A DNA stretch of 64,000 nt from NCBI RefSeq assembly GCF_001179965.1, contig NZ_CVSH01000052.1, positions 1 through 64,000 of the forward strand. The letters run 5' to 3'. The position numbers were made by a program, and so were the translations under genes. The notes beneath the pieces were generated by a model. It was given only the letters and a program-made list of their open reading frames with translations, had not been told where the DNA came from and ran no database searches. The DNA comes from Candidatus Pelagibacter communis (lineage in GTDB: Bacteria; Pseudomonadota; Alphaproteobacteria; Pelagibacterales; Pelagibacteraceae). The number at the start of each line of letters is the position of its first letter. Within the stretch, counting starts at the first letter, position 1. Below are positions 1 through 64,000 of this stretch, in pieces.

Positions 1-1085
1 TAAGAAAAGGGAAATACTCAATATCAAAGTTATCAGAAAGGTTTAAAAAAGCATCATTACCAAATCATGAAATTATTAATTTAAATAAAGTAAAACTCGA
101 TAAAAATTCTTGGTTATCAAACGCAGTTGTTCAAAAAGTGAATGATCATTTAAATAAAAAAGACCAAGTTTTATTTTTTTTAAATAGAAGGGGTTTTTCT
201 CCCCACGTATTTTGTAAAAAATGTTTATATAGTTACTCTTGTCCAAATTGTTCAATTAATCTTGTGTTCCACAAAAATAAAAATTTTTTATTATGTCATT
301 ACTGTGGTTTTAAAGATCAGCTTGACAGAAAATGTAATAAAATAAGTTTTTGTGAACCTATTTTTTATGGTCCAGGCGTAGAGAGAATTACTGAAGAAGT
401 TAAAAAAAAATTTCCTGATAAAAATATTACAATTTTCTCAAGTGATACAATGAATAAAAAAAATTCATCTGAAATTTTAAAAAAAATTATTAATAATGAA
501 ATTCAAATACTTGTTGGAACTCAATTAATATCAAAAGGTTTTCATTTCCCTCATCTCAATTGTATAATAGTGGTTGATATAGACCTTACTACAAAAGGAC
601 ACGATTTAAGGGGCACCGAAAAAAACTTACAATTGTATCATCAATTATCAGGAAGAGCAGGAAGAGCTGGAAAACCTGCAACAGTTTATTTTCAAACTTA
701 TAGCAATGATACAAATTCAATCAAGACTTTGACGGATAGTGATCCAGATATCTTTTTATCAAAAGAACTTCAACTTAGGAAGTTAAATAATCTTCCTCCA
801 TTTCAAAGATTTATTTCAATTATAATAACTGGTAAAAATGAAAAAATAATTGAGCAAGAATCTAATAAATTTAAAAGTTTTGCACAAACTTATATTAAAG
901 ATAAAATTCTAGGTCCGGTAAACGCTCCAATTTTTCGGTTAAAAAGAAAATATAGGGTAAGATTATTAATTCGAGGGAGAAAATCAATGAAACTTCAAAA
1001 TTCCTTATCTGAAGTAATATCAAAATATAAGTTTCCATACGGAATAAAACTGACAGTTGATGTTGACCCAATAAACTTCAATTAA
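1..1085 (+). CDS. priA: Primosomal replication restart helicase PriA, C-terminal part
   Basis: PriA reloads the replisome at stalled forks. The reading frame is open from base 3, so the gene begins before the window and only about the C-terminal half is seen. Paired cysteines of the zinc-binding insert (CKKC, CPNC, CHYC) are visible, followed by helicase motif V (GTQLISKGFHFP) and motif VI (QLSGRAGRAG), then the C-terminal domain. The last cysteine pair is C-x5-C (KCNKISFC) instead of the usual C-x2-C. It lies directly upstream of atpH, the usual alphaproteobacterial arrangement. The family call is firm; the N-terminal part is not visible. Confidence 0.93.
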   Translation, partial: RKGKYSISKLSERFKKASLPNHEIINLNKVKLDKNSWLSNAVVQKVNDHLNKKDQVLFFLNRRGFSPHVFCKKCLYSYSCPNCSINLVFHKNKNFLLCHYCGFKDQLDRKCNKISFCEPIFYGPGVERITEEVKKKFPDKNITIFSSDTMNKKNSSEILKKIINNEIQILVGTQLISKGFHFPHLNCIIVVDIDLTTKGHDLRGTEKNLQLYHQLSGRAGRAGKPATVYFQTYSNDTNSIKTLTDSDPDIFLSKELQLRKLNNLPPFQRFISIIITGKNEKIIEQESNKFKSFAQTYIKDKILGPVNAPIFRLKRKYRVRLLIRGRKSMKLQNSLSEVISKYKFPYGIKLTVDVDPINFN

Positions 1086-1192
1086 TCAGTAAAATAAGAA
1101 CCATTTTGACAATCAGTTACTTGAACAGATTTTTATCATATGTTAATTAATCTCAACTTTTTAAATAATTCTTCATATACAAAGGTTTAAAA

Positions 1193-1750
1193 TTGACAAA
1201 AAACAAAAACTTTTCTGAAACTTCAGTTGGAAGATATTCTCTCGCACTTTATGAGCTAGCGGACGAAACAAATATAGTCAGCGAAATTGAGAAACAGGTT
1301 GAGGCTTTGCTATCTACTATAATAAAAAGCCCAGATCTAGATTTTTTCATTAAAAATCCAACTACCAAAAAAGAGGACCAAGAAAATATTATAAAACAAA
1401 TTTCAAATAAATTTAATTTGAATGAACTCCTCTCAAAATTTTTATGCTACCTCATTCATAAAAGAAGATTTTTTTATGTAGAGAAAATATTAAGTGATTT
1501 TATTGAAACATGCTCCAAAAAAAGAGGAGAAATAAAAGCAGAACTAATTGCAGCAAAAGATTTGAGCAAAGATGAGATCAAAAAAATTGAAGGTAATTTG
1601 TTAAGTACTTTTGATGCTAAAATAAAATTAAATTTTAAAAAAGATCCGAGTTTAATTGGAGGTCTAATAATTCAAGTAAATAGTACAATGATTGATACTT
1701 CAATAAGAAGCAAATTACAAAAAATAGAAAATAAAATGTTAGAGGCATAA
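1193..1750 (+). CDS. atpH: F1F0 ATP synthase delta subunit (OSCP)
   Basis: AtpH is the peripheral-stalk subunit that joins the F1 head to the F0 b subunits. At 185 aa it has the normal OSCP length, with the conserved C-terminal segment ending DPSLIGGLIIQVNSTMIDTS. The start is a TTG at 1193, with AAAGG at 1181-1185 as a likely ribosome site; no ATG fits the conserved N-terminus. It is the first gene of atpHAGDC and its stop abuts the atpA start. The F0 genes are not in this window, which is normal for alphaproteobacteria, where F1 and F0 operons are separate. Confidence 0.95.
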   Translation: MTKNKNFSETSVGRYSLALYELADETNIVSEIEKQVEALLSTIIKSPDLDFFIKNPTTKKEDQENIIKQISNKFNLNELLSKFLCYLIHKRRFFYVEKILSDFIETCSKKRGEIKAELIAAKDLSKDEIKKIEGNLLSTFDAKIKLNFKKDPSLIGGLIIQVNSTMIDTSIRSKLQKIENKMLEA

Positions 1751-3283
1751 ATGGATATAAACCCTTCAGAAGTAACAAAAATATTAAAAGAGCAGATAAA
1801 AAAATTTGGAGATAAAGCTGAAATAAGTGAAATAGGTCAAGTTCTATCGGTTGGAGACGGTATTGCTCGTGTATATGGTTTAGACAATGTTCAGGCAGGT
1901 GAGATGGTTGAATTTTCAGATGGTTCTAGAGGTATGGCTTTAAACTTAGAGAGCGAGAATGTAGGAGTAGTAATTTTTGGCGATGATAAAGCTATTAAAG
2001 AGGGAGATACAGTTAAGAGAACAGGAGCAATTGTTGACACACCTGTTGGTAAAGAACTATTGGGAAGAGTTGTTGATGGATTAGGAAATCCAATTGATGG
2101 CAAAGGTGCATTAGATAAATCAATCAAAAAAAGTAGAGTAGAGATAAAAGCTCCAGGAATTATACCACGTCAATCAGTTAACGAACCAATGCAATCTGGT
2201 TTAAAAGCAATAGATAGTTTAGTTCCTATTGGAAGGGGTCAAAGGGAATTGATTATTGGAGACAGACAAACAGGTAAAACTGCAGTTGCAGTTGATACTA
2301 TTATTAACCAAAAAAAAATTAATGAAAGCGGTGATGAAAAACAAAAACTTTATTGCATTTATGTTGCAATAGGTCAAAAGCGATCAACTGTTAGACAAAT
2401 ACAAAAAACTTTAGAAGAAGCTGGAGCAATGGATTATACAACTATTGTTGCAGCTACAGCGTCTGATGCAGCACCATTACAGTTCCTTGCTCCTTATACA
2501 GGTTGTGCAATGGGTGAATTCTTTAGAGATAATGGCATGCATGCTCTAATTATTTATGATGATTTATCCAAACAAGCTGTAGCCTATAGGCAAATGTCAT
2601 TATTATTAAGAAGACCTCCAGGAAGAGAAGCTTATCCTGGTGATGTTTTTTATTTACACAGCAGACTTTTAGAGAGAGCAGCAAAACTAAGCAACGAACA
2701 TGGAGGTGGATCGTTAACTGCACTTCCAATAATCGAAACACAGGCTGGAGACGTTTCAGCTTATATACCTACTAATGTAATTTCAATTACCGACGGTCAA
2801 ATTTTTTTAGAAACTAATTTATTCAATCAAGGTATAAGACCGGCGATTAATGTTGGACTATCTGTATCAAGAGTTGGATCTGCAGCACAAACAAAAGCAA
2901 TGAAAAAAGTTTCTGGTTCGATGAAACTAGAATTAGCTCAATATAGAGAGATGGCAGCTTTTGCACAGTTTGGTTCTGATTTGGATGCATCAACACAGAA
3001 GTTACTAAATAGAGGTTCCAAACTTACGGAATTATTAAAGCAAAAGCAATATTCTCCAATGACTGTTGCAGAACAAGTTATATCTGTTTTTTGTGGTGTG
3101 AGAGGCTATTTAGATGATGTTGAACTTAAAGATATTTCAGATTTTGAAAAAAAAATAATAGAAAAATGTAAATCTGATAAGCCTGAGATATTAGATAATA
3201 TTTCAAGCGATGGTAAATTAGAGGAGAATACAGAAAAATTACTTATAGATTTAATCAAAGATTTAAAAAACAGTTTAAAATAA
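1751..3283 (+). CDS. atpA: F1 ATP synthase alpha subunit
   Basis: This is the non-catalytic nucleotide-binding subunit of the alpha3beta3 hexamer on the cytoplasmic face of the membrane. The 510 aa show the full domain order: N-terminal beta-barrel, P-loop GDRQTGKT at about residues 170-177, and the C-terminal helical domain. The ATG follows the atpH stop with no gap and atpG begins two bases after its stop, so translation is probably coupled. The sequence is intact with no anomaly. The antisense reading frames inside it are shadows of this gene. Confidence 0.98.
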
Positions 3284-3285
3284 TT

Positions 3286-5575
<2,290 letters not shown>

Positions 5576-5576
<1 letters not shown>

Positions 5577-5974
5577 TGAGTGAATTGTTTAATTTAGAAA
5601 TTGTAAATCCTGAAAAATCTTTTTTATCAGCAGATGATGTTAAAGAGGTTGTTGTTCCTGCTTATGAGGGAGAAATGGGTATTTTGAAAAATCATATTTC
5701 AATAATTTCTTTTTTAAAACCTGGTATTATGAAAATCTATCGTAATAATGCCGAAGAAAAATTTTATATTGAAGATGGTATTTTAGAATTCAAAGATGAT
5801 ACTCTATCTATATTAACGAGCAAAGTTATAAAGCTTGATAAATTAGATAAGAGCTTTATTGACAATTCGATCCAAGAGGCCGAAAAAAGTCTTTTAAAAG
5901 AGGGAATAACCGATCAACAGAGATTTTTGATTTCACAAAAAATTGATAGTTTAAAGTCTATTGGTGCTAATTAG
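5576..5974 (+). CDS. atpC: F1 ATP synthase epsilon subunit
   Basis: AtpC is the small rotor subunit that regulates F1. The N-terminal beta-sandwich is clear (VVVPAYEGEMGILKNH). I chose the ATG at 5576, within the TGATG overlap with the atpD stop, giving MSELFNLEIVNPEKSF; an in-frame GTG at 5573 would add only one residue. The C-terminal helical hairpin is present but divergent. The 3' end overlaps the convergent rppH gene by 8 bases, leaving no room for an ordinary terminator. Confidence 0.94.
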
Positions 5975-6455
5975 ATAAAACCTTGTTTAATTCAACCTGA
6001 ATTTTTTTATAAACTTCTATTTTAAAATCTACTACATTTTTTGTGATAGAATTAGATTCAATCCATCGCCACTCTAAAAACTCTGGCTTCTTTGTTTTAA
6101 TATTAATTTCCGAATCATGTCCTAAGAATTTCATGATAAACCATTTTTGTTTCTGACCTTTATATTTTCCTTTCCAAATTATTCCTAATAAACGTTTAGG
6201 CAAGTTATATACGGTGTAATCATCTATCTCTTTAATTAGTTTAACACTTTTTATACTTGTCTCCTCATATAATTCTCTTATAGCAGCCTCATGATGAGTT
6301 TCTCCTGGATCCATTCCACCTTGTGGCATTTGCCAATAGTTATTCGGATTATCAATTCTTTTTGCGACAAAAACTTTGTTATCTTTATTGAGTAATACGA
6401 TGCCTACGCCTTCACGCAATGGAAGATTTTTAAAATCTTTTACTGCCTTATCCAT
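5967..6455 (-). CDS. rppH: RNA 5'-pyrophosphohydrolase (Nudix), RppH
   Basis: RppH removes pyrophosphate from triphosphorylated mRNA 5' ends, or hydrolyses dinucleoside polyphosphates, to start decay. The 162 aa have a complete Nudix box at about residues 47-69: GG, E52, then REL and EE at 60-65. The WQMPQGG sequence before the box is typical of RppH. It overlaps the end of ctpA by 8 bases on the same strand and the end of atpC on the other. The ctpA-rppH-atpC neighbourhood is conserved in alphaproteobacteria, which supports RppH over other Nudix hydrolases. Confidence 0.92.
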   Translation of the reverse strand: MDKAVKDFKNLPLREGVGIVLLNKDNKVFVAKRIDNPNNYWQMPQGGMDPGETHHEAAIRELYEETSIKSVKLIKEIDDYTVYNLPKRLLGIIWKGKYKGQKQKWFIMKFLGHDSEINIKTKKPEFLEWRWIESNSITKNVVDFKIEVYKKIQVELNKVLSN

Positions 6456-7590
6456 TTAATAATTTTATTGCGTAAGTTAATTGATTATCACTATCAGTAT
6501 CTATTCTAAAATTATCATTATCCTCTGCTATGACTATATCAGGCGAAACACCAACTTCAGAAATAGATTCACCCGAAGGCAAATAATACTTGGAAATTGT
6601 TAATCTGATCGCTCCTTTATTTCTTAAAGGTATTATTGATTGCACAGATCCTTTTCCGTAACTATTTTCACCAACTAAAATTGCTCTTTTATGGTCTTTT
6701 AAAGCTCCAGCAACTATTTCTGATGCAGAGGCAGATCCGTTATTGATTAAAACTACTAAAGTTTCTCCATTTAATATGTCGCCAGCTTGTGCAAACCATT
6801 TTCTATTTTCATTTTCTTGTCGAGATTTAGTTGAAACGATTTCACCACTTGAAAGAAAAAAATCAGTTATTTTGATTGCTTGAGAAAGCAGTCCTCCTGG
6901 ATTATTCCTTAGATCTAAAATAAATTTTTCAATATTTTCATTTTTATTAAATTCGTTAATTTTTTTTTTAATTTGATTACTACTATTTTCGTTAAATGCT
7001 GTTAGCCTTATATAACCTATATTGTTGTCAATTATTTTTGATTTGACTGATCTTACTTTTATAATTTTTCTAGTTATATTAAAAACTAGAGCCTTTTTAA
7101 CTCCTTTGCGCCTCACCGTGATTTCAATATCTGATCCAACTGGTCCTCTCATTATTTCAACAGCTTCATTAAGAGTTTTTCCTTGAACCTGAATATCATT
7201 TATTTTTACAATATAATCTCCAGCTTTAACACCAGCCTCGTAAGCAGGAGAGTCGTCCAATGGAGATATAACTTTTACAACTCCTGCCTCCATGCTCACC
7301 TCAATACCTAAACCACCAAATTCTCCGCTGGTTTCAGTTTGCATATTTTCAAAAGACTCAGGTGACATATATGCAGAATATGGATCTAAGGATTGCAAAA
7401 CTCCGTTTATTGCTGCATCCATTGCCTCAGATTGATCAATCTCCTCAACATATTCTTTATTTATCTTATTTAAAACTTCTCCAAACAAATCAATCTTGTC
7501 GTAAATATTTTCTTCAGACGCGGATAAAAAATTTTTAACTAAAAATAAATTCAATAAGATAAAAAATATTATGATTTTAACTCTTATCAT
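6448..7590 (-). CDS. ctpA: C-terminal processing peptidase, S41 family, with PDZ domain
   Basis: This is a periplasmic serine protease that trims or degrades envelope proteins from the C-terminus. The 380 aa begin with a hydrophobic signal segment (about residues 4-23), followed by a PDZ domain (about 90-165) and the S41 catalytic domain. The Ser/Lys dyad is visible as S288 in GSASASEIV and K313 in YGKGSVQ, matching the spacing in E. coli Tsp. It overlaps rsfS by 4 bases upstream, so it is probably in one transcript with it. The rlmH and EnvC-like genes often found between rsfS and ctpA are absent here. Confidence 0.93.
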   Translation of the reverse strand: MIRVKIIIFFILLNLFLVKNFLSASEENIYDKIDLFGEVLNKINKEYVEEIDQSEAMDAAINGVLQSLDPYSAYMSPESFENMQTETSGEFGGLGIEVSMEAGVVKVISPLDDSPAYEAGVKAGDYIVKINDIQVQGKTLNEAVEIMRGPVGSDIEITVRRKGVKKALVFNITRKIIKVRSVKSKIIDNNIGYIRLTAFNENSSNQIKKKINEFNKNENIEKFILDLRNNPGGLLSQAIKITDFFLSSGEIVSTKSRQENENRKWFAQAGDILNGETLVVLINNGSASASEIVAGALKDHKRAILVGENSYGKGSVQSIIPLRNKGAIRLTISKYYLPSGESISEVGVSPDIVIAEDNDNFRIDTDSDNQLTYAIKLLNG

Positions 7591-7937
7591 ATTAAGACTT
7601 TCTCTTTAGGTATTAACTCTGACCACATTTTTTCAAGTTCATAAAACTTTCTTTTTTCAGGGTTAAAAATATGAATTATTACATCTATGCCATCAATTAA
7701 TTTCCAGTCGTTACTTTCACTCCCCTCAATTTTACAATGCTTTAAACCATTTAACTTAAGCTTTTGTAAAACCTGTTCTGAAAGAGCTTGTATGTGTCGA
7801 GATGATGTACCGCTAGCAATAATCATATGATCTGCAATTGAGCTTTTATCAGTCAAATCAATACTAACTATATCTAAAGCCTTGTTATTATCTAATGTTT
7901 TTAAGATTATTGTTTTTAAATCTGAAATTTTATCCAT
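7587..7937 (-). CDS. rsfS: Ribosomal silencing factor RsfS
   Basis: RsfS binds ribosomal protein L14 and blocks subunit joining in slow growth. The 116 aa are normal in length and show the family core: IADHMIIASGTSSRHIQAL, then EGSESNDWKLIDGIDVIIHIF. It lies between nadD and ctpA; the nadD-rsfS pairing is widespread in bacteria. The 3' end overlaps ctpA by 4 bases and 17 bases separate it from nadD. The gene that normally follows it in this order, rlmH, is missing. Confidence 0.95.
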   Translation of the reverse strand: MDKISDLKTIILKTLDNNKALDIVSIDLTDKSSIADHMIIASGTSSRHIQALSEQVLQKLKLNGLKHCKIEGSESNDWKLIDGIDVIIHIFNPEKRKFYELEKMWSELIPKEKVLI

Positions 7938-7954
7938 TAATTAAATTAAGACTA

Positions 7955-8479
7955 TCAAATTTTTCTTAATTTAGAAGATGAAATATTTACCTTTTTAAAG
8001 TTAATAAACCTAAGCCCCTTATTAGCTAATTTTTTGTATGATTTTGATTTTAAAGATTTAGATTTATATTTTGTTCTGTCAAAAACTAGGATTTCGCATA
8101 ATTTTGTGAGTTGACTCCATTTTTCCCACTTATGAAGATTTATTAAATTATCGGCCCCCATTATAAAATAGATTTTTTTTTTATTATTTTTCTTTTTAAA
8201 ATATTTAATAAGATCAATTGTTCTATTAGAGTTAATTTTATTTTCGTAACATTTAATAGATATAAATTTATTTTTTTTATTAATTTTTTTTGCGTAATTT
8301 ATCCTATCATTTAAACTTTTTTTGCTTTTGCTTTTAAATGGATTTTTATTGGTAACTGCCCAATAAACTTTTTCTAATTTAAACTTTTTTTTTGCTTCTT
8401 TAGATATTTTTATATGCCCTAAGTGCGCGGGATCAAACGTTCCACCCAATATTCCAATTTTTTTTATTATACTATTCAA
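7955..8479 (-). CDS. nadD: Nicotinate-nucleotide adenylyltransferase, short C-terminus
   Basis: NadD adenylates nicotinate mononucleotide in NAD synthesis. The nucleotidyltransferase signature GGTFDPAHLGH is at about residues 14-24, and the ISSSKLR (ISSTxIR-type) motif ends the chain. At 174 aa it is shorter than most NadD proteins: the stop follows immediately after that motif, so the usual C-terminal segment of about 25-30 residues (ending yIxxhxLY) is absent. I see no downstream continuation in any frame before rsfS begins. The catalytic parts are intact, so it is probably functional. Confidence 0.88.
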   Translation of the reverse strand: MNSIIKKIGILGGTFDPAHLGHIKISKEAKKKFKLEKVYWAVTNKNPFKSKSKKSLNDRINYAKKINKKNKFISIKCYENKINSNRTIDLIKYFKKKNNKKKIYFIMGADNLINLHKWEKWSQLTKLCEILVFDRTKYKSKSLKSKSYKKLANKGLRFINFKKVNISSSKLRKI

Positions 8480-8480
8480 T

Positions 8481-9730
8481 TTATTTTCTTATTTGTCCTG
8501 AACCATAAACTTCATATTTGTAGGTAACAAGCTCATTTAAACCAACTGGTCCACGTGGAGGTATTTTATTTGTTGAAATACCAACCTCACTACCAAAACC
8601 GAACTCCTCTCCATCTGCAAATTGTGTCGAAGAATTGTGAATTGCAATTGAACTTTTTACGTTTTTAACAAAAAGTACAGCTTCTGACTTTTTGGAGGTT
8701 ACTATTGCATCTGTATGCATAGTACCATACTTATTAATATGATTTATAGCTTCCCAAGTATTTTGAACTACTTTTACAGATATTTTTGGACCTAAGTATT
8801 CTCTTGACCAGTCTGACGGACTAGCTATTTTTAATTTTCCTTTGTAAATTTTTCTGATTTTATCATCAGCATAAATTTCACATCCATTTTTTTGCAAAAA
8901 ACTCAAAATTGGATTGATAAAAGTTTTAATTATTTTTTCATGAAATAAAACAGTTTCAGTAGCACCACAAATTGCTGTATTTCTTAACTTTGCATTATAA
9001 ATAATTTTTTTAGCCATCTCTAATTTTGCAAATTTATCAATATAGGTATGACATATACCTTCTAAGTGACCTATATACGGTACTGTCGATCTTTTTTGAA
9101 CCTCTTTAACTAAGTTTTTTCCACCTCTTGGTATTATAACATCAATATACTTGCTCATTTTAGTGAGCATATAAGATACTGATTTTCTACTTTTATTTTC
9201 AATTAGTTGAACATAATTAGGATCAACACTATTTTTCTTTAAAGCTTTTTTAAATAAATAGACTAGTATTTTGTTACTATTAAATGCTTCTGATCCACCT
9301 TTTAGAATGACTGGATTACCAGATTTAAAACAAAGACTTGAAACGTCAGAAGTGACATTGGGCCTACTTTCATAAATTATTCCTATAACACCGATAGGTA
9401 TTGTAACTTTTTTTATTTTAAGTCCATTAGGTCTTTTCCACATCAAAAGAGTTTTATCTACAGGATCCTTTAAATTCGCAATTTTAACAACTGATTTTTC
9501 AATTTGTTTTAATCTTGTTGAGTTTAAAATTAATCTTTCGATCATATTATTTTTAATACCTTTTTTTATCGCGTACTTTTGATCTTTTTTATTTTGATAT
9601 ATTATTTTTGTTCTATTTTTTTTTATTAGATTTGCAAAATCGATCAAAACTTTGTTTTTCTTAGTTGTTGTTACCGATTTAATAGATGCTTTTTTTGAAT
9701 TTTTACCAATTTTATCTAAATACTTTTTCA

Positions 9731-9731
<1 letters not shown>
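8481..9731 (-). CDS. proA: Gamma-glutamyl phosphate reductase (proline synthesis)
   Basis: ProA reduces gamma-glutamyl phosphate with NADPH to glutamate semialdehyde, the second step to proline. The 416 aa are full length, with the catalytic cysteine in NTAICGATETVL and a normal C-terminus (GPVGLNELVTYKYEVYGSGQIR). The start codon overlaps the proB stop by one base, so the two enzymes that share an unstable intermediate are translationally coupled. nadD follows after one base. Confidence 0.96.
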
Positions 9732-11822
<2,091 letters not shown>

Positions 11823-11841
11823 TTATTTTTAGTTGTATTGA

Positions 11842-12096
11842 TTAATTGGGTTTTACAGAAACAAAAGTTCTGTCTGATTTACTTTTTTTAAACTTAACTG
11901 TTCCTTTTATTTTTGAGAATATCGAATGATCTTTTCCCATGCCAACGTGCTCGCCAGGGAAAATCTTAGTTCCTCTTTGTCTTACAATTATATTACCAGG
12001 AATTACTTGCTGACCACCATACTTCTTAACACCTAGCCTTCTGCCGGCGCTGTCTCTTCCATTTCTCGATGATCCACCTGCTTTTTTTGTTGCCAT
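11842..12096 (-). CDS. rpmA: Large ribosomal subunit protein L27
   Basis: L27 reaches into the peptidyl transferase centre. The 84 aa match the family throughout ([20 protein letters not shown], then [21 protein letters not shown]). The N-terminus begins directly with the mature-type MATKKAGGS, with no cleavable extension. It is preceded by rplU with 11 bases between them and followed by obgE. Confidence 0.97.
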
Positions 12097-12107
12097 AAAT
12101 TACCTAA

Positions 12108-12509
12108 TTACTTTGTCTTTGCCTCTTTCTTAATTTCTTTTTTTTTTGTATCTGCAACACTCTCTTTAACTTCAGAAAATACTTTCCCATCTTTTGAGAA
12201 AATTTTATTAATCTTAATTAATGAAAATTCCTGTCTGTGTCCATTCTTTCTTCTAGAATTTTTTCTTCTTCTTTTTTTAAAAATTAAAACAGTTCTATTT
12301 TTTCCATTCTTTACTAAGTTTGCTTCAACCTTAGCACCATCTATTTTTGGAGATCCAATTTCAGCAGTCTTATCATCTCCATAAGCAAGAACATCTTTAA
12401 ACTCAATTTTTGGGCTTGTCGATTTTTTATCCAGCCTTTCTACCTTAAGTATTTCTCCAGCTCTTACTTTATACTGTTTACCACCTGTTTTAATTATTGC
12501 AAAAGACAT
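12108..12509 (-). CDS. rplU: Large ribosomal subunit protein L21 with lysine-rich tail
   Basis: L21 binds 23S rRNA in the large subunit. The core is typical (MSFAIIKTGGKQYKVRAGE; KKRRRKNSRRKNGHRQ). At 133 aa it exceeds the usual ~103 aa because of a charged C-terminal extension from about residue 103 (KIFSKDGKVFSEVKESVADTK and a Lys/Glu-rich end), a common feature in alphaproteobacteria. It is the first gene of a minus-strand operon with rpmA and obgE, behind a good promoter at 12536-12563. Confidence 0.96.
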   Translation of the reverse strand: MSFAIIKTGGKQYKVRAGEILKVERLDKKSTSPKIEFKDVLAYGDDKTAEIGSPKIDGAKVEANLVKNGKNRTVLIFKKRRRKNSRRKNGHRQEFSLIKINKIFSKDGKVFSEVKESVADTKKKEIKKEAKTK

Positions 12510-12535
12510 ATTTACTTTCTAATTTTTATAGGAGC

Positions 12536-12563
12536 AATATAGTTCTAGACCTATTTTAGTCAA
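12536..12563 (-). promoter_or_regulatory. Candidate sigma70 promoter for rplU-rpmA-obgE
   Basis: On the minus strand, TTGACT (12558-12563) and TATATT (12536-12541) are separated by 16 bases, matching the -35/-10 consensus. The start of transcription would be near 12529, about 20 bases before the rplU ATG. It lies in the only gap upstream of rplU, after the convergent-free end of gloB on the same strand. No experimental support is visible. Confidence 0.6.
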
Positions 12564-12573
12564 GGCTAATAAA

Positions 12574-13290
12574 CTAAAAATTATCCTTTAAATCTCTTAG
12601 TTTTGAAAACTCCGCAAGTGTTTTTGCTCTTAGGAAAATATTGCATTCTAATTCATCTTTAATTGTTGAGGGAATTGTAGGTTCTTTTTTTCTTAACTTT
12701 TTTTCAATTTCGATTATTTTTTTTTTTAACATAATATTTTCACTATCATACTTAATACAAAATAATGAATTATTATAAGTATATTCATGACCACAGTAAA
12801 CTTTAGTACTTGGTGGTAAACTTTTGAATTTAGATAAAGAGTTATACATATCTTCATGCGTTCCCTCAAATACTCTACCACATCCTAAAGAAAAAAGAGT
12901 ATCACCAGAAAATAAAATTTCATTCTTATAAAAATAGAAAGCAATATGACCCGATGTATGTCCTGGTATATAAATAATTTTAGCTTCAAAATTTCCCGAT
13001 TTCCATACTTCGTTGTCAGAAACAGAAATATCTATACCAGGTATTCTATCCTTATCTTTTTTAAAACCCACAATCTCTGACGAATATTTCTTTTTTAATT
13101 CATCATTTCCACCAATATGATCAAAATGATGGTGTGTATTTAATATAAATTTTAAATTTAATTTTTTTTTTTCTATAATTTTTATTATTGGATCTGATTC
13201 ACTAGGATCAATTACAATACTATTTCTATCACTATCAGTAATTAGATAAGAATAATTATCCTTCAAACATTTTATAATTTCGACATTCAT
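12574..13290 (-). CDS. gloB: Hydroxyacylglutathione hydrolase (glyoxalase II)
   Basis: GloB hydrolyses S-lactoylglutathione in methylglyoxal detoxification. The 238 aa metallo-beta-lactamase fold has the metal-binding THHHFDH motif (H53, H55, D57, H58), GHTSGHIAFY, FSGDTLFSLGCGR and CGHEYTYNN, the set expected for glyoxalase II. The ATG at 13290 directly follows the metW stop at 13291, so it is co-transcribed with metX-metW. The C-terminal substrate-binding part is short but recognisable (IPSTIKDELECNIFLRA). Confidence 0.93.
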   Translation of the reverse strand: MNVEIIKCLKDNYSYLITDSDRNSIVIDPSESDPIIKIIEKKKLNLKFILNTHHHFDHIGGNDELKKKYSSEIVGFKKDKDRIPGIDISVSDNEVWKSGNFEAKIIYIPGHTSGHIAFYFYKNEILFSGDTLFSLGCGRVFEGTHEDMYNSLSKFKSLPPSTKVYCGHEYTYNNSLFCIKYDSENIMLKKKIIEIEKKLRKKEPTIPSTIKDELECNIFLRAKTLAEFSKLRDLKDNF

Positions 13291-13845
13291 CTATTTTTCA
13301 ATAATAAAAATTCCGAGTTCTGAAAATAAATTTACATAAAATAAGTTTGGACAATCAATTTTTATTTTTTTTTTGTTACAAAAATTTACAAAGTCTCTTA
13401 TCGTACACATATGTAAATTAGGTGTGTTATACCATTCATTTGGCAGATTTTCTGTGATAGGCATTTGGCCTTTAAAAAGAAGATTTAATCTGACTCTCCA
13501 ATGACCAAAATTTGGTATAGATACAATAGCTTTTTTTCCAACTCTCAAGAGTTCATTTATAACATTCTCTGGGTCAAGAAAAGCTTGAAGTGTTTGGCTC
13601 AATATCACAAAATCATATGAAGAATTTGGGAATTGTCGTAAATCTTTTTCTGCATCCCCTTCTATTACCGTAAGCCCTTTTGCGATGCATTTTTGAATAT
13701 TATTTTTAGAAATTTCAAGACCTCTTACGTTTTCTGTTATATTTTCAGTTATATATTTCATTAATTCGCCATCACCGCATCCAACATCTAATACCTTAGA
13801 GTTTTTTTTTAATAACTTTGATATTTCAAAAAATTCTTTTTTCAT
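13291..13845 (-). CDS. metW: Methionine biosynthesis protein MetW
   Basis: MetW is a SAM-dependent-methyltransferase-fold protein found with MetX in many proteobacteria and thought to assist homoserine acylation. The 184 aa carry the nucleotide-binding motif VLDVGCGDGELMKYI and the family-typical FGHWRVRLNLLFKGQMP. It overlaps the metX stop by 4 bases. The exact biochemical role is not established by the sequence; the partner assignment follows from the invariant metX-metW pairing. Confidence 0.92.
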   Translation of the reverse strand: MKKEFFEISKLLKKNSKVLDVGCGDGELMKYITENITENVRGLEISKNNIQKCIAKGLTVIEGDAEKDLRQFPNSSYDFVILSQTLQAFLDPENVINELLRVGKKAIVSIPNFGHWRVRLNLLFKGQMPITENLPNEWYNTPNLHMCTIRDFVNFCNKKKIKIDCPNLFYVNLFSELGIFIIEK

Positions 13846-14960
13846 TTTAATTTTTGATATGAGGTTTCTAAAAAATTTTTTACTGCACTAAGAAAATCTG
13901 GAACATCCAATAAAAATGAATCGTGCCCTTTATCTGATGTTATTTCTATAAATCCTACATCTTTACTTATTGAGTTCAAAGCTATAACTATATCTCTATT
14001 TTCAGATGTTGGATATAACCAGTCAGATGTAAATGAGATGACAAAAAATTTAGAATTTGTCTTTTCAAAAGCTTTAGATAAGTTACCATTGAATTGTTTT
14101 GTTAAATCAAAATAATCCATCGCTCTGGTTATATATAAATAACTATTTGCATCAAATCTATCTACAAAAACAGAGCCTTGATATCTTAGGTAGCTTTCTA
14201 TTTGAAAATCAGCATCAAAACCAAATTTTAAATCATCTCTTTCTTGAAGCTTTCTTCCAAATTTTTCCTGTAAACCTTTTTTTGACAAATAAGTGATATG
14301 AGCAGCCATCCTCGCAACAGCGAGCCCTTTATCAGGAACTTTTTTATTCTCCACATAAAACCCGTCCATCCAATTATGGTCAGCCATAATTGACTGCCTT
14401 CCTAATTCATTTAATGCAATATTTTGAGCAGAATGACTTGCAGTACACGCAATTGGAATTGCAGTATGTGATTTTTCGGGAAAATTTGAGACAAATTGAA
14501 GTACCTGCATTCCGCCCATAGAACCACCAATGACAGAAAATAACTTGTTAATTTTAAAAAAATCTAAGAGGTTATACTGAGCATTAACCATATCATTAAT
14601 AGTTATTACTGGAAAATTTGTTCCTAAGGGTTTACCGTTATCACCTATATTGCTTGGACCATATGAGCCCATACATCCACCAATAACATTTGCACAAATC
14701 ACAAAAAATTTATTAGTATCAATTGCTTTACCTGGCCCAAGAGCATAATTCCACCATCCCTCTTTATTTGTAATTGGGTTTGTACCAGAAGCAAATTGGT
14801 CACCTGTTAAAGCATGAAAAACAAGAATTGCATTATCTTTTCTATCATTTAATTTTCCATAAGTTTCATAAGCCAATGGAAAATCTTTGATAGTCTTACC
14901 ACAATCGAGTTTTAGTGGTTTTTCTACGATAATTTTTTTTACTTTATCAATTTTACTCAT
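13842..14960 (-). CDS. metX: Homoserine O-acyltransferase MetX
   Basis: MetX activates homoserine (O-acetylation, or O-succinylation in some lineages) for methionine synthesis. The alpha/beta hydrolase of 372 aa shows the nucleophile elbow GGSMGG (S147), the aspartate in SFTSDWLYP and the histidine in SDKGHDSFLLD. It is controlled by the SAM-II aptamer at 14994-15044, 34 bases upstream of the ATG, so high S-adenosylmethionine should lower expression of metX, metW and perhaps gloB. Whether acetyl- or succinyl-CoA is used cannot be decided here. Confidence 0.94.
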   Translation of the reverse strand: MSKIDKVKKIIVEKPLKLDCGKTIKDFPLAYETYGKLNDRKDNAILVFHALTGDQFASGTNPITNKEGWWNYALGPGKAIDTNKFFVICANVIGGCMGSYGPSNIGDNGKPLGTNFPVITINDMVNAQYNLLDFFKINKLFSVIGGSMGGMQVLQFVSNFPEKSHTAIPIACTASHSAQNIALNELGRQSIMADHNWMDGFYVENKKVPDKGLAVARMAAHITYLSKKGLQEKFGRKLQERDDLKFGFDADFQIESYLRYQGSVFVDRFDANSYLYITRAMDYFDLTKQFNGNLSKAFEKTNSKFFVISFTSDWLYPTSENRDIVIALNSISKDVGFIEITSDKGHDSFLLDVPDFLSAVKNFLETSYQKLK

Positions 14961-14993
14961 TTTTAATATTTGTGAATTGAGAGAGAAAAAAAA

Positions 14994-15044
14994 CTTATTT
15001 AGCGGTTTTTTTATCGCGCTCGCAATTCAGTTAAATCAGCGCCC
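14994..15044 (-). ncRNA. SAM-II riboswitch upstream of metX
   Basis: Read on the minus strand, the element runs GCGCTGATTTAAC ... TTGC, then AGCGCG ... GCTAAA, the conserved core of the SAM-II (metA) aptamer. P1 forms between GCGCT and AGCGC. The pseudoknot forms between TTGC and GC(T)AA, leaving the bulged U that contacts SAM, extended by CU with AG. It begins at the predicted transcription start. Eight T residues (14986-14993) follow its 3' end, and a strong Shine-Dalgarno inside the 3' arm is lacking. Confidence 0.92.
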
Positions 15045-15048
15045 TTTT

Positions 15049-15077
15049 TATGTACTAAATGATTTTTGTTATGTCAA
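15049..15077 (-). promoter_or_regulatory. Promoter driving the SAM-II leader and metX
   Basis: On the minus strand, a consensus TTGACA (15072-15077) and TACATA (15049-15054) are 17 bases apart. The predicted start lies at about 15042-15044, exactly where the aptamer begins. This agreement between promoter and RNA start supports both calls. It shares the 102-base upstream region with the divergent hisC gene. Confidence 0.75.
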
Positions 15078-15146
15078 TTTTAAAAAAATATACCTAATTT
15101 TGCTATTAAATTTTGTTAATTTATTTATAAGGTTGAACTTATAATT

Positions 15147-16220
15147 ATGAAACAGCTAAAATTTAGAAAAATTGATATAGACACGTATAAACCCGGAAAA
15201 TCAAGGATTGGAAATATAAAAAATTTGATCAAACTTTCGGCGAATGAATCTGCGTTGGGTTTTAGTTCAAAAATTAAAAAAAACAGTTTCAATAACAAAA
15301 AAATAGATAAGTATCCAGATGGTAAATGTAAAATTTTAAGAAAACAAATTTCAAAGACATATAATTGCGACTTTAATAAAATTATTTGTGGATCTGGATC
15401 TGATGAAATAATTCAAATGCTTTGCCAATTATTTTTAAACAAAAATGATGAGGTAATAGTTCCAGAATTTAGCTTTTTAATGTACAGAATATATTCAAAA
15501 ATAGTTGGAGCAAAAGTAGTATTTGCAAAAGAAGAAAATTTTAAAGTTTCAGTGAAAAATATTCTTTCCAAAACAACAAATAAAACTAAAATGGTTTTCA
15601 TCGCAAACCCCAATAATCCAACTGGAACTTATATTACGATTAAAGAAATTAAATACTTAAGAAAAAAATTAAATAACAAAATCTTGTTGGTAATTGATGA
15701 TGCTTATTTCGAATATATGAAAAATAAAGACTACCAAAATGGATTAAATTTATTCAAGAACAGTAAAAATGTTTTTATCTTAAGAACTTTTTCAAAAATA
15801 TACGGCCTTGCTTCAATGAGGGTCGGCTGGGGTTATGGACCAAAAAATATAATTAATGAACTTTTCAAGATAAAGCCACCATTTAACGTTAATAAATTGG
15901 CACAACTTTATGCAACAGAAGCATTGAAAGATAAAAAATTTATAATTAAATCAATAAAACATAATTTATACTGGTCTAAAAAACTAAAAAAATTTTTTGA
16001 AAGTAAAAAAATCATTTCAAATTCACCTGGTCCAAATTTCTTCTTACTTAATTTTGATTTTTGTAAACTATCTGCTAATTATGTTTTAAAAAAATTAGAA
16101 AAAAAAGGTATTATTTTGAGAGATATGAAAATTTATAATATGAAAAATAAACTAAGAGTCAGCATAGGTTCAAGTAGAGAAAATGCACTTTTTATAAAAA
16201 CTCTCAATCAAATAATATAA
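15147..16220 (+). CDS. hisC: Histidinol-phosphate / aromatic aminotransferase (HisC-like)
   Basis: This is a PLP-dependent class I/II aminotransferase of 357 aa. Seen are NPNNPTGTY, the PLP lysine region RTFSKIYGLASMRVGW and a C-terminal arginine region (KLRVSIGSSREN). It overlaps the next gene, a prephenate dehydrogenase, by one base. In alphaproteobacteria this pair sits divergent to metX-metW, and the aminotransferase can serve tyrosine/phenylalanine as well as histidine synthesis. With no other his genes nearby, an aromatic role is at least as likely as histidinol phosphate. Confidence 0.88.
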   Translation: MKQLKFRKIDIDTYKPGKSRIGNIKNLIKLSANESALGFSSKIKKNSFNNKKIDKYPDGKCKILRKQISKTYNCDFNKIICGSGSDEIIQMLCQLFLNKNDEVIVPEFSFLMYRIYSKIVGAKVVFAKEENFKVSVKNILSKTTNKTKMVFIANPNNPTGTYITIKEIKYLRKKLNNKILLVIDDAYFEYMKNKDYQNGLNLFKNSKNVFILRTFSKIYGLASMRVGWGYGPKNIINELFKIKPPFNVNKLAQLYATEALKDKKFIIKSIKHNLYWSKKLKKFFESKKIISNSPGPNFFLLNFDFCKLSANYVLKKLEKKGIILRDMKIYNMKNKLRVSIGSSRENALFIKTLNQII

Positions 16221-17119
16221 TGATAAATAATCTTTTAATAATTGGTTGTGGGCTAATCGGGTCATCAATTCTCAGAGCATCATCAAAAAATAAGATAGCG
16301 AAAAATATTTTTGTCAAAGAAAAATCCATTGCTAATATAAAAAAATTAAAAAAGATAAAAAGTAAGTTTAAAATTGTCGAAAACTTTAAAAATATAATCT
16401 CTGATATGGATCTTATAATAATTGCAACCCACCTGTCAGAATATGAAAAAATTATTGGAAGTATTAATAAAAAATTAAGCCATAAAACAATTCTTACTGA
16501 TGTTGGATCATCAAAAGAAAATAATTATAAAATTGCAAAAAAAAAATTAAAGAGAGGAATATCATGGATATCTAGTCATCCAATCTCTGGTTCAGAGGTA
16601 AGTGGTCCAGAACATGGTGATGCAAATTTATTTAATGATAGGTGGTGTATACTTATTAAAGAAAAAAAAACTGATAAAAATAAATTAAAAGTCTTATCTA
16701 AATTTTGGAAAAAGCTTGGTTCAAAAGTTGTTATTATGGATGCAAAAAAGCACGACATAATATTTTCACTAACAAGTCATCTACCCCATCTTATTGCTTA
16801 TAATTTAATCCAGACCGCTACAGAATTTGAAAAAAGAAAGAGATACAATTTATTAAACTTTAGCGCTGGTGGACTTAGGGATTTCTCTAGAATAGCCGCA
16901 TCTAACGAGATAATGTGGAGAGACATATTTTTTAGTAACAAAAAAAATATATCTCAAGTTATAGATTTATTTATAAAAAATTTAAAATCGTTCAAACGTA
17001 ATATTCGGGCTAATAATAATAAAGTCATTATTAGAAAATTGAAAGACGCAAAAAAAGTTCGTCAAAAAATAATTAAATTAAAACAAGATATTAACAAACC
17101 AGATTTTGGAAGAAATTAG
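16220..17119 (+). CDS. tyrA: Prephenate/arogenate dehydrogenase (cyclohexadienyl dehydrogenase)
   Basis: This enzyme oxidatively decarboxylates prephenate or arogenate on the way to tyrosine. The 299 aa start with the Rossmann motif IIGCGLIGSSILRA and contain SSHPISGSEVSGPEHGD and the conserved SLTSHLPHLIAY segment of the TyrA family. There is no fused chorismate mutase and no C-terminal ACT domain. It is coupled to the hisC-like gene by a one-base overlap and ends in a 4-base convergent overlap with the TPR-sulfotransferase gene. Confidence 0.92.
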   Translation: MINNLLIIGCGLIGSSILRASSKNKIAKNIFVKEKSIANIKKLKKIKSKFKIVENFKNIISDMDLIIIATHLSEYEKIIGSINKKLSHKTILTDVGSSKENNYKIAKKKLKRGISWISSHPISGSEVSGPEHGDANLFNDRWCILIKEKKTDKNKLKVLSKFWKKLGSKVVIMDAKKHDIIFSLTSHLPHLIAYNLIQTATEFEKRKRYNLLNFSAGGLRDFSRIAASNEIMWRDIFFSNKKNISQVIDLFIKNLKSFKRNIRANNNKVIIRKLKDAKKVRQKIIKLKQDINKPDFGRN

Positions 17120-18633
17120 GTTTTAAGTAACTTTTCAAGTTGATTTAAATGTTTTTTAAACTTACTTGATCCCTTCAAAGAATCTTTGTAAATAGGTTTT
17201 CTAGCCTGCATAAAACTAACAGTTTTAATAGATTTTTTATTTTTATAAAATTCTAAACAATTATTTTGCCAATCCAGACCGCAGTAACTAATTATTTCTT
17301 TTATTTTATTTTCTGGATCATTAATTAAATCCTCGTAATTTAAGTCAAAAATATTGTCATCAAATTTTTTTTTCCAATAATCCATTAAATTTTTATATAA
17401 ATTATAAAACTCTGCAATATCTTCGAATGTGTTTGAAAAAAACATACCTCTTTCAAATTCATTTTTAAAGATTGACCAACTACTCTCTAAGGGGTCTCGT
17501 TTACAGTGTATAATTTTACAATTCGGAAATAGATATTTTATTATTCCTATCCATCTGAAATTTAAAGGAGCTTTATCAGTTATGATTTTTGATTTTGTTA
17601 TTTTATTTAAATAATTCAAATATTCTTTTTTAATTAAATTTAAATGTTCATTTATGTCCAGATTTTTATTTTTATTATTAAAAAATCTATCAAGGTAAAA
17701 TGAGAGTAAACTGATTTCACCACCTCCTTCTACTTCGCTGTGATTTGATATAATTTGTTCAACCATTGATGTTCCTGTTCTTGGCATTCCAAGTATGAAT
17801 ATTACATTCTTCATATTTTCTTTTGAATTGTTATTTAGTTCATTTTTTTCTTGAAAGGAAATTATTTCCTCAAATAATTTTTTATCTTTTTCAATTTGAT
17901 AATTCGTAATCTCTTTTTTAATGTCATTACCTTTTTTTATATACAAAAAGGATTTATCAAAATCGCCGATATCTTCATAAACTTTTCCTAATGCAAAATA
18001 TAAATCCTTGTAGCTAGATTTATGTAATTCTTTATTTGTTTTACTTTCCATAATTTTAATATGGTTATTTGAAGAATCGTACTTTTCTAACATTGCTAAA
18101 CCAAAATCAGCTCTGGTAAAGTTCTCGTTTATATCCAATGTTTTGTTATAAAAATGCTTAGCATCTTCAATTCTACCCACTGATTGTAAAAGTGTAGCTA
18201 GATTGTAGTTTGTTTCTATTATTTTATCATTGATTTCTAATGCCTTTTTAAAAAAAAGTTCTGCTTTATCAAAATTATTCAATTCAACATATAAATTTCC
18301 CAAATTATTTAAAGTATTTATAAATTTTGGATTCAATTTATTTGCTTCAATTAAACACTCCTCTGCCTTATTAAAATTTTTTATTTTAAGATAACCCAAA
18401 CCCAAATTATTCCAAAAATTAAAGTTTTTTTTACCTTTTTTTAACGCTTCTTCTAAAATTAATATTGATTTATTGAATTCACCTTTTGCCTGGTAGGAAA
18501 GTGATAACAGATTTATAAATACCTCTTGAGCTGGATATTTTTTTGACATTAAAGTAGCCTCAAAAATAACTTCGTCAAACTTACCAAGATTAAATTTTGT
18601 TAATAGAATGTTGAATTTTTCTTGTAAATCCAT
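17116..18633 (-). CDS. TPR-repeat sulfotransferase family protein
   Basis: The 505 aa form two parts. Residues about 1-240 hold several tetratricopeptide repeats (for example the stretch near 105-138, NNLGNLYVELNNFDKAELFF), a protein-binding scaffold. Residues about 275-505 form a sulfotransferase domain with the 5'-phosphosulfate loop PRTGTS (284-289) and the 3'-phosphate segment CKRDPLESSWSIF. Such enzymes move sulfate from PAPS to a sugar, peptide or lipid; the acceptor is unknown. It begins one base after the NlpC/P60 gene and belongs to the trkH-ampG-NlpC run. No signal peptide is seen, so the protein is probably cytoplasmic. Confidence 0.88.
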   Translation of the reverse strand: MDLQEKFNILLTKFNLGKFDEVIFEATLMSKKYPAQEVFINLLSLSYQAKGEFNKSILILEEALKKGKKNFNFWNNLGLGYLKIKNFNKAEECLIEANKLNPKFINTLNNLGNLYVELNNFDKAELFFKKALEINDKIIETNYNLATLLQSVGRIEDAKHFYNKTLDINENFTRADFGLAMLEKYDSSNNHIKIMESKTNKELHKSSYKDLYFALGKVYEDIGDFDKSFLYIKKGNDIKKEITNYQIEKDKKLFEEIISFQEKNELNNNSKENMKNVIFILGMPRTGTSMVEQIISNHSEVEGGGEISLLSFYLDRFFNNKNKNLDINEHLNLIKKEYLNYLNKITKSKIITDKAPLNFRWIGIIKYLFPNCKIIHCKRDPLESSWSIFKNEFERGMFFSNTFEDIAEFYNLYKNLMDYWKKKFDDNIFDLNYEDLINDPENKIKEIISYCGLDWQNNCLEFYKNKKSIKTVSFMQARKPIYKDSLKGSSKFKKHLNQLEKLLKT

Positions 18634-19383
18634 TTAAATTTTCGTGATTTTTTTTACCTTAAGCTTTGCTGTTTTATATATTCTTTCTATTGTTTCATGT
18701 GTATTCATAATTATAACTTTTTTCATAGGCCCATAAGCATGTATTAATTTTTCTGAATTTATACATACTGCGACATGTCCTTTCCAATAAATAATATTAC
18801 CTTTTTGAAATTTAGTTAGACTTTTTTTACCTTTTTTAGTTTTAATTTGATCTTTTGTATCCCTTGGAAAATATTCATTATTATATTGATAATATAGCTG
18901 AATTAAAGCAGAACAATCTATACCTTTGTAAGACTTTCCACCCCAAACATATTTAATATTATTAAATTTTTTTAAAATTTTGAAAAAATCTCTTTCTTTA
19001 TGACCTATTTTTTTTAAATATTTCTTTTTGAGCCATCTGTTTTTTTGGAATTCTACAAATTTCTTTTTAACGCTAATTACTTTAATTCTACTATTAAATG
19101 GTAAAAAAAATTTCGTTTTGATAAAATTTTTTGATTTATTAATTTTATAAATCCTTGTTTTCAAATTAAAACATTTATGTGTGTTTTTTACTACTTTTAT
19201 GTAATTATTATTTCTTATAAATCCTCTATAGTTATCAAAAGAGGAACTAATTTTGAGCCAATTTGCACTTTTTGATATAATTTTAAAATTTTCTCCATAT
19301 AAAATTTGTGAGGTTATTTCCGATTTTTCAGAATTAGATTTATAAATATTTTTAGTTATTGCTTGAGAACAGTATTTAGTCAT
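18634..19383 (-). CDS. NlpC/P60 family peptidoglycan endopeptidase
   Basis: This is a predicted cysteine peptidase that cuts cell-wall or recycled peptides. In the 249 aa, an N-terminal SH3b-like part (about 1-120) precedes the NlpC/P60 domain with the catalytic Cys in YKGIDCSALIQLYYQY and the His in WKGHVAVCINSEKLIHAYG. No clear signal peptide is visible, which suggests action on cytoplasmic muropeptides or non-classical export. Its ATG overlaps the ampG-like stop by 8 bases. Placement beside a muropeptide permease supports a recycling role (inference). Confidence 0.87.
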   Translation of the reverse strand: MTKYCSQAITKNIYKSNSEKSEITSQILYGENFKIISKSANWLKISSSFDNYRGFIRNNNYIKVVKNTHKCFNLKTRIYKINKSKNFIKTKFFLPFNSRIKVISVKKKFVEFQKNRWLKKKYLKKIGHKERDFFKILKKFNNIKYVWGGKSYKGIDCSALIQLYYQYNNEYFPRDTKDQIKTKKGKKSLTKFQKGNIIYWKGHVAVCINSEKLIHAYGPMKKVIIMNTHETIERIYKTAKLKVKKITKI

Positions 19384-20752
19384 TTAAATTTATTTTATCT
19401 TTTATTTTGTAAAGTAAGAACAGTGATGGTATTACCATTAAAGCAGTTATAATAAAAAAAGTTCCCCAATCTCCATTCAACCAATCTACTAAAGCACCCG
19501 AGGAAGATGCAAGACTCGTCCTCCCAGCGGTACCAATAGATGCTAAAAGTGCATACTGGGTAGCTGTATAATTTCGATCAACTAGAAGAGATATGAAAGC
19601 AACAAAAGCAACAGTTGCAAATGCTGCTGCAACATCATCAAGAATTACGGCTAATGCAAATAGGAAATAAGATTTTTCACTCCAGGCAAGTATTGTAAAA
19701 AGAAGGTTTGTCGAAGCCATTAATATCCCAGCAAAAAACATTGACTTTATTACACCTGATCTTATTGCAAACAGGCCTCCTAATAATGTGAAAATGACAG
19801 TCGTAACCCATCCAAAAGTTTTTGAATACAATGCAATATCAGATTTAGAAAAACCTATTTCTTTATAAAAAATAACCGACATCCTTCCCAAAAATGCCTC
19901 ACCTATCTTAAATAAAAAAATAAAACATAAAATACTAAGAGCTATTTTAAAACCATTTTTCTTAAAAAAATTGATTAGTGGTCCAGAAATTGTTGATGAA
20001 ATCCAAGCTGTAATTCTTACAAGTATATTATTTACTTTTAAACTTTTTATTATCTTTTTATCTAACTGGTTTTGATTATTCTTTTTTGAATTAAAATCTT
20101 TTTCTTTTATAAAAAGAAGCCCGATATTAAATAATATCACTATTAAACCAAGACCAACAAAGGACATTTGCCAGTAGTTAATGATACCTAGATTTTCAAA
20201 ATATTCTGCTAAATTTAAAGCTATCACACCTCCGAGTTTGTAACCTGTCCACCAACCCACTACCGCAACAGCAGCACCAGCTGCCATTAATTCTTTCTCA
20301 TTTTTTGAAATTTGTTCAATTCTTAGAGCATCTACTGTTATATCTTGAGTTGAGGAGGCAATGGCAATTACTAAGCCAATTCCAATAACGAAGGTTAAGT
20401 TGTAAGTTGGATCTATTAAACTCCAGAGAAGTAAACAAATCAAAATCATTGTTTGCATCAAAAATATCCAAGATTTTCTATGTCCGATTTTTTTTGTTAA
20501 GAATGGAATATATATTCGATCAATTAAAGGAGCCCAGAGATAATTAAAAGCATAAACGGCAAAAATTAAGCCCGCCCATCCAATGGTTGTTCTTGATAGG
20601 CCATCTTCTTTTAACCATAAGCTCAAGCTACTTCCAATAATTACCCAAGGAAATCCACTTATCGCACCAAGAAGTAAAATTTTAATCATTCTCTTTTCAA
20701 AATAATAGTTAAAAAGATCTGAAAATTTTTTATGCTTTTTAAAAGTGATCAT
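19376..20752 (-). CDS. ampG: AmpG-like muropeptide MFS permease
   Basis: This 12-helix major facilitator, about 458 aa, resembles AmpG, which imports GlcNAc-anhydroMurNAc-peptides. Family features include LLGAISGFPWVIIGSSLSLW near the N-terminus and ASSTQDITVDALRIE in the middle. I chose the ATG at 20752, which gives an ATGA overlap with the trkH stop; an upstream ATG at 20836 would add 28 residues that only read through trkH. Followed by an NlpC/P60 hydrolase with an 8-base overlap. The recycling role fits amgK-murU elsewhere in the window; the substrate is inferred. Confidence 0.88.
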   Translation of the reverse strand: MITFKKHKKFSDLFNYYFEKRMIKILLLGAISGFPWVIIGSSLSLWLKEDGLSRTTIGWAGLIFAVYAFNYLWAPLIDRIYIPFLTKKIGHRKSWIFLMQTMILICLLLWSLIDPTYNLTFVIGIGLVIAIASSTQDITVDALRIEQISKNEKELMAAGAAVAVVGWWTGYKLGGVIALNLAEYFENLGIINYWQMSFVGLGLIVILFNIGLLFIKEKDFNSKKNNQNQLDKKIIKSLKVNNILVRITAWISSTISGPLINFFKKNGFKIALSILCFIFLFKIGEAFLGRMSVIFYKEIGFSKSDIALYSKTFGWVTTVIFTLLGGLFAIRSGVIKSMFFAGILMASTNLLFTILAWSEKSYFLFALAVILDDVAAAFATVAFVAFISLLVDRNYTATQYALLASIGTAGRTSLASSSGALVDWLNGDWGTFFIITALMVIPSLFLLYKIKDKINLND

Positions 20753-22194
20753 TTTTTCCAAAATGAAGGAAGAAATAGAATTAAAATCGCGAATAATTCC
20801 AATCTTCCTAATATCATTCCTATACTTAATACCCATTTAGATAAATCTGGTAAACTTGAAAAATTACCATTAGATCCTATTACAGAACCCAATCCTGGAC
20901 CAACATTTGATATTGAAGTTGCTGCTCCAGAAATTGAGGTAATAAAATCAAGCCCAGTTAAAGATAATAATGCTGTTATTATAAAAAAAATTATAATGTA
21001 CAAAAAAATAAAAGAAATTATTGATGCTAAAAACTTATCGTTAACAGTGCTATTTTCATATTTGATAACAAATATACCTCTTGGATAAATAAATTTTTTC
21101 AATTGATTAACAACAAATTTATAAAGTATTTGAACTCTGAAAATTTTTATACCACACGTAGTTGATCCAGCGCACCCACCAATAAACATTAAAATTAAAA
21201 AATATAGAAGTGGGAAATTTCCCCATTTATCATAATTTCCAGATACATAACCTGTTCCTGTTAATATAGATACAATATTAAAAATAATTGATCGAAAGTC
21301 TAAGAATACTACTTTCCCATTTTTTAAAAATAAATAAAGAAATAAGATTAAAATAGATATTAAAATTAATTTTAAAAAAGTCTGAATTTGGGTGTCATTG
21401 ACAAATATTTTTCGATTTCCATTAATAAATTTCACGTAAGCAATAAATGGAATACTACCCATTAAAATAAAAATAATAGAAGTAAATTCAATTTTAGCAC
21501 TATTAAAATGACCAATAGATTGGTTGTAATTTGAAAAACCACCAGTCGCTATGGTTGTCATCGAGTGAGTAATACTGTCAAAAATATTCATTCCAAATAT
21601 CTTATAAGAAAAGCTACAAGCAAATGTTAAACCTAAATAAATCAGAATAAGTTTTATCGATATTTCTTTAGATGATGGCAAAATTTCATTTGAGGAGTCT
21701 GTATTAAGAACTTTAAATAATAGCATTCCACCAACGTTCATTATTGGCATAAGAGTTATTGCCATAACGATTATACCAATCCCTCCTAACCACTGAAGTA
21801 TAGCTCTCCAAAGCAATATACTTTTTGGTGCACTTTCAAGATTTGCAATTATAGTTGAACCTGTCGTAGTTATACCTGACATACTCTCAAAAAATGAGTC
21901 TGTAAAAGATAAGTCTAAACTTGAAAAAAAAATTGGAAGTGATCCAAAAATTGCAACTGTAATCCAAGATAAAGAGGTAAGTAAAAAAGCTTGTTGCAGG
22001 TCCAGTTTTTTATCGTAATCTAAATTTGTAATAATAAAAAGTGTCCCAAATATAATGGTGATAATTAAGGCTAGGATAAATGATGAGTCAAATTCACCAA
22101 ATATAAATTGTACAGTTATTGGAATAATCATAAAAATTCCAAGTATTATCTGTAAAATACCTAGTGTAAAAAAAACTGTTTTATAATTGGACAT
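20749..22194 (-). CDS. trkH: Trk-type potassium uptake protein TrkH
   Basis: TrkH is the membrane subunit of a K+ uptake system. The 481 aa contain repeated membrane-pore-membrane units with filter-like segments MSGITTTGSTI, TIATGGFSNYN, LTGTGYVSG and ATSISNVGPGLG. It normally needs the cytoplasmic NAD-binding TrkA, which is not in this window. It is first in a tightly overlapping run with the ampG-like, NlpC/P60 and TPR-sulfotransferase genes. The divergent space to lysK is 82 bases, where I see no clear regulatory site. Confidence 0.92.
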   Translation of the reverse strand: MSNYKTVFFTLGILQIILGIFMIIPITVQFIFGEFDSSFILALIITIIFGTLFIITNLDYDKKLDLQQAFLLTSLSWITVAIFGSLPIFFSSLDLSFTDSFFESMSGITTTGSTIIANLESAPKSILLWRAILQWLGGIGIIVMAITLMPIMNVGGMLLFKVLNTDSSNEILPSSKEISIKLILIYLGLTFACSFSYKIFGMNIFDSITHSMTTIATGGFSNYNQSIGHFNSAKIEFTSIIFILMGSIPFIAYVKFINGNRKIFVNDTQIQTFLKLILISILILFLYLFLKNGKVVFLDFRSIIFNIVSILTGTGYVSGNYDKWGNFPLLYFLILMFIGGCAGSTTCGIKIFRVQILYKFVVNQLKKFIYPRGIFVIKYENSTVNDKFLASIISFIFLYIIIFFIITALLSLTGLDFITSISGAATSISNVGPGLGSVIGSNGNFSSLPDLSKWVLSIGMILGRLELFAILILFLPSFWKK

Positions 22195-22276
22195 TTTGTT
22201 TGAACATTATTTTATGGTAAATAAATTTCAACATTATAAGAATTAATAAAAGTACTAAATATACGAATTTTTAAGA

Positions 22277-23845
22277 TTGTTTGTGATAGATAAAGAAAAT
22301 TTAGAAAAAACTGCAGCATGGCCTTTTATTGAGGCTAAAAAAATCCTTAGAGAAAGAAAAGCATATATAGAGAAAAAAGGGAAAATTATTTTACAAACTG
22401 GGTATGGCCCAAGCGGCTTACCACATATTGGAACTTTTGGGGAAGTTGCCAGAACCTCTATGGTGGTAAATGCCCTTGATAAAATTACCGAAATACCAAA
22501 AGAAATAATTACATTTTCTGATGATATGGATGGATTAAGAAAAGTACCAGACAATATACCTAATATAAAAATTTTAGAAGATAATTTGCATAAACCATTA
22601 ACTAGTGTTCCCGATCCTTTTCAAAAATATAAAAGTTTTGGGGAACATAACAATGAATTACTAAAAAAATTTTTAAACGAATTTAATTTTAAGTATACAT
22701 TTAAAAGTTCAACTGAACTTTATAGAAATGGAATTTTTAACGAAACTTTAAAATTAATTTTAAAAAATTATGATGGCATCATGTCAATTATTTTACCAAC
22801 ATTAGGAAAGGAGAGACAAAAAACCTATTCCCCATTTTTACCGATTTGTCCGGAAACAAACAAAGTATTAGAAATACCCGTTCTAGAAATTGATGAAAAA
22901 AAATCAAAAATCATTTTTAACAATAATGGAAAAAAATTAGAAAAAAGTATTTTAGATGGAAATTGTAAACTTCAATGGAAAGTCGATTGGGCAATGAGGT
23001 GGTATGCTCTTGATGTTGATTTTGAAATGTACGGTAAGGATTTAATTGAAAGTGCAATCTTATCTTCTAAAATAATTAAGCTAATTGGAAAAAAAAATCC
23101 CAGTGGTTTCGCTTATGAGCTTTTTTTAGACGAAAAGGGTGAAAAAATATCTAAATCAAAAGGAAATGGAATTACAATAGATGAATGGTTAAACTATGCC
23201 TCACCTGAAAGTTTATCATTATTTATGTATCAAAACCCAAAAAGGGCTAAAAAACTTTACAAAGAAATAGTTCCAAAAGCAGTAGATGAATACCTCGAGT
23301 TTATTGAAAAAGGAAAAAAACAAAACGATCTTCAAAAATTAATGAACCCAGTTTGGCATGTGCATAATGGAAATATCCCAAAAGAAAATAACATAATGAG
23401 TTTCTCAATGCTTTTAAATCTTGTTGAAACAAGTAACGCTGACTCAAAAGATTTACTATGGAAATTTGTTAAAAAATATAAAACAAATCTCAACGAAAAA
23501 GAGTTCCCAATATTTGATAAACTAGTAGATTATGCAATAAAGTATTATAAAGATGTTATTTCACCTAATAAAAAATATAAAACTCCAAATAGCGATGAAA
23601 AAAAAGTATTAATGTCATTAGTTAAAGCATTAGATGAATGTAATGATAAAATGACTCCAGAGGATATACAGACAAAAATTTTTTCTGTTGGTAAAGAAAA
23701 TGGCTATAAAGATAATTTAAGAGATTGGTTCAAATTAATTTACGAAGTTGTTTTTGGTGATGAAAATGGGCCAAGGATTGGGTTCTTTATAAGTTTTTTT
23801 GGCGTGAAAGAGACTCAAAATTTAATTAAAGAAAAGATAATGTGA
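22277..23845 (+). CDS. lysK: Class I lysyl-tRNA synthetase
   Basis: This enzyme charges tRNA-Lys. It is the archaeal-type class I enzyme common in alphaproteobacteria, not the class II LysS. The 522 aa show a HIGH-type motif PHIGTF at about residues 49-54 and a KMSKS-type motif KISKSKG. The start is uncertain: TTG at 22277 is listed, while GTG at 22283 would give a protein two residues shorter; neither has a strong ribosome site. The stop overlaps the pyrD ATG (TGATG). Confidence 0.93.
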   Translation: MFVIDKENLEKTAAWPFIEAKKILRERKAYIEKKGKIILQTGYGPSGLPHIGTFGEVARTSMVVNALDKITEIPKEIITFSDDMDGLRKVPDNIPNIKILEDNLHKPLTSVPDPFQKYKSFGEHNNELLKKFLNEFNFKYTFKSSTELYRNGIFNETLKLILKNYDGIMSIILPTLGKERQKTYSPFLPICPETNKVLEIPVLEIDEKKSKIIFNNNGKKLEKSILDGNCKLQWKVDWAMRWYALDVDFEMYGKDLIESAILSSKIIKLIGKKNPSGFAYELFLDEKGEKISKSKGNGITIDEWLNYASPESLSLFMYQNPKRAKKLYKEIVPKAVDEYLEFIEKGKKQNDLQKLMNPVWHVHNGNIPKENNIMSFSMLLNLVETSNADSKDLLWKFVKKYKTNLNEKEFPIFDKLVDYAIKYYKDVISPNKKYKTPNSDEKKVLMSLVKALDECNDKMTPEDIQTKIFSVGKENGYKDNLRDWFKLIYEVVFGDENGPRIGFFISFFGVKETQNLIKEKIM

Positions 23846-24885
23846 TGTTTGGAAAAATAAGACCATTTATATTTAAGTTTGATCCAGAGACTGCTCATAA
23901 TTTAGCAATACAAGCCTTAAAATTTAATTTAATGCCAAGAAATCAAAAGCAAAATTTTAAACATATAGAGACTGAAATATTCAATAAAAAAATACCAAAT
24001 CCAATTGGTCTTGCAGCAGGTTTTGACAAAGATGCAGAAGTTTATAATTCAATTTTTAGATTAGGATTTGGTTTTGTTGAGGTAGGGACGATCACTCCTT
24101 TAAAGCAGTCTGGAAATCCAAAACCTAGAGTTTTTCGGCTTGAAGAAGATGAAGCTTTAATAAATAGATTAGGATTTAATAATTCAGGTGCAGATCTAAT
24201 TCAGTCCAGAATCAGATTAAATCCTCCAAAAGGTTTATTTGGAATAAATATAGGTCCAAACAAAGACACAAAAGATAGAATTAATGATTATCTAATTGGT
24301 TTACGAAAATTTTATGAATTGGCTGATTATCTAACTATAAATATTTCCTCACCTAATACAGAAAATTTAAGAAGTTTTCATAATGAGAGTGAATTAAATG
24401 ACTTGCTTCAAGCAATTGAACAAGAAAAAGCGTCATTAAAAACCTCGATTCCTACAGTCTTAAAAATTTCACCTGATATAAACGATCAAGAAATAGAAAA
24501 AATTTCTAAATTAATTTTAAAATATAATATACCCGCAATAATAGTATCTAACACAAGTGACAGAACAAGAGATGTTTTAAAAAATATAAATAAATTAGAA
24601 AAAGGTGGTTTATCTGGTAAGCCAATTGCAAAAAAATCAAATTTAATAATTAATAAGTTTTTTAAAAATTTGGAAAAAAAAGTCAAAATAATTGGTGTAG
24701 GTGGAGTGGACTCGGCAGATAGTGCGTATGATAAAATAATAAACGGCGCATCATTAATTCAATTATATACCGGAATGGTTTATAGAGGACCAGGTATAGC
24801 AAAAAAAATCAGCGAAGACTTAAATAATATATTTAAAAAACAAGGTGTAACAAATATATCTGAGATAGTAGGAAGTAAAAAATAA
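23845..24885 (+). CDS. pyrD: Dihydroorotate dehydrogenase (quinone), class 2
   Basis: PyrD oxidises dihydroorotate to orotate, passing electrons to the membrane quinone pool. The N-terminal extension (MFGKIRPFIFKFDPETAHNL) is typical of membrane-associated class 2 enzymes. Further features are NPIGLAAGFDKDAE, the SSPNTENLR segment with the catalytic serine region, and the FMN phosphate site IIGVGGVDSADSAY. The ATG at 23845 overlaps the lysK stop; an in-frame GTG at 23842 is less likely. Length is 346 aa. Confidence 0.95.
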   Translation: MFGKIRPFIFKFDPETAHNLAIQALKFNLMPRNQKQNFKHIETEIFNKKIPNPIGLAAGFDKDAEVYNSIFRLGFGFVEVGTITPLKQSGNPKPRVFRLEEDEALINRLGFNNSGADLIQSRIRLNPPKGLFGINIGPNKDTKDRINDYLIGLRKFYELADYLTINISSPNTENLRSFHNESELNDLLQAIEQEKASLKTSIPTVLKISPDINDQEIEKISKLILKYNIPAIIVSNTSDRTRDVLKNINKLEKGGLSGKPIAKKSNLIINKFFKNLEKKVKIIGVGGVDSADSAYDKIINGASLIQLYTGMVYRGPGIAKKISEDLNNIFKKQGVTNISEIVGSKK

Positions 24886-24887
24886 TC

Positions 24888-24916
24888 TTGACTGGTAACT
24901 TAGTTAAGCCTATACA
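24888..24916 (+). promoter_or_regulatory. Promoter for rpmB, near-leaderless
   Basis: TTGACT (24888-24893) and TATACA (24911-24916) are 17 bases apart. The predicted transcript start, about 24923, is only around 5 bases before the rpmB ATG at 24928, and no Shine-Dalgarno is present. The promoter overlaps the end of pyrD by zero to three bases. Confidence 0.68.
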
Positions 24917-24927
24917 ATCATATTTTT

Positions 24928-25209
24928 ATGTCTAAAAAATGTGAATTAACTGGAAAAATACCTCTCAAGGGTCACAAAGTAAGCCACGCTAATAATAAAA
25001 CAAAAAGAAGATTCCTTCCAAATTTAAAAAAAGTAAGATTTAAAAGTGATATTTTAAAAAAAAATATAAGACTAACAGTTTCAAATGCTGGAGTTAGATC
25101 AGTAGATAAAAAAGGTAGTTTCGATCAGTTTGTAAAATCAGCTAAATTAAGAGATTTATCTCCAAGATTAAAAAAAATAAAAAAAAGTCTATTAAGCAAA
25201 TCTGCATAA
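24928..25209 (+). CDS. rpmB: Large ribosomal subunit protein L28
   Basis: L28 is a structural protein of the 50S subunit. The 93 aa start with the diagnostic MSKKCELTGKIPLKGHKVSH and continue NNKTKRRFLPNL, then RLTVSNAGVRSVDKKG. It appears to have its own promoter with almost no leader, so translation may begin on a leaderless message. The next gene, a VUT-family transporter, follows after three bases. Confidence 0.97.
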   Translation: MSKKCELTGKIPLKGHKVSHANNKTKRRFLPNLKKVRFKSDILKKNIRLTVSNAGVRSVDKKGSFDQFVKSAKLRDLSPRLKKIKKSLLSKSA

Positions 25210-25212
25210 GAC

Positions 25213-25761
25213 ATGAGTCGAGTATTTATAGCCTTATCTTTTTTAATGGGGTTAGTAGTTTTATCTTCTAATTACCTAGTCCAATTTCCAGTAAAATATT
25301 ATGGTTTGCAAGACATTCTTACCTACGGGGCCTTTACTTATCCAATAGCCTTTTTAATTACAGATTTAGCAAATAGATCATACGGAAAACAAATAGCTAG
25401 AAAAATTGTTTACTTTGGTTTTGTGGTTGGAATATCTTTTACTCTTTTCTTTTCAACAAATTTTTCTGATCTTATTTCAGTAAGGATTGCAATAGGTTCT
25501 GGAACAGCTTTTATTGTAGCTCAACTTTTAGATGTACAAATATTTGATAAACTAAGAGAAAAAAGTTGGTATGTAGCACCATTAAGTTCCTCTGTAATAG
25601 GATCTACAGTTGATACTTTTTTGTTCTTCTCAATATCATTTTATGCAACTGGTGTGCCATGGTTTACTCTATCATTAGGAGATTTAGCAATTAAACTATT
25701 TGTAACTTTAGTCATGTTAATACCTTTCAGATTACTTTTAGGGACTTTTAAACCAGTCTAA
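25213..25761 (+). CDS. Queuosine precursor transporter (VUT/YhhQ family)
   Basis: This small integral membrane protein of 182 aa has about five or six predicted helices. The VUT (COG1738) family features are seen in LVQFPVKYYG, FTYPIAFLITDLANRSYGK and SSVIGSTVDTFLFFSISF. E. coli YhhQ of this family imports queuine-type precursors (preQ0/preQ1) for tRNA modification; the exact substrate here is inferred. It follows rpmB by three bases and is probably co-transcribed. The stop is 8 bases from the convergent ureohydrolase gene. Confidence 0.82.
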   Translation: MSRVFIALSFLMGLVVLSSNYLVQFPVKYYGLQDILTYGAFTYPIAFLITDLANRSYGKQIARKIVYFGFVVGISFTLFFSTNFSDLISVRIAIGSGTAFIVAQLLDVQIFDKLREKSWYVAPLSSSVIGSTVDTFLFFSISFYATGVPWFTLSLGDLAIKLFVTLVMLIPFRLLLGTFKPV

Positions 25762-25769
25762 TTTAATAA

Positions 25770-26723
25770 CTATAACAAAAATTTATATGAAAGAATTTTA
25801 TAGGCTAATTTAGCCACAAGAAAGTTGTATGAATTAAAACCTTTAATTGGAGATAGTTCATTTATGTCTCCACCAACTATATTAGAATTTCTTGCTGCTA
25901 TTTTTAAAATATTGAGTGTTTCATCCCAAAACAATCCCCCAGGCTCAGGCGTCCCAGTGGCTGGCATAATACTAGAATCAAATCCATCAACATCAAAGGT
26001 CAAATAAACATTTTTATTTTTAATATGTTTTTTAAAATTTTGTAAGTTCCACTTACTTTTATCTTTAGCCCAAAATATTTTTATTCTACTTTTATTTTTA
26101 TTTAAATATTTAACTTCAGACTCAGATATATTTCTAATTCCAAAAGATATAATAGAAACATTTTTGTAATCTAGACACCTTCTAATAGCAGATGCATGAG
26201 AAAATTTTTCACCATTGTAGCTTTGTCTTAAATCCGCATGAGCATCAAAATGTAAAATACATAGTTTTTTAAAATTTTTAGTAAAAGGCTCTATACAACC
26301 AGGTGTAATAGAGTGTTCACCTCCTAAAGTTAAAGGAAAAAGTTTTTTTTTTAAAAGTTGGGAATTAATATTAGAAATTTTTCTTAAGGCTGCCCGAATA
26401 TTTTTATCTATTTTGAAGGGTTTAAGAGTTTTTATGCCAATTTTTTTGTATGGTTCACAATTAAGTTCCTCGTCGTAAAGCTCAACTTGATGAGATGCTT
26501 TAATAATTTCTCGAGGTCCATTTTTTGTTCCTCCTCCATAACTGACTGTCTTTTCTAAACCAAATGGAACAACAACAACTTTTGGTGAAAAGTTGAATTT
26601 ATTATCAACACCGAGGAACCCATTTTTATTTGATAGATAATCCAATTTTTTATCCAAATATTTTTGCAAAATTTCTTCTGTCTCTATTTTTCCAATTTCC
26701 TTTATGGTAAGCATTGCTTGCAA
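25770..26723 (-). CDS. speB: Agmatinase-like ureohydrolase
   Basis: This is a manganese ureohydrolase that releases urea from agmatine or another guanidino compound. The metal-binding motifs are all present: GGEHSITPG, LHFDAHADLRQ and LTFDVDGFDSS. It is third in an operon with a decarboxylase and a deoxyhypusine-synthase-like enzyme, so its substrate may be agmatine or a bis-guanidino polyamine. The start at 26723 overlaps the upstream gene by 74 bases; alternatives are ATG 26714 or a TTG near 26669, which would shorten the overlap to about 20 bases. Length is up to 317 aa. Confidence 0.85.
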   Translation of the reverse strand: MQAMLTIKEIGKIETEEILQKYLDKKLDYLSNKNGFLGVDNKFNFSPKVVVVPFGLEKTVSYGGGTKNGPREIIKASHQVELYDEELNCEPYKKIGIKTLKPFKIDKNIRAALRKISNINSQLLKKKLFPLTLGGEHSITPGCIEPFTKNFKKLCILHFDAHADLRQSYNGEKFSHASAIRRCLDYKNVSIISFGIRNISESEVKYLNKNKSRIKIFWAKDKSKWNLQNFKKHIKNKNVYLTFDVDGFDSSIMPATGTPEPGGLFWDETLNILKIAARNSNIVGGDINELSPIKGFNSYNFLVAKLAYKILSYKFLL

Positions 26724-27693
26724 TCAGAGGAAGAACAGATGTTGCTTCAGCGAAAACCATTTGTTCTTTAGTAATATCTACTTTTCCCCAAGAACTTGCT
26801 TCTTTCAAGGTTGAGCTACTGCATGCACCATCACGTGAGTCAGCAACGGTAATTTGAACAGCATATTTATGCATATCAACTTCTTTACCTAAAAGTTCAG
26901 CACAAATTACAGTATCTTGAATAAAATTTTTTGGTACTCCACCACCAATCATAAATAATCCTGAGCCTTTTGACCTTATTTTAATTTCTGTAAGTTCCCT
27001 AAATTCCCTAACAGAGTCTATAGTTAAATGTTTGTTAGGATTTTTTTCCTGATGCATAACCAGACCAAATCCAGCACTTGAGTCAGTAAAAGCTGGGCAA
27101 AAAATTGGAACATTATAGTCGTATGCTGTTTCAATAAGAGATTCTTTTTTTTTTGAGTTTTTTTTCAAATATTTACCCATTTCATGAATGAATTCTCGAG
27201 AGGTATAGCTTTTAGGTTCTAAATTATCTGCAATTTCACATATTTTTTTATCGCATATTTGCAACTCATCTTCATCAATATAAGTGTCATAAATCCTATC
27301 TATATAATTTTTTCTTAACTCAGTATCATCTTGAAATTGTGATCCTTGATAATGCTTAAATCCTAAAGCTTCAAAAAAATCCATATCAATTATAGATGCT
27401 CCTGTCGCCACTATTGCATCTACCATATTAAATTTTACCAAATCTTTATAAATGTTCATACATCCTGCGGCAGATGTTGATCCAGCAAGAGTTAAAAAAA
27501 TTGTGCAGTTTTTGTCATTGATCATATCATTAAATATTTTCGCTGCATTTGCAGTTTCTCTAGATACAAAAGACATTTTTTCCATTGATTGGATAATTTT
27601 TGTTGAGTCAAAAGACGTTATGTCAATATGTTCTACTGGTTTTTTTAGAAAGTCTTTTTTGCTGTTATGACCTAAGTTTTTTTTGCTAGACAT
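26650..27693 (-). CDS. Deoxyhypusine-synthase-like polyamine enzyme
   Basis: The 347 aa belong to the deoxyhypusine synthase fold, which moves an aminobutyl group in an NAD-dependent reaction. The catalytic lysine is visible in SSWGKVD (K304), and the upstream LTLAGSTSAAGCMN and SSAGFGLVMHQ segments fit the family. Bacteria lack eIF5A, so bacterial homologues are thought to make homospermidine or bis(guanidino)-azanonane. It sits directly between a decarboxylase and a ureohydrolase; its ATG follows the decarboxylase stop with no gap. Precise product unknown. Confidence 0.86.
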   Translation of the reverse strand: MSSKKNLGHNSKKDFLKKPVEHIDITSFDSTKIIQSMEKMSFVSRETANAAKIFNDMINDKNCTIFLTLAGSTSAAGCMNIYKDLVKFNMVDAIVATGASIIDMDFFEALGFKHYQGSQFQDDTELRKNYIDRIYDTYIDEDELQICDKKICEIADNLEPKSYTSREFIHEMGKYLKKNSKKKESLIETAYDYNVPIFCPAFTDSSAGFGLVMHQEKNPNKHLTIDSVREFRELTEIKIRSKGSGLFMIGGGVPKNFIQDTVICAELLGKEVDMHKYAVQITVADSRDGACSSSTLKEASSWGKVDITKEQMVFAEATSVLPLIASNAYHKGNWKNRDRRNFAKIFG

Positions 27694-28872
27694 TTAGGCA
27701 ACTAAAAACTCACTCTTAGAGCCGCCTTCATACATTGACATAATTGGTTTGTCTTCTAATTCGTAAATTTCGTCAGAATAAAAACCATTGAATTGTGTTC
27801 TGAAAGTTAATCCATATCCACCTAATTGACCAAGTTCAATATAATCACCCTCTTTAATATTGTTCGGTAAAACAAAAGGACCCTTCATATAATCCATGCT
27901 ATCACAAGTAGGGCCATAAAAATCAAAAGCTGTTAGCTTTTTTGAAATTTGTCTTCCATTTGAAATCATTCTAGATGGAAAAACTAAGTTTGGAACTCCG
28001 CCGTCAAAAAGAGATCCATAGGTACCATCATTAATATAAAGTTTATTTTTTTTTCTAAGAACTACCTTAACGATTGTTGATCCACTCTCAGCAACTAGTG
28101 CTCTACCAGGTTCACAAATAACTTCAGGTTTTTTTCGTAATTGAAGTTTTGAAAGACTTTTCTCTATTTCATCAAAATATTTTTTAAGTGGTTGAGGTAT
28201 AAGATCAGGGTAGATAGATGGGAAGCCGCCACCAACGTTTATATAATCAGGTTCGATTTTAGTCTTTTTTATAATATTATTAATTTCATCAATTCCTTTA
28301 ACGTATGAAATTGGATGCATACATTGAGAGCCGACATGAAAACTTAAGCCTATTTTTTTTGAATGTTGTTTTGCAAGTCTTAATAACCCAATTGCTTCAG
28401 AATTAACAGCTCCAAATTTTTTTGATAAATCTATCTCTGCATGCTCATTTGAAACAGATATTCTTACAAACAACTCCAAATCTTTTGCTTTATTTGTTGA
28501 GTCTAAAATTTTAATTAGTTCATCTTTTGTATCTAAAGAAAATGACCTAATACCATAATTAAAATAAGCTTCTTTTATACTTTCTCTACTTTTTACAGTA
28601 TTCATGTAATGGCACTTAGCTTCAGGAGCTATTTCCTTTATTGTTTTAATTTCTTTAATTGAGGCAATGTCAAAATTTATAATCCCAGACTCATAAAGCG
28701 TTTTGAGAACAAATTTATTTGGATTTGTTTTTACAGCATAAAGAATTTTGCCTTTAAAGTTTTTTTGGAAATATTTTGAAGCTTTTTTTAGTGTTTCACC
28801 TCTAATGCAGTAAACTGGATTAGATGGTTTAAGTTGACTTACAAGCTTATCAACATTTTTAAATTTTTCCAT
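27694..28872 (-). CDS. Fold III ornithine (or arginine/lysine) decarboxylase
   Basis: This is a PLP-dependent alanine-racemase-fold decarboxylase feeding polyamine synthesis. The 392 aa show the PLP lysine K48 (LYAVKTNP), SFHVGSQC, GGGFPS, CEPGRALV and the active-site Cys-Asp pair at 323-324 (GPTCDSMDYM). I chose the ATG at 28872 because GAGGGG lies 7 bases upstream; a longer frame from 28914 runs through the leader hairpin and was rejected. Ornithine is the usual substrate for this subgroup, but the neighbouring ureohydrolase leaves arginine possible. Confidence 0.87.
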   Translation of the reverse strand: MEKFKNVDKLVSQLKPSNPVYCIRGETLKKASKYFQKNFKGKILYAVKTNPNKFVLKTLYESGIINFDIASIKEIKTIKEIAPEAKCHYMNTVKSRESIKEAYFNYGIRSFSLDTKDELIKILDSTNKAKDLELFVRISVSNEHAEIDLSKKFGAVNSEAIGLLRLAKQHSKKIGLSFHVGSQCMHPISYVKGIDEINNIIKKTKIEPDYINVGGGFPSIYPDLIPQPLKKYFDEIEKSLSKLQLRKKPEVICEPGRALVAESGSTIVKVVLRKKNKLYINDGTYGSLFDGGVPNLVFPSRMISNGRQISKKLTAFDFYGPTCDSMDYMKGPFVLPNNIKEGDYIELGQLGGYGLTFRTQFNGFYSDEIYELEDKPIMSMYEGGSKSEFLVA

Positions 28873-28904
28873 TTCATAGCCCCTCAAAAAAAATTTAACA
28901 AAAA

Positions 28905-28931
28905 AAATTTGCATATCTAATATGCAAATTT
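28905..28931 (-). promoter_or_regulatory. Leader hairpin with U-tract upstream of decarboxylase
   Basis: A perfect 12-base inverted repeat (AAATTTGCATAT, spacer TAG, ATATGCAAATTT) lies 32 bases before the decarboxylase ATG. On the minus strand it runs straight into a T-rich stretch, so the transcript would form a terminator-like hairpin before the ribosome site. A CATAAT -10-like box at 28948-28953 would start transcription about 10 bases upstream of it. An attenuator or protein operator are both possible. Alphaproteobacterial ODC genes are known to carry a speF leader RNA; a match is not established here. Confidence 0.55.
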
Positions 28932-29011
28932 GTAATTTAAGAGTCTGATTATGAGATTAGTTGAGTAATGTAAAGCAATTATTTCATATATTTATCCACT
29001 ACTTTGAACCA

Positions 29012-29041
29012 TTGAAATAATTGATTGAAGCACTATATATT
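29012..29041 (+). promoter_or_regulatory. Promoter for regA, predicted leaderless
   Basis: TTGAAA (29012-29017) is followed by TATATA at 29034-29039 (16-base spacer) or TATATT at 29036-29041 (18-base spacer). Either places the transcript start at about 29045-29048, at the first ATG of regA. No Shine-Dalgarno precedes that ATG. Confidence 0.55.
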
Positions 29042-29047
29042 TGCCAT

Positions 29048-29602
29048 ATGAGTACAATGCAAAAAATAACTGATTTTAAAGACAATTCGTTGCTAATAGT
29101 GGACGATGACAATCCATTCAGAGAGAGATTGGCTAGAGCAATGGAAAAAAAGGGTTTCGCGGTTTCACAAGCTCAAGGTGTAAAAGCAGGTATCGAGAGT
29201 GTAAAATCAAAAAAACCAGCATTCGCTGTGGTAGATTTAAGGCTGGGAGATGGAAATGGATTAGAGGTTGTAAAAGAAATTCAAACATCAAATCCTGAAA
29301 GTAGGATTATTATGTTAACTGGGTACGGAAACATCCCCACAGCAGTTGCAGCAATTAAAGAGGGAGCAATAGATTATCTAGCAAAACCTGCAGATGCAGA
29401 GGATGTTGAAAAGGCACTATTAGCGGATCCTAAAACTAAAGCTCAGCCTCCCGAAAATCCTATGTCAGCTGACAGAGTTAAATGGGAGCACATTCACAGA
29501 GTGTTTGAACTTTGTAACAGAAATGTATCTGAAACCGCTAGAAGGTTAAAGATGCATAGAAGGACTTTACAAAGGATATTATCTAAAAGATCTCCTAAAT
29601 AA
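29048..29602 (+). CDS. regA: RegA/ActR/PrrA-type redox response regulator
   Basis: This response regulator of 184 aa belongs to the family that controls respiration and carbon metabolism in response to redox state. The receiver domain has the acidic pocket VDDDN, phospho-acceptor D63 (AVVDLRLGDG) and K113 (YLAKP). The C-terminal Fis-type helix-turn-helix NVSETARRLKMHRRTLQRIL is diagnostic. The start was taken at 29048 because a TTG at 29021 lies inside the promoter; ATG 29057 is also possible. The partner kinase RegB is not in the window. It overlaps bioY by 8 bases tail to tail. Confidence 0.92.
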   Translation: MSTMQKITDFKDNSLLIVDDDNPFRERLARAMEKKGFAVSQAQGVKAGIESVKSKKPAFAVVDLRLGDGNGLEVVKEIQTSNPESRIIMLTGYGNIPTAVAAIKEGAIDYLAKPADAEDVEKALLADPKTKAQPPENPMSADRVKWEHIHRVFELCNRNVSETARRLKMHRRTLQRILSKRSPK

Positions 29603-30146
29603 AGTTTTTTAGATTTATAATTTTTTTAGCAACCAGAGTTAAAATTAGTATTTTGAATAACTCAGCATATAAAAATGGATATGCACCTAATTGCAAAATC
29701 GGTTTATCCCATCCAATTAAAATTCCAAGCCAAATTAACCCAAATATATATATAAACGAAACTACAAAAACTAACTTTGAAAAAATAATTAAAAAATTAG
29801 TTTTAAAATTTAGATATCCAGCAAAATAAGCAGTAAATAAAAAACCAATTAAATATCCCATTGTAGGGCCAGTAAAATAAACAAGTCCAACACCTTTTTC
29901 GGGAGAATTAGAAAATACTGGTAATCCAATTAAACCTTCAATTAAATATAGTCCTACAGTTGCAGTAGCTAACTTTGAACCAAAGGCAAGACCTAAAAAT
30001 ATTACTACAAAAGTTTGCATTGTCATTGGAACTGGATAAAAAGGTATCTTAATTTTTGCTGAAATAGTTAAAAGTAATGATCCCAAAATTAGTATAGAGA
30101 CTATTTTTAAGACTTTATTATTATTTAAAATTTTAACCCTATCCAT
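29595..30146 (-). CDS. bioY: Biotin transporter substrate-binding subunit BioY
   Basis: BioY is the membrane S-component that binds biotin in ECF-type transport. The 183 aa have about six hydrophobic helices and the family motifs KIPFYPVPMTMQTFVVIFLG and GPTMGYLIGF. No energising BioM/BioN (ATPase and T-component) genes are adjacent; solitary BioY proteins are known to work alone or with shared modules. It lies 30 bases downstream of an ABC ATPase on the same strand, which is of a different (ABC-2) type and unlikely to be its partner. Confidence 0.88.
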   Translation of the reverse strand: MDRVKILNNNKVLKIVSILILGSLLLTISAKIKIPFYPVPMTMQTFVVIFLGLAFGSKLATATVGLYLIEGLIGLPVFSNSPEKGVGLVYFTGPTMGYLIGFLFTAYFAGYLNFKTNFLIIFSKLVFVVSFIYIFGLIWLGILIGWDKPILQLGAYPFLYAELFKILILTLVAKKIINLKNFI

Positions 30147-30176
30147 AATTTATATTACTATTTTATAATAAATAAT

Positions 30177-31106
30177 CTAGTTTTTTGTTAGACCTAAATA
30201 AACATCTTCAATATCTGCATCGTCAGTTGTGATATCTAATATTTTAATATTTTGATTCGAAAAATATATAAAAATATCCTCAATCTTCATAAGGCTTTTA
30301 TCGTAGGACACAGTAATTTTATTATTATTATTAGATATAATTTTTAATTTATTTAGATCAATCTTATTTACATCAAGTTTTTTGTCTGTAGTGAAAGTAA
30401 CTATTTTTGTCTTAATTTTATCAATTAAATTTTTTGTACCATCTAAAGCTACCAAATTTCCTTTACTCAAAATTCCAATTCTATCACACATTTCCTCAGC
30501 TTCTGCTAAGTAGTGTGTCGTCAGTATTATTGTTACTCCCTGTTCATTTAAAAGTTTGACATTTTCCCACAGATTTTGTCTTAGCTCTAAGTCAACTCCT
30601 GCAGTTGGTTCATCTAAAAATAATATTGGTGGCTGATGAACTAATGCTTTTGCAATTAACAATCTTCTTTTCATTCCACCAGAAAGACTTCTTGCATAGC
30701 TATCTGACTGTTTGTCCAATGCTACCAACTTCAGAATATCATCAGTAATACGATCTTTTTTTTTGATTCCATACATACCCGCGAGTAATTCAAGAAGTTT
30801 TCTTGGGCTAAAAAAAGGATCTAAGTTAACCTCTTGTGGCACAATTCCAATTGACGCTCTAACTTGCCGTGGATTTTTATCTAAATCAAAACCCCAAACA
30901 TTTACTGTTCCTGAAGTTTTGATTACGGTTCCTGCAAGAATATTTATAAAAGTTGATTTACCTGCACCGTTTGGACCCAAAAGACCAAAAATTTCTCCCT
31001 CTTTCACCTCTAAGTTTAAATTATTTAATGCGTTAATTGTTGTAGAGCCGTTTTTTGAATATATTTTGCTTAAATTTTTTACTGATAAAACGTTTTTTTT
31101 TTCCAT
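30177..31106 (-). CDS. ABC transporter ATP-binding protein (ABC-2 / YadG type)
   Basis: This is the ATPase subunit of an export-type ABC transporter. The 309 aa show Walker A GLLGPNGAGKST, the signature SLSGGMKRRL, Walker B PILFLDEPTAGVD and a C-terminal extension of about 80 residues, typical of YadG/NodI-like subunits. No permease is adjacent; the only ABC-2 permease in the window lies at 58125-58937. In YadG/YadH systems the two genes are usually neighbours, so these may be a separated pair (inference). Divergent from polA with 47 bases between. Confidence 0.87.
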   Translation of the reverse strand: MEKKNVLSVKNLSKIYSKNGSTTINALNNLNLEVKEGEIFGLLGPNGAGKSTFINILAGTVIKTSGTVNVWGFDLDKNPRQVRASIGIVPQEVNLDPFFSPRKLLELLAGMYGIKKKDRITDDILKLVALDKQSDSYARSLSGGMKRRLLIAKALVHQPPILFLDEPTAGVDLELRQNLWENVKLLNEQGVTIILTTHYLAEAEEMCDRIGILSKGNLVALDGTKNLIDKIKTKIVTFTTDKKLDVNKIDLNKLKIISNNNNKITVSYDKSLMKIEDIFIYFSNQNIKILDITTDDADIEDVYLGLTKN

Positions 31107-31153
31107 ATTAAATTATAAATTTATAACATAGATATAAACGAAGCTAAACTTTA

Positions 31154-33925
31154 ATGACCAAAATTAAAAAAACTGATCATTTTTATTTAATTGATGGATC
31201 TGGATATATATTCAGAGCTTATTATGCACTTCCTCCATTAACAAGAAAAAGTGATGGAATGCCAACAGGCGCAGTAAGTGGATTTTGCAACATGTTATTT
31301 AAATTATTAGAGGATTCAAAGTCGAAAGAAAATTTAGACAGACCATCACATTTTGCAGTTATATTTGATTCAGCTAGAAAAAATTTTAGAAATGAGATTT
31401 ATAAAGATTATAAAGCAAATAGGTCAGATGCGCCTGATGATTTAATACCTCAATTTGATTTTATAAGGAAATCAGTTTTAGCATTTAATTTACCATCTAT
31501 AGAAATGCTTAACTATGAGGCTGATGATTTAATAGCAACATATGTTGATCAAATTTTAAAAATTGGAGCGAAAGTAACAATTGTTTCATCTGATAAAGAC
31601 TTGATGCAACTTTATAAAAAGGGTGTTCGAATTTATGACCCAATGAAGAATAAATTTATAAAAGAGGAAGATGTGCAAGATAAATTCGGTGTAACTTCTG
31701 ATAAAGTAATTGATGTTCAATCATTAGCTGGGGACAGTAGCGATAATGTACCTGGTGTGCCCGGTATAGGAGTTAAAACTGCTGCTGAACTAATTAACAA
31801 ATATGGAAACTTAGAAAATCTTTTACAAAAAGCAACTGAGATTAAACAAAATAAAAGAAGGGAAACAATTATAGAAAATAAAGAAAAAGCACTTATAAGT
31901 AAAAAGTTAGTTACTCTTAAAAAAGATGTACCGGTAAAAGAAAGATTAGAAAATTTCATTTTAAAAGAAGTGGATAAAGATAAGCTTTTTAATTTTTTAA
32001 GGGAAATGGAATTTAACAGGTTATTAAGCAGCGCAATTTCAACATATGGAGAACCAAAATTTAAAAAAGATGAAACTACATCTTCGTTTGAAAAAAGTGT
32101 TAAAATTAATACAAAAAACTATAAACTTATCGACCAAATTGATGAATTAGATGAATGGATTCATGAAGCGGAGGAAAATGGTGAGTTTGCAATTGATACA
32201 GAGACTACATCATTAGACCCCCACCAAGCTGAATTAGTGGGAATTTCAATATCAACAAAAATTGGCAAAGCGTGCTATATTCCTATTTCTCATACATCTG
32301 GGAAATGTATTGATAAGAAAAAAGTCATAAATAAATTAAGACCGATCTTAGAAGATCAATCAATAAAAAAAATCGGACAAAATATTAAATTTGATTACAT
32401 TATTTTTTACCACAATGGTGTAAATCTAAACTCACTAGAGGATACGATGTTAATTTCTTATGTTTTAGACGCAGGAAAAAATCGTCATAACATGGATACA
32501 TTATCTGAAATTCATTTAGGTCATAAACCAATTTCTTATAAAGATCTTGTTGGAACTGGTAAAAAACAAATTAATTTTAAAGACGTAGATATAAAAAAAG
32601 CTTTAGAATATGCCGCAGAAGATGCAGATATTACTTTCAGATTATATAAAATTCTTAAAACAAATCTTAACAAAGAGAAATTATTAAATATTTATGAAAT
32701 TTTTGAAAAACCTATGATTAAAATTTTAGCAAGTATGGAAATAGCAGGAATTAAAGTCGATGATAAATTTCTTAAAATTTTATCCAAAAGATTTGAAAAA
32801 AAAATTAAGGATTTAGAACAAAAAATTTTCAAAATATCTAAAAAAGAATTTAATATTGCCTCCACAAAACAATTAGGAGAAATATTATATAATGAATTAA
32901 AAATTTCTACATTAAAGAAAACAAAAAAAGGTAGTTTTGCAACTAGTGCTTCTGTTCTTGAGGATCTAGCTTTCAAAGGAAATGAGTTACCAAAACTTGT
33001 CTTAGATTGGAGACAAATATCAAAATTAAAAAATACTTATTCAGACTCACTTCAAGAACATATAAATCCAAAAACAAAAAGAGTTCATACATCCTTTCTT
33101 CTTGCAGCGACAACAACAGGCAGATTAGCATCAAGTGATCCCAATTTACAAAATATACCAATAAAAACAGAGGATGGAAAAGAGATAAGAAAATCGTTTA
33201 TTGCGGAAAAAGGAAAAAAACTAATATCAGCTGACTATAACCAAATAGAAATGAGAATATTAGCAGATTTAGCTGATGTAAAAGAATTGAAAAAAGCTTT
33301 TAAAAATAATCAAGATATCCATTCACTAACAGCTAGTCAAATTTTCAATTGTGATATCAAAAAAGTAAATGCTGATATGAGAAGAAAAGCAAAAGCAATT
33401 AATTTTGGAATTATTTATGGTATATCCCAATATGGTTTAGCAAAACAAATAATGGTATCAAACCAAGAAGCACAGGAATTTTTAAATTCTTATTTTTTAA
33501 GATTTCCAGAGATAAAAGATTATATGAGTAAAACAATAAAATTTTGTAGAAAAAGTGGGTATGTTAATAATATCTTTGGAAGAAGAAGTCACATATCAGG
33601 TATAAATGACAAAAATTTCAATGTCAGAAATTTTCAAGAGAGGGCTGCAATTAATGCCCCTATACAAGGATCTGCATCAGAAATAATGAGATTGGCAATG
33701 ATAAGGCTTAACAAAAAATTTGAGCAAACAAAAAATAATCAATGCAAAATGTTACTACAAATTCATGATGAATTAATTTTTGAAATACCGATAAATGAAG
33801 AGAAGAATTTAGTAAAATTGATTATTAATGAAATGGCAAGTGTCAAAGATAGCGATTTACACACATTTTCAACTCCTTTAACAGTAGATGTAAATACTGG
33901 TGAAAATTGGGGTATACTTCATTGA
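31154..33925 (+). CDS. polA: DNA polymerase I
   Basis: PolA fills gaps and removes RNA primers in replication and repair. All three domains are kept in 923 aa. The 5'-3' exonuclease spans about 1-300 (YEADDLIATY, SSDKDLMQL). The 3'-5' proofreading domain spans about 330-515, with the metal-binding D348 and E350 in AIDTET and a late AAEDADITFRLY motif. The polymerase domain fills the rest, with TTGRLASSDPNLQNIP, SADYNQIEMRI, RRKAKAINFGIIYGIS and QIHDELIFE. An intact proofreading site is notable because some bacteria have lost it. Confidence 0.97.
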   Translation: MTKIKKTDHFYLIDGSGYIFRAYYALPPLTRKSDGMPTGAVSGFCNMLFKLLEDSKSKENLDRPSHFAVIFDSARKNFRNEIYKDYKANRSDAPDDLIPQFDFIRKSVLAFNLPSIEMLNYEADDLIATYVDQILKIGAKVTIVSSDKDLMQLYKKGVRIYDPMKNKFIKEEDVQDKFGVTSDKVIDVQSLAGDSSDNVPGVPGIGVKTAAELINKYGNLENLLQKATEIKQNKRRETIIENKEKALISKKLVTLKKDVPVKERLENFILKEVDKDKLFNFLREMEFNRLLSSAISTYGEPKFKKDETTSSFEKSVKINTKNYKLIDQIDELDEWIHEAEENGEFAIDTETTSLDPHQAELVGISISTKIGKACYIPISHTSGKCIDKKKVINKLRPILEDQSIKKIGQNIKFDYIIFYHNGVNLNSLEDTMLISYVLDAGKNRHNMDTLSEIHLGHKPISYKDLVGTGKKQINFKDVDIKKALEYAAEDADITFRLYKILKTNLNKEKLLNIYEIFEKPMIKILASMEIAGIKVDDKFLKILSKRFEKKIKDLEQKIFKISKKEFNIASTKQLGEILYNELKISTLKKTKKGSFATSASVLEDLAFKGNELPKLVLDWRQISKLKNTYSDSLQEHINPKTKRVHTSFLLAATTTGRLASSDPNLQNIPIKTEDGKEIRKSFIAEKGKKLISADYNQIEMRILADLADVKELKKAFKNNQDIHSLTASQIFNCDIKKVNADMRRKAKAINFGIIYGISQYGLAKQIMVSNQEAQEFLNSYFLRFPEIKDYMSKTIKFCRKSGYVNNIFGRRSHISGINDKNFNVRNFQERAAINAPIQGSASEIMRLAMIRLNKKFEQTKNNQCKMLLQIHDELIFEIPINEEKNLVKLIINEMASVKDSDLHTFSTPLTVDVNTGENWGILH

Positions 33926-33934
33926 TTAGATTTC

Positions 33935-33963
33935 TTGCCCAAATTAGAACAATTTAGTATTTT
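33935..33963 (+). promoter_or_regulatory. Weak candidate promoter for chvI-chvG
   Basis: TTGCCC (33935-33940) and TATTTT (33958-33963) are 17 bases apart in the 49-base gap after polA. The predicted start would be about 33970, about five bases before the chvI ATG. Both hexamers deviate from consensus, so read-through from polA is an equally good explanation. Confidence 0.35.
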
Positions 33964-33974
33964 TAATAGTATTA

Positions 33975-34676
33975 ATGACACAAACAATAGCATTAATAGA
34001 TGATGATAGGAACATACTTACCAGTATAAGTATAGCTCTAGAAAAAGAAGGATTTAAAGTACAAACATACCTAGATGGAGAGAGTGCCTTAATTGGACTA
34101 ACGAGGCAACCACCAGATTTAGCAATAATTGATATTAAAATGCCAAAAATGGACGGTGAGGAACTATTAAAAAAATTGAGAAAAAAAACATCTATGCCAG
34201 TGATATTTTTGACATCTAAAGATGATGAGATAGATGAATTGTTAGGACTTAAGTTAGGCGCAGATGATTTTGTTAAAAAATCAGGTGGATTTTCAATTAA
34301 AGTTCTAATTGAGAGAATAAGAGTTCAACTACGAAAAAAAACTCAAACTAATATTGAGGAAAATAAAAATATTATATCACATGGAAAGCTTAAACTTGAC
34401 CCATCACAACTTGAGTGTGAGTGGGGTGGGAAACAGTTGCCTGACAAACTTACAACAACAGAATTTTTAATCGTGCAAGAACTTGCAAAAAGACCTGGAA
34501 TTATTAAAGAGAGATCACAGTTAATGGATATTGCATATAGAGAGGATACAGATATTGAAGATAGAACAATAGATAGTCATGTCAAAAGGATAAGAAAGAA
34601 ATTTAAAAAGGTTGATACAAGTTTTTCCGCAATAGAAACTCGCTATGGAAGTGGCTACAGGTGGAATGTTAGTTAA
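33975..34676 (+). CDS. chvI: OmpR-type response regulator ChvI
   Basis: ChvI regulates envelope, acid-stress and carbon responses in alphaproteobacteria with the kinase ChvG. The 233 aa have the receiver domain (LIDDDRN, phospho-Asp in IIDIKMPKMDG, TS in FLTSKDDE, K in FVKKSGG) and a winged-helix DNA-binding domain (ERSQLMDIAY, DRTIDSHVKRIRKKF, YGSGYRW). The kinase gene begins two bases after its stop. The assignment to ChvI instead of another OmpR regulator rests on this pairing and on ahcY downstream. Confidence 0.88.
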   Translation: MTQTIALIDDDRNILTSISIALEKEGFKVQTYLDGESALIGLTRQPPDLAIIDIKMPKMDGEELLKKLRKKTSMPVIFLTSKDDEIDELLGLKLGADDFVKKSGGFSIKVLIERIRVQLRKKTQTNIEENKNIISHGKLKLDPSQLECEWGGKQLPDKLTTTEFLIVQELAKRPGIIKERSQLMDIAYREDTDIEDRTIDSHVKRIRKKFKKVDTSFSAIETRYGSGYRWNVS

Positions 34677-34678
34677 AT

Positions 34679-36214
34679 ATGGTATCTTTAATAAAGGACC
34701 TTTCTATACTAAGAAAATTTCTTTTCATTAATCTAATTGTTTTTATTATTATCGGGATTTTAACTTTGGTTTATTTAAAGAGCATACAACCAGGATTAAT
34801 AAAGAAAAAAACTTCAAATCATATTAGAGTTATTGACAATACAATTGATCATTTACAAAGACTAAGTATTGAATTTAATGAAAAAGATATTAAAAAATTT
34901 CTGCTATCAACACGTTTTCTATTTCAAAATCTTGATAGAGTAATATTTATTGATGTTAAGAATAATCTAATTGCTGATACAGATACATTAGATTTGGACC
35001 CACGTTCCTTCTCCCAAAGATTAGATGTTGTAGAATTTGAAGACCTTACAAATAAGAAAAAAGTCGAAATTGAGGTTAAAAAAGATAGTGGTGGTAAAAA
35101 AATATTAACAATTAAAGAAATTGTAGATAATTATGCAGCTTCTAGAGATTATGGAAGACCTTATACGTTGACCCAGGAATTTTACGATAGATATGTTCTA
35201 ACAACTATTAAAAACGTTTCGTTAAATAATGAGAACGTTGGATACATATTAATATCGGAAAACTCAAATGAAATTAAATCAGCAATAGATGAGAGAAAAA
35301 TTTTCATAATAAGAACTGCAATTTTAGTTGCGATCGTAATTCTTGTATTTTCCATTGTTCTGAATAGATTTTTTCTTAAACCAATAGGAAACTTAGTTGA
35401 TTATACTAAAATAATAAAAAGTAAGAGTGATAAAAAAACAAAGATTGAAAATCTTAAAAAAAGAAAAGATGAACTTGGAATATTAACAAACTCACTTGAA
35501 GATATGACCCAAGAACTTCAAAATAGAGTCAATACTGCAGAAAATTTTTCAACAGACTTAGTGCATGAAATAAGAAATCCTTTAGCGTCTCTTAAAAGTG
35601 CATCTGAAATTATATCCGAGACTGAAGATAAAAACCAAAGAGATAAATTAGTGAATATTTTGAGTCATGATGTTGAAAGAATAGAAAGATTAATCACAGA
35701 TTATTCTCAAATGTTAAAAGATGAGGTAGCAATCACAAAAGAGCAAATGAATAAAATTGATCTTAAAGAAATAGTGAACTCAGTTGTTGATGATTTTAAC
35801 AGTATTTATCTACCCAAACGGGGAATTAAAATATCATTAGAGATAAACAATCAATATAAAAAATTTGAGATATACGGTATTGAAAATAGAATTGAACAAA
35901 TTTTAGCCAATCTTTTAGAAAATTCGATTTCTTTTAGCGAGGATAACAAGGAGATAATTGTAAAATTGAGCAAAGATAAAAATAAAAAAATTACACTTGA
36001 TGTTATCGATGAGGGAATTGGATTTAAGGAAAAAGATACAAGTAAAATATTTAAAAGATTTTATAGTAACAGACCTGAAAAATTTGGTGAACATTCTGGT
36101 TTGGGTTTAAATATTGTAAAAAATTTAATAGATTTGCATGGAGGGAAAATCATCGCAGGGAATAATTTGAACAAAAAAGGTGCTAAAATTGAGATTATTT
36201 TCCCAAATGCTTAA
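34679..36214 (+). CDS. chvG: Sensor histidine kinase ChvG
   Basis: This is a membrane kinase of 511 aa for ChvI. Two transmembrane segments (about residues 13-30 and 210-228) flank a periplasmic sensor domain of roughly 180 residues, followed by HAMP, a dimerisation domain with the phospho-histidine in DLVHEIRNPLASL, and an ATPase domain with N box (NLLENSISF), DEGIGF and GLGLNIVKNLIDLHGG. In rhizobia the genes after chvG are hprK and PTS components before ahcY; these are absent here and ahcY comes next. Confidence 0.9.
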   Translation: MVSLIKDLSILRKFLFINLIVFIIIGILTLVYLKSIQPGLIKKKTSNHIRVIDNTIDHLQRLSIEFNEKDIKKFLLSTRFLFQNLDRVIFIDVKNNLIADTDTLDLDPRSFSQRLDVVEFEDLTNKKKVEIEVKKDSGGKKILTIKEIVDNYAASRDYGRPYTLTQEFYDRYVLTTIKNVSLNNENVGYILISENSNEIKSAIDERKIFIIRTAILVAIVILVFSIVLNRFFLKPIGNLVDYTKIIKSKSDKKTKIENLKKRKDELGILTNSLEDMTQELQNRVNTAENFSTDLVHEIRNPLASLKSASEIISETEDKNQRDKLVNILSHDVERIERLITDYSQMLKDEVAITKEQMNKIDLKEIVNSVVDDFNSIYLPKRGIKISLEINNQYKKFEIYGIENRIEQILANLLENSISFSEDNKEIIVKLSKDKNKKITLDVIDEGIGFKEKDTSKIFKRFYSNRPEKFGEHSGLGLNIVKNLIDLHGGKIIAGNNLNKKGAKIEIIFPNA

Positions 36215-36221
36215 AGTAAAG

Positions 36222-36250
36222 TTGATTAATCAATAATATGTTGTTAAACA
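36222..36250 (+). promoter_or_regulatory. Candidate promoter for ahcY, near-leaderless
   Basis: TTGATT (36222-36227) and TAAACA (36245-36250) are 17 bases apart in the 45-base gap between chvG and ahcY. The predicted transcript start at about 36257 leaves a leader of roughly three bases before the ATG at 36260. No Shine-Dalgarno is visible there. Confidence 0.5.
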
Positions 36251-36259
36251 TTCCATCTT

Positions 36260-37546
36260 ATGACCGATTATAAAGTTAAAGATATATCCGAAGCAGAATT
36301 TGGAAGAAAAGAAATTTCATTAGCAGAAACAGAAATGCCAGGATTAATGGCTTTGAGAAAAGAATACAAAGGTAAAAAACCTCTTAAGGGTGCAAAAATA
36401 TTAGGATGCTTACATATGACTATCCAGACAGCTGTTTTGATAGAAACTCTTGTTGATCTAGGAGCCGAAGTTAGATGGTCATCATGTAATATCTTTTCTA
36501 CACAAGATCATGCTGCCGCAGCTATTGCAAAAGCTGGAATACCAGTTTTCGCTTGGAAAGGTGAAACGGAGGAAGAATATTGGTGGTGTGTAAGACAAAC
36601 AATTGAAGGTAAAAAGGACTGGAAGCCAAATATGATTTTGGATGATGGTGGTGATTTAACTGCATTAATGCACAAAGATTATAAAAATTTAATGAAAGAT
36701 ATAAAAGGCTTAAGCGAGGAAACTACAACTGGTGTTTTAGCTTTGAAAAAAATGGAAGAACAAGGAACACTTTTAGTACCAGCAATTAATGTAAACGACT
36801 CAGTTACAAAGTCTAAATTTGATAATTTGTATGGATGTAGAGAGAGCTTAGTTGACGGAATTAAAAGAGCAACTGATGTAATGATGTCGGGAAAAGTCGC
36901 AATTGTTGCAGGTTTTGGTGATGTTGGAAAAGGAAGCGCAGCTTCTTTAAGACAAAGTGGTGCAAGAGTTATGGTAACAGAGACTGATCCTATTTGTGCT
37001 CTTCAAGCAGCTATGGAAGGTTATGAAGTTGTTTTAATGGATGAGATGATTGGACAAGCAGATATCGTTGTTACTGCTACAGGTAATAAAGATATTGTTA
37101 CAGCAGATCATATGAGAGCGATGAAAGATAGATCAATATTATGTAATATTGGACATTTTGATAATGAAATACAAGTAGAGGCTCTTAAAAACTACAAGTG
37201 GGATGAAATTAAACCTCAAGTTCACGAAATTACTTTTCCAGATAACAAAAGAATTATTTTATTAGCTGAAGGAAGATTGGTTAACTTAGGATGTGCAACT
37301 GGTCACCCAAGTTTTGTAATGAGTGCTTCTTTTACAAACCAAGTAACAGCGCAAATTGAACTTTGGAATAATTCGGACAAATATGAAAATAAAGTATATG
37401 TTTTACCTAAACATTTAGATGAGAAAGTTGCAAGGCTACATCTTGAGAAAGTTGGAGCAAAATTAACTCCTTTATCAAAAGACCAAGCAGATTATATAAG
37501 TGTTAAACCAGAGGGTCCGTATAAACCAGATGCATATCGCTACTAG
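36260..37546 (+). CDS. ahcY: S-adenosylhomocysteine hydrolase
   Basis: AhcY splits S-adenosylhomocysteine into adenosine and homocysteine, closing the methyl cycle that also involves metX in this window. The 428 aa are complete, with the substrate-binding [13 protein letters not shown], the NAD-binding [10 protein letters not shown] and the C-terminal [12 protein letters not shown] that ends with the conserved lysine and tyrosine. The end overlaps tsaE by 17 bases. A probable own promoter lies immediately upstream. Confidence 0.97.
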
Positions 37547-38015
37547 TGGTAGCAAAATAGACATATCAAAAGAAAGCCTAACAGCTAAAATTGCTAAAAA
37601 ATTCTCAAAAGTATTAAAGCATGGTGATATAGTTTTTTTGTATGGAGATATAGGAGCTGGTAAAACTACATTCGTAAGATATTTGATTAATTCTCTAGAA
37701 AAAGAAAAAAAAATTAAATTAAGCGAGATCACATCACCGACTTTTAGTATTTTAAATGAGTATGAGATCAAAGATATAAAAATTAGACATTATGATTTAT
37801 TTAGAATAAAAAATTCTCAAGAGATCAAAAATATAGGTATGTTTGAAAACTCACAAAATTTTCTCACATTTATTGAATGGCCAGAAAAAATTAAAAAAAA
37901 AATTGGTAATAATTATAACCTTTTTTTTAAATACAATTTTAAGTCAGAAAAAAGATTTTTAGAATTTAGAAATAAAAAAAAGGTTCATATATTTAATGTT
38001 AAAAATAAATCATAA
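37530..38015 (+). CDS. tsaE: tRNA threonylcarbamoyladenosine synthesis ATPase TsaE
   Basis: TsaE is the ATPase that works with TsaB-TsaD in making t6A37 in tRNA. The P-loop GDIGAGKTT and the following [12 protein letters not shown] and HYDLFRI segments are diagnostic. I chose the ATG at 37530 (overlap of 17 bases with ahcY); an upstream start at 37500 would add 10 residues read through ahcY. Length is 161 aa. Followed with a 20-base overlap by the AmgK-like kinase, the standard alphaproteobacterial tsaE-amgK-murU order. Confidence 0.92.
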
Positions 38016-38961
38016 ACTTCATAAAATAAAAGGAGATGCCTCTTTCAGAGAGTTTTATAGAAAAAAAATAAAATCGAAAAGCAGCATTATTATTTTCTCA
38101 AAAAAAGAAAAAAGAAAAAACTTATTAATTTACGATGCTATAAATAAAATCCTTATCATGAATAAATTTGTTGCTCCTAAATTAATATATCAAGAATATA
38201 AAAATAATTTTATTGAAGTAAAAGATTTAGGAAAGGAGACAGCGCTTGATGTTATCAGAAGAAAAAAAAGTAAATTTTCAATTTTTGAGAAAATAATTGA
38301 ATTATTAATAAAAATGCAAGGGATAAAAACAAAAAAAATAAAAAATTTTCAAAACCAGTTTTATAAAATACCTATTTATAATAATAAAATGCTTTTCAAT
38401 GAGGCAAAACTCTTTTGTGATTGGTATGTTCCTGAAAATGCAAAAAAAAATAAATCTAAAATAAACAAAATATTAGTTAAAAAAATTAAAAACCTTTTAA
38501 ATAATTTGAAACTCAAAAATGATACTTTTGTGCACAGAGATTTTCATGTGTCGAACCTTATGTATTTTAAAAATAAATTAGCTTTTATTGACACTCAAGA
38601 TGCGGTCATAGGCAATCAAGCTTATGATCTCGTATCTTTAGTAGATGATGTAAGATACAAAACACCAAAAGATTTTAAAAAAAAAATTTATGATTTCTAT
38701 TTTAAAAAAAATAAGAAAAATATAAATAAAAATTATTTCTTAAACGATTTTGAAATTCTGTCTGTACTAAGGAACTTAAAAATAATTGGAATATTTACCA
38801 GATTAGCAAAAAGAGATAACAAGAAATTATATTTAAAATTAATACCCTACACATGGAGATTAATAGACTTGAGATGCCAAAATAACGATTTATTGAAAGA
38901 TCTTAAGATTTTTCTTCACAAATATTTTTCGAAAAAAATTAGAAATAAATATGGAAATTAA
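37996..38961 (+). CDS. amgK: AmgK-like sugar kinase (anomeric MurNAc/GlcNAc kinase)
   Basis: This is a phosphotransferase-fold kinase of 321 aa. Features are the GDASFREFYRK N-terminal motif of the AmgK group, the catalytic HRDFHVSNLMYF segment and the metal-binding FIDTQDA. AmgK phosphorylates MurNAc or GlcNAc at C1 so that MurU can make UDP-MurNAc, bypassing de novo synthesis. It overlaps tsaE by 20 bases and murU by 11. The neighbour murU makes this assignment better than a generic aminoglycoside phosphotransferase. Confidence 0.85.
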   Translation: MLKINHKLHKIKGDASFREFYRKKIKSKSSIIIFSKKEKRKNLLIYDAINKILIMNKFVAPKLIYQEYKNNFIEVKDLGKETALDVIRRKKSKFSIFEKIIELLIKMQGIKTKKIKNFQNQFYKIPIYNNKMLFNEAKLFCDWYVPENAKKNKSKINKILVKKIKNLLNNLKLKNDTFVHRDFHVSNLMYFKNKLAFIDTQDAVIGNQAYDLVSLVDDVRYKTPKDFKKKIYDFYFKKNKKNINKNYFLNDFEILSVLRNLKIIGIFTRLAKRDNKKLYLKLIPYTWRLIDLRCQNNDLLKDLKIFLHKYFSKKIRNKYGN

Positions 38962-39643
38962 AACTGCTATCATATTATGTGCTGGTTACGGAAGAAGGCT
39001 AAACCCTTTAACACTCGATAAACCAAAACCATTATTAGACTTATTTAATAAAACTTTACTTGAACATACCTTAAACCTTTTAGAAAAATTAAATATTAAA
39101 AAAGTAAAATTAAACACCTTTTATTTACCAAAAAAAATTGAAAATTTTTTTATTAATAAAAACTTTAAACTTGAAATAGACATTATTCATGATGGTGAGA
39201 AAATTTTAGATACCGGTGGTGGAATTTTTAATATGATTAAAAACCTAAATGACGAAGATTTTTTAGTTTTTAATCCTGATACTTTTTGGGATGAAAATTA
39301 CTTAGAATATATAGAAAAAATGGAGAAACTTTATTTTAATCACAACATCAAAAATATATTATTAACAGTTCACAAAAATTTAAGTTTCGATAAAAATTTA
39401 AATGGGGATTTTAATTTAAATATAAATAAATTGAGCAGAGATAATCCAAGACAATTTATTTATACAGGGTGTCAAATTTTGAATAAAAAAATTTTCTCTA
39501 ATTTTACAAATAGTAAATTTTCAATAAATGATGTCTGGAATACTTTAATCAAAGAAAATAATTTATTTGGTTTTGAAAGTAAAAATAAATTTATACATGT
39601 TACTGATATTAAAGTTTATAAAAGTTTATTAAAAAACAATTAA
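38951..39643 (+). CDS. murU: N-acetylmuramate-1-phosphate uridylyltransferase MurU
   Basis: This nucleotidyltransferase of 230 aa converts MurNAc-1-phosphate plus UTP to UDP-MurNAc in peptidoglycan recycling. The N-terminal signature AIILCAGYGRRLNPLT with DKPKPLLDL is clear, followed by GGGIFNMIKNL and the metal-binding aspartate in FNPDTFW. It overlaps the amgK end by 11 bases and the convergent gpmA end by 15. Together with the ampG-like gene it completes an import and salvage route (inference). Confidence 0.87.
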   Translation: MEIKTAIILCAGYGRRLNPLTLDKPKPLLDLFNKTLLEHTLNLLEKLNIKKVKLNTFYLPKKIENFFINKNFKLEIDIIHDGEKILDTGGGIFNMIKNLNDEDFLVFNPDTFWDENYLEYIEKMEKLYFNHNIKNILLTVHKNLSFDKNLNGDFNLNINKLSRDNPRQFIYTGCQILNKKIFSNFTNSKFSINDVWNTLIKENNLFGFESKNKFIHVTDIKVYKSLLKNN

Positions 39644-40345
39644 ATCTTGCGATCTATCACTATCTAAATATTCACAACTCGAAATTTTTTTATTTTTATC
39701 AAATTGAATTGAGAGGGGATTCCCAGTAGGTATTTCTAGTTTAGTAATTTGTTTATTATCTAAATTAAAAAGATATTTACAAAGAGATCTTATAGAATTT
39801 CCATGAGCTGAAATTAGTACATTTTTGTTTTTATCGATTTTATCTTGGATGTTAGTTCTATAATATTGAACTACTCTATCAAAAGTATCTTTCAAGGACT
39901 CAGTGTCTGGAATATCCTCTTTTTTTAGACTTTTATAGATTGTCATATTGATAGGATGATATGGACTATTTCTATTTAATGGATCTGGCCTTAAATCCCA
40001 CGACCGTCTAAATTCATGAATCTTTTTTTCTCCTAATTTTTTTTTCATTTCATCTTTATTTAAACCTGTTAACGCTCCATAATGTCTCTCATTTAACTGC
40101 CACGCCCTTTCTGGTGTCGTTTTATCTCTTAATGTATTTTGAATTAACTTTAATGTGTTAATAGATCTTATTTGAAAAGAGGAATAAAAATTATCAATAT
40201 TAATATTTAAATTTTTTATAGCTTCGCCAGCTTTACATGCTTCTAATTTACCTTCAGGTGTGAGATCAACATCCACCCAACCTGTAAATTTTTTTTGAAG
40301 GTTCCATTCACTTTGTCCGTGTCTAACTAAAATTAAATGACTCAT
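39629..40345 (-). CDS. gpmA: 2,3-bisphosphoglycerate-dependent phosphoglycerate mutase
   Basis: GpmA interconverts 3- and 2-phosphoglycerate in glycolysis and gluconeogenesis. The 238 aa include the phospho-histidine motif LVRHGQSEWNL, FTGWVDVDLT, NERHYGALTG and the second histidine ISAHGNSIRSL. It is a single gene on the minus strand, overlapping the end of murU by 15 bases and separated from the divergent VanZ-like gene by 29 bases. In many alphaproteobacteria addB-addA follow murU at this point; they are not here. Confidence 0.94.
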   Translation of the reverse strand: MSHLILVRHGQSEWNLQKKFTGWVDVDLTPEGKLEACKAGEAIKNLNINIDNFYSSFQIRSINTLKLIQNTLRDKTTPERAWQLNERHYGALTGLNKDEMKKKLGEKKIHEFRRSWDLRPDPLNRNSPYHPINMTIYKSLKKEDIPDTESLKDTFDRVVQYYRTNIQDKIDKNKNVLISAHGNSIRSLCKYLFNLDNKQITKLEIPTGNPLSIQFDKNKKISSCEYLDSDRSQDLIVF

Positions 40346-40374
40346 TAATTTATTTATTATATTAATTAATAAGT

Positions 40375-40764
40375 ATGTTAAAATTATTTTTTTATTTAGT
40401 AAATCTAATATTCATCATTTTATATATTTTTCCCGGCAGTATACTGGGCAAAATAATTTATGGAGATTTTAATAAACAACCTCAATTAACAAACGATTTT
40501 AGTTTTAGTATCTTTGATTTTTCCTCAAATCATACATTTGCATTTGCGTTTATTTCATTTTTTGGATTGTTTTTATTTTATAAAGACAATTTAAAAAAAA
40601 TCTCTATTTATTTATTTTCATCCTCAATAATTTTAGAGTTTTTACATATTTTTATTCCAAACAGATCTTTCCAATTTTCTGATTTAAATGGAAATCTTTT
40701 GGGTGTAATAGTTATATATCTTTTTTTATTTGTTTATCTCTATGCAAAAAAATCTATTAATTAA
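40375..40764 (+). CDS. VanZ-like family membrane protein
   Basis: This small membrane protein of 129 aa has about four hydrophobic helices. The VanZ-type motif is present: EFLHIFIPNRSFQFSDLNGN, with the glutamate, histidine, arginine and DL-GN residues conserved in the family. VanZ proteins were named from glycopeptide resistance, but the function of most is unknown and no resistance role should be assumed. It overlaps the next gene, a secreted nuclease, by 23 bases. Confidence 0.75.
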   Translation: MLKLFFYLVNLIFIILYIFPGSILGKIIYGDFNKQPQLTNDFSFSIFDFSSNHTFAFAFISFFGLFLFYKDNLKKISIYLFSSSIILEFLHIFIPNRSFQFSDLNGNLLGVIVIYLFLFVYLYAKKSIN

Positions 40765-41245
40765 AATTGTATTTTTTTTATTTTTCGTAATTCCTGCAAA
40801 TAGTGAAATAATTAAAGGAACCGCAGTAGTAGTTGATGGTGACACTTTAAAAATTGATAATAAGAAAATCCGACTACATGGAATAGATGCTCCTGAAATG
40901 AAACAATTATGTCAAAGAACTTTCTTAAGTATATTTATTTTTTCATTTAATAAAAACTATAAGTGCGGAGAAATTTCAAAAAAAAAACTACAAGGTTATA
41001 CTAAAGATTATAACATTAAATGTAAAGTTGAGGGAATCGATAGATATAATAGAATTTTAGGAACTTGTTATAAAAATAAAATTAATATTAACTCTAGGAT
41101 GGTTAGGTTGGGCTATGCAGTGGCTTATAAAAAATATTCAAAAAAATATCTGAGTGCTGAAAGAGAGGCCAAGAGGGAGGAACTTGGGCTATGGAAAGGT
41201 ACATTTGATATGCCTTGGGACTGGAGAAAAAATGTTAAAAAGTAA
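40742..41245 (+). CDS. Secreted staphylococcal-nuclease-like (SNase) protein
   Basis: This is a thermonuclease-fold protein of 167 aa with an N-terminal signal peptide (about residues 5-21, cut near NSE). Active-site features are VVDGDTLKI, RLHGIDAPE, the basic VEGIDRYNRILG and GLWKGTF. It probably cleaves nucleic acid in the periplasm or outside, perhaps for phosphate or nucleotide scavenging (inference). The start at 40742 gives a clean signal peptide; a start at 40730 would add four residues. Overlaps both neighbours. Confidence 0.85.
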   Translation: MQKNLLIKIVFFLFFVIPANSEIIKGTAVVVDGDTLKIDNKKIRLHGIDAPEMKQLCQRTFLSIFIFSFNKNYKCGEISKKKLQGYTKDYNIKCKVEGIDRYNRILGTCYKNKININSRMVRLGYAVAYKKYSKKYLSAEREAKREELGLWKGTFDMPWDWRKNVKK

Positions 41246-41831
41246 AATAATTTTTTTAGTATTTATTTCTTTTTTGTTAACATCTTGCTCATCGATTCCT
41301 AAAAATACTCAAAGTGGTTGTTCAATTTTTTCTGAAAGATACCTTTGGTATAAATATTCAAAAAAAACAGAAAAAAAGTGGGGAACCCCAATATATATAC
41401 AACTTGCAATAATAAAAATGGAGTCCGATTTTGATTGGTTAGCAAAACCTAAAAGACAAAAAATTTTTAAAGTAATTCCTTTTAAGAGACCATCAAGTTC
41501 TTTTGGTTACTCTCAAGCTGTAAAAGGTACATGGAAACAATACAAAAAAGAGACAAATAACCCATTAGCTTTAAGAACCAGGTATAAGGATAGCGTTGAT
41601 TTTATAGGATGGTATACTTCAAAATCCTCTAAATTACTTAAAATCTCAATGAAAGATTCTTTTAAACAATATATTGCTTATCATGAGGGTTGGGGAAATT
41701 ATAAAAATTATAAGCAAAATAAAAAAGTAATTAATTTAGCAAAAAAAGTAAAAGCGCATTCAGATAGATATAAAATTCAATTGAGCAAATGTGAAAAAAG
41801 ATTAAATAAAAAAAAATATATTATATTTTAA
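41232..41831 (+). CDS. Lipoprotein with lysozyme/SLT-like transglycosylase fold
   Basis: The 199 aa start with a lipoprotein signal (LLTSC, lipid cysteine C19), which fixes the ATG at 41232; a longer frame from 41154 reads through the nuclease gene. The core, with IQLAIIKMESDFDWLA and SFGYSQAVKGTWKQYKKET, resembles the soluble lytic transglycosylase fold, with the glutamate of KMESDF as candidate catalyst. It would act on peptidoglycan at the membrane. Overlaps the nuclease gene by 14 bases and the convergent RND pump gene by 4. Confidence 0.8.
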   Translation: MLKSKIIFLVFISFLLTSCSSIPKNTQSGCSIFSERYLWYKYSKKTEKKWGTPIYIQLAIIKMESDFDWLAKPKRQKIFKVIPFKRPSSSFGYSQAVKGTWKQYKKETNNPLALRTRYKDSVDFIGWYTSKSSKLLKISMKDSFKQYIAYHEGWGNYKNYKQNKKVINLAKKVKAHSDRYKIQLSKCEKRLNKKKYIIF

Positions 41832-44800
41832 TCTAATTGTTTTTTAAGTTCTTTTTCAATGTGATTAATACTTTTAGTGTTTTTACCAATTGCCAAATAA
41901 ATTGTTGGAATAACATATAGAGTAAAGAAAGTTGAAAAAATCATACCAAATAAAATTGTAATACCTACCGTTAATCTGCTTGCTTCACCTGGTCCACTAC
42001 TAAAGACTAAAGGTAATACACCTATTATAGTAGATATTGATGTCATTAAAATTGGTCTTAATCTTATATTTGCAGACTCAATAATAGATTTTTCAATATC
42101 TTTTCCTTCATCCCTAAGCTGATTAGCAAATTCAACAATTAAAATTCCGTTTTTAGTAGCAAGTCCAATAAGAATTATTAGTGCAATTTGACTAAAGATA
42201 TTGATTGAACTGCCAACGACTAGAAGGCCTAATATTCCACCAAAAATTGCAAGTGGTACTGTTAACATAATTGTAAATGGATGTTTGAAGCTTTCAAATT
42301 GAGCAGCCATCACCAAGTATGCAGTCAATAGAGCTAAAGCAAATATTAAATATATTTGATAACTGGTTTCTCTCAATTCTTCACTTTCGCCTTTATAAGC
42401 AATCCTAGCAGAGGGGAAATTATCATTTGTTGTTTTTTCGAGAAAATTAAGTGCATCAGATAGTGAATAGTCTCCAACAATGTTAGCTGATATGGTTATT
42501 GCTTTTTGTCTATTATATCTTGATAATATTGGGGCTATACCTTCCTCTTCAAGAGATACTAAATTAGATATTGAAACAAGCTTACCAGTATTTTTTGATC
42601 TTACATAAACCTTTGCTAGGTTAGATGGTTCTTTCCTATTTTTTATATCACCTTGTAATATTATATCATATTCACGGCCATCCTTAGTAAATTTGGTTAC
42701 ATTTCTTGAACCAAACATAGTTTCTATTGACCTGCCGATTTCCAAAGTAGAAACTCCTAAATCTGAAGTTTTTTCTTGGTCAATTTTTACATTTAAAATT
42801 GCTTTAGTTTGATTAAAGTCATCTTCAACATTAATTAAATTTTTATTTTTTCTAGCTTCATTTTTTATAACTTCTTTCCATTTTATTAAATCCTCATAAG
42901 TATTACCCAACAAAACAAATTGCACAGGTTTTTGCACCCCTCCTGTTCTAATACCTTGTGGCATAACTGGAAAAGCTAATACACCCGGAACTTTTGAAAT
43001 TTTTCTAAAAGATTCCATCATTATTCTTTGACCATCTCTTTTCCTATCATCCCAATGTTCTAACAAAACAATTATAAATCCTGAATTAACTTGTGTGGAA
43101 CTTTTTCCAAATCCGGGCACTCTTAAAAGTAATCTTCTATATTCCCCTTTTCCCACCTCAGGTAATAAAAAACCCTCGATTTCCTCAGACTTACTTGATG
43201 TATATTCAAAACCGGAACTTTCAGGAGCTTTAATAATAACAAAAAATGCCCCTCTATCTTCCTTTGGCATTAGTTCCTTTGGAGCATATAAAAATACAGA
43301 AGTAGTTAAAGCTAATATGATTATTAGAAAAATTATTATTTCTTTTTTTCTTTTTAGCCAAAACAATAATGTTCTTTTATAAAAATCTCTAAATTTATTT
43401 AAACTTACCTCAAATTTTTGAGAAACTTTTGATTTTATATTTTTTTTAACCAAAACTTTACTTGCTATCATAGGACTTAGAGACAGAGCTACGAAACTAG
43501 ATATAATGACTGCAAAAGATAAAGTCACAGCTGTTTGTGTGTATAAAGTACCACTTAAACCTTTAATAAAAATAAGTGGAATAAATACTGCAACTAAAAC
43601 TAATGTTGTTGCTATAATCGCAAATGACACCTGTTTTGAACCTTTGTATGCCGCAACAAGCGATGTTTCTCCTTTTTCAACTCGTCTAACAATATTTTCA
43701 AGCATAACAATTGCATCATCTACAACTATTCCAATAGCAAGAACTAATGCCATAAGAGTAAATAAGTTTATAGAAAAATCAAAAAAGTAAATTGCTAAGA
43801 AAGTAGATATTAATGAAACTGGTAAAGCAATAATTGGTACTACTAAAGCTCTAATATTACCTAGAAATAAATATATAATTATGGTCACTAAAATTAATGC
43901 TATCACAAGGGTTTTGTAAACTTCATAAATAGCTGTTGATATATAGTTACTTCTATCAAAAGATACTTCTAATGATGTTCCATCGGGTAGTGTTGGTTGG
44001 ATTTCTTTTATTTTCTTTTTTAATCTATTTGCAACTTTAATGGTATTGGCATCTGATTGTTGATAAATACCAATTCCAACTACTTGTTTACCGTTACCTT
44101 TAAAAACAGTTCTTGTAGAGACAGGACCAAATTCGACTCTTGCAACGTCTGATAATTTCGTAATTGATCCGTCAAAAGATTTTTTTAGTGGTAAATTTTT
44201 GTAGGTTTCAATTTTATCGTATGCATTCTCTAATTTAATGGTTAAATCTATATCTTTTGATTCTATTCTTCCAGATGGAAACTCCAAATTTTCAGATCTT
44301 AAAGTTTGTTCAACTTCCTGTGTCGTTAAATCTCTTGCAGCTAATGCTATTGGGTCTAACCATATTCTTAAAGATATTTCTCTTTCTCCTCCAAGTCTTA
44401 CTCTTCCAACGCCCTCTACAGTTGCAAAGTAATCAGTTAAGTACCTATCAGCATAATCGGTTAACTCCATATCAGACATAAAATCTGAACTAAAACTCAT
44501 CCACATAGTTGTTCTAAATCCAGCAGATTGTTTATAGACCTCTGGCGCACTTGCCTCCTCGGGAAGTTCATCAACCACTCTTGCAACAAAACTTCTCACA
44601 TCATTTGCAACATTGTCTAAATCTAAATCTGACTTGAAGGTCATCTCAATTCTTGATGATCCATCCTCACTCATTGACTCAATATTTATTAGTCCTGGTG
44701 TGCCTCCAACTCTATCTTCAATTTTTTGAGTTATTTGAGTATCAACTATTTCTGCCGATGCACCTTGGTAATTGGTTTGTATTGTAACAATTGGTCTTTC

Positions 44801-44920
44801 TACATCTGGAAGCTCATCTGTGGGTATCTCGTTAAAAACTACAAGTCCAAAAATAACAAGTATTAAACTCATTACAGTTGCAACTACTGGTCGTTTAATT
44901 GATAAATCTGTAAGATACAT
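41828..44920 (-). CDS. RND family efflux transporter, HAE1/AcrB type
   Basis: This inner-membrane proton-driven exporter has 1030 aa. It carries the typical pattern of one N-terminal helix, a large periplasmic domain, six helices, a second periplasmic domain and five more helices. The proton-relay pair lies in LAIGIVVDDAIVMLENI; the N-terminal RPVVATVMSLILVIFG and FNEIPTDELPDVERP also fit the family. It follows its adaptor gene by 2 bases. No outer-membrane TolC gene is in the window. Substrates are unknown. Confidence 0.93.
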   Translation of the reverse strand: MYLTDLSIKRPVVATVMSLILVIFGLVVFNEIPTDELPDVERPIVTIQTNYQGASAEIVDTQITQKIEDRVGGTPGLINIESMSEDGSSRIEMTFKSDLDLDNVANDVRSFVARVVDELPEEASAPEVYKQSAGFRTTMWMSFSSDFMSDMELTDYADRYLTDYFATVEGVGRVRLGGEREISLRIWLDPIALAARDLTTQEVEQTLRSENLEFPSGRIESKDIDLTIKLENAYDKIETYKNLPLKKSFDGSITKLSDVARVEFGPVSTRTVFKGNGKQVVGIGIYQQSDANTIKVANRLKKKIKEIQPTLPDGTSLEVSFDRSNYISTAIYEVYKTLVIALILVTIIIYLFLGNIRALVVPIIALPVSLISTFLAIYFFDFSINLFTLMALVLAIGIVVDDAIVMLENIVRRVEKGETSLVAAYKGSKQVSFAIIATTLVLVAVFIPLIFIKGLSGTLYTQTAVTLSFAVIISSFVALSLSPMIASKVLVKKNIKSKVSQKFEVSLNKFRDFYKRTLLFWLKRKKEIIIFLIIILALTTSVFLYAPKELMPKEDRGAFFVIIKAPESSGFEYTSSKSEEIEGFLLPEVGKGEYRRLLLRVPGFGKSSTQVNSGFIIVLLEHWDDRKRDGQRIMMESFRKISKVPGVLAFPVMPQGIRTGGVQKPVQFVLLGNTYEDLIKWKEVIKNEARKNKNLINVEDDFNQTKAILNVKIDQEKTSDLGVSTLEIGRSIETMFGSRNVTKFTKDGREYDIILQGDIKNRKEPSNLAKVYVRSKNTGKLVSISNLVSLEEEGIAPILSRYNRQKAITISANIVGDYSLSDALNFLEKTTNDNFPSARIAYKGESEELRETSYQIYLIFALALLTAYLVMAAQFESFKHPFTIMLTVPLAIFGGILGLLVVGSSINIFSQIALIILIGLATKNGILIVEFANQLRDEGKDIEKSIIESANIRLRPILMTSISTIIGVLPLVFSSGPGEASRLTVGITILFGMIFSTFFTLYVIPTIYLAIGKNTKSINHIEKELKKQLD

Positions 44921-44922
44921 TA

Positions 44923-45789
44923 TTATTGGTTAACAATTTTAACTTTCATTTTATTTCTTACTTTAGAAATACCCTCTTTGATAATCTTATCATTGATATC
45001 TAATCCTTCTAAAACCATGATTTTTCCGTAACTTCTTTTTCCTACACTTACCTCAATTTTCTCAACTGAGTTATCTTCTAAAACTTTGTATACAAAATTA
45101 GATTTTCCCTGAACTAGTATTGAGGACTCTGAAACTCCAATTGCATCAACTTTATTATAAATTATTTCTGCATTTAAAAGCATACCTGGAATTAATTCAA
45201 GTTTTGGATTTTTAACCTTAATATTACAAAGAACGGATCTTGTATTTGGATCGACTCTTGAGCTTACAGATTCTATTACTCCATTAAATTTTTTTTTATA
45301 TGAATCTGATTTTATATTAACTTCCAAGCCTGTTTTTAAAATAGATAAATAACTTTCAGGTACTTTAATATCCAACATAATTGATGAGATATCATCCAAA
45401 GTAAGTATAAATGAGTCTGTTCCCAAAACTCCTTGTGCGATTTCTCTTTTACCTAAAACTCCTTTAAATGGTGCTTTTACCTTTTCATCATTTATTACAA
45501 ATATTGTCTCACCTTCTTTAATAAGTTTACCAAATTTTATATTTTGATTTTTAATCTCTTCTTTTTTTACCCTATAGTTTTTCGTTTTAAGTGCTACAGC
45601 AGTCCCAAAAGTTTCAATCTTTTCAAAAAATTGAGAGTTATCAACAACTTCTATAATTACACCTGGAGGAGGCCTTTGAGAAAATTTTTTTTCAAAATGT
45701 TTACCTACAAAATATCTTGCTATAATTATTCCAAAGATAACTATAAATATTATAGAAATTAATATTGTTATTTTTTTTGATAATTTCAT
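44923..45789 (-). CDS. RND efflux periplasmic adaptor (membrane fusion protein), short
   Basis: This HlyD/AcrA-type adaptor joins the RND pump to an outer-membrane channel. The 288 aa have an N-terminal membrane anchor (about 8-26), a lipoyl-like segment split around a very short hairpin, APFKGVLGKREIAQGVLG, a beta-barrel part (SYLSILKTGLEVNI) and a membrane-proximal domain. It is shorter than typical adaptors (about 350-400 aa) because the coiled-coil hairpin is almost absent. It overlaps the sulfurtransferase stop/start region by 4 bases. Confidence 0.88.
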   Translation of the reverse strand: MKLSKKITILISIIFIVIFGIIIARYFVGKHFEKKFSQRPPPGVIIEVVDNSQFFEKIETFGTAVALKTKNYRVKKEEIKNQNIKFGKLIKEGETIFVINDEKVKAPFKGVLGKREIAQGVLGTDSFILTLDDISSIMLDIKVPESYLSILKTGLEVNIKSDSYKKKFNGVIESVSSRVDPNTRSVLCNIKVKNPKLELIPGMLLNAEIIYNKVDAIGVSESSILVQGKSNFVYKVLEDNSVEKIEVSVGKRSYGKIMVLEGLDINDKIIKEGISKVRNKMKVKIVNQ

Positions 45790-46610
45790 GAACGATATTT
45801 ACCATATTCACTCCAAGATCCATCATAAATTATTGGTGAATATTTATTATTTATCAAAGATAATGCAAAAGCTAGAACAGAGGCTGTTACTCCAGACCCG
45901 CAAGTAAATACTATATTGGTGTCTTTAATATCTTTAAGTATTTCTTTAAATTTTTCCTCTAATTTTAAAATGTCTATAAATTCATTTGTTTCCTTATTTA
46001 TACAATTGCCAAAAGGCAAACAAAATGAATTTGGAATTGATCCAGATCTTAAACCTTCCCTGGGTTCCTTTTCTATACCTTTAAATCTATTCAGACTTCT
46101 TGCATCTACAAGCTTAAATTCACCTGTTAGAATATTTTCATCGATCTGTTTTTTATTTTTTACTAGTATTTTCCTTTCTTTTGCTTGGTAGTTAGTTTTG
46201 TTTACTCTCTCAATATTGGTTGTTACTTCCCTTCCTTCATTCATCCATTTTTTAAAGCCACCATTTAAAATTTTAACAGACATAGGATTGTGCCCAAAGT
46301 ATAAAAAATTATACCAACATCTACATGAACTTAATAAATCAGAATTATCATAAATAACTATTTCATCACTATTTTCTATACCCATATCAGAAACAATTTT
46401 TTCCCACTCGTTTATATCCACTAACATATGTGGTAGGTCAGTATTCTTTTTGGAACACACATCTATATCAAAAAACAAAGAATTTTTTATATGATTTTTT
46501 AAATACTCTTTATAGCCATTTCTTTTAGTATTTGGTAAATGCCAAGAGCTATCGATTATCTTAACATTACTTAAATTTTTCTGAAGCCATTCAGTAGAAA
46601 CTAAACTCAT
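45786..46610 (-). CDS. sseA: 3-mercaptopyruvate / thiosulfate sulfurtransferase
   Basis: This is a two-domain rhodanese of 274 aa. The active-site cysteine C237 lies in CGSGVTA, the loop type found in 3-mercaptopyruvate sulfurtransferases; thiosulfate sulfurtransferases usually have CRxGx[R/T]. The first domain is inactive (no cysteine at the equivalent loop). It transfers sulfane sulfur, which may matter in a lineage that depends on reduced sulfur. It is sandwiched between msrA (adjacent) and the RND adaptor (4-base overlap). Confidence 0.9.
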   Translation of the reverse strand: MSLVSTEWLQKNLSNVKIIDSSWHLPNTKRNGYKEYLKNHIKNSLFFDIDVCSKKNTDLPHMLVDINEWEKIVSDMGIENSDEIVIYDNSDLLSSCRCWYNFLYFGHNPMSVKILNGGFKKWMNEGREVTTNIERVNKTNYQAKERKILVKNKKQIDENILTGEFKLVDARSLNRFKGIEKEPREGLRSGSIPNSFCLPFGNCINKETNEFIDILKLEEKFKEILKDIKDTNIVFTCGSGVTASVLAFALSLINNKYSPIIYDGSWSEYGKYRS

Positions 46611-47054
46611 TTAATTTTTATCTAAATATTTTTGATGATATTCTTCAGCTATGCAATAATTTTTCAATAAGGATATTTTAGTTACTACTTTTCCCGAAAG
46701 TTTCTCATTAATTTTTTTTGTGGTTTTTTCTGCAATATTTTTTTGATTGTCATTTAAATAAAATATTTCACTTCGATATTGGGTTCCAAAATCTGGTCCT
46801 TGAGAATTTAGTGTTGTTGGATCATGTATCTGAAAAAAAAATTCTAATATTTTTTCGTACGAAATTTTATTTGGATCAAATTCTAATTTAACCACCTCTG
46901 CATGATTTGTGTTACCTGTACAAACTTCTTCGTATGAAGTTTTTGAACTGTTTCCTCCACAATATCCAACCTCTGTTCTGTAAATACCTTCAAGTTTACT
47001 GAACTTAATTTCTGGACCCCAAAAACACCCACAAGCTAAAACTGCTATTTCCAT
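46611..47054 (-). CDS. msrA: Peptide methionine sulfoxide reductase MsrA
   Basis: MsrA reduces methionine-S-sulfoxide in oxidised proteins. The catalytic GCFWG motif has its cysteine at position 10, and GYCGGNSSKTSYEEVC and FDPTT-like FFQIHDPTTLNSQGPDFGTQYRS are typical. At 147 aa it is a compact form, with a short tail and a C-terminal cysteine (NYCIAEEYHQKYL) that could be the resolving residue. It is the first gene of the minus-strand run with the sulfurtransferase; 33 bases separate it from the divergent transporter. Confidence 0.92.
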   Translation of the reverse strand: MEIAVLACGCFWGPEIKFSKLEGIYRTEVGYCGGNSSKTSYEEVCTGNTNHAEVVKLEFDPNKISYEKILEFFFQIHDPTTLNSQGPDFGTQYRSEIFYLNDNQKNIAEKTTKKINEKLSGKVVTKISLLKNYCIAEEYHQKYLDKN

Positions 47055-47087
47055 TGATTATTAAATTTATTTATCTAAAGTTAACTT

Positions 47088-47969
47088 ATGTTGTCTAAAA
47101 ATCAATTAGGCTTTTTGTACATGTTTTTGTCAGTCTGTGCCTTTTCTATAATGGATTTAATAGTAAAGTGGTCAGATGATTATCCATTAGGTCAAGTAAT
47201 ATTCTTCAGAGGTTTCTTTGGAATAGTGCTTTATTATTTTGTTATTCCTAAAGAAAGAATTAGAGACTTTTATTTTACCAAAAGACCATTATTGCATTTT
47301 TCAAGATGTTTTTTTGGCTTAGCTGCTTTACTTTCAATATTTACCGCATTGAGAAATTTACCTTTAGCAACTGTCGTAAGCATTTCATTTGCAGCTCCAA
47401 TATTCACAACAATTTTTTCAATTTTTTTTTTAAGTGAAAGAGTAGGTTACTTTAGATGGTTAGCTGTATTTATAGGTTTTATAGGGATCTTAATTATATC
47501 AGAACCCGGCTTAAGTTCACTTAATGTGTATTATATTTTCCCAGTTATTTTTGTTTTAGGAATGTCTTATGTTGCAATAAGTATTAGGCAGTTATCATCA
47601 ACAGAACCCGTATGGTTAATTTCTCTATTTTTCTCTGCGGCAATAACTATTGCTGGCTTACTAACCTTGCCATTTGGGTGGATAATGCCAAGCTTTTATG
47701 ATCTTACACTTTTATCTATGATAGGTTTTTTTGGCGGTGTTGCGAATTTGTGGTTAAGCCAGTCATACAAATTTTCTGAAGTTTCCTTAGTTACACCTTT
47801 AAAATATTTAGCTTTGGTTTTTGCAATTGTATTTGGGTATTTGATTTGGGGAGAAGTTCCTTCTGGAAAAACTTTAATTGGTGCAATTTTAGTTATTTCG
47901 TCCTCAATAATAATTTTTAGACGAGAAATTGCTCTAAAAAAAGAACCCACACCATCAAGACATGACTAA
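47088..47969 (+). CDS. DMT superfamily (EamA) transporter
   Basis: This membrane protein of 293 aa has ten predicted helices in two EamA repeats (about 10-140 and 150-285). Family features are seen in FSIMDLIVKWSDDYPLGQ and in the ends of both repeats (SERVGYFRWLAVFIGFIGIL; WGEVPSGKTLIGAILVISSS). The substrate is not predictable; relatives export amino acids or metabolites. Its end overlaps the DNA glycosylase gene by 8 bases, so the two share a transcript. Confidence 0.86.
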   Translation: MLSKNQLGFLYMFLSVCAFSIMDLIVKWSDDYPLGQVIFFRGFFGIVLYYFVIPKERIRDFYFTKRPLLHFSRCFFGLAALLSIFTALRNLPLATVVSISFAAPIFTTIFSIFFLSERVGYFRWLAVFIGFIGILIISEPGLSSLNVYYIFPVIFVLGMSYVAISIRQLSSTEPVWLISLFFSAAITIAGLLTLPFGWIMPSFYDLTLLSMIGFFGGVANLWLSQSYKFSEVSLVTPLKYLALVFAIVFGYLIWGEVPSGKTLIGAILVISSSIIIFRREIALKKEPTPSRHD

Positions 47970-48588
47970 AAAACCTCGCTATTGGAATGTTGCAGTAAAG
48001 TATCTGTCTTCTAAAGACGTTGTGATGAAAAAACTTATAAAAAAATACGATGATAAAATACTTACTACAAGAGGAGACATATTTTTTTCTTTGTGCAAAA
48101 GTATAATTGGTCAGCAAATTAGTGTAGCTGCTGCAGACTCAGTTTTTTCTAAGTTTAAAAAAGTTTGTAGAGGAAAAATTAAACCTCATATAGTTAATGA
48201 TAAAACTTTTAGTCAATTAAAAAAATGTGGCTTAAGTAAGCAAAAGGTTAAAGGCATAAAAGAATTATCAAAAAAGTTTTTAAATAAAGAATTTAATCCA
48301 AAATTAATAAACAAAATGAATGATGAAGATGCAATAGTTTATCTTTCTAGTCTAAGGCAAATAGGAAGATGGTCTGCAGAGATGATTTTACTTTTTACTT
48401 TCAACAGACAAAATATTTGGCCAATTCAAGACATAGGATTACTAAGAGCAATATCGAATAATTATAAAAAAAAATACTTACCCCCAAAAAACTTTATATT
48501 TAAACTTCAAAAAAAATTTTCACCATATTGTTCAGTTGCAACTTGGTATTTATGGAGATCAATCGACGATGAACCAATACAATATTGA
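47962..48588 (+). CDS. DNA-3-methyladenine glycosylase II (AlkA-like HhH-GPD)
   Basis: This is a base-excision glycosylase of 208 aa. Family features are SIIGQQISVAAADSVFSKF, the helix-hairpin-helix LSSLRQIGRWSAEMILLF and the catalytic aspartate in WPIQDIGLLRAI. It removes alkylated bases. It lacks the N-terminal domain of E. coli AlkA, as do many bacterial and yeast Mag1-like enzymes. Overlaps the upstream transporter gene; the stop lies 2 bases from the convergent pyrF. Confidence 0.9.
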   Translation: MTKKPRYWNVAVKYLSSKDVVMKKLIKKYDDKILTTRGDIFFSLCKSIIGQQISVAAADSVFSKFKKVCRGKIKPHIVNDKTFSQLKKCGLSKQKVKGIKELSKKFLNKEFNPKLINKMNDEDAIVYLSSLRQIGRWSAEMILLFTFNRQNIWPIQDIGLLRAISNNYKKKYLPPKNFIFKLQKKFSPYCSVATWYLWRSIDDEPIQY

Positions 48589-48590
48589 AA

Positions 48591-49277
48591 CTATTTTTTT
48601 TTAATTTGAAACATTAGTTCGTCTAAATTTTTCTTAATATTTCCTTTTGTAATAGATCTTCCTATAACTAGCCAGTCGCTTTTATATTTATAATAAGCTT
48701 CACTTGGTGTGGTAATCCTCTTTTGATCATTTTTAATTTTATTTAAACTAATACCTGGCGTAATTATCTCTTTTTTAAAAAATTTTTTTACAAATTTTAT
48801 TTCATGAGCGCTGCATACTAATGCATCAAGTTTTGCTTTATTTGCTAATCTCGCTTGGTGTTTTACTAAATCTTTTACAGATTTATTATATCCGATTTCC
48901 CTTAAATTCTTATTATCAAGGGAAGTAAGAGTTGTAACACCAACTATTTTAATTTTTTTTGAAACACTTTTTACAGCTTTAAGCGCTTCGAAGCCGGAGC
49001 TTATGTGCACTGTTAAGTAATTAGGTTTTAAATCTTTTAAAGCCATAATAGCTGACCTCATTGTATTTGGAATATCATTTAATTTAGTATCTAAAAAAAT
49101 GATCTTGTTTTTCAATCCTTTTATAAAATTTCTTCCACCTTTTGAATTAAGAAATTCTAAGCCAAATTTGTAACCGATTTTTATTTGTTTGTTTTTTGTA
49201 TATTTTAAAATTTTTTTTACTTTTGAAATTTTGCTTGTATCGCATGCAATAAATAATTTTTTTTTATTTTTTTTCAT
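48591..49277 (-). CDS. pyrF: Orotidine 5'-phosphate decarboxylase
   Basis: PyrF makes UMP from OMP. The (beta/alpha)8 barrel of 228 aa shows the catalytic DxKxxD set in FLDTKLNDIPNT, CDTSKISKVKKIL near the N-terminus and LVIGRSITKG near the end. With pyrD in this window it covers two late steps of pyrimidine synthesis. The start overlaps the ihfB stop by 14 bases, giving an ihfB-pyrF coupling. Confidence 0.94.
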   Translation of the reverse strand: MKKNKKKLFIACDTSKISKVKKILKYTKNKQIKIGYKFGLEFLNSKGGRNFIKGLKNKIIFLDTKLNDIPNTMRSAIMALKDLKPNYLTVHISSGFEALKAVKSVSKKIKIVGVTTLTSLDNKNLREIGYNKSVKDLVKHQARLANKAKLDALVCSAHEIKFVKKFFKKEIITPGISLNKIKNDQKRITTPSEAYYKYKSDWLVIGRSITKGNIKKNLDELMFQIKKK

Positions 49278-49557
49278 TATTTATTTTATCAAATAACTCT
49301 TTACCAAATTTAAAATGAATAGTCTTTTTCTCAGGAGTATCAACTTTTTCACCAGTTTTTGGGTTACGAGAAATTCTAGCTTTTTGTATATGTGTCGACC
49401 ACGTACCAAAACCTCTTAATTCAACTCTTTCACCTTTTTTTAAAGAATATTTTATTTCCTCTAAAATAATATTAAAGAATTTTTCGAGATCTTTTTTATA
49501 GAAATTAGGATATTTTTTGTAAATTTTTTGAAGGAGCCTAGATTTAACTATTGCCAA
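49264..49557 (-). CDS. ihfB: Integration host factor beta subunit
   Basis: IhfB is a DNA-bending protein of the HU/IHF family that pairs with IhfA. The 97 aa are typical in length and carry the DNA-binding loop RISRNPKTGEKVDTP and GERVELRGFGTW. It follows rpsA by six bases on the same strand, the conserved cmk-rpsA-ihfB order of proteobacteria, which supports IHF-beta over HU. Confidence 0.93.
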   Translation of the reverse strand: MAIVKSRLLQKIYKKYPNFYKKDLEKFFNIILEEIKYSLKKGERVELRGFGTWSTHIQKARISRNPKTGEKVDTPEKKTIHFKFGKELFDKINNEKK

Positions 49558-49563
49558 TTTTTA

Positions 49564-51300
49564 TTAATCTTTCTTTTTCTTTTTTTCTTTTTTATCCAAC
49601 TTATCTGATAAAGAAGAAAATGGAAGCTGTCTTCCTGATAATGGGTCTGAACCCATTTCCAGAGCTTTTTTATTTTGTAATTCTTCTAATAGCTTTATAC
49701 TTAAAGACACCTTCCTTTTTTTCAAATCAATTTCTTGTATTGCAGCATCAATTCTATCTCCTGTGATAAACCTTGATGGTCTTGCATCAGCTGCATTTAT
49801 TGCAATCTGGGATTTTTTTATCTGCAACTCAACTTTACTTCCTTCAGGCTGAACAATAAGACCTCTATTATCTGTATTTAATATTTTGACAGTTAAAGTA
49901 TCATTTACTTTTTTATCTTTAAACCATTCAAAAGGATCAGTTTGAGTTTGTTTTAAACCTATTCTTAGTTTTTGTTGATCAGGCTTTATTTCTAAAACTT
50001 TCACTTTTAATTTTTCGCCTTTCTTATACTTTTTAATTTCTTCCTCAGGATTTTTATCGTACGAAAGATCATTTGCATGTAAAAAGCCATCCAAATCAAA
50101 ACCATCAATCCTTAAATAGATTGCATAATCATTCATACTACTAATTGTTCCTTCAATTATTGAGTCTACTGGAAATTTTTTTTCAAAAACCATCATTGGA
50201 TTTTCTTGTGTAAGTCTATGTGATATAGAGACTCTTCTTTTTTCTTTATCAATCTCAGTAATTACACAATTTATTTCATCACCTATTTTAAACATTTTTT
50301 TTGCAGAAGGATTTTTCTTAGTCCAACTTAATTCGCTCGAGTGCAATAAAGTAGTAAGCCCAGGTTCAAGTTCACAAAATGCACCAAAATCCATTAATTT
50401 AACAACTTTAACCTTGTATTCTTTATTTAATTCATAATTAGATATGTGTTCAAATGGATCTGGGGATAATTGTTTAATTGAACAACCAACTTGTTGTTTA
50501 TCTTTGTCAACCGAAATTATTAGCAAATCATGTTTTGCTCCGATACTTAATAGTTCTTCAGGATGATTTACTCTTGAATATGAAAGTTCAGAGGTATGAA
50601 CAAGCACATCCAACTCAGAATTTACATCAAAAAAACATCCAAAGCTGCTATAACCTTTAACTACAGCATTTTTAATTACATCACCAACTTTATATTTTTC
50701 TATAATTTTTGCTCTATCTTCCTTTTTACTTGAAGTTATGATTTGTCTTCTTGATACACATGCATTACCTCTTATCTTATCTAGTTTAATTAAAGCAAAT
50801 TTTTGAGGTTCATTTATTAAATGAGATATATCTTTTAGAGGTTTGTCCGAAATTTGAGAACCTGGACAAAACATAAGCGACCCAGTATCAATATGTTCAA
50901 CGATAACACCACCTTTACACTTGTTTGTTATTTTTCCCATAATAGGCTCATTTTTTTCAAAAGCCTCTACAAGTTTATCCCAACCTTTTATTTTTAGTGC
51001 TTTACTTGCTGAGACAACAACATCACCATTCTTATCTTCTATTCTCTCCAACAGAACTGAAATCTTACTTCCAACTTTTAAATTTTCTAAAAGTCCCAAA
51101 GTTTTAATCTCATTAACATCAACAACAGGTTCTGATTTTAAACCCTCTATAAATAGAAAAATAAATTTTTCAGTTATTTTAGTTACTTTACCCTCTATAA
51201 TTCTACCTTCAGCAATATTTTTTGATTTTGAAAGTTGGCCGTTTAGAAGTTCTTTAAATTCTTTTGAGGCTTTAGTTTCTAAAGAATTGTATATTTCCAT
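49564..51300 (-). CDS. rpsA: Ribosomal protein S1
   Basis: S1 binds mRNA on the 30S subunit and helps initiation on messages with weak Shine-Dalgarno sites. The 578 aa carry six S1 RNA-binding repeats; the later ones contain FGCFFDVNSELDVLVHTSEL and FGAFCELEPGLTTLLHSSEL-type cores. The C-terminus ends in a lysine-rich tail. Its ATG overlaps the cmk stop by one base. S1-dependent initiation could matter in this genome, where several genes lack a clear Shine-Dalgarno. Confidence 0.96.
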   Translation of the reverse strand: MEIYNSLETKASKEFKELLNGQLSKSKNIAEGRIIEGKVTKITEKFIFLFIEGLKSEPVVDVNEIKTLGLLENLKVGSKISVLLERIEDKNGDVVVSASKALKIKGWDKLVEAFEKNEPIMGKITNKCKGGVIVEHIDTGSLMFCPGSQISDKPLKDISHLINEPQKFALIKLDKIRGNACVSRRQIITSSKKEDRAKIIEKYKVGDVIKNAVVKGYSSFGCFFDVNSELDVLVHTSELSYSRVNHPEELLSIGAKHDLLIISVDKDKQQVGCSIKQLSPDPFEHISNYELNKEYKVKVVKLMDFGAFCELEPGLTTLLHSSELSWTKKNPSAKKMFKIGDEINCVITEIDKEKRRVSISHRLTQENPMMVFEKKFPVDSIIEGTISSMNDYAIYLRIDGFDLDGFLHANDLSYDKNPEEEIKKYKKGEKLKVKVLEIKPDQQKLRIGLKQTQTDPFEWFKDKKVNDTLTVKILNTDNRGLIVQPEGSKVELQIKKSQIAINAADARPSRFITGDRIDAAIQEIDLKKRKVSLSIKLLEELQNKKALEMGSDPLSGRQLPFSSLSDKLDKKEKKKKKD

Positions 51301-51947
51301 TAATTTTTAGTTTCTTTCTCAATAATATTTTTTATTTTTAAAAAGCATGCACTTTTAGTTAAATTTGAGGTATTAATCAAGATAGAATCCTTAGTTCTTT
51401 TAAGGGGGGAAATACGCCTATTATAGTCGCTATAATCGCGAGTTTTAATACTTTTTTTTACATCTTTTAAAGTAGTTTTTTTGCCGAGTTTCCTTAATTC
51501 TCTGTATCTTCTTATGGCTCTTACTTTTAATGATGCAGTTATGAAAAATTTAAAATTTGCATCAGGTATTATTCTATAAGTGATATCTCTTCCATCCAAG
51601 CAACTACCATTAAACTTTTTTGGAAATCTATACGCGCAACTAATTTGAAAATTATGGACTAATTTTCTAACTTTTTTATCTTTAGCTATTATTGAGGCAA
51701 TGGTACTGATATCATCATTTAATAATACCTTTCTTTCTAAGTCTTTTAATTTAAGACCTTTAATTTTTCTTTTGATAAATTTGTAAGAGTACTTTCCAGG
51801 AAATTTAATTTTTAAAAAAGCTATATATCTATAAATTTTCCCTGTGTCTAAATAAAGAAGATTAAAATATTTAGATATAGCTTTGGCTACAGTTCCTGCT
51901 CCAGCTGCCGCAGGAGAGTCAATTGCAACTTTAATTTTTTTTATCAT
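51300..51947 (-). CDS. cmk: Cytidylate kinase with altered Walker A motif
   Basis: Cmk phosphorylates CMP and dCMP. The 215 aa and position between aroA and rpsA identify it, as do YLDTGKIYR, GRDI, ASLKVRAIRRYREL and RISPLKRTKDSILINTS. The P-loop reads SPAAAGAGT (residues 11-19), where the family has GPAxxGKGT: the invariant lysine is A17 and the first glycine is S11. The GRDIGTVV segment reads GRDITYRII. It overlaps both neighbours (4 bases with aroA, 1 with rpsA). The gene is otherwise intact; activity is the open question. Confidence 0.88.
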   Translation of the reverse strand: MIKKIKVAIDSPAAAGAGTVAKAISKYFNLLYLDTGKIYRYIAFLKIKFPGKYSYKFIKRKIKGLKLKDLERKVLLNDDISTIASIIAKDKKVRKLVHNFQISCAYRFPKKFNGSCLDGRDITYRIIPDANFKFFITASLKVRAIRRYRELRKLGKKTTLKDVKKSIKTRDYSDYNRRISPLKRTKDSILINTSNLTKSACFLKIKNIIEKETKN

Positions 51948-53275
51948 TTGATAATACCACCAATTTCTCTTATTTTTTTAAAAAATGAAGGAAAAGAAGT
52001 TTTTACAGAGATCGGATCATATATTTTCCATTCCCCACCAAATGATAATGCTGATATAACAGACATCATAAATATTCTATGGTCTTTTAAAAAATCCTTA
52101 ATTACAATTTTTTTCTTTAACTCTAAATTGGGATTTCCATAAATTTTTATTGAATTATCATCATATCTTAATTTTACTCCCATATTTTTTAAAACTCTCG
52201 CTGCAATTTTTAGTCTTGGACTTTCTTTTTGATTTAATTCAGATAGATCTTTAAAATAGGAAATTCCATTTGCTTTTGCGGCAACAAGAAAAATAATCAT
52301 AAATTCATCTATCGCTGCAGAATTTAAATAAGTAGGGCATCTTATACTCTTTAATTTCTTTACACTTTTTACCTCAATATCTGAACATTTTTCTCCATTT
52401 ATGATTTTTGCATTTTTAAATTTAATTTTAGCACCCATCATATTTAAAATTTTTATAAGACCAATTCTCGTTGCATTAATATTAATATTTTTTAAAATAA
52501 TTTTGGAGTTATTGGAAAGTACTGTAAGTACTATAAAAAAAGAAGCAGAGCTTATATCCCCAGGAATATTAAAATCAAATTTTTTAATTAATTTTGGTTT
52601 AGATAATGTGATAAAATCATAATTGAATATCTTTTTTGTTTTAATTGGAATTTTGAGGGCTTTAAACATATTTTCAGTATGATTTCTTGAGCTTTTAGCC
52701 TTTATTTTTATTTTACCTGGAACATTTAAAGAGGCTAACATTACACAAGTTTTACATTGTGCAGATCCTTTGTTTTCAATATATTTGATTGGCCTCAAAT
52801 AATTTGAGCCTTTTATAAAAATTGGCAATTTAGATTTATTTGCAGGATAAAAATTCACCCCAATATTTTTTAGTGGTTCAATTACTCTTGAAAAATCCCT
52901 TTTTGATAAACTTTTATCACCAACTATTTTTATTTTGTAAGGAGATTTAATTAGAAGGGAGAGTATTAATCTCCCTAAAGTACCTGAGTTTCCAGCATTT
53001 AATATTATATTTTTTTTAAAAATAAAACCATTTAGACCTCTCCCTGATATTGAGCAAATATTTTGTTTTTGAATTACTTTAATACCGAGCTTTTTTAGAC
53101 AGTTTAAAGTATTCTGAACATCTTCTGATTTTAATAAATTTTTTGCTGTTGATATTCCTATTGCCTGAGAGGCTAACAATGCCCAACGAATAGATAAGCT
53201 TTTATCACCATCTACATATATTTTTTTGTTATAATCTTTTATTTTTTTATCAATTAGAACAAAATTTTTTGACAT
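51944..53275 (-). CDS. aroA: 3-phosphoshikimate 1-carboxyvinyltransferase (EPSP synthase)
   Basis: AroA makes EPSP from shikimate-3-phosphate and PEP. The 443 aa include DKSLSIRWALLASQA near the start, LNAGNSGTLGRL (PEP and glyphosate binding region), GDKSLSKRDFSRVIEPL and KESPRLKIAARVLKNMG near the end. It supplies chorismate for the tyrA and pheA branches in this window. It overlaps cmk by 4 bases and follows lptB by 6 bases on the same strand. Confidence 0.95.
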   Translation of the reverse strand: MSKNFVLIDKKIKDYNKKIYVDGDKSLSIRWALLASQAIGISTAKNLLKSEDVQNTLNCLKKLGIKVIQKQNICSISGRGLNGFIFKKNIILNAGNSGTLGRLILSLLIKSPYKIKIVGDKSLSKRDFSRVIEPLKNIGVNFYPANKSKLPIFIKGSNYLRPIKYIENKGSAQCKTCVMLASLNVPGKIKIKAKSSRNHTENMFKALKIPIKTKKIFNYDFITLSKPKLIKKFDFNIPGDISSASFFIVLTVLSNNSKIILKNININATRIGLIKILNMMGAKIKFKNAKIINGEKCSDIEVKSVKKLKSIRCPTYLNSAAIDEFMIIFLVAAKANGISYFKDLSELNQKESPRLKIAARVLKNMGVKLRYDDNSIKIYGNPNLELKKKIVIKDFLKDHRIFMMSVISALSFGGEWKIYDPISVKTSFPSFFKKIREIGGIIK

Positions 53276-53281
53276 TTAATT

Positions 53282-54058
53282 TTAATTGATTTTAAAAGTC
53301 TCTCCAAAATAAGCATTTTTAGCTTCTGTGTTATTAATAAGTTCTTTAGGTGTACCTTGGGCAATTATTTTACAATTTGATAAAATCATCGCTATATCTA
53401 CACATGTAAGCAAATCTCTAGCTTGATGATCACAAATGATTATTCCTATTCTCTCCTCTGTTTGTAAATTTACTATTATTTTTTGCAACATCTGAATTGT
53501 CAATACATCTAAGGCTGCAAAACACTCATCCAATAGAAGTATTTTTGGATCCCCAAGCAATGCAATTGCAATAACTAATTTTTTCTTTTGCCCACCAGAT
53601 AAGAAAGATGCTTTAATATTTCTAATATAATCTAGTTCAAATTTTGATATTAAATATTCTATTTTACTGTTTTGTTCTCTACTGTCTTTTATCAAAATTT
53701 CTGCAACTGCCTTTAAATTTTCATATGTTGTTAAGTCTGAAAAATATCCACCATATTGAGGAACGTAACCAATTTTATATTCTCTAGTTCTTATGTAGAT
53801 TGGAAAATTAGTTGCATCTTTGTTTCCAAATACAATTTTCCCATAATCAGGCTTTATTAGACCAGTAATTAGATTAAAGATTGTTGATTTTCCTGCACCA
53901 TTTGGACCTAACAAGCCAAGTATCTCTCCTCTGTTAACTTTGAGTGAAACATTGTCCAAAATTTTTCTTTCACCAAATGACTTTGATACGTTTTGAAGCT
54001 CTAGTAACGACTCACTTTTTTTAAAAGATTTAATCCTGAATTTTTTAATTACTGCCAT
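53282..54058 (-). CDS. lptB: LPS export ABC transporter ATPase LptB
   Basis: LptB powers the LPS transport bridge with LptFG. The 258 aa show Walker A LLGPNGAGKST, the signature FLSGGQKKKLVIA, Walker B ILLLDECFAALD and the switch histidine in IICDHQARDLL. In LptB the Walker B usually reads DEPFAGVD; here Pro is Cys. An N-terminal basic stretch of about 15 residues precedes the domain. The start overlaps lptC by 14 bases. lptA, normally between lptC and lptB, is missing. Confidence 0.92.
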   Translation of the reverse strand: MAVIKKFRIKSFKKSESLLELQNVSKSFGERKILDNVSLKVNRGEILGLLGPNGAGKSTIFNLITGLIKPDYGKIVFGNKDATNFPIYIRTREYKIGYVPQYGGYFSDLTTYENLKAVAEILIKDSREQNSKIEYLISKFELDYIRNIKASFLSGGQKKKLVIAIALLGDPKILLLDECFAALDVLTIQMLQKIIVNLQTEERIGIIICDHQARDLLTCVDIAMILSNCKIIAQGTPKELINNTEAKNAYFGETFKIN

Positions 54059-54626
54059 TTTGTTTTAATTCAACTTTAACTTTTTTTTGTTTATCTAACA
54101 TATAAATCTTTGAGAATTTAGTTACAAGATCAATTTCTACTATATCAGCATAAAGTTTATTATTAAGACCTTTGTAGCGAACGTTATTCTTAATGTTAAT
54201 ATTTTTATCAATATAATTCATAAACAATTCATCAGAGTTGATTGAATGTCCATCATATGACAATCTCACATTATCGTAGAAATAAGTATCTAGAGTAGTT
54301 TTATTGTAATTCGCAAAGTCTGACAAAATAATTATATCTTCTGAGTTTTTAATTTTGATTACTCCTGTGACTTTTTCTAGAATAAGTAAGTTTTTTTCTT
54401 TTTCGGACACTTTTCCTGCAGCAGATTCTATTACATAGCTGTTTCCATCTTCGTCGATTGCATTATATTTTAAATCTAGAATTTTATTATCAACCTTATT
54501 GTCGATTTCAGCTTCATTTATTTTAACCAAGTCTTCATTTTTGTTAAAAAAAATTGAATAAATCACAAGCAAAATAACTAAAATAACTAAAAATATTCCA
54601 GATTGAATTAATGATTTGGATGACAT
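54045..54626 (-). CDS. lptC: LPS export membrane protein LptC
   Basis: LptC is a bitopic inner-membrane protein that passes LPS from LptBFG to the periplasmic LptA bridge. The 193 aa have an N-terminal transmembrane segment (about 9-27) and a periplasmic OstA-like beta-strand domain (YNAIDEDGNSYVIESAAG; NYNKTTLDTYFYDNVRLSY). There is one such domain, not two, so I see no LptA fusion. It follows kdsD by 4 bases and overlaps lptB by 14. The call rests on topology and context, since sequence conservation is low. Confidence 0.85.
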   Translation of the reverse strand: MSSKSLIQSGIFLVILVILLVIYSIFFNKNEDLVKINEAEIDNKVDNKILDLKYNAIDEDGNSYVIESAAGKVSEKEKNLLILEKVTGVIKIKNSEDIIILSDFANYNKTTLDTYFYDNVRLSYDGHSINSDELFMNYIDKNINIKNNVRYKGLNNKLYADIVEIDLVTKFSKIYMLDKQKKVKVELKQNGSN

Positions 54627-54630
54627 TAAT

Positions 54631-55605
54631 CTAATTTATGTTTGCATTTAAAATATTATGAATATGTATTAATCCGACTGTTTGGTTTTTTTTCTTATTT
54701 TTGTAAACACATAGACTTGTAATTTTTTTATTTGAGGTCATTAAGCTTAACGCTTTTGCAGCAAGCTCATTTTGATCTATTGAAATAGGATTTTTAGTCA
54801 TTATTTTCTTTAACTTAATATCTTTAATATCATTATTCTTTTCAATCGCTCTTTTTAAATCGCCATCAGTTATGACACCTATTGTTTTTTTAATTTTGTT
54901 TCTAATAATCAAAACTCCTAAATTTTTTTTTGATAATATTTTTAAAGCATTTTTCATAGTAGAATTTTCATCAATAAAAGGAATTTTATTTCCCTTTATC
55001 ATAAGGTCTTCAACTGTTTTAAGTTTAGTTGCCAAATTTCCCGATGGGTGAAATTTTTTAAAATCTAATTTGCCAAAATTTTTATAGTTCATAGATGCAA
55101 TAGCTAACGCATCACCTAACGCTAATTGAGAAGTAGTAGATGAAGTAGGAACAATACCATGGCCTGATTCTTTTACCTCTGGTATAAATAGTTTAAAATC
55201 AGATGATTTATATAATATAGAATTTTTTTTTGAAACGATACCAACCAAAGTAATTTTATTCCTTTTAGCGTATTGTATCACGGGCTTAAGTTCATCTGTT
55301 TCTCCAGAATTACTTATTAATACTAACAAATCTTTTTTAGTTATACTTCCAAGGTCTCCATGTGTGCATTGGCTTGCAGAAATTGCGAAAGAAGGACTTC
55401 CTACAGATGAAAGAGTGCTACTAATTTTCGATGCGATAATAAAACTTTTTCCGACACCACAAAAAACAATTTTAGATTGACAATTTACGATTAAATTTAC
55501 AACTTTATTAAAATCATTATTGATGGAATTTTTGAGTTTTCTAAGTGCTAGAATTTCAAGATCAATTACATTTTTTGCAATCTTTTTTAAATTGTTTTTT
55601 CTCAT
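54631..55605 (-). CDS. kdsD: Arabinose-5-phosphate isomerase KdsD/KpsF
   Basis: KdsD converts ribulose-5-phosphate to arabinose-5-phosphate for Kdo synthesis. The 324 aa contain the SIS sugar-isomerase domain (GVGKSFIIASKISSTLSSVG; ISNSGETDEL; HGDLGSI) followed by two CBS domains (about 205-320). It supplies the Kdo route completed at the activation step by kdsB at 61669. It lies between rnd and lptC; the rnd-kdsD-lptC order is common in alphaproteobacteria. Confidence 0.94.
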   Translation of the reverse strand: MRKNNLKKIAKNVIDLEILALRKLKNSINNDFNKVVNLIVNCQSKIVFCGVGKSFIIASKISSTLSSVGSPSFAISASQCTHGDLGSITKKDLLVLISNSGETDELKPVIQYAKRNKITLVGIVSKKNSILYKSSDFKLFIPEVKESGHGIVPTSSTTSQLALGDALAIASMNYKNFGKLDFKKFHPSGNLATKLKTVEDLMIKGNKIPFIDENSTMKNALKILSKKNLGVLIIRNKIKKTIGVITDGDLKRAIEKNNDIKDIKLKKIMTKNPISIDQNELAAKALSLMTSNKKITSLCVYKNKKKNQTVGLIHIHNILNANIN

Positions 55606-55607
55606 GT

Positions 55608-56225
55608 TTAATGTTCGAAAGTATTTATTTTATAACCTGCAATTTCCATATCAACAAGAATAGGTAAAACTTTTATACTCTTTTCATAAAGCTCATTTCT
55701 TTTTTCTCGTTCCAACATAGTTTTTAATTTTTTTCTAATTTCAAATAAGAACTCTGTATCTTGTGCAGCATAACTAATTTGTTTCTCAGAAAGATTAGGA
55801 TCACCCCAATCACTTTGTTGTTCTTTTTTTGAGATATCTTTTCCGCAAATTTCTTTGACCAAATCCTTATAACCATGAAAGCTTGAAGCTGTTCTTGCTA
55901 TTTTTGATGCAAGTTTGGTACAAAAAATATTCTCAACTTTTACTCCTAGATGATATTTTAACCAGAGCAAATCTTGTCTGGCATAGTGCATAATAAATTG
56001 AATTCTATTATTTAATAGTAATTTCTTTAAGTTTGGTGCATTATAATTATTTCTATTAAGTTTAACCAAAAAATACTTTTTTGACTCTAAGCCTAATTGA
56101 ACTAAAGTCAGAGGGTCTCTTCCTAATACAAGGCCGAGAGCCTCACAGTCCAAACCAATAGCTTTTTCATTTGACAAATCAATTTCACTAGGCAGGTCTT
56201 GATCAAATATTTTGATGTTATTCAT
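55608..56225 (-). CDS. rnd: Ribonuclease D-type 3'-5' exonuclease
   Basis: This is a DEDDy exonuclease that trims structured RNAs such as tRNA precursors. The 205 aa are short for RNase D: the HRDC domain is absent, as is usual in the alphaproteobacterial form. The metal ligands are visible in IGLDCEALGL (D-x-E), HYARQDLLWLKYHLG and the late YAAQDTEFLFEIR with the catalytic tyrosine. It is first in the minus-strand run with kdsD-lptC-lptB, and 49 bases separate it from the divergent NDUFA9-like gene. Confidence 0.9.
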   Translation of the reverse strand: MNNIKIFDQDLPSEIDLSNEKAIGLDCEALGLVLGRDPLTLVQLGLESKKYFLVKLNRNNYNAPNLKKLLLNNRIQFIMHYARQDLLWLKYHLGVKVENIFCTKLASKIARTASSFHGYKDLVKEICGKDISKKEQQSDWGDPNLSEKQISYAAQDTEFLFEIRKKLKTMLEREKRNELYEKSIKVLPILVDMEIAGYKINTFEH

Positions 56226-56274
56226 TTTAAGTTATATATATAAAGACCTAACAAAAATGTCTATTTTTTGATAA

Positions 56275-57228
56275 ATGATTAAAAAAAAAGTACTTATCTT
56301 CGGCGCAAGTGGTCAAATTGGCAGATATTGCATCAGAAGACTAGTTAAAGATAATTATAAAGTAATTGCAATAACTAGAAATAAACATCAAAAAGCCTAT
56401 ATATTAAAAACCCAGGCACCAATAGGATACCTTGATATTGAAGAAACTGACATTTTTAACGAAGAAAAGATCACTAAATTTATATCTGAAACAGATATTT
56501 GTATTAATTTAATTGGCATTTTATTTGAAAAAGGAAAAAGAAATACTTTTGAAAATATTCATGACAAATTTCCAAAGCTTTTATCTAAAATTTGTTCAAA
56601 ACATAATAAAAAATTAATACACTTGTCTGCTTTAGGTTTAGAAGATGCTAAAGACTCACTATATGCTTTAAGCAAATTAAATGGTGAGGAAAGTATAAAA
56701 AATAACCTTCCTTCTGCTACAATTTTAAAACCTTCAATAGTTTACAGTGTAGATGATAAGTTTACCACTAAGTTTATGAGTATGCTTAGTTTATTACCTA
56801 TTTTCCCTTTATATTATAACGGAGCTACAAAATTTTGTCCTGTTCATGCATCAGATGTCTCAGAAGTAATATTTAAGGTAATTTCAAACGAAATATATTC
56901 AAAAAGTATAGAGGTTATTGGTCCAGAAGTAATAACGTTCAAAGAAATACTACAAAAATTACTTATTGCAATAAATAAAAAAAGAGTTTTATTGCCATTA
57001 CCTTTATTTATCGCAAAAGCGACTGCTTCAATTTTTCAACTTTTACCGACACCATTAATCACTAATGATCAACTAAAATTACTAAAGTATGATAATATAA
57101 AGTCAAAAAATGGGGTCACAAACTTTGATATTGGAGTACCTAGTAAGATTTTTTTTGATAAAGGTATTAAACAATATGCGTATAACTGGCGAGAGGGAGG
57201 AAAATTTTCTTTAGAGGAAAATAATTAA
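56275..57228 (+). CDS. NDUFA9-like NAD(P)-binding epimerase-fold protein
   Basis: This is an atypical short-chain dehydrogenase/reductase of 317 aa with the nucleotide-binding motif IFGASGQIGRYCIRRLV at the N-terminus. The overall pattern (DICINLIGILFEKGKRNTFENIH; YALSKLNGEESIKNNLPSATILKPSIVYSVDD) is that of the complex I accessory subunit NDUFA9 and its alphaproteobacterial homologues. An association with complex I is possible but not shown. The next gene, a SHOCT protein, follows after 6 bases. Confidence 0.82.
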   Translation: MIKKKVLIFGASGQIGRYCIRRLVKDNYKVIAITRNKHQKAYILKTQAPIGYLDIEETDIFNEEKITKFISETDICINLIGILFEKGKRNTFENIHDKFPKLLSKICSKHNKKLIHLSALGLEDAKDSLYALSKLNGEESIKNNLPSATILKPSIVYSVDDKFTTKFMSMLSLLPIFPLYYNGATKFCPVHASDVSEVIFKVISNEIYSKSIEVIGPEVITFKEILQKLLIAINKKRVLLPLPLFIAKATASIFQLLPTPLITNDQLKLLKYDNIKSKNGVTNFDIGVPSKIFFDKGIKQYAYNWREGGKFSLEENN

Positions 57229-57234
57229 AATAAA

Positions 57235-57492
57235 ATGTTAATAAATTTAGTTTATTTGGTTATCTTTTTAATACTAATTTACGTAATATATATTGCGGTA
57301 AAAGCGATAAATACAGGTATGCAGGCTAAAAATTCAAATAAGTTATCAGACAATATTAAAAACGCCGACTACACTTATACTGAAAATGGGAGTATTAGTG
57401 ATGAACTTATAAGGCTGAATGATTTATTTGAGTCGGAGGTGATTACAAAAGAAGAGTTTGAAAAAGCTAAAAAAAAATTATTGGATAAATAA
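57235..57492 (+). CDS. Small membrane protein with SHOCT domain
   Basis: The 85 aa have one N-terminal transmembrane helix (about 3-25) and a C-terminal SHOCT motif (ELIRLNDLFESEVITKEEFEKAKKKLL). SHOCT domains are short oligomerisation modules of unclear role. It follows the NDUFA9-like gene by 6 bases and may be translated with it. Its stop lies 2 bases from the convergent gcrA stop. Function unknown. Confidence 0.75.
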   Translation: MLINLVYLVIFLILIYVIYIAVKAINTGMQAKNSNKLSDNIKNADYTYTENGSISDELIRLNDLFESEVITKEEFEKAKKKLLDK

Positions 57493-57494
57493 AA

Positions 57495-57995
57495 TTATGC
57501 TGACTTAATTTTTTTGGCTATAAATTTTGGAACTTCCTCACTCTTATCCGCTGCATCCTCTTTTTTGCCTTTTGGTTGAAATGCATACAATAAATGTAAT
57601 TTACAATACGAAAAATCTTTTAGAGACGAACGACCACAAAAATAAAAAGATTTCTCATTTGGGTGACCAATTGGCCATTTACAAGTATTATCATCCAGTT
57701 CCTCTAATTGTTTAGGATTTTCGGGCTCAAAATTATTTTCAATTAATAAAGATTTAAATCTAGATCTCGAAAATTTTTTTGGCTTATCATTGGAAATTTC
57801 GGAATTTTTCTTATTATTATTTGTTTCCTGATTAAAATTTTTAGGTCTGATTTTCGCAGATAAATTTAATCTATGAGCTTTACCAATTACCGCATTTCTA
57901 CTAAGTCCACCAAGTATTTCAGCTATCTGGCTCGCAGTTTTTCCTTTACCCCAAAGCTCTTTTAATTTATTTACTTTATCCTCTGTCCAACTCAT
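57495..57995 (-). CDS. gcrA: Cell-cycle transcription regulator GcrA
   Basis: GcrA is an alphaproteobacterial sigma70-binding transcription factor that, in Caulobacter, acts on promoters containing methylated GANTC. The 166 aa begin with the diagnostic SWTEDKVNKLKELWGKGKTA, then the SxIAEILGGLSRNAVIGKAHRL helix-turn-helix, and end with the CKWPIGHP and CGRSSL-type sigma-interacting region. The gene is intact. The downstream neighbour is convergent; upstream lies 129 bases shared with a divergent permease gene. Confidence 0.94.
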   Translation of the reverse strand: MSWTEDKVNKLKELWGKGKTASQIAEILGGLSRNAVIGKAHRLNLSAKIRPKNFNQETNNNKKNSEISNDKPKKFSRSRFKSLLIENNFEPENPKQLEELDDNTCKWPIGHPNEKSFYFCGRSSLKDFSYCKLHLLYAFQPKGKKEDAADKSEEVPKFIAKKIKSA

Positions 57996-58124
57996 TTATA
58001 CACTATATGTAGTAGTTATATTTTTGTTGTATACAATATAAATACACATATAAAAATTATAAAAACAAGCATTATTTTTGTTTTTTTAACAAAACTTAAA
58101 AAAAAAGGATAAATATATTTACCA

Positions 58125-58937
58125 ATGGTTGAATTACAAAAAAGATATAAAATTGGTGTTCGTCAATTTGGTAAAATTAATTACGTAGGATTGGTTGCAT
58201 TATGGATAAGAGAGTGTAGCAGATTCTTTATAGTATGGGCTCAAACACTTTTATCGCCTTTAGTCTCTAGTTTGCTATTTTTGTCGGTATTAACACTTGC
58301 GCTTGGCAACGACAGAGGGGATGTTTTAGGCTACTCATTTGTTACATTTCTAGCTCCTGGACTGATAGTTCAATCAATGATACTTCAAAGTTTTTCGCAT
58401 TCAGTAAGTTCATTCATGATATCAAAAATGCAAGGAAATATAGTCGATGTTCTTTATGCTCCATTATCAGCATTTGAAGTTTCCTTAGCAGTAATTATGG
58501 CTGCGGTTACACGAAGTATATTAATAGGTTTTATATCAGTACTAGTATTTATTTTTATAGTAGAGTTACCATTGAAAAATATTTTTTTTATTTTTTACTC
58601 GGGTTTTTTTGGATCTTTCTTTATAGGAAGTTTAGGTTTTATAACTGGCTTGTGGGCTACCAAATTTGATCACACTGCAACTGTTACAAATTTTATTCTG
58701 CAACCCTTGAGCTTTTTATCTGGGGTTTTTTATACTATTGATAGATTACCAGAATTTTTTCAGTCTATTAGTTTAATTAATCCTTTCTTTCATATAATAA
58801 ATATATTTAGATATGGGTTCTTAGGTAAGTCAGATGGAGATTTATACTTTGGCATTATTTATTTGCCAATATTGGCAATAGTGGGGTGGGCAATATCTTA
58901 TTATCTTTACAAAATAGGTTACAAAATAAAATCTTAA
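58125..58937 (+). CDS. ABC-2 type transporter permease
   Basis: This is a six-helix permease of 270 aa of the YadH/NodJ type. Features include the N-terminal RECSRFFIVWAQTLLSPLVSS and the conserved ABC-2 segment around TNFILQPLSFLSGVFYTIDRLP, with SLINPFFHIINIFRYGF. It has no adjacent ATPase; the only YadG-like ATPase in the window is at 30177-31106. Upstream lies an AT-rich 129-base gap shared with gcrA, with AAGGATAAA at about 58105-58115 as a possible ribosome site. argD follows after 2 bases. Confidence 0.88.
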   Translation: MVELQKRYKIGVRQFGKINYVGLVALWIRECSRFFIVWAQTLLSPLVSSLLFLSVLTLALGNDRGDVLGYSFVTFLAPGLIVQSMILQSFSHSVSSFMISKMQGNIVDVLYAPLSAFEVSLAVIMAAVTRSILIGFISVLVFIFIVELPLKNIFFIFYSGFFGSFFIGSLGFITGLWATKFDHTATVTNFILQPLSFLSGVFYTIDRLPEFFQSISLINPFFHIINIFRYGFLGKSDGDLYFGIIYLPILAIVGWAISYYLYKIGYKIKS

Positions 58938-58939
58938 TT

Positions 58940-60106
58940 ATGTCGTCCTTAGCAAAAAATTATAATAGAAGACAAATTTCTTTTAAAAAAGGAAAAGGAA
59001 GTTATTTATACTCAAACAAAGGAAAAAGATACTTAGATTTTGTCCAAGGTATTGCCGTAAATTCACTGGGTCATGCAAATAATTATTTGATAAAAGCTAT
59101 CAATAATCAAGCTAAGAAGGTATGGCATGTTTCAAATGCATTTAAAATCCCTGAAGGAGAGAAGTTGGCAAAAAGATTAACAGGCAAAACCTTTGCAGAC
59201 GCGGTAATTTTTCAAAATAGTGGTGCGGAGGCCACCGAAGTCGCAATAAAGGTTGCAAGAAGATATTTTTATTCAATTGGTCAAAAGAAAAAAAATAGAA
59301 TTTTGTGCGTGAAAAATTCTTTTCATGGCAGAACTCTTGCAGCAATATTTGCAAGTGGTTCAAAAAAAATGACCGAGGGATTTGGGCCAAAAGTTGATGG
59401 TTTTGATCATTTTGCTTTTGGAGATCATAAAGCATTAATAAAATCAATTACAAGCAAAACCGCTGCAATAATGATAGAACCAATAATGGGCGAGGGGGGA
59501 ATAAAAGTTATCCCAGAATGGTGTCTTAAAGAATTAAGAAAAATTTGTAATGAAAAAAAAATACTTTTAATTTTGGATGAGGTTCAATCAGGTGTTGGAA
59601 GATCAGGTAAATTCTTATCTTACGAATATTCCAAAATAATTCCTGATATCGTTCCAATAGCCAAAGGCATTGGGGGAGGATTTCCTATTGGAGCTGTGCT
59701 TATGACTAAAAAAGTTGCAAAACACATGTCTCCTGGTACGCATGGGAGCACATTTGGTGGCAACCCTTTGGCGATGAGTGTTGGAAATGCAGTTATGGAT
59801 CAAATATTTAAAAAAGGCTTTTTACAAAATGTAAAAATCAAATCAAAATTTTTTTTTAAAAAATTAAACGAAATTCAATCAAACTACTCAAATGTAATTG
59901 AAGAGGTAAGAGGTAAAGGATTATTAATTGGACTTAAATTGAAGGTGGATCAAACAAAATTTATAAATAAATTATTTGAAAATAAGTTACTTACAATTAA
60001 AGCTGCAGATAATGTCGTGAGAATTTTACCACCATTAAACGTGTCAAATAAAGAAATAACTATTGCATTAAAAATTATAGAAAAAGTTTGCAAATCTTAT
60101 AATTAG
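58940..60106 (+). CDS. argD: Acetylornithine aminotransferase
   Basis: ArgD transaminates N-acetylglutamate semialdehyde in arginine synthesis. The class III fold of 388 aa includes IFQNSGAEATEVAIKVAR, LILDEVQSGVGRSG and the PLP-lysine region PIAKGIGGGFPIGAV, then HGSTFGGNPLA. I chose the ATG at 58940, right after the permease stop; an earlier start at 58886 would add 18 residues read through the permease gene. It is coupled to argF, which begins 2 bases after its stop. Confidence 0.94.
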   Translation: MSSLAKNYNRRQISFKKGKGSYLYSNKGKRYLDFVQGIAVNSLGHANNYLIKAINNQAKKVWHVSNAFKIPEGEKLAKRLTGKTFADAVIFQNSGAEATEVAIKVARRYFYSIGQKKKNRILCVKNSFHGRTLAAIFASGSKKMTEGFGPKVDGFDHFAFGDHKALIKSITSKTAAIMIEPIMGEGGIKVIPEWCLKELRKICNEKKILLILDEVQSGVGRSGKFLSYEYSKIIPDIVPIAKGIGGGFPIGAVLMTKKVAKHMSPGTHGSTFGGNPLAMSVGNAVMDQIFKKGFLQNVKIKSKFFFKKLNEIQSNYSNVIEEVRGKGLLIGLKLKVDQTKFINKLFENKLLTIKAADNVVRILPPLNVSNKEITIALKIIEKVCKSYN

Positions 60107-60108
60107 TT

Positions 60109-61035
60109 ATGAAACATTTTATAAATATTAAAGATGTACCTTATAAAACACTGAGAAAGATTTTATCAGATACAAAAAAAAGAAAAGATTTAAGAAAAAA
60201 ACTAAAAACTTTAGAGATTGATAAAGACAATCCTTTAAAAGGGATCTTATTAATTCAAATGTTCGAAAAATCATCTTTAAGAACTAGATTAAGTTTTTAT
60301 CTCGCTATTAGACAACTTGGGGGGTCAGCTCTAACATTAAGACCTGATGAATTACATTTATCCAAAGGAGGAGAATCACTTTCTGATACAGCTAAAATAT
60401 TATCAACCTACGGAGATATATTTGTTTTGAGAACTGACAATGAAAAAAAACTTAATAGTTTTAAAAAATTTTTATCAATTCCTTTAATAAATGGATTAAG
60501 TCCAAATTCACATCCCGCGCAAATTCTATCCGACATATTTACAATTGAAGAGATAACAAAAAAAAATATTTCTAGGTTGAATATTTGTTGGATAGGAGAT
60601 TCGAATAATGTTTTGAATTCATTAATTGAGGCATCAATCAAATTCTCATTTAAATTGAATATTGGATGTCCAAAAAATTATAATCCTCCCAGTGAAATGC
60701 AGAGAATGATTAGCCAAAAAAGTTCAAAAATTAAAATTTTTAATAACCCAAAAGTTGCAATAAAAAATGCTGATGTTGTTTTAACTGATAAAGTTATATC
60801 GATGAATGATAAAGTAAATAAAAAAAAAAAAATCAAAGATTTTTTAAATTTTAAGATTAATTCAAAACTAATGTCTCTATCAAATAAAGCAATATTATTA
60901 CATTGTTTACCAAGAGGCAGTGAAATAACCGATGAAGTTTTTTATGGTAAAAAATCTAAAGTTTGGCAACAAGCACTAAACAGAGTACATGTTCAAAAAT
61001 CTATATTATTGTATTGTTTAAATAAACTAAGGTAA
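60109..61035 (+). CDS. argF: Ornithine carbamoyltransferase
   Basis: ArgF makes citrulline from ornithine and carbamoyl phosphate. The 308 aa include the carbamoyl-phosphate segment FEKSSLRTRLSF (usually FEKPSTRTR), HPAQILSDIFT (usual HPCQ or HPTQ) and LHCLPRGSEITDEVF (usual LHCLPAHRGEEV, here two residues shorter). These departures are worth noting, but the neighbour argD and the overall alignment support this call over the related aspartate or succinyl-ornithine carbamoyltransferases. It overlaps the convergent cytochrome gene by 9 bases. Confidence 0.88.
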   Translation: MKHFINIKDVPYKTLRKILSDTKKRKDLRKKLKTLEIDKDNPLKGILLIQMFEKSSLRTRLSFYLAIRQLGGSALTLRPDELHLSKGGESLSDTAKILSTYGDIFVLRTDNEKKLNSFKKFLSIPLINGLSPNSHPAQILSDIFTIEEITKKNISRLNICWIGDSNNVLNSLIEASIKFSFKLNIGCPKNYNPPSEMQRMISQKSSKIKIFNNPKVAIKNADVVLTDKVISMNDKVNKKKKIKDFLNFKINSKLMSLSNKAILLHCLPRGSEITDEVFYGKKSKVWQQALNRVHVQKSILLYCLNKLR

Positions 61036-61569
61036 AGGTAAAGGACTATCAGAATATTTATTCAAATATAAAATTACAGAAGCTCTATCTTTCTCTTTTC
61101 TTAAACCTGCATATGCCATTTTAGTACCTTTAATCCAATCTTTAGGTTTTAATAAAAAGCCGTTAAGTTCCTCAAAACTCCAATTTTTTTCGTATTCAGC
61201 TAAAGCTTTAGAATACTTATAGTCATCCAATACACCTACTTTTCTTCCAACAACATTATATAAAGCTGGTCCAATTTTATTCCCACCACCGCTTTTTATT
61301 GAGTGACACGCTGAACACTTTTTAAATACTTTTTCACCATGTGCCAAATCTCCTGTCGAGAGTAGTGCGGCTATATCAACAATTTCTCTTTGAACTGGTT
61401 CTTCATCTCCTTTTATTTCAGCTGATTTAACATCTAATTCCACTTTATAATTAGATTTTTCAGGCTTATTTATCTTAAAAACTAAATTTGAAACCTTCCC
61501 TATACCAATTACCAGTAGTGCAACTAGTAAAATAGCTCCAATAATTTTGTTTAATTCAAAAGAATCCAT
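61027..61569 (-). CDS. cycM: Membrane-anchored cytochrome c (CycM type)
   Basis: This class I c-type cytochrome of 180 aa carries an uncleaved N-terminal membrane anchor (about 9-26), a linker and a haem domain with CSACH (C85, C88, H89) and the axial methionine M151 in GTKMAYAG. Membrane-bound CycM proteins pass electrons between the bc1 complex and terminal oxidase. The divergent kdsB-pheA neighbours are the usual alphaproteobacterial context. Its end overlaps argF tail to tail. Confidence 0.92.
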   Translation of the reverse strand: MDSFELNKIIGAILLVALLVIGIGKVSNLVFKINKPEKSNYKVELDVKSAEIKGDEEPVQREIVDIAALLSTGDLAHGEKVFKKCSACHSIKSGGGNKIGPALYNVVGRKVGVLDDYKYSKALAEYEKNWSFEELNGFLLKPKDWIKGTKMAYAGLRKEKDRASVILYLNKYSDSPLPLP

Positions 61570-61640
61570 TGATTTATATAAGTATTTCTACATATAACAT
61601 GATATTTTCTAAATTGCTTAATTTAAATTTAAAAAAAATT

Positions 61641-61657
61641 TGCGTCTGTTAGACGCA
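61641..61657. repeat. Hairpin between cycM and kdsB
   Basis: A perfect 7-base inverted repeat, TGCGTCT-GTT-AGACGCA, sits in the 99-base gap between divergent cycM and kdsB. It is G+C richer than its surroundings. On the minus strand it is followed by AA and a run of eight T (61631-61638), a terminator-like layout pointing towards cycM. On the plus strand it lies just before the kdsB start codons. It could be an operator, attenuator or terminator of antisense transcripts. Confidence 0.6.
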
Positions 61658-61668
61658 GAAATATGTTT

Positions 61669-62406
61669 ATGTCAAATACAATAATTTTAATACCTTCAAG
61701 AATGTCGGCTGAACGTTTGCCAGGAAAACCCTTGCTTGAAGTAAATGGGCTTCCAATAATATGCCACGTAGTAAAAAAGGCACAAGAAACTCAAATTGGA
61801 GAGGTAGTTGTCGCAACTGAAGATGAAGAAATTCTAAATACAGTTAAGAAGAATCACGGTGAAGCAATTTTGACTTCAAAAAATCCGCAAACTGGAACTG
61901 ACAGAATTTGGGAAGCTTTCCAAAAGTTAAATTTAAAAAATATTGATTATATAATTAATCTTCAAGGAGATGAACCCTTAATAGATATAAATGATATAAA
62001 AAATTTAGATAAATTAACAAAAAAAAATAATTGTGAAATAAATACTCTGGCATCTAAAATAGACAATAAAAAAAATCTTAATGATCAAAATATTGTAAAA
62101 GTTCAAACTGAAAATGATTTAGAAAAGAATAGATTTTCTGTAGCACAAAAATTTTTACGGCAAATTGATAATCAATCACCTAATACTTATCACCATATTG
62201 GTATTTATGAATTTAGTGCCTCCACTTTAGAAGATTTTACAAATTTAAAACAATCCAATAACGAAAAAAGATATAAATTAGAACAATTAAGAGCCATGGA
62301 TAATAATATCAAAATAAATGTTTCATATGCAAATACAAGAGTCATTGGAATTGACACACAAGAAGATTTTATAGAATTAAAAAAAATTATGGAATATAAA
62401 AGCTAA
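61669..62406 (+). CDS. kdsB: 3-deoxy-manno-octulosonate cytidylyltransferase
   Basis: KdsB activates Kdo as CMP-Kdo for lipopolysaccharide core synthesis. The 245 aa include IPSRMSAERLPGKPLLEV, EVVVATEDEEI, LTSKNPQTGTDRIWEAF and NLQGDEPLI. I chose ATG 61669 because the homologous N-terminus begins near MSNTIILIP; an in-frame ATG at 61663 is also possible. pheA starts after one base. Supports the presence of Kdo-containing LPS, together with kdsD and lptBC. Confidence 0.94.
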   Translation: MSNTIILIPSRMSAERLPGKPLLEVNGLPIICHVVKKAQETQIGEVVVATEDEEILNTVKKNHGEAILTSKNPQTGTDRIWEAFQKLNLKNIDYIINLQGDEPLIDINDIKNLDKLTKKNNCEINTLASKIDNKKNLNDQNIVKVQTENDLEKNRFSVAQKFLRQIDNQSPNTYHHIGIYEFSASTLEDFTNLKQSNNEKRYKLEQLRAMDNNIKINVSYANTRVIGIDTQEDFIELKKIMEYKS

Positions 62407-62407
62407 T

Positions 62408-63238
62408 ATGAAAATTCTATATCAAGGCTCTGAAGGTGCCTATTCTCAACTAGCTGCTCTCGAAGTATATCCAAAAATGGATACAATTTCTTGCAAAACT
62501 TTCGAAGAATGCTTTCAAAAATGTACTGAGGATGAAAATTTAATAACTATAATACCAGTTGAAAATTCAATAGCAGGAAGAGTTGCAGATATACAATATT
62601 TGATGAATAAATATAAACTCCAGATATATGCTGAGCATTTTCATAAAGTGTCTCATAATCTAATGGTATTACCAGGTATTAAAATAAAAAATATTAAAAG
62701 TGTGAGATCTCATTCACAAGCAATTTCACAATGTCAAAAAGTAATTAAAGAAAATAATTTAGAACCAATTATTGCCGCAGATACAGCGGGAAGTGCAAAA
62801 TTTATTAGTATAAATTCAAAAAAAGATGAAGCAGCGATCGCATCAACTTTAGCAGCAAAAATTTATAATTTAGAAATTATAAAAAAAAATATTGAGGATG
62901 ATAAAAAAAATGTTACTAGATTTTTAATCATGGGAAAAAATGCCAAGCACCCCGAATTCAAAAAAGATAAATATATCACAAGTTGTATTTTTAAAGTAAA
63001 AGATAAGCCCGCAGCTCTTTATAAGTGTCTTGGGGGTTTTGCGACCAACAACATAAGTTTAAGTAAACTCGAGAGTTTTTCTGAACATAGTAGTTTTGAG
63101 CAATATTTATTTTTATGTGATATTGTTGGACATATTGAAGATCCGAAAGTTCAAAAATCACTAGAGGAATTAGGTTTTCATACCGTTAGTTTAGATATTT
63201 TAGGGGTATATAAAGCCAGTCATTTCAGAGATATTTAA
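62408..63238 (+). CDS. pheA: Prephenate dehydratase with ACT domain
   Basis: This enzyme converts prephenate to phenylpyruvate for phenylalanine synthesis. The 276 aa show the N-terminal YQGSEGAYSQLAALEV, PVENSIAGRVADI, the TRF active-site motif (NVTRFLIMGK) and an ACT domain from about 190 (CIFKVKDKPAALYKCLGGFA). There is no fused chorismate mutase. The ACT motif reads LESFSEHSSF in place of the ESRP of enterobacterial enzymes, which is usual in alphaproteobacteria. One base separates it from kdsB. Confidence 0.94.
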   Translation: MKILYQGSEGAYSQLAALEVYPKMDTISCKTFEECFQKCTEDENLITIIPVENSIAGRVADIQYLMNKYKLQIYAEHFHKVSHNLMVLPGIKIKNIKSVRSHSQAISQCQKVIKENNLEPIIAADTAGSAKFISINSKKDEAAIASTLAAKIYNLEIIKKNIEDDKKNVTRFLIMGKNAKHPEFKKDKYITSCIFKVKDKPAALYKCLGGFATNNISLSKLESFSEHSSFEQYLFLCDIVGHIEDPKVQKSLEELGFHTVSLDILGVYKASHFRDI

Positions 63239-63250
63239 TTTTTAATCTTC

Positions 63251-63280
63251 TTGAAGAATAAAAAAAATTGTTGGTATAAT
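63251..63280 (+). promoter_or_regulatory. Promoter of the 4.5S RNA gene
   Basis: TTGAAG (63251-63256) and the consensus TATAAT (63275-63280) are 18 bases apart. The predicted start, six to seven bases downstream, coincides with the first paired base of the RNA at 63287. This is the best promoter in the window and is useful for calibrating others. Confidence 0.8.
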
Positions 63281-63286
63281 AGAAAT

Positions 63287-63370
63287 GGAGGCTAGAGGTG
63301 AATACTGCTTGAACCCGACCAGATCTTAACGGAAGCAGTCGTAAAGACAGTCTTTCAGGTTCTAGTCTCC
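63287..63370 (+). ncRNA. ffs: Signal recognition particle 4.5S RNA
   Basis: This 84-base RNA folds into a single hairpin closed by GGAGGCTAG and CTAGTCTCC (nine pairs, one G-U). The Ffh-binding core is clear: CAGATC on one side and GGAAGCAG on the other, with the conserved symmetric and asymmetric loops. The apical tetraloop (63327-63330) reads UAAC instead of the usual GGAA. It lies directly upstream of dnaX, its common place in bacteria. Confidence 0.95.
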
Positions 63371-63378
63371 TATAAATA

Positions 63379-64000
63379 ATGAAAGAAAATTCAAAAGTTT
63401 TAGCTTTAAAATATAGACCGACAGTTTTTAAAGATTTAATAGGTCAAGATGTTATTAGAGATACAATTTTAAGTTCGATAATAGATAATAAAACTCCAAA
63501 TGCTTATTTGTTCACAGGAATAAGAGGTGTTGGAAAAACCACTACAGCAAGAATTGTAGCAAAGGCACTTAATTGTAAAAATGGCGTCAATAAACTTTGT
63601 GAAAAAAATATGTGCGAAAACTGTGAGGCTATATCAAATTCAAATCATATTGATGTTCTTGAAATGGATGCAGCAAGCAAAACTGGTGTAGACGATGTTA
63701 GAGATTTAATAGAATTTTCAAGATATGGACCTAGCATTGCTAAATATAAAATTTTCATAATTGATGAAGTTCATATGTTAAGTAAACAAGCTTTTAATGC
63801 CTTACTTAAAACTTTAGAAGAACCTCCAACTTATAAGAATGGTGGAAGTCTAAAATTCATTTTTGCGACAACAGAGATAAAAAAAATCCCTGTGACTGTT
63901 GTTTCAAGATGTCAAAGATTTGATCTTTCAAGAGTAAAATCTATTGAATTATTTAATTTTTTAAAAAATGTAAAAGATTTAGAGGGTGGTAATATTAGTG
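63379..64000 (+). CDS. dnaX: DNA polymerase III gamma/tau subunit, N-terminal part
   Basis: DnaX is the clamp-loader ATPase. About 207 residues are seen before the window ends. They include ALKYRPTVFKDLIGQ, Walker A GIRGVGKTT, a four-cysteine zinc site (C..C..C and C pattern around NKLCEKNMCENC), Walker B IIDEVHMLS and the sensor-1 region FIFATTEIKKIP. The ATG at 63379 lies 8 bases after the 4.5S RNA. It continues past the right edge. Confidence 0.95.
   Translation, partial: MKENSKVLALKYRPTVFKDLIGQDVIRDTILSSIIDNKTPNAYLFTGIRGVGKTTTARIVAKALNCKNGVNKLCEKNMCENCEAISNSNHIDVLEMDAASKTGVDDVRDLIEFSRYGPSIAKYKIFIIDEVHMLSKQAFNALLKTLEEPPTYKNGGSLKFIFATTEIKKIPVTVVSRCQRFDLSRVKSIELFNFLKNVKDLEGGNIS

Follow-up and report, generated by a model that had tools for sequence, protein, structure and literature searches.

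Loss of the Walker A lysine from the cytidylate kinase of SAR11 bacteria

Can a housekeeping P-loop kinase do without its P-loop lysine? The question is raised by the cmk gene in a 64,000-nucleotide stretch of Candidatus Pelagibacter communis (contig NZ_CVSH01000052.1, positions 1 to 64,000; hereafter the window). A first-pass annotation, made from the sequence alone, described a cytidylate kinase (Cmk) lying between aroA and rpsA in which the Walker A lysine is alanine and the first P-loop glycine is serine, and proposed that either an alternative residue takes the lysine's role or CMP phosphorylation is done in another way. Both substitutions are found exactly as described on the minus strand. 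The features on which the argument turns are as follows.

51944..53275, minus strand: aroA, upstream neighbour of cmk (TIGR01356, 290 bits, cut-off 287.25)
51300..51947, minus strand: cmk, (d)CMP kinase, lysine-less form, 215 aa (open reading frame, PF02224 and TIGR00017 matches, predicted fold)
51888..51917, minus strand: P-loop, residues 11-20, SPAAAGAGTV where the family has GPxxxGKGT (read from the sequence)
51915..51917, minus strand: codon of Ser11, in place of the first P-loop glycine (read from the sequence)
51897..51899, minus strand: GCA codon of Ala17, at the Walker A lysine position (read from the sequence)
51837..51839, minus strand: codon of Lys37 (LDTGKIYR), candidate stand-in, basic in 126/127 lysine-less against 38/103 lysine-type Cmks
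51567..51593, minus strand: GRDITYRII, residues 119-127, with CMP-site Arg120 and Asp121 kept (sequence, alignment)
51417..51440, minus strand: LID motif RDYSDYNR, residues 170-177, with Arg170, Asp174 and Arg177 invariant (alignment)
51396..51398, minus strand: codon of Arg184 (SPLKRTKDS), second candidate stand-in, basic in 127/127 lysine-less against 32/103 lysine-type Cmks
49564..51300, minus strand: rpsA, downstream neighbour of cmk (best matches are models of 30S ribosomal protein S1, all below cut-off; TIGR00717 397.9 bits against 577)

The window Cmk scores 143.8 bits against PF02224 (cut-off 26) and passes TIGR00017 narrowly, at 136.4 bits (cut-off 135.55); TIGR00017 also matches 29 of 29 lysine-less members at E<=0.001, an E-value threshold rather than the curated cut-off applied to each. 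The AlphaFold2 model (mean pLDDT 91.6) has a strand at residues 5-10, a loop and a helix at 17-27, and its 21 best fold matches in the PDB are all CMP kinases, led by 2h92, 2cmk and 7l4a (TMq 0.81-0.83). The likeness to bacterial Cmk (TIGR00017, PF02224; S. aureus 2h92, E. coli 1cke/2cmk, T. thermophilus 3akc) lies in the predicted fold (TMq 0.81 to 2h92, 0.82 to 2cmk), in the CMP-site and LID residues, and in the aroA-cmk-rpsA context, which is shared with lysine-type relatives and in the window is confirmed by the profile matches of the neighbours. The lysine-less form differs from bacterial Cmk in having no Walker A lysine, in the serine that replaces the first P-loop glycine, in the residues after GRDI, which are mostly TY, TS, IT or CS instead of GT, and in the nearly fixed motifs LDTG[K/R] and SPL[K/R][K/R]T. 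GRDITYRII had been regarded as a second altered core motif; its sequence matches that description, but GRD itself is unaltered, and since lysine-bearing Cmks also vary after GRD (GRDIST, GRDIAS, GRDINS) the change is not specific to the loss of the lysine. On the same strand, after rpsA and an HU-like gene, the window holds an open reading frame (48591-49277, minus strand) that we take to be a pyrimidine gene, as it reads like orotidine-phosphate decarboxylase. A single open frame of 657-669 aa covers both aroA and cmk in two further genus codes of the family (G041, G044, G055, G119, G131 and G179; loci L055, L056, L058-L061), with the lysine present in the five that could be read (L056 is mis-framed).

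The substitution is not peculiar to one assembly. Among 130 Cmk loci from searches of Pelagibacterales genomes (L057 being a repeat of L053), the lysine column holds 75 Lys, 51 Ala, 2 Gly, 1 Ser and one mis-framed entry (L056). The lysine-less alignment found at least 538 relatives in a named genome collection; the best 80 of these are all Pelagibacterales, Pelagibacteraceae or Pelagibacter records, including 'Candidatus Pelagibacter ubique strain HTCC9565' (L167), and their P-loops read DSPAAAGAGT in 78 cases, DSPAAAGAGS in one and DSPAAAGGGT in one. Among 126 distinct relatives without the lysine, 123 have Ala (GCT 69, GCA 44, GCG 6, GCC 4) and 3 have Gly (GGA); none of the 127 distinct rows of the lysine-less clade in the tree has Lys at this position. 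All four alanine codons are thus in use at position 17, a synonymous turnover around a constant residue, and a sequencing error at 51899, which would have undone the first-pass claim, is excluded. A divergent lysine-less member with another genus code (L069) reads ATAGSGSTS.

Selection on these genes is strong. The median dN/dS is 0.092 for lysine-less genes (118 usable of 120 sampled pairs, drawn from 602 pairs at 80-97% identity) and 0.120 for lysine-type pairs (44 of 44). Residues D10, S11, P12, A13-A15, G16, G18 and T19 show no variation among 63 aligned rows of the closest relatives, and a few rows differ in the wider set; the cmk gene is under strong purifying selection and the P-loop is among its most conserved parts. 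The view that cmk is not a pseudogene is upheld, and alignment of Cmks from many SAR11 genomes with those of other alphaproteobacteria shows the change to be fixed across many species. Overall, the loss of the Walker A lysine in SAR11 Cmk is real, fixed and lineage-specific, in a CMP kinase that is otherwise complete and under selection.

How often did the loss occur? All 54 lysine-less rows of a 128-Cmk tree lie beyond one branch (support 100/98; present in 100% of 200 bootstrap trees), and two lysine-type clades occur in the same genus as the lysine-less Cmk. With the P-loop columns removed, 22 sampled lysine-less rows still form one clade (99/97), nested in a family clade (100/97) whose other 14 rows carry the lysine; the outgroup of this tree comprised 29 other alphaproteobacteria, its branch being weak (75/45) and the bootstrap short of full settling. 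Since the lysine-less genes group together among lysine-bearing Pelagibacteraceae Cmks even without the P-loop columns, the phylogeny indicates that the lysine was lost once, in an ancestor within this family, and that the loss was kept. Outside the order, a search of 385 alphaproteobacterial genomes yielded no lysine-less Cmk among the 29 best-scoring loci, all of which read GKGT, and the lysine-less profile reached at most 198 bits there compared with 304-374 for nine full-length lysine-less genes; an independent loss elsewhere in Alphaproteobacteria may be found among the lower-ranked matches. A phage origin was also considered and set aside, since the 15 stretches matched in viral contigs include no confirmed relative.

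A lysine-less Cmk could matter little if a normal enzyme were encoded elsewhere, and a second cmk had been named as a finding that would overturn the claim. In four single-contig genomes that are 99-100% complete (G012, G046, G047 and G050), the lysine-less Cmk is the only Cmk found: each gave a single PF02224 match among the 14 candidates scored per genome, and the lysine-less profile, run against all candidates, found one strong match in each. Single weaker matches to that profile in G012, G046 and G050 are presumably adenylate kinase, with the lysine intact (GPPGAGKGT). No second, normal cmk was thus seen in the four complete lysine-less genomes examined, but one does exist in G200, where both types lie on one contig. 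The window assembly is 67.7% complete, so that for the window genome itself the point rests on its relatives, and a second copy could be present there. Of 399 genomes in the genus, 74 lacked a match and 325 gave one: 198 lysine-less, 125 lysine-type and 2 intermediate, which seem to be a contig-edge fragment and a frameshifted copy. The split was made by an E-value proxy (E<=1e-75 taken as lysine-less) rather than from the sequences, and most of these genomes are incomplete. More than one match occurs in 6 of the 198 lysine-less genomes, and only G200 has a lysine-type Cmk besides. An artefact or hidden normal copy, whether a sequencing error or a lysine-type cmk elsewhere, could draw on the incompleteness of the window genome and on G200, but it is contradicted by the varied Ala and Gly codons of 126 distinct genes, by the 198 lysine-less genomes counted by proxy and by the four complete genomes with a single Cmk; it is refuted as a general explanation, and we give it almost no credence.

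The other proposal, a different route of CMP phosphorylation, seems less probable. In the eight genomes searched, a distinct Cytidylate_kin2 enzyme was not recognised: besides Cmk there were only weak matches and one G012 frame of 173 aa just above the cut-off (29.6 bits summed, against 28). Cmk also retains its other catalytic residues. The 173-aa frames of G046 and G052 we take to be shikimate kinase-like (GMMGSGKSS). Some genomes depart from the one-copy pattern. G647 and G680 each have two intact lysine-less copies; G763 has two equal-scoring lysine-type copies (L287, L293) about 10 kb apart and in opposite orientation on one contig; and the sole match in G180 (L286/L294) is a lysine-less cmk split by a frameshift near residue 92, by biological decay or assembly error. 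PF02224 found no match in 14 Pelagibacteraceae genomes that are 89-96% complete, 10 of which look like assembly gaps, as they have no rpsA match either. In the remaining four (G174, G178, G181 and G193; loci L265, L268, L271 and L272; 90-92% complete) rpsA comes next after aroA, without an intervening cmk, and no Cmk was found; what is missing from these assemblies may include a relocated copy. A genome of another family that is 99% complete (G026) likewise gave no PF02224 match.

The history of the locus bears on whether the protein is an enzyme at all. Of 54 lysine-less genes, 51 lie between aroA and rpsA, two lie elsewhere, and one further gene has rpsA but no aroA in its stretch, starting near a contig end. 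The same site is occupied in other members of the genus by one of the lysine-type clades (9 of 9 rows, mostly GSSASGKTT); this enzyme belongs to the same family as the lysine-less form and differs from it in keeping the lysine and forming a separate clade. The second lysine-type clade (14 rows; GE[AS]ASGKST) adjoins neither aroA nor rpsA, and in G043, G049 and G063, which have this kind, no cmk separates aroA from rpsA. In G110 and G755 the cmk between aroA and rpsA is a broken lysine-less one, and about 36 kb along the same contig lies a lysine-less copy that is intact; the degraded remnants at the site (L292, L295) have many stops or lack the middle. As the wrecked copies are covered by a lysine-less gene, they demonstrate the replacement of one lysine-less gene by another and no more, and are no proof that both types share a function. 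The most economical account is a requirement for one working Cmk, a role open to either form.

That account provides the main argument, an indirect one, against a pseudokinase, that is, a protein without phosphoryl transfer that is kept for binding CMP or a partner. Such a protein would fit the loss of the residue most often called essential, and a K13Q adenylate kinase is reported inactive (PMC4325324). Against it stand the invariant CMP-site and LID arginines, its being the only Cmk found in the four complete genomes, the lysine-type enzymes at the same locus in related genomes and the co-occurrence of both types in only one of 198 lysine-less genomes, most of which are incomplete. Overall, we consider a pseudokinase distinctly improbable.

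Several second or moved lysine-less copies (L073, L125, L290 and L291) have an ATP-sulfurylase-type neighbour in common. L125 and L290 also adjoin APS kinase-like and sulfotransferase-like genes and L073 a radical-SAM gene, flanks such as occur in a variable sulfation or surface-glycan island; the neighbours of L278 are sugar-isomerase-like and HAD-hydrolase genes.

What remains in the active site once the lysine is gone? In 29 lysine-less rows the CMP-site residues Tyr39, Arg40, Arg94, Arg120 and Asp121 are invariant; by motif position we equate them with Tyr37, Arg38, Arg107, Arg126 and Asp127 of T. thermophilus, and Thr35 stands where that enzyme has Ser33, as it does in most other alphaproteobacteria read. 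The LID motif R-x3-D-x2-R (Arg170, Asp174, Arg177) is invariant in the same number of rows, and residues 40, 94, 120, 143, 146, 147, 170 and 177 are Arg in 127 of 127. Arg143 presumably holds the place of the adenine-side Arg119 of adenylate kinase. In the P-loop itself Gly16 never varies, and Gly18 and Thr19 hardly do. The ternary complex of T. thermophilus CMP kinase (PMC7259600) has the P-loop lysine linking the beta-phosphate of ADP to that of CDP; this lysine works jointly with Arg153 and Arg171, which hold the transferred phosphate. By the spacing of the LID motif (Arg171, Asp175 and Gln178 there), Arg171 corresponds to Arg170 of the window Cmk.

Could another basic residue have taken over? 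Sequence conservation in the clade points to positions 37 and 184 as candidate stand-ins that might reach the phosphates. Position 37 lies at the N-terminus of helix 2, three residues before the NMP-binding Arg40, and position 184 in the loop after the LID; a third position, 206, is basic in 127 of 127 lysine-less but 32 of 102 lysine-type rows and falls in the C-terminal helix of the model. No conserved lysine unique to the clade was found, positions 37, 184 and 206 being basic in about a third of lysine-type Cmks too, and exceptions occur (Leu37 in L132; Ile184 in the second copy L291, which lies outside the 127-row set). Arg125 of GRDITYRII was rejected as a stand-in because its column varies within the clade among Lys, Asn, Arg, Val and Ile. 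The suggestion that an alternative residue takes the lysine's role is plausible: it gains from the near-constant basic character of 37 and 184 in the clade, but loses from their being basic so often where the lysine is present.

The same conservation weighs on the idea of a crippled but sufficient enzyme, in which the lysine is unreplaced and activity is low, slow-growing oligotrophs with CTP from PyrG needing little recycling of CMP. A related kinase is able to work without compensation, as the K14A form of dephospho-CoA kinase (CoaE) shows (PMC3019153), and the lysine form is at least as successful in the genus, as the two lysine-type clades and some 125 of 325 matched genomes (by the E-value proxy) indicate. 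Relaxed demand predicts neither a strictly kept P-loop nor nearly fixed basic residues at 37 and 184, however, and we hold this explanation to be unlikely, if deserving of attention. Less likely by far is a changed donor or substrate, with GTP, pyrophosphate or polyphosphate as phosphate donor, or another acceptor. Such a change would be expected in the donor loop, altered here next to a CMP site that is kept, and several second copies adjoin sulfation or sugar genes; Gly16, the LID arginines and Arg143 are invariant, however, and Gly18 and Thr19 nearly so, which argues for a nucleotide donor (the equivalence of Arg143 to its adenylate kinase counterpart being assumed).

Other kinases offer precedents in both directions. 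Adenylate kinase, of the NMP kinase superfamily, shares with the window Cmk the P-loop, the LID arginines and an NMP-binding Arg three residues past position 37. The frames of ten Pelagibacteraceae genomes that we take to be adenylate kinase-like, and those of three that we take to be shikimate kinase-like, keep the lysine; the former differ from Cmk in the lysine of GPPGAGKGT, present in all ten read, and in an Asp in 8 of 10 where Cmk has Lys37, within motifs such as STGDLLR. Position 37 is the place of Asp33 of adenylate kinase. In WNK protein kinases the catalytic lysine has been relocated, a move that is proven. The same principle, a lysine supplied from elsewhere in the fold, would hold for the window Cmk, in an unrelated fold and with the move inferred. 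In adenylate kinase Asp33 touches Arg36 in the closed state, and the K13Q form is stated to be inactive (PMC4325324). In mycobacterial CoaE, K14A lowers kcat by only 19% and raises Km(ATP) from 56.8 to 86.7 uM, and the authors note that earlier alanine results were conflicting (PMC3019153). A search of the open-licence literature turned up, among the papers listed, no report of a lysine-less NMP or P-loop kinase, or of a Cmk variant in SAR11 or Pelagibacter.

The best explanation, in our view, is that the lysine-less Cmk is probably a working (d)CMP kinase with an ordinary Cmk fold, in which the lysine was lost once and its charge would be covered by the LID arginines, perhaps with residues 37 and 184. 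ATP would still be bound by the backbone amides of the P-loop together with Thr19 and the LID arginines. These nearby arginines, helped by a basic residue at 37, 184 or both, would also supply the charge that belongs between the donor phosphate and the acceptor phosphate. Activity and compensation are what we infer here, from observations of homology, predicted fold, single origin, purifying selection, kept CMP-site and LID residues and copy number. Counted in favour of a working kinase are the single clade, the varied codons with a dN/dS of 0.092, the sole Cmk of four complete genomes, the eight arginine positions constant in 127 of 127 rows, the Cmk fold, the lysine-type Cmks at the same locus, the one genome in 198 with both types, the second intact lysine-less gene that accompanies the broken copies of G110 and G755, and the lysine kept in frames of the same family presumed to be adenylate kinase- and shikimate kinase-like. 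The published record counts on both sides: the Thermus lysine acts together with Arg153 and Arg171 (PMC7259600) and K14A costs 19% of kcat (PMC3019153), but the same Thermus lysine bridges ADP and CDP (PMC7259600) and K13Q adenylate kinase is inactive (PMC4325324). Against compensation in particular counts the lack of a stand-in both universal in the clade (Leu37 in L132, Ile184 in L291) and absent outside it. A bolder reading, which we regard as possible but hold only tentatively, is that this is a natural P-loop NMP kinase without a Walker A lysine whose phosphate-bridging charge has moved to a Lys or Arg at 37, at the start of helix 2, or at 184, in the loop after the LID; it would be the P-loop counterpart of WNK, fixed across much of Pelagibacter.

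The P-loop lysine is treated as the signature of a functional P-loop kinase, and proteins without it are declared dead. The enzyme that lacks it here is a housekeeping one, the sole CMP kinase found in complete Pelagibacter genomes, and strong selection keeps a small residue at the lysine's position. The lysine-less Cmk is therefore a direct test of how dispensable the P-loop lysine is, as well as a warning for automated calls of 'inactive' kinases, and the lysine-type and lysine-less enzymes at one locus in one genus form a natural pair for asking the reason of the loss. Either the lysine is dispensable or another element does its job, in an abundant bacterium of the ocean.
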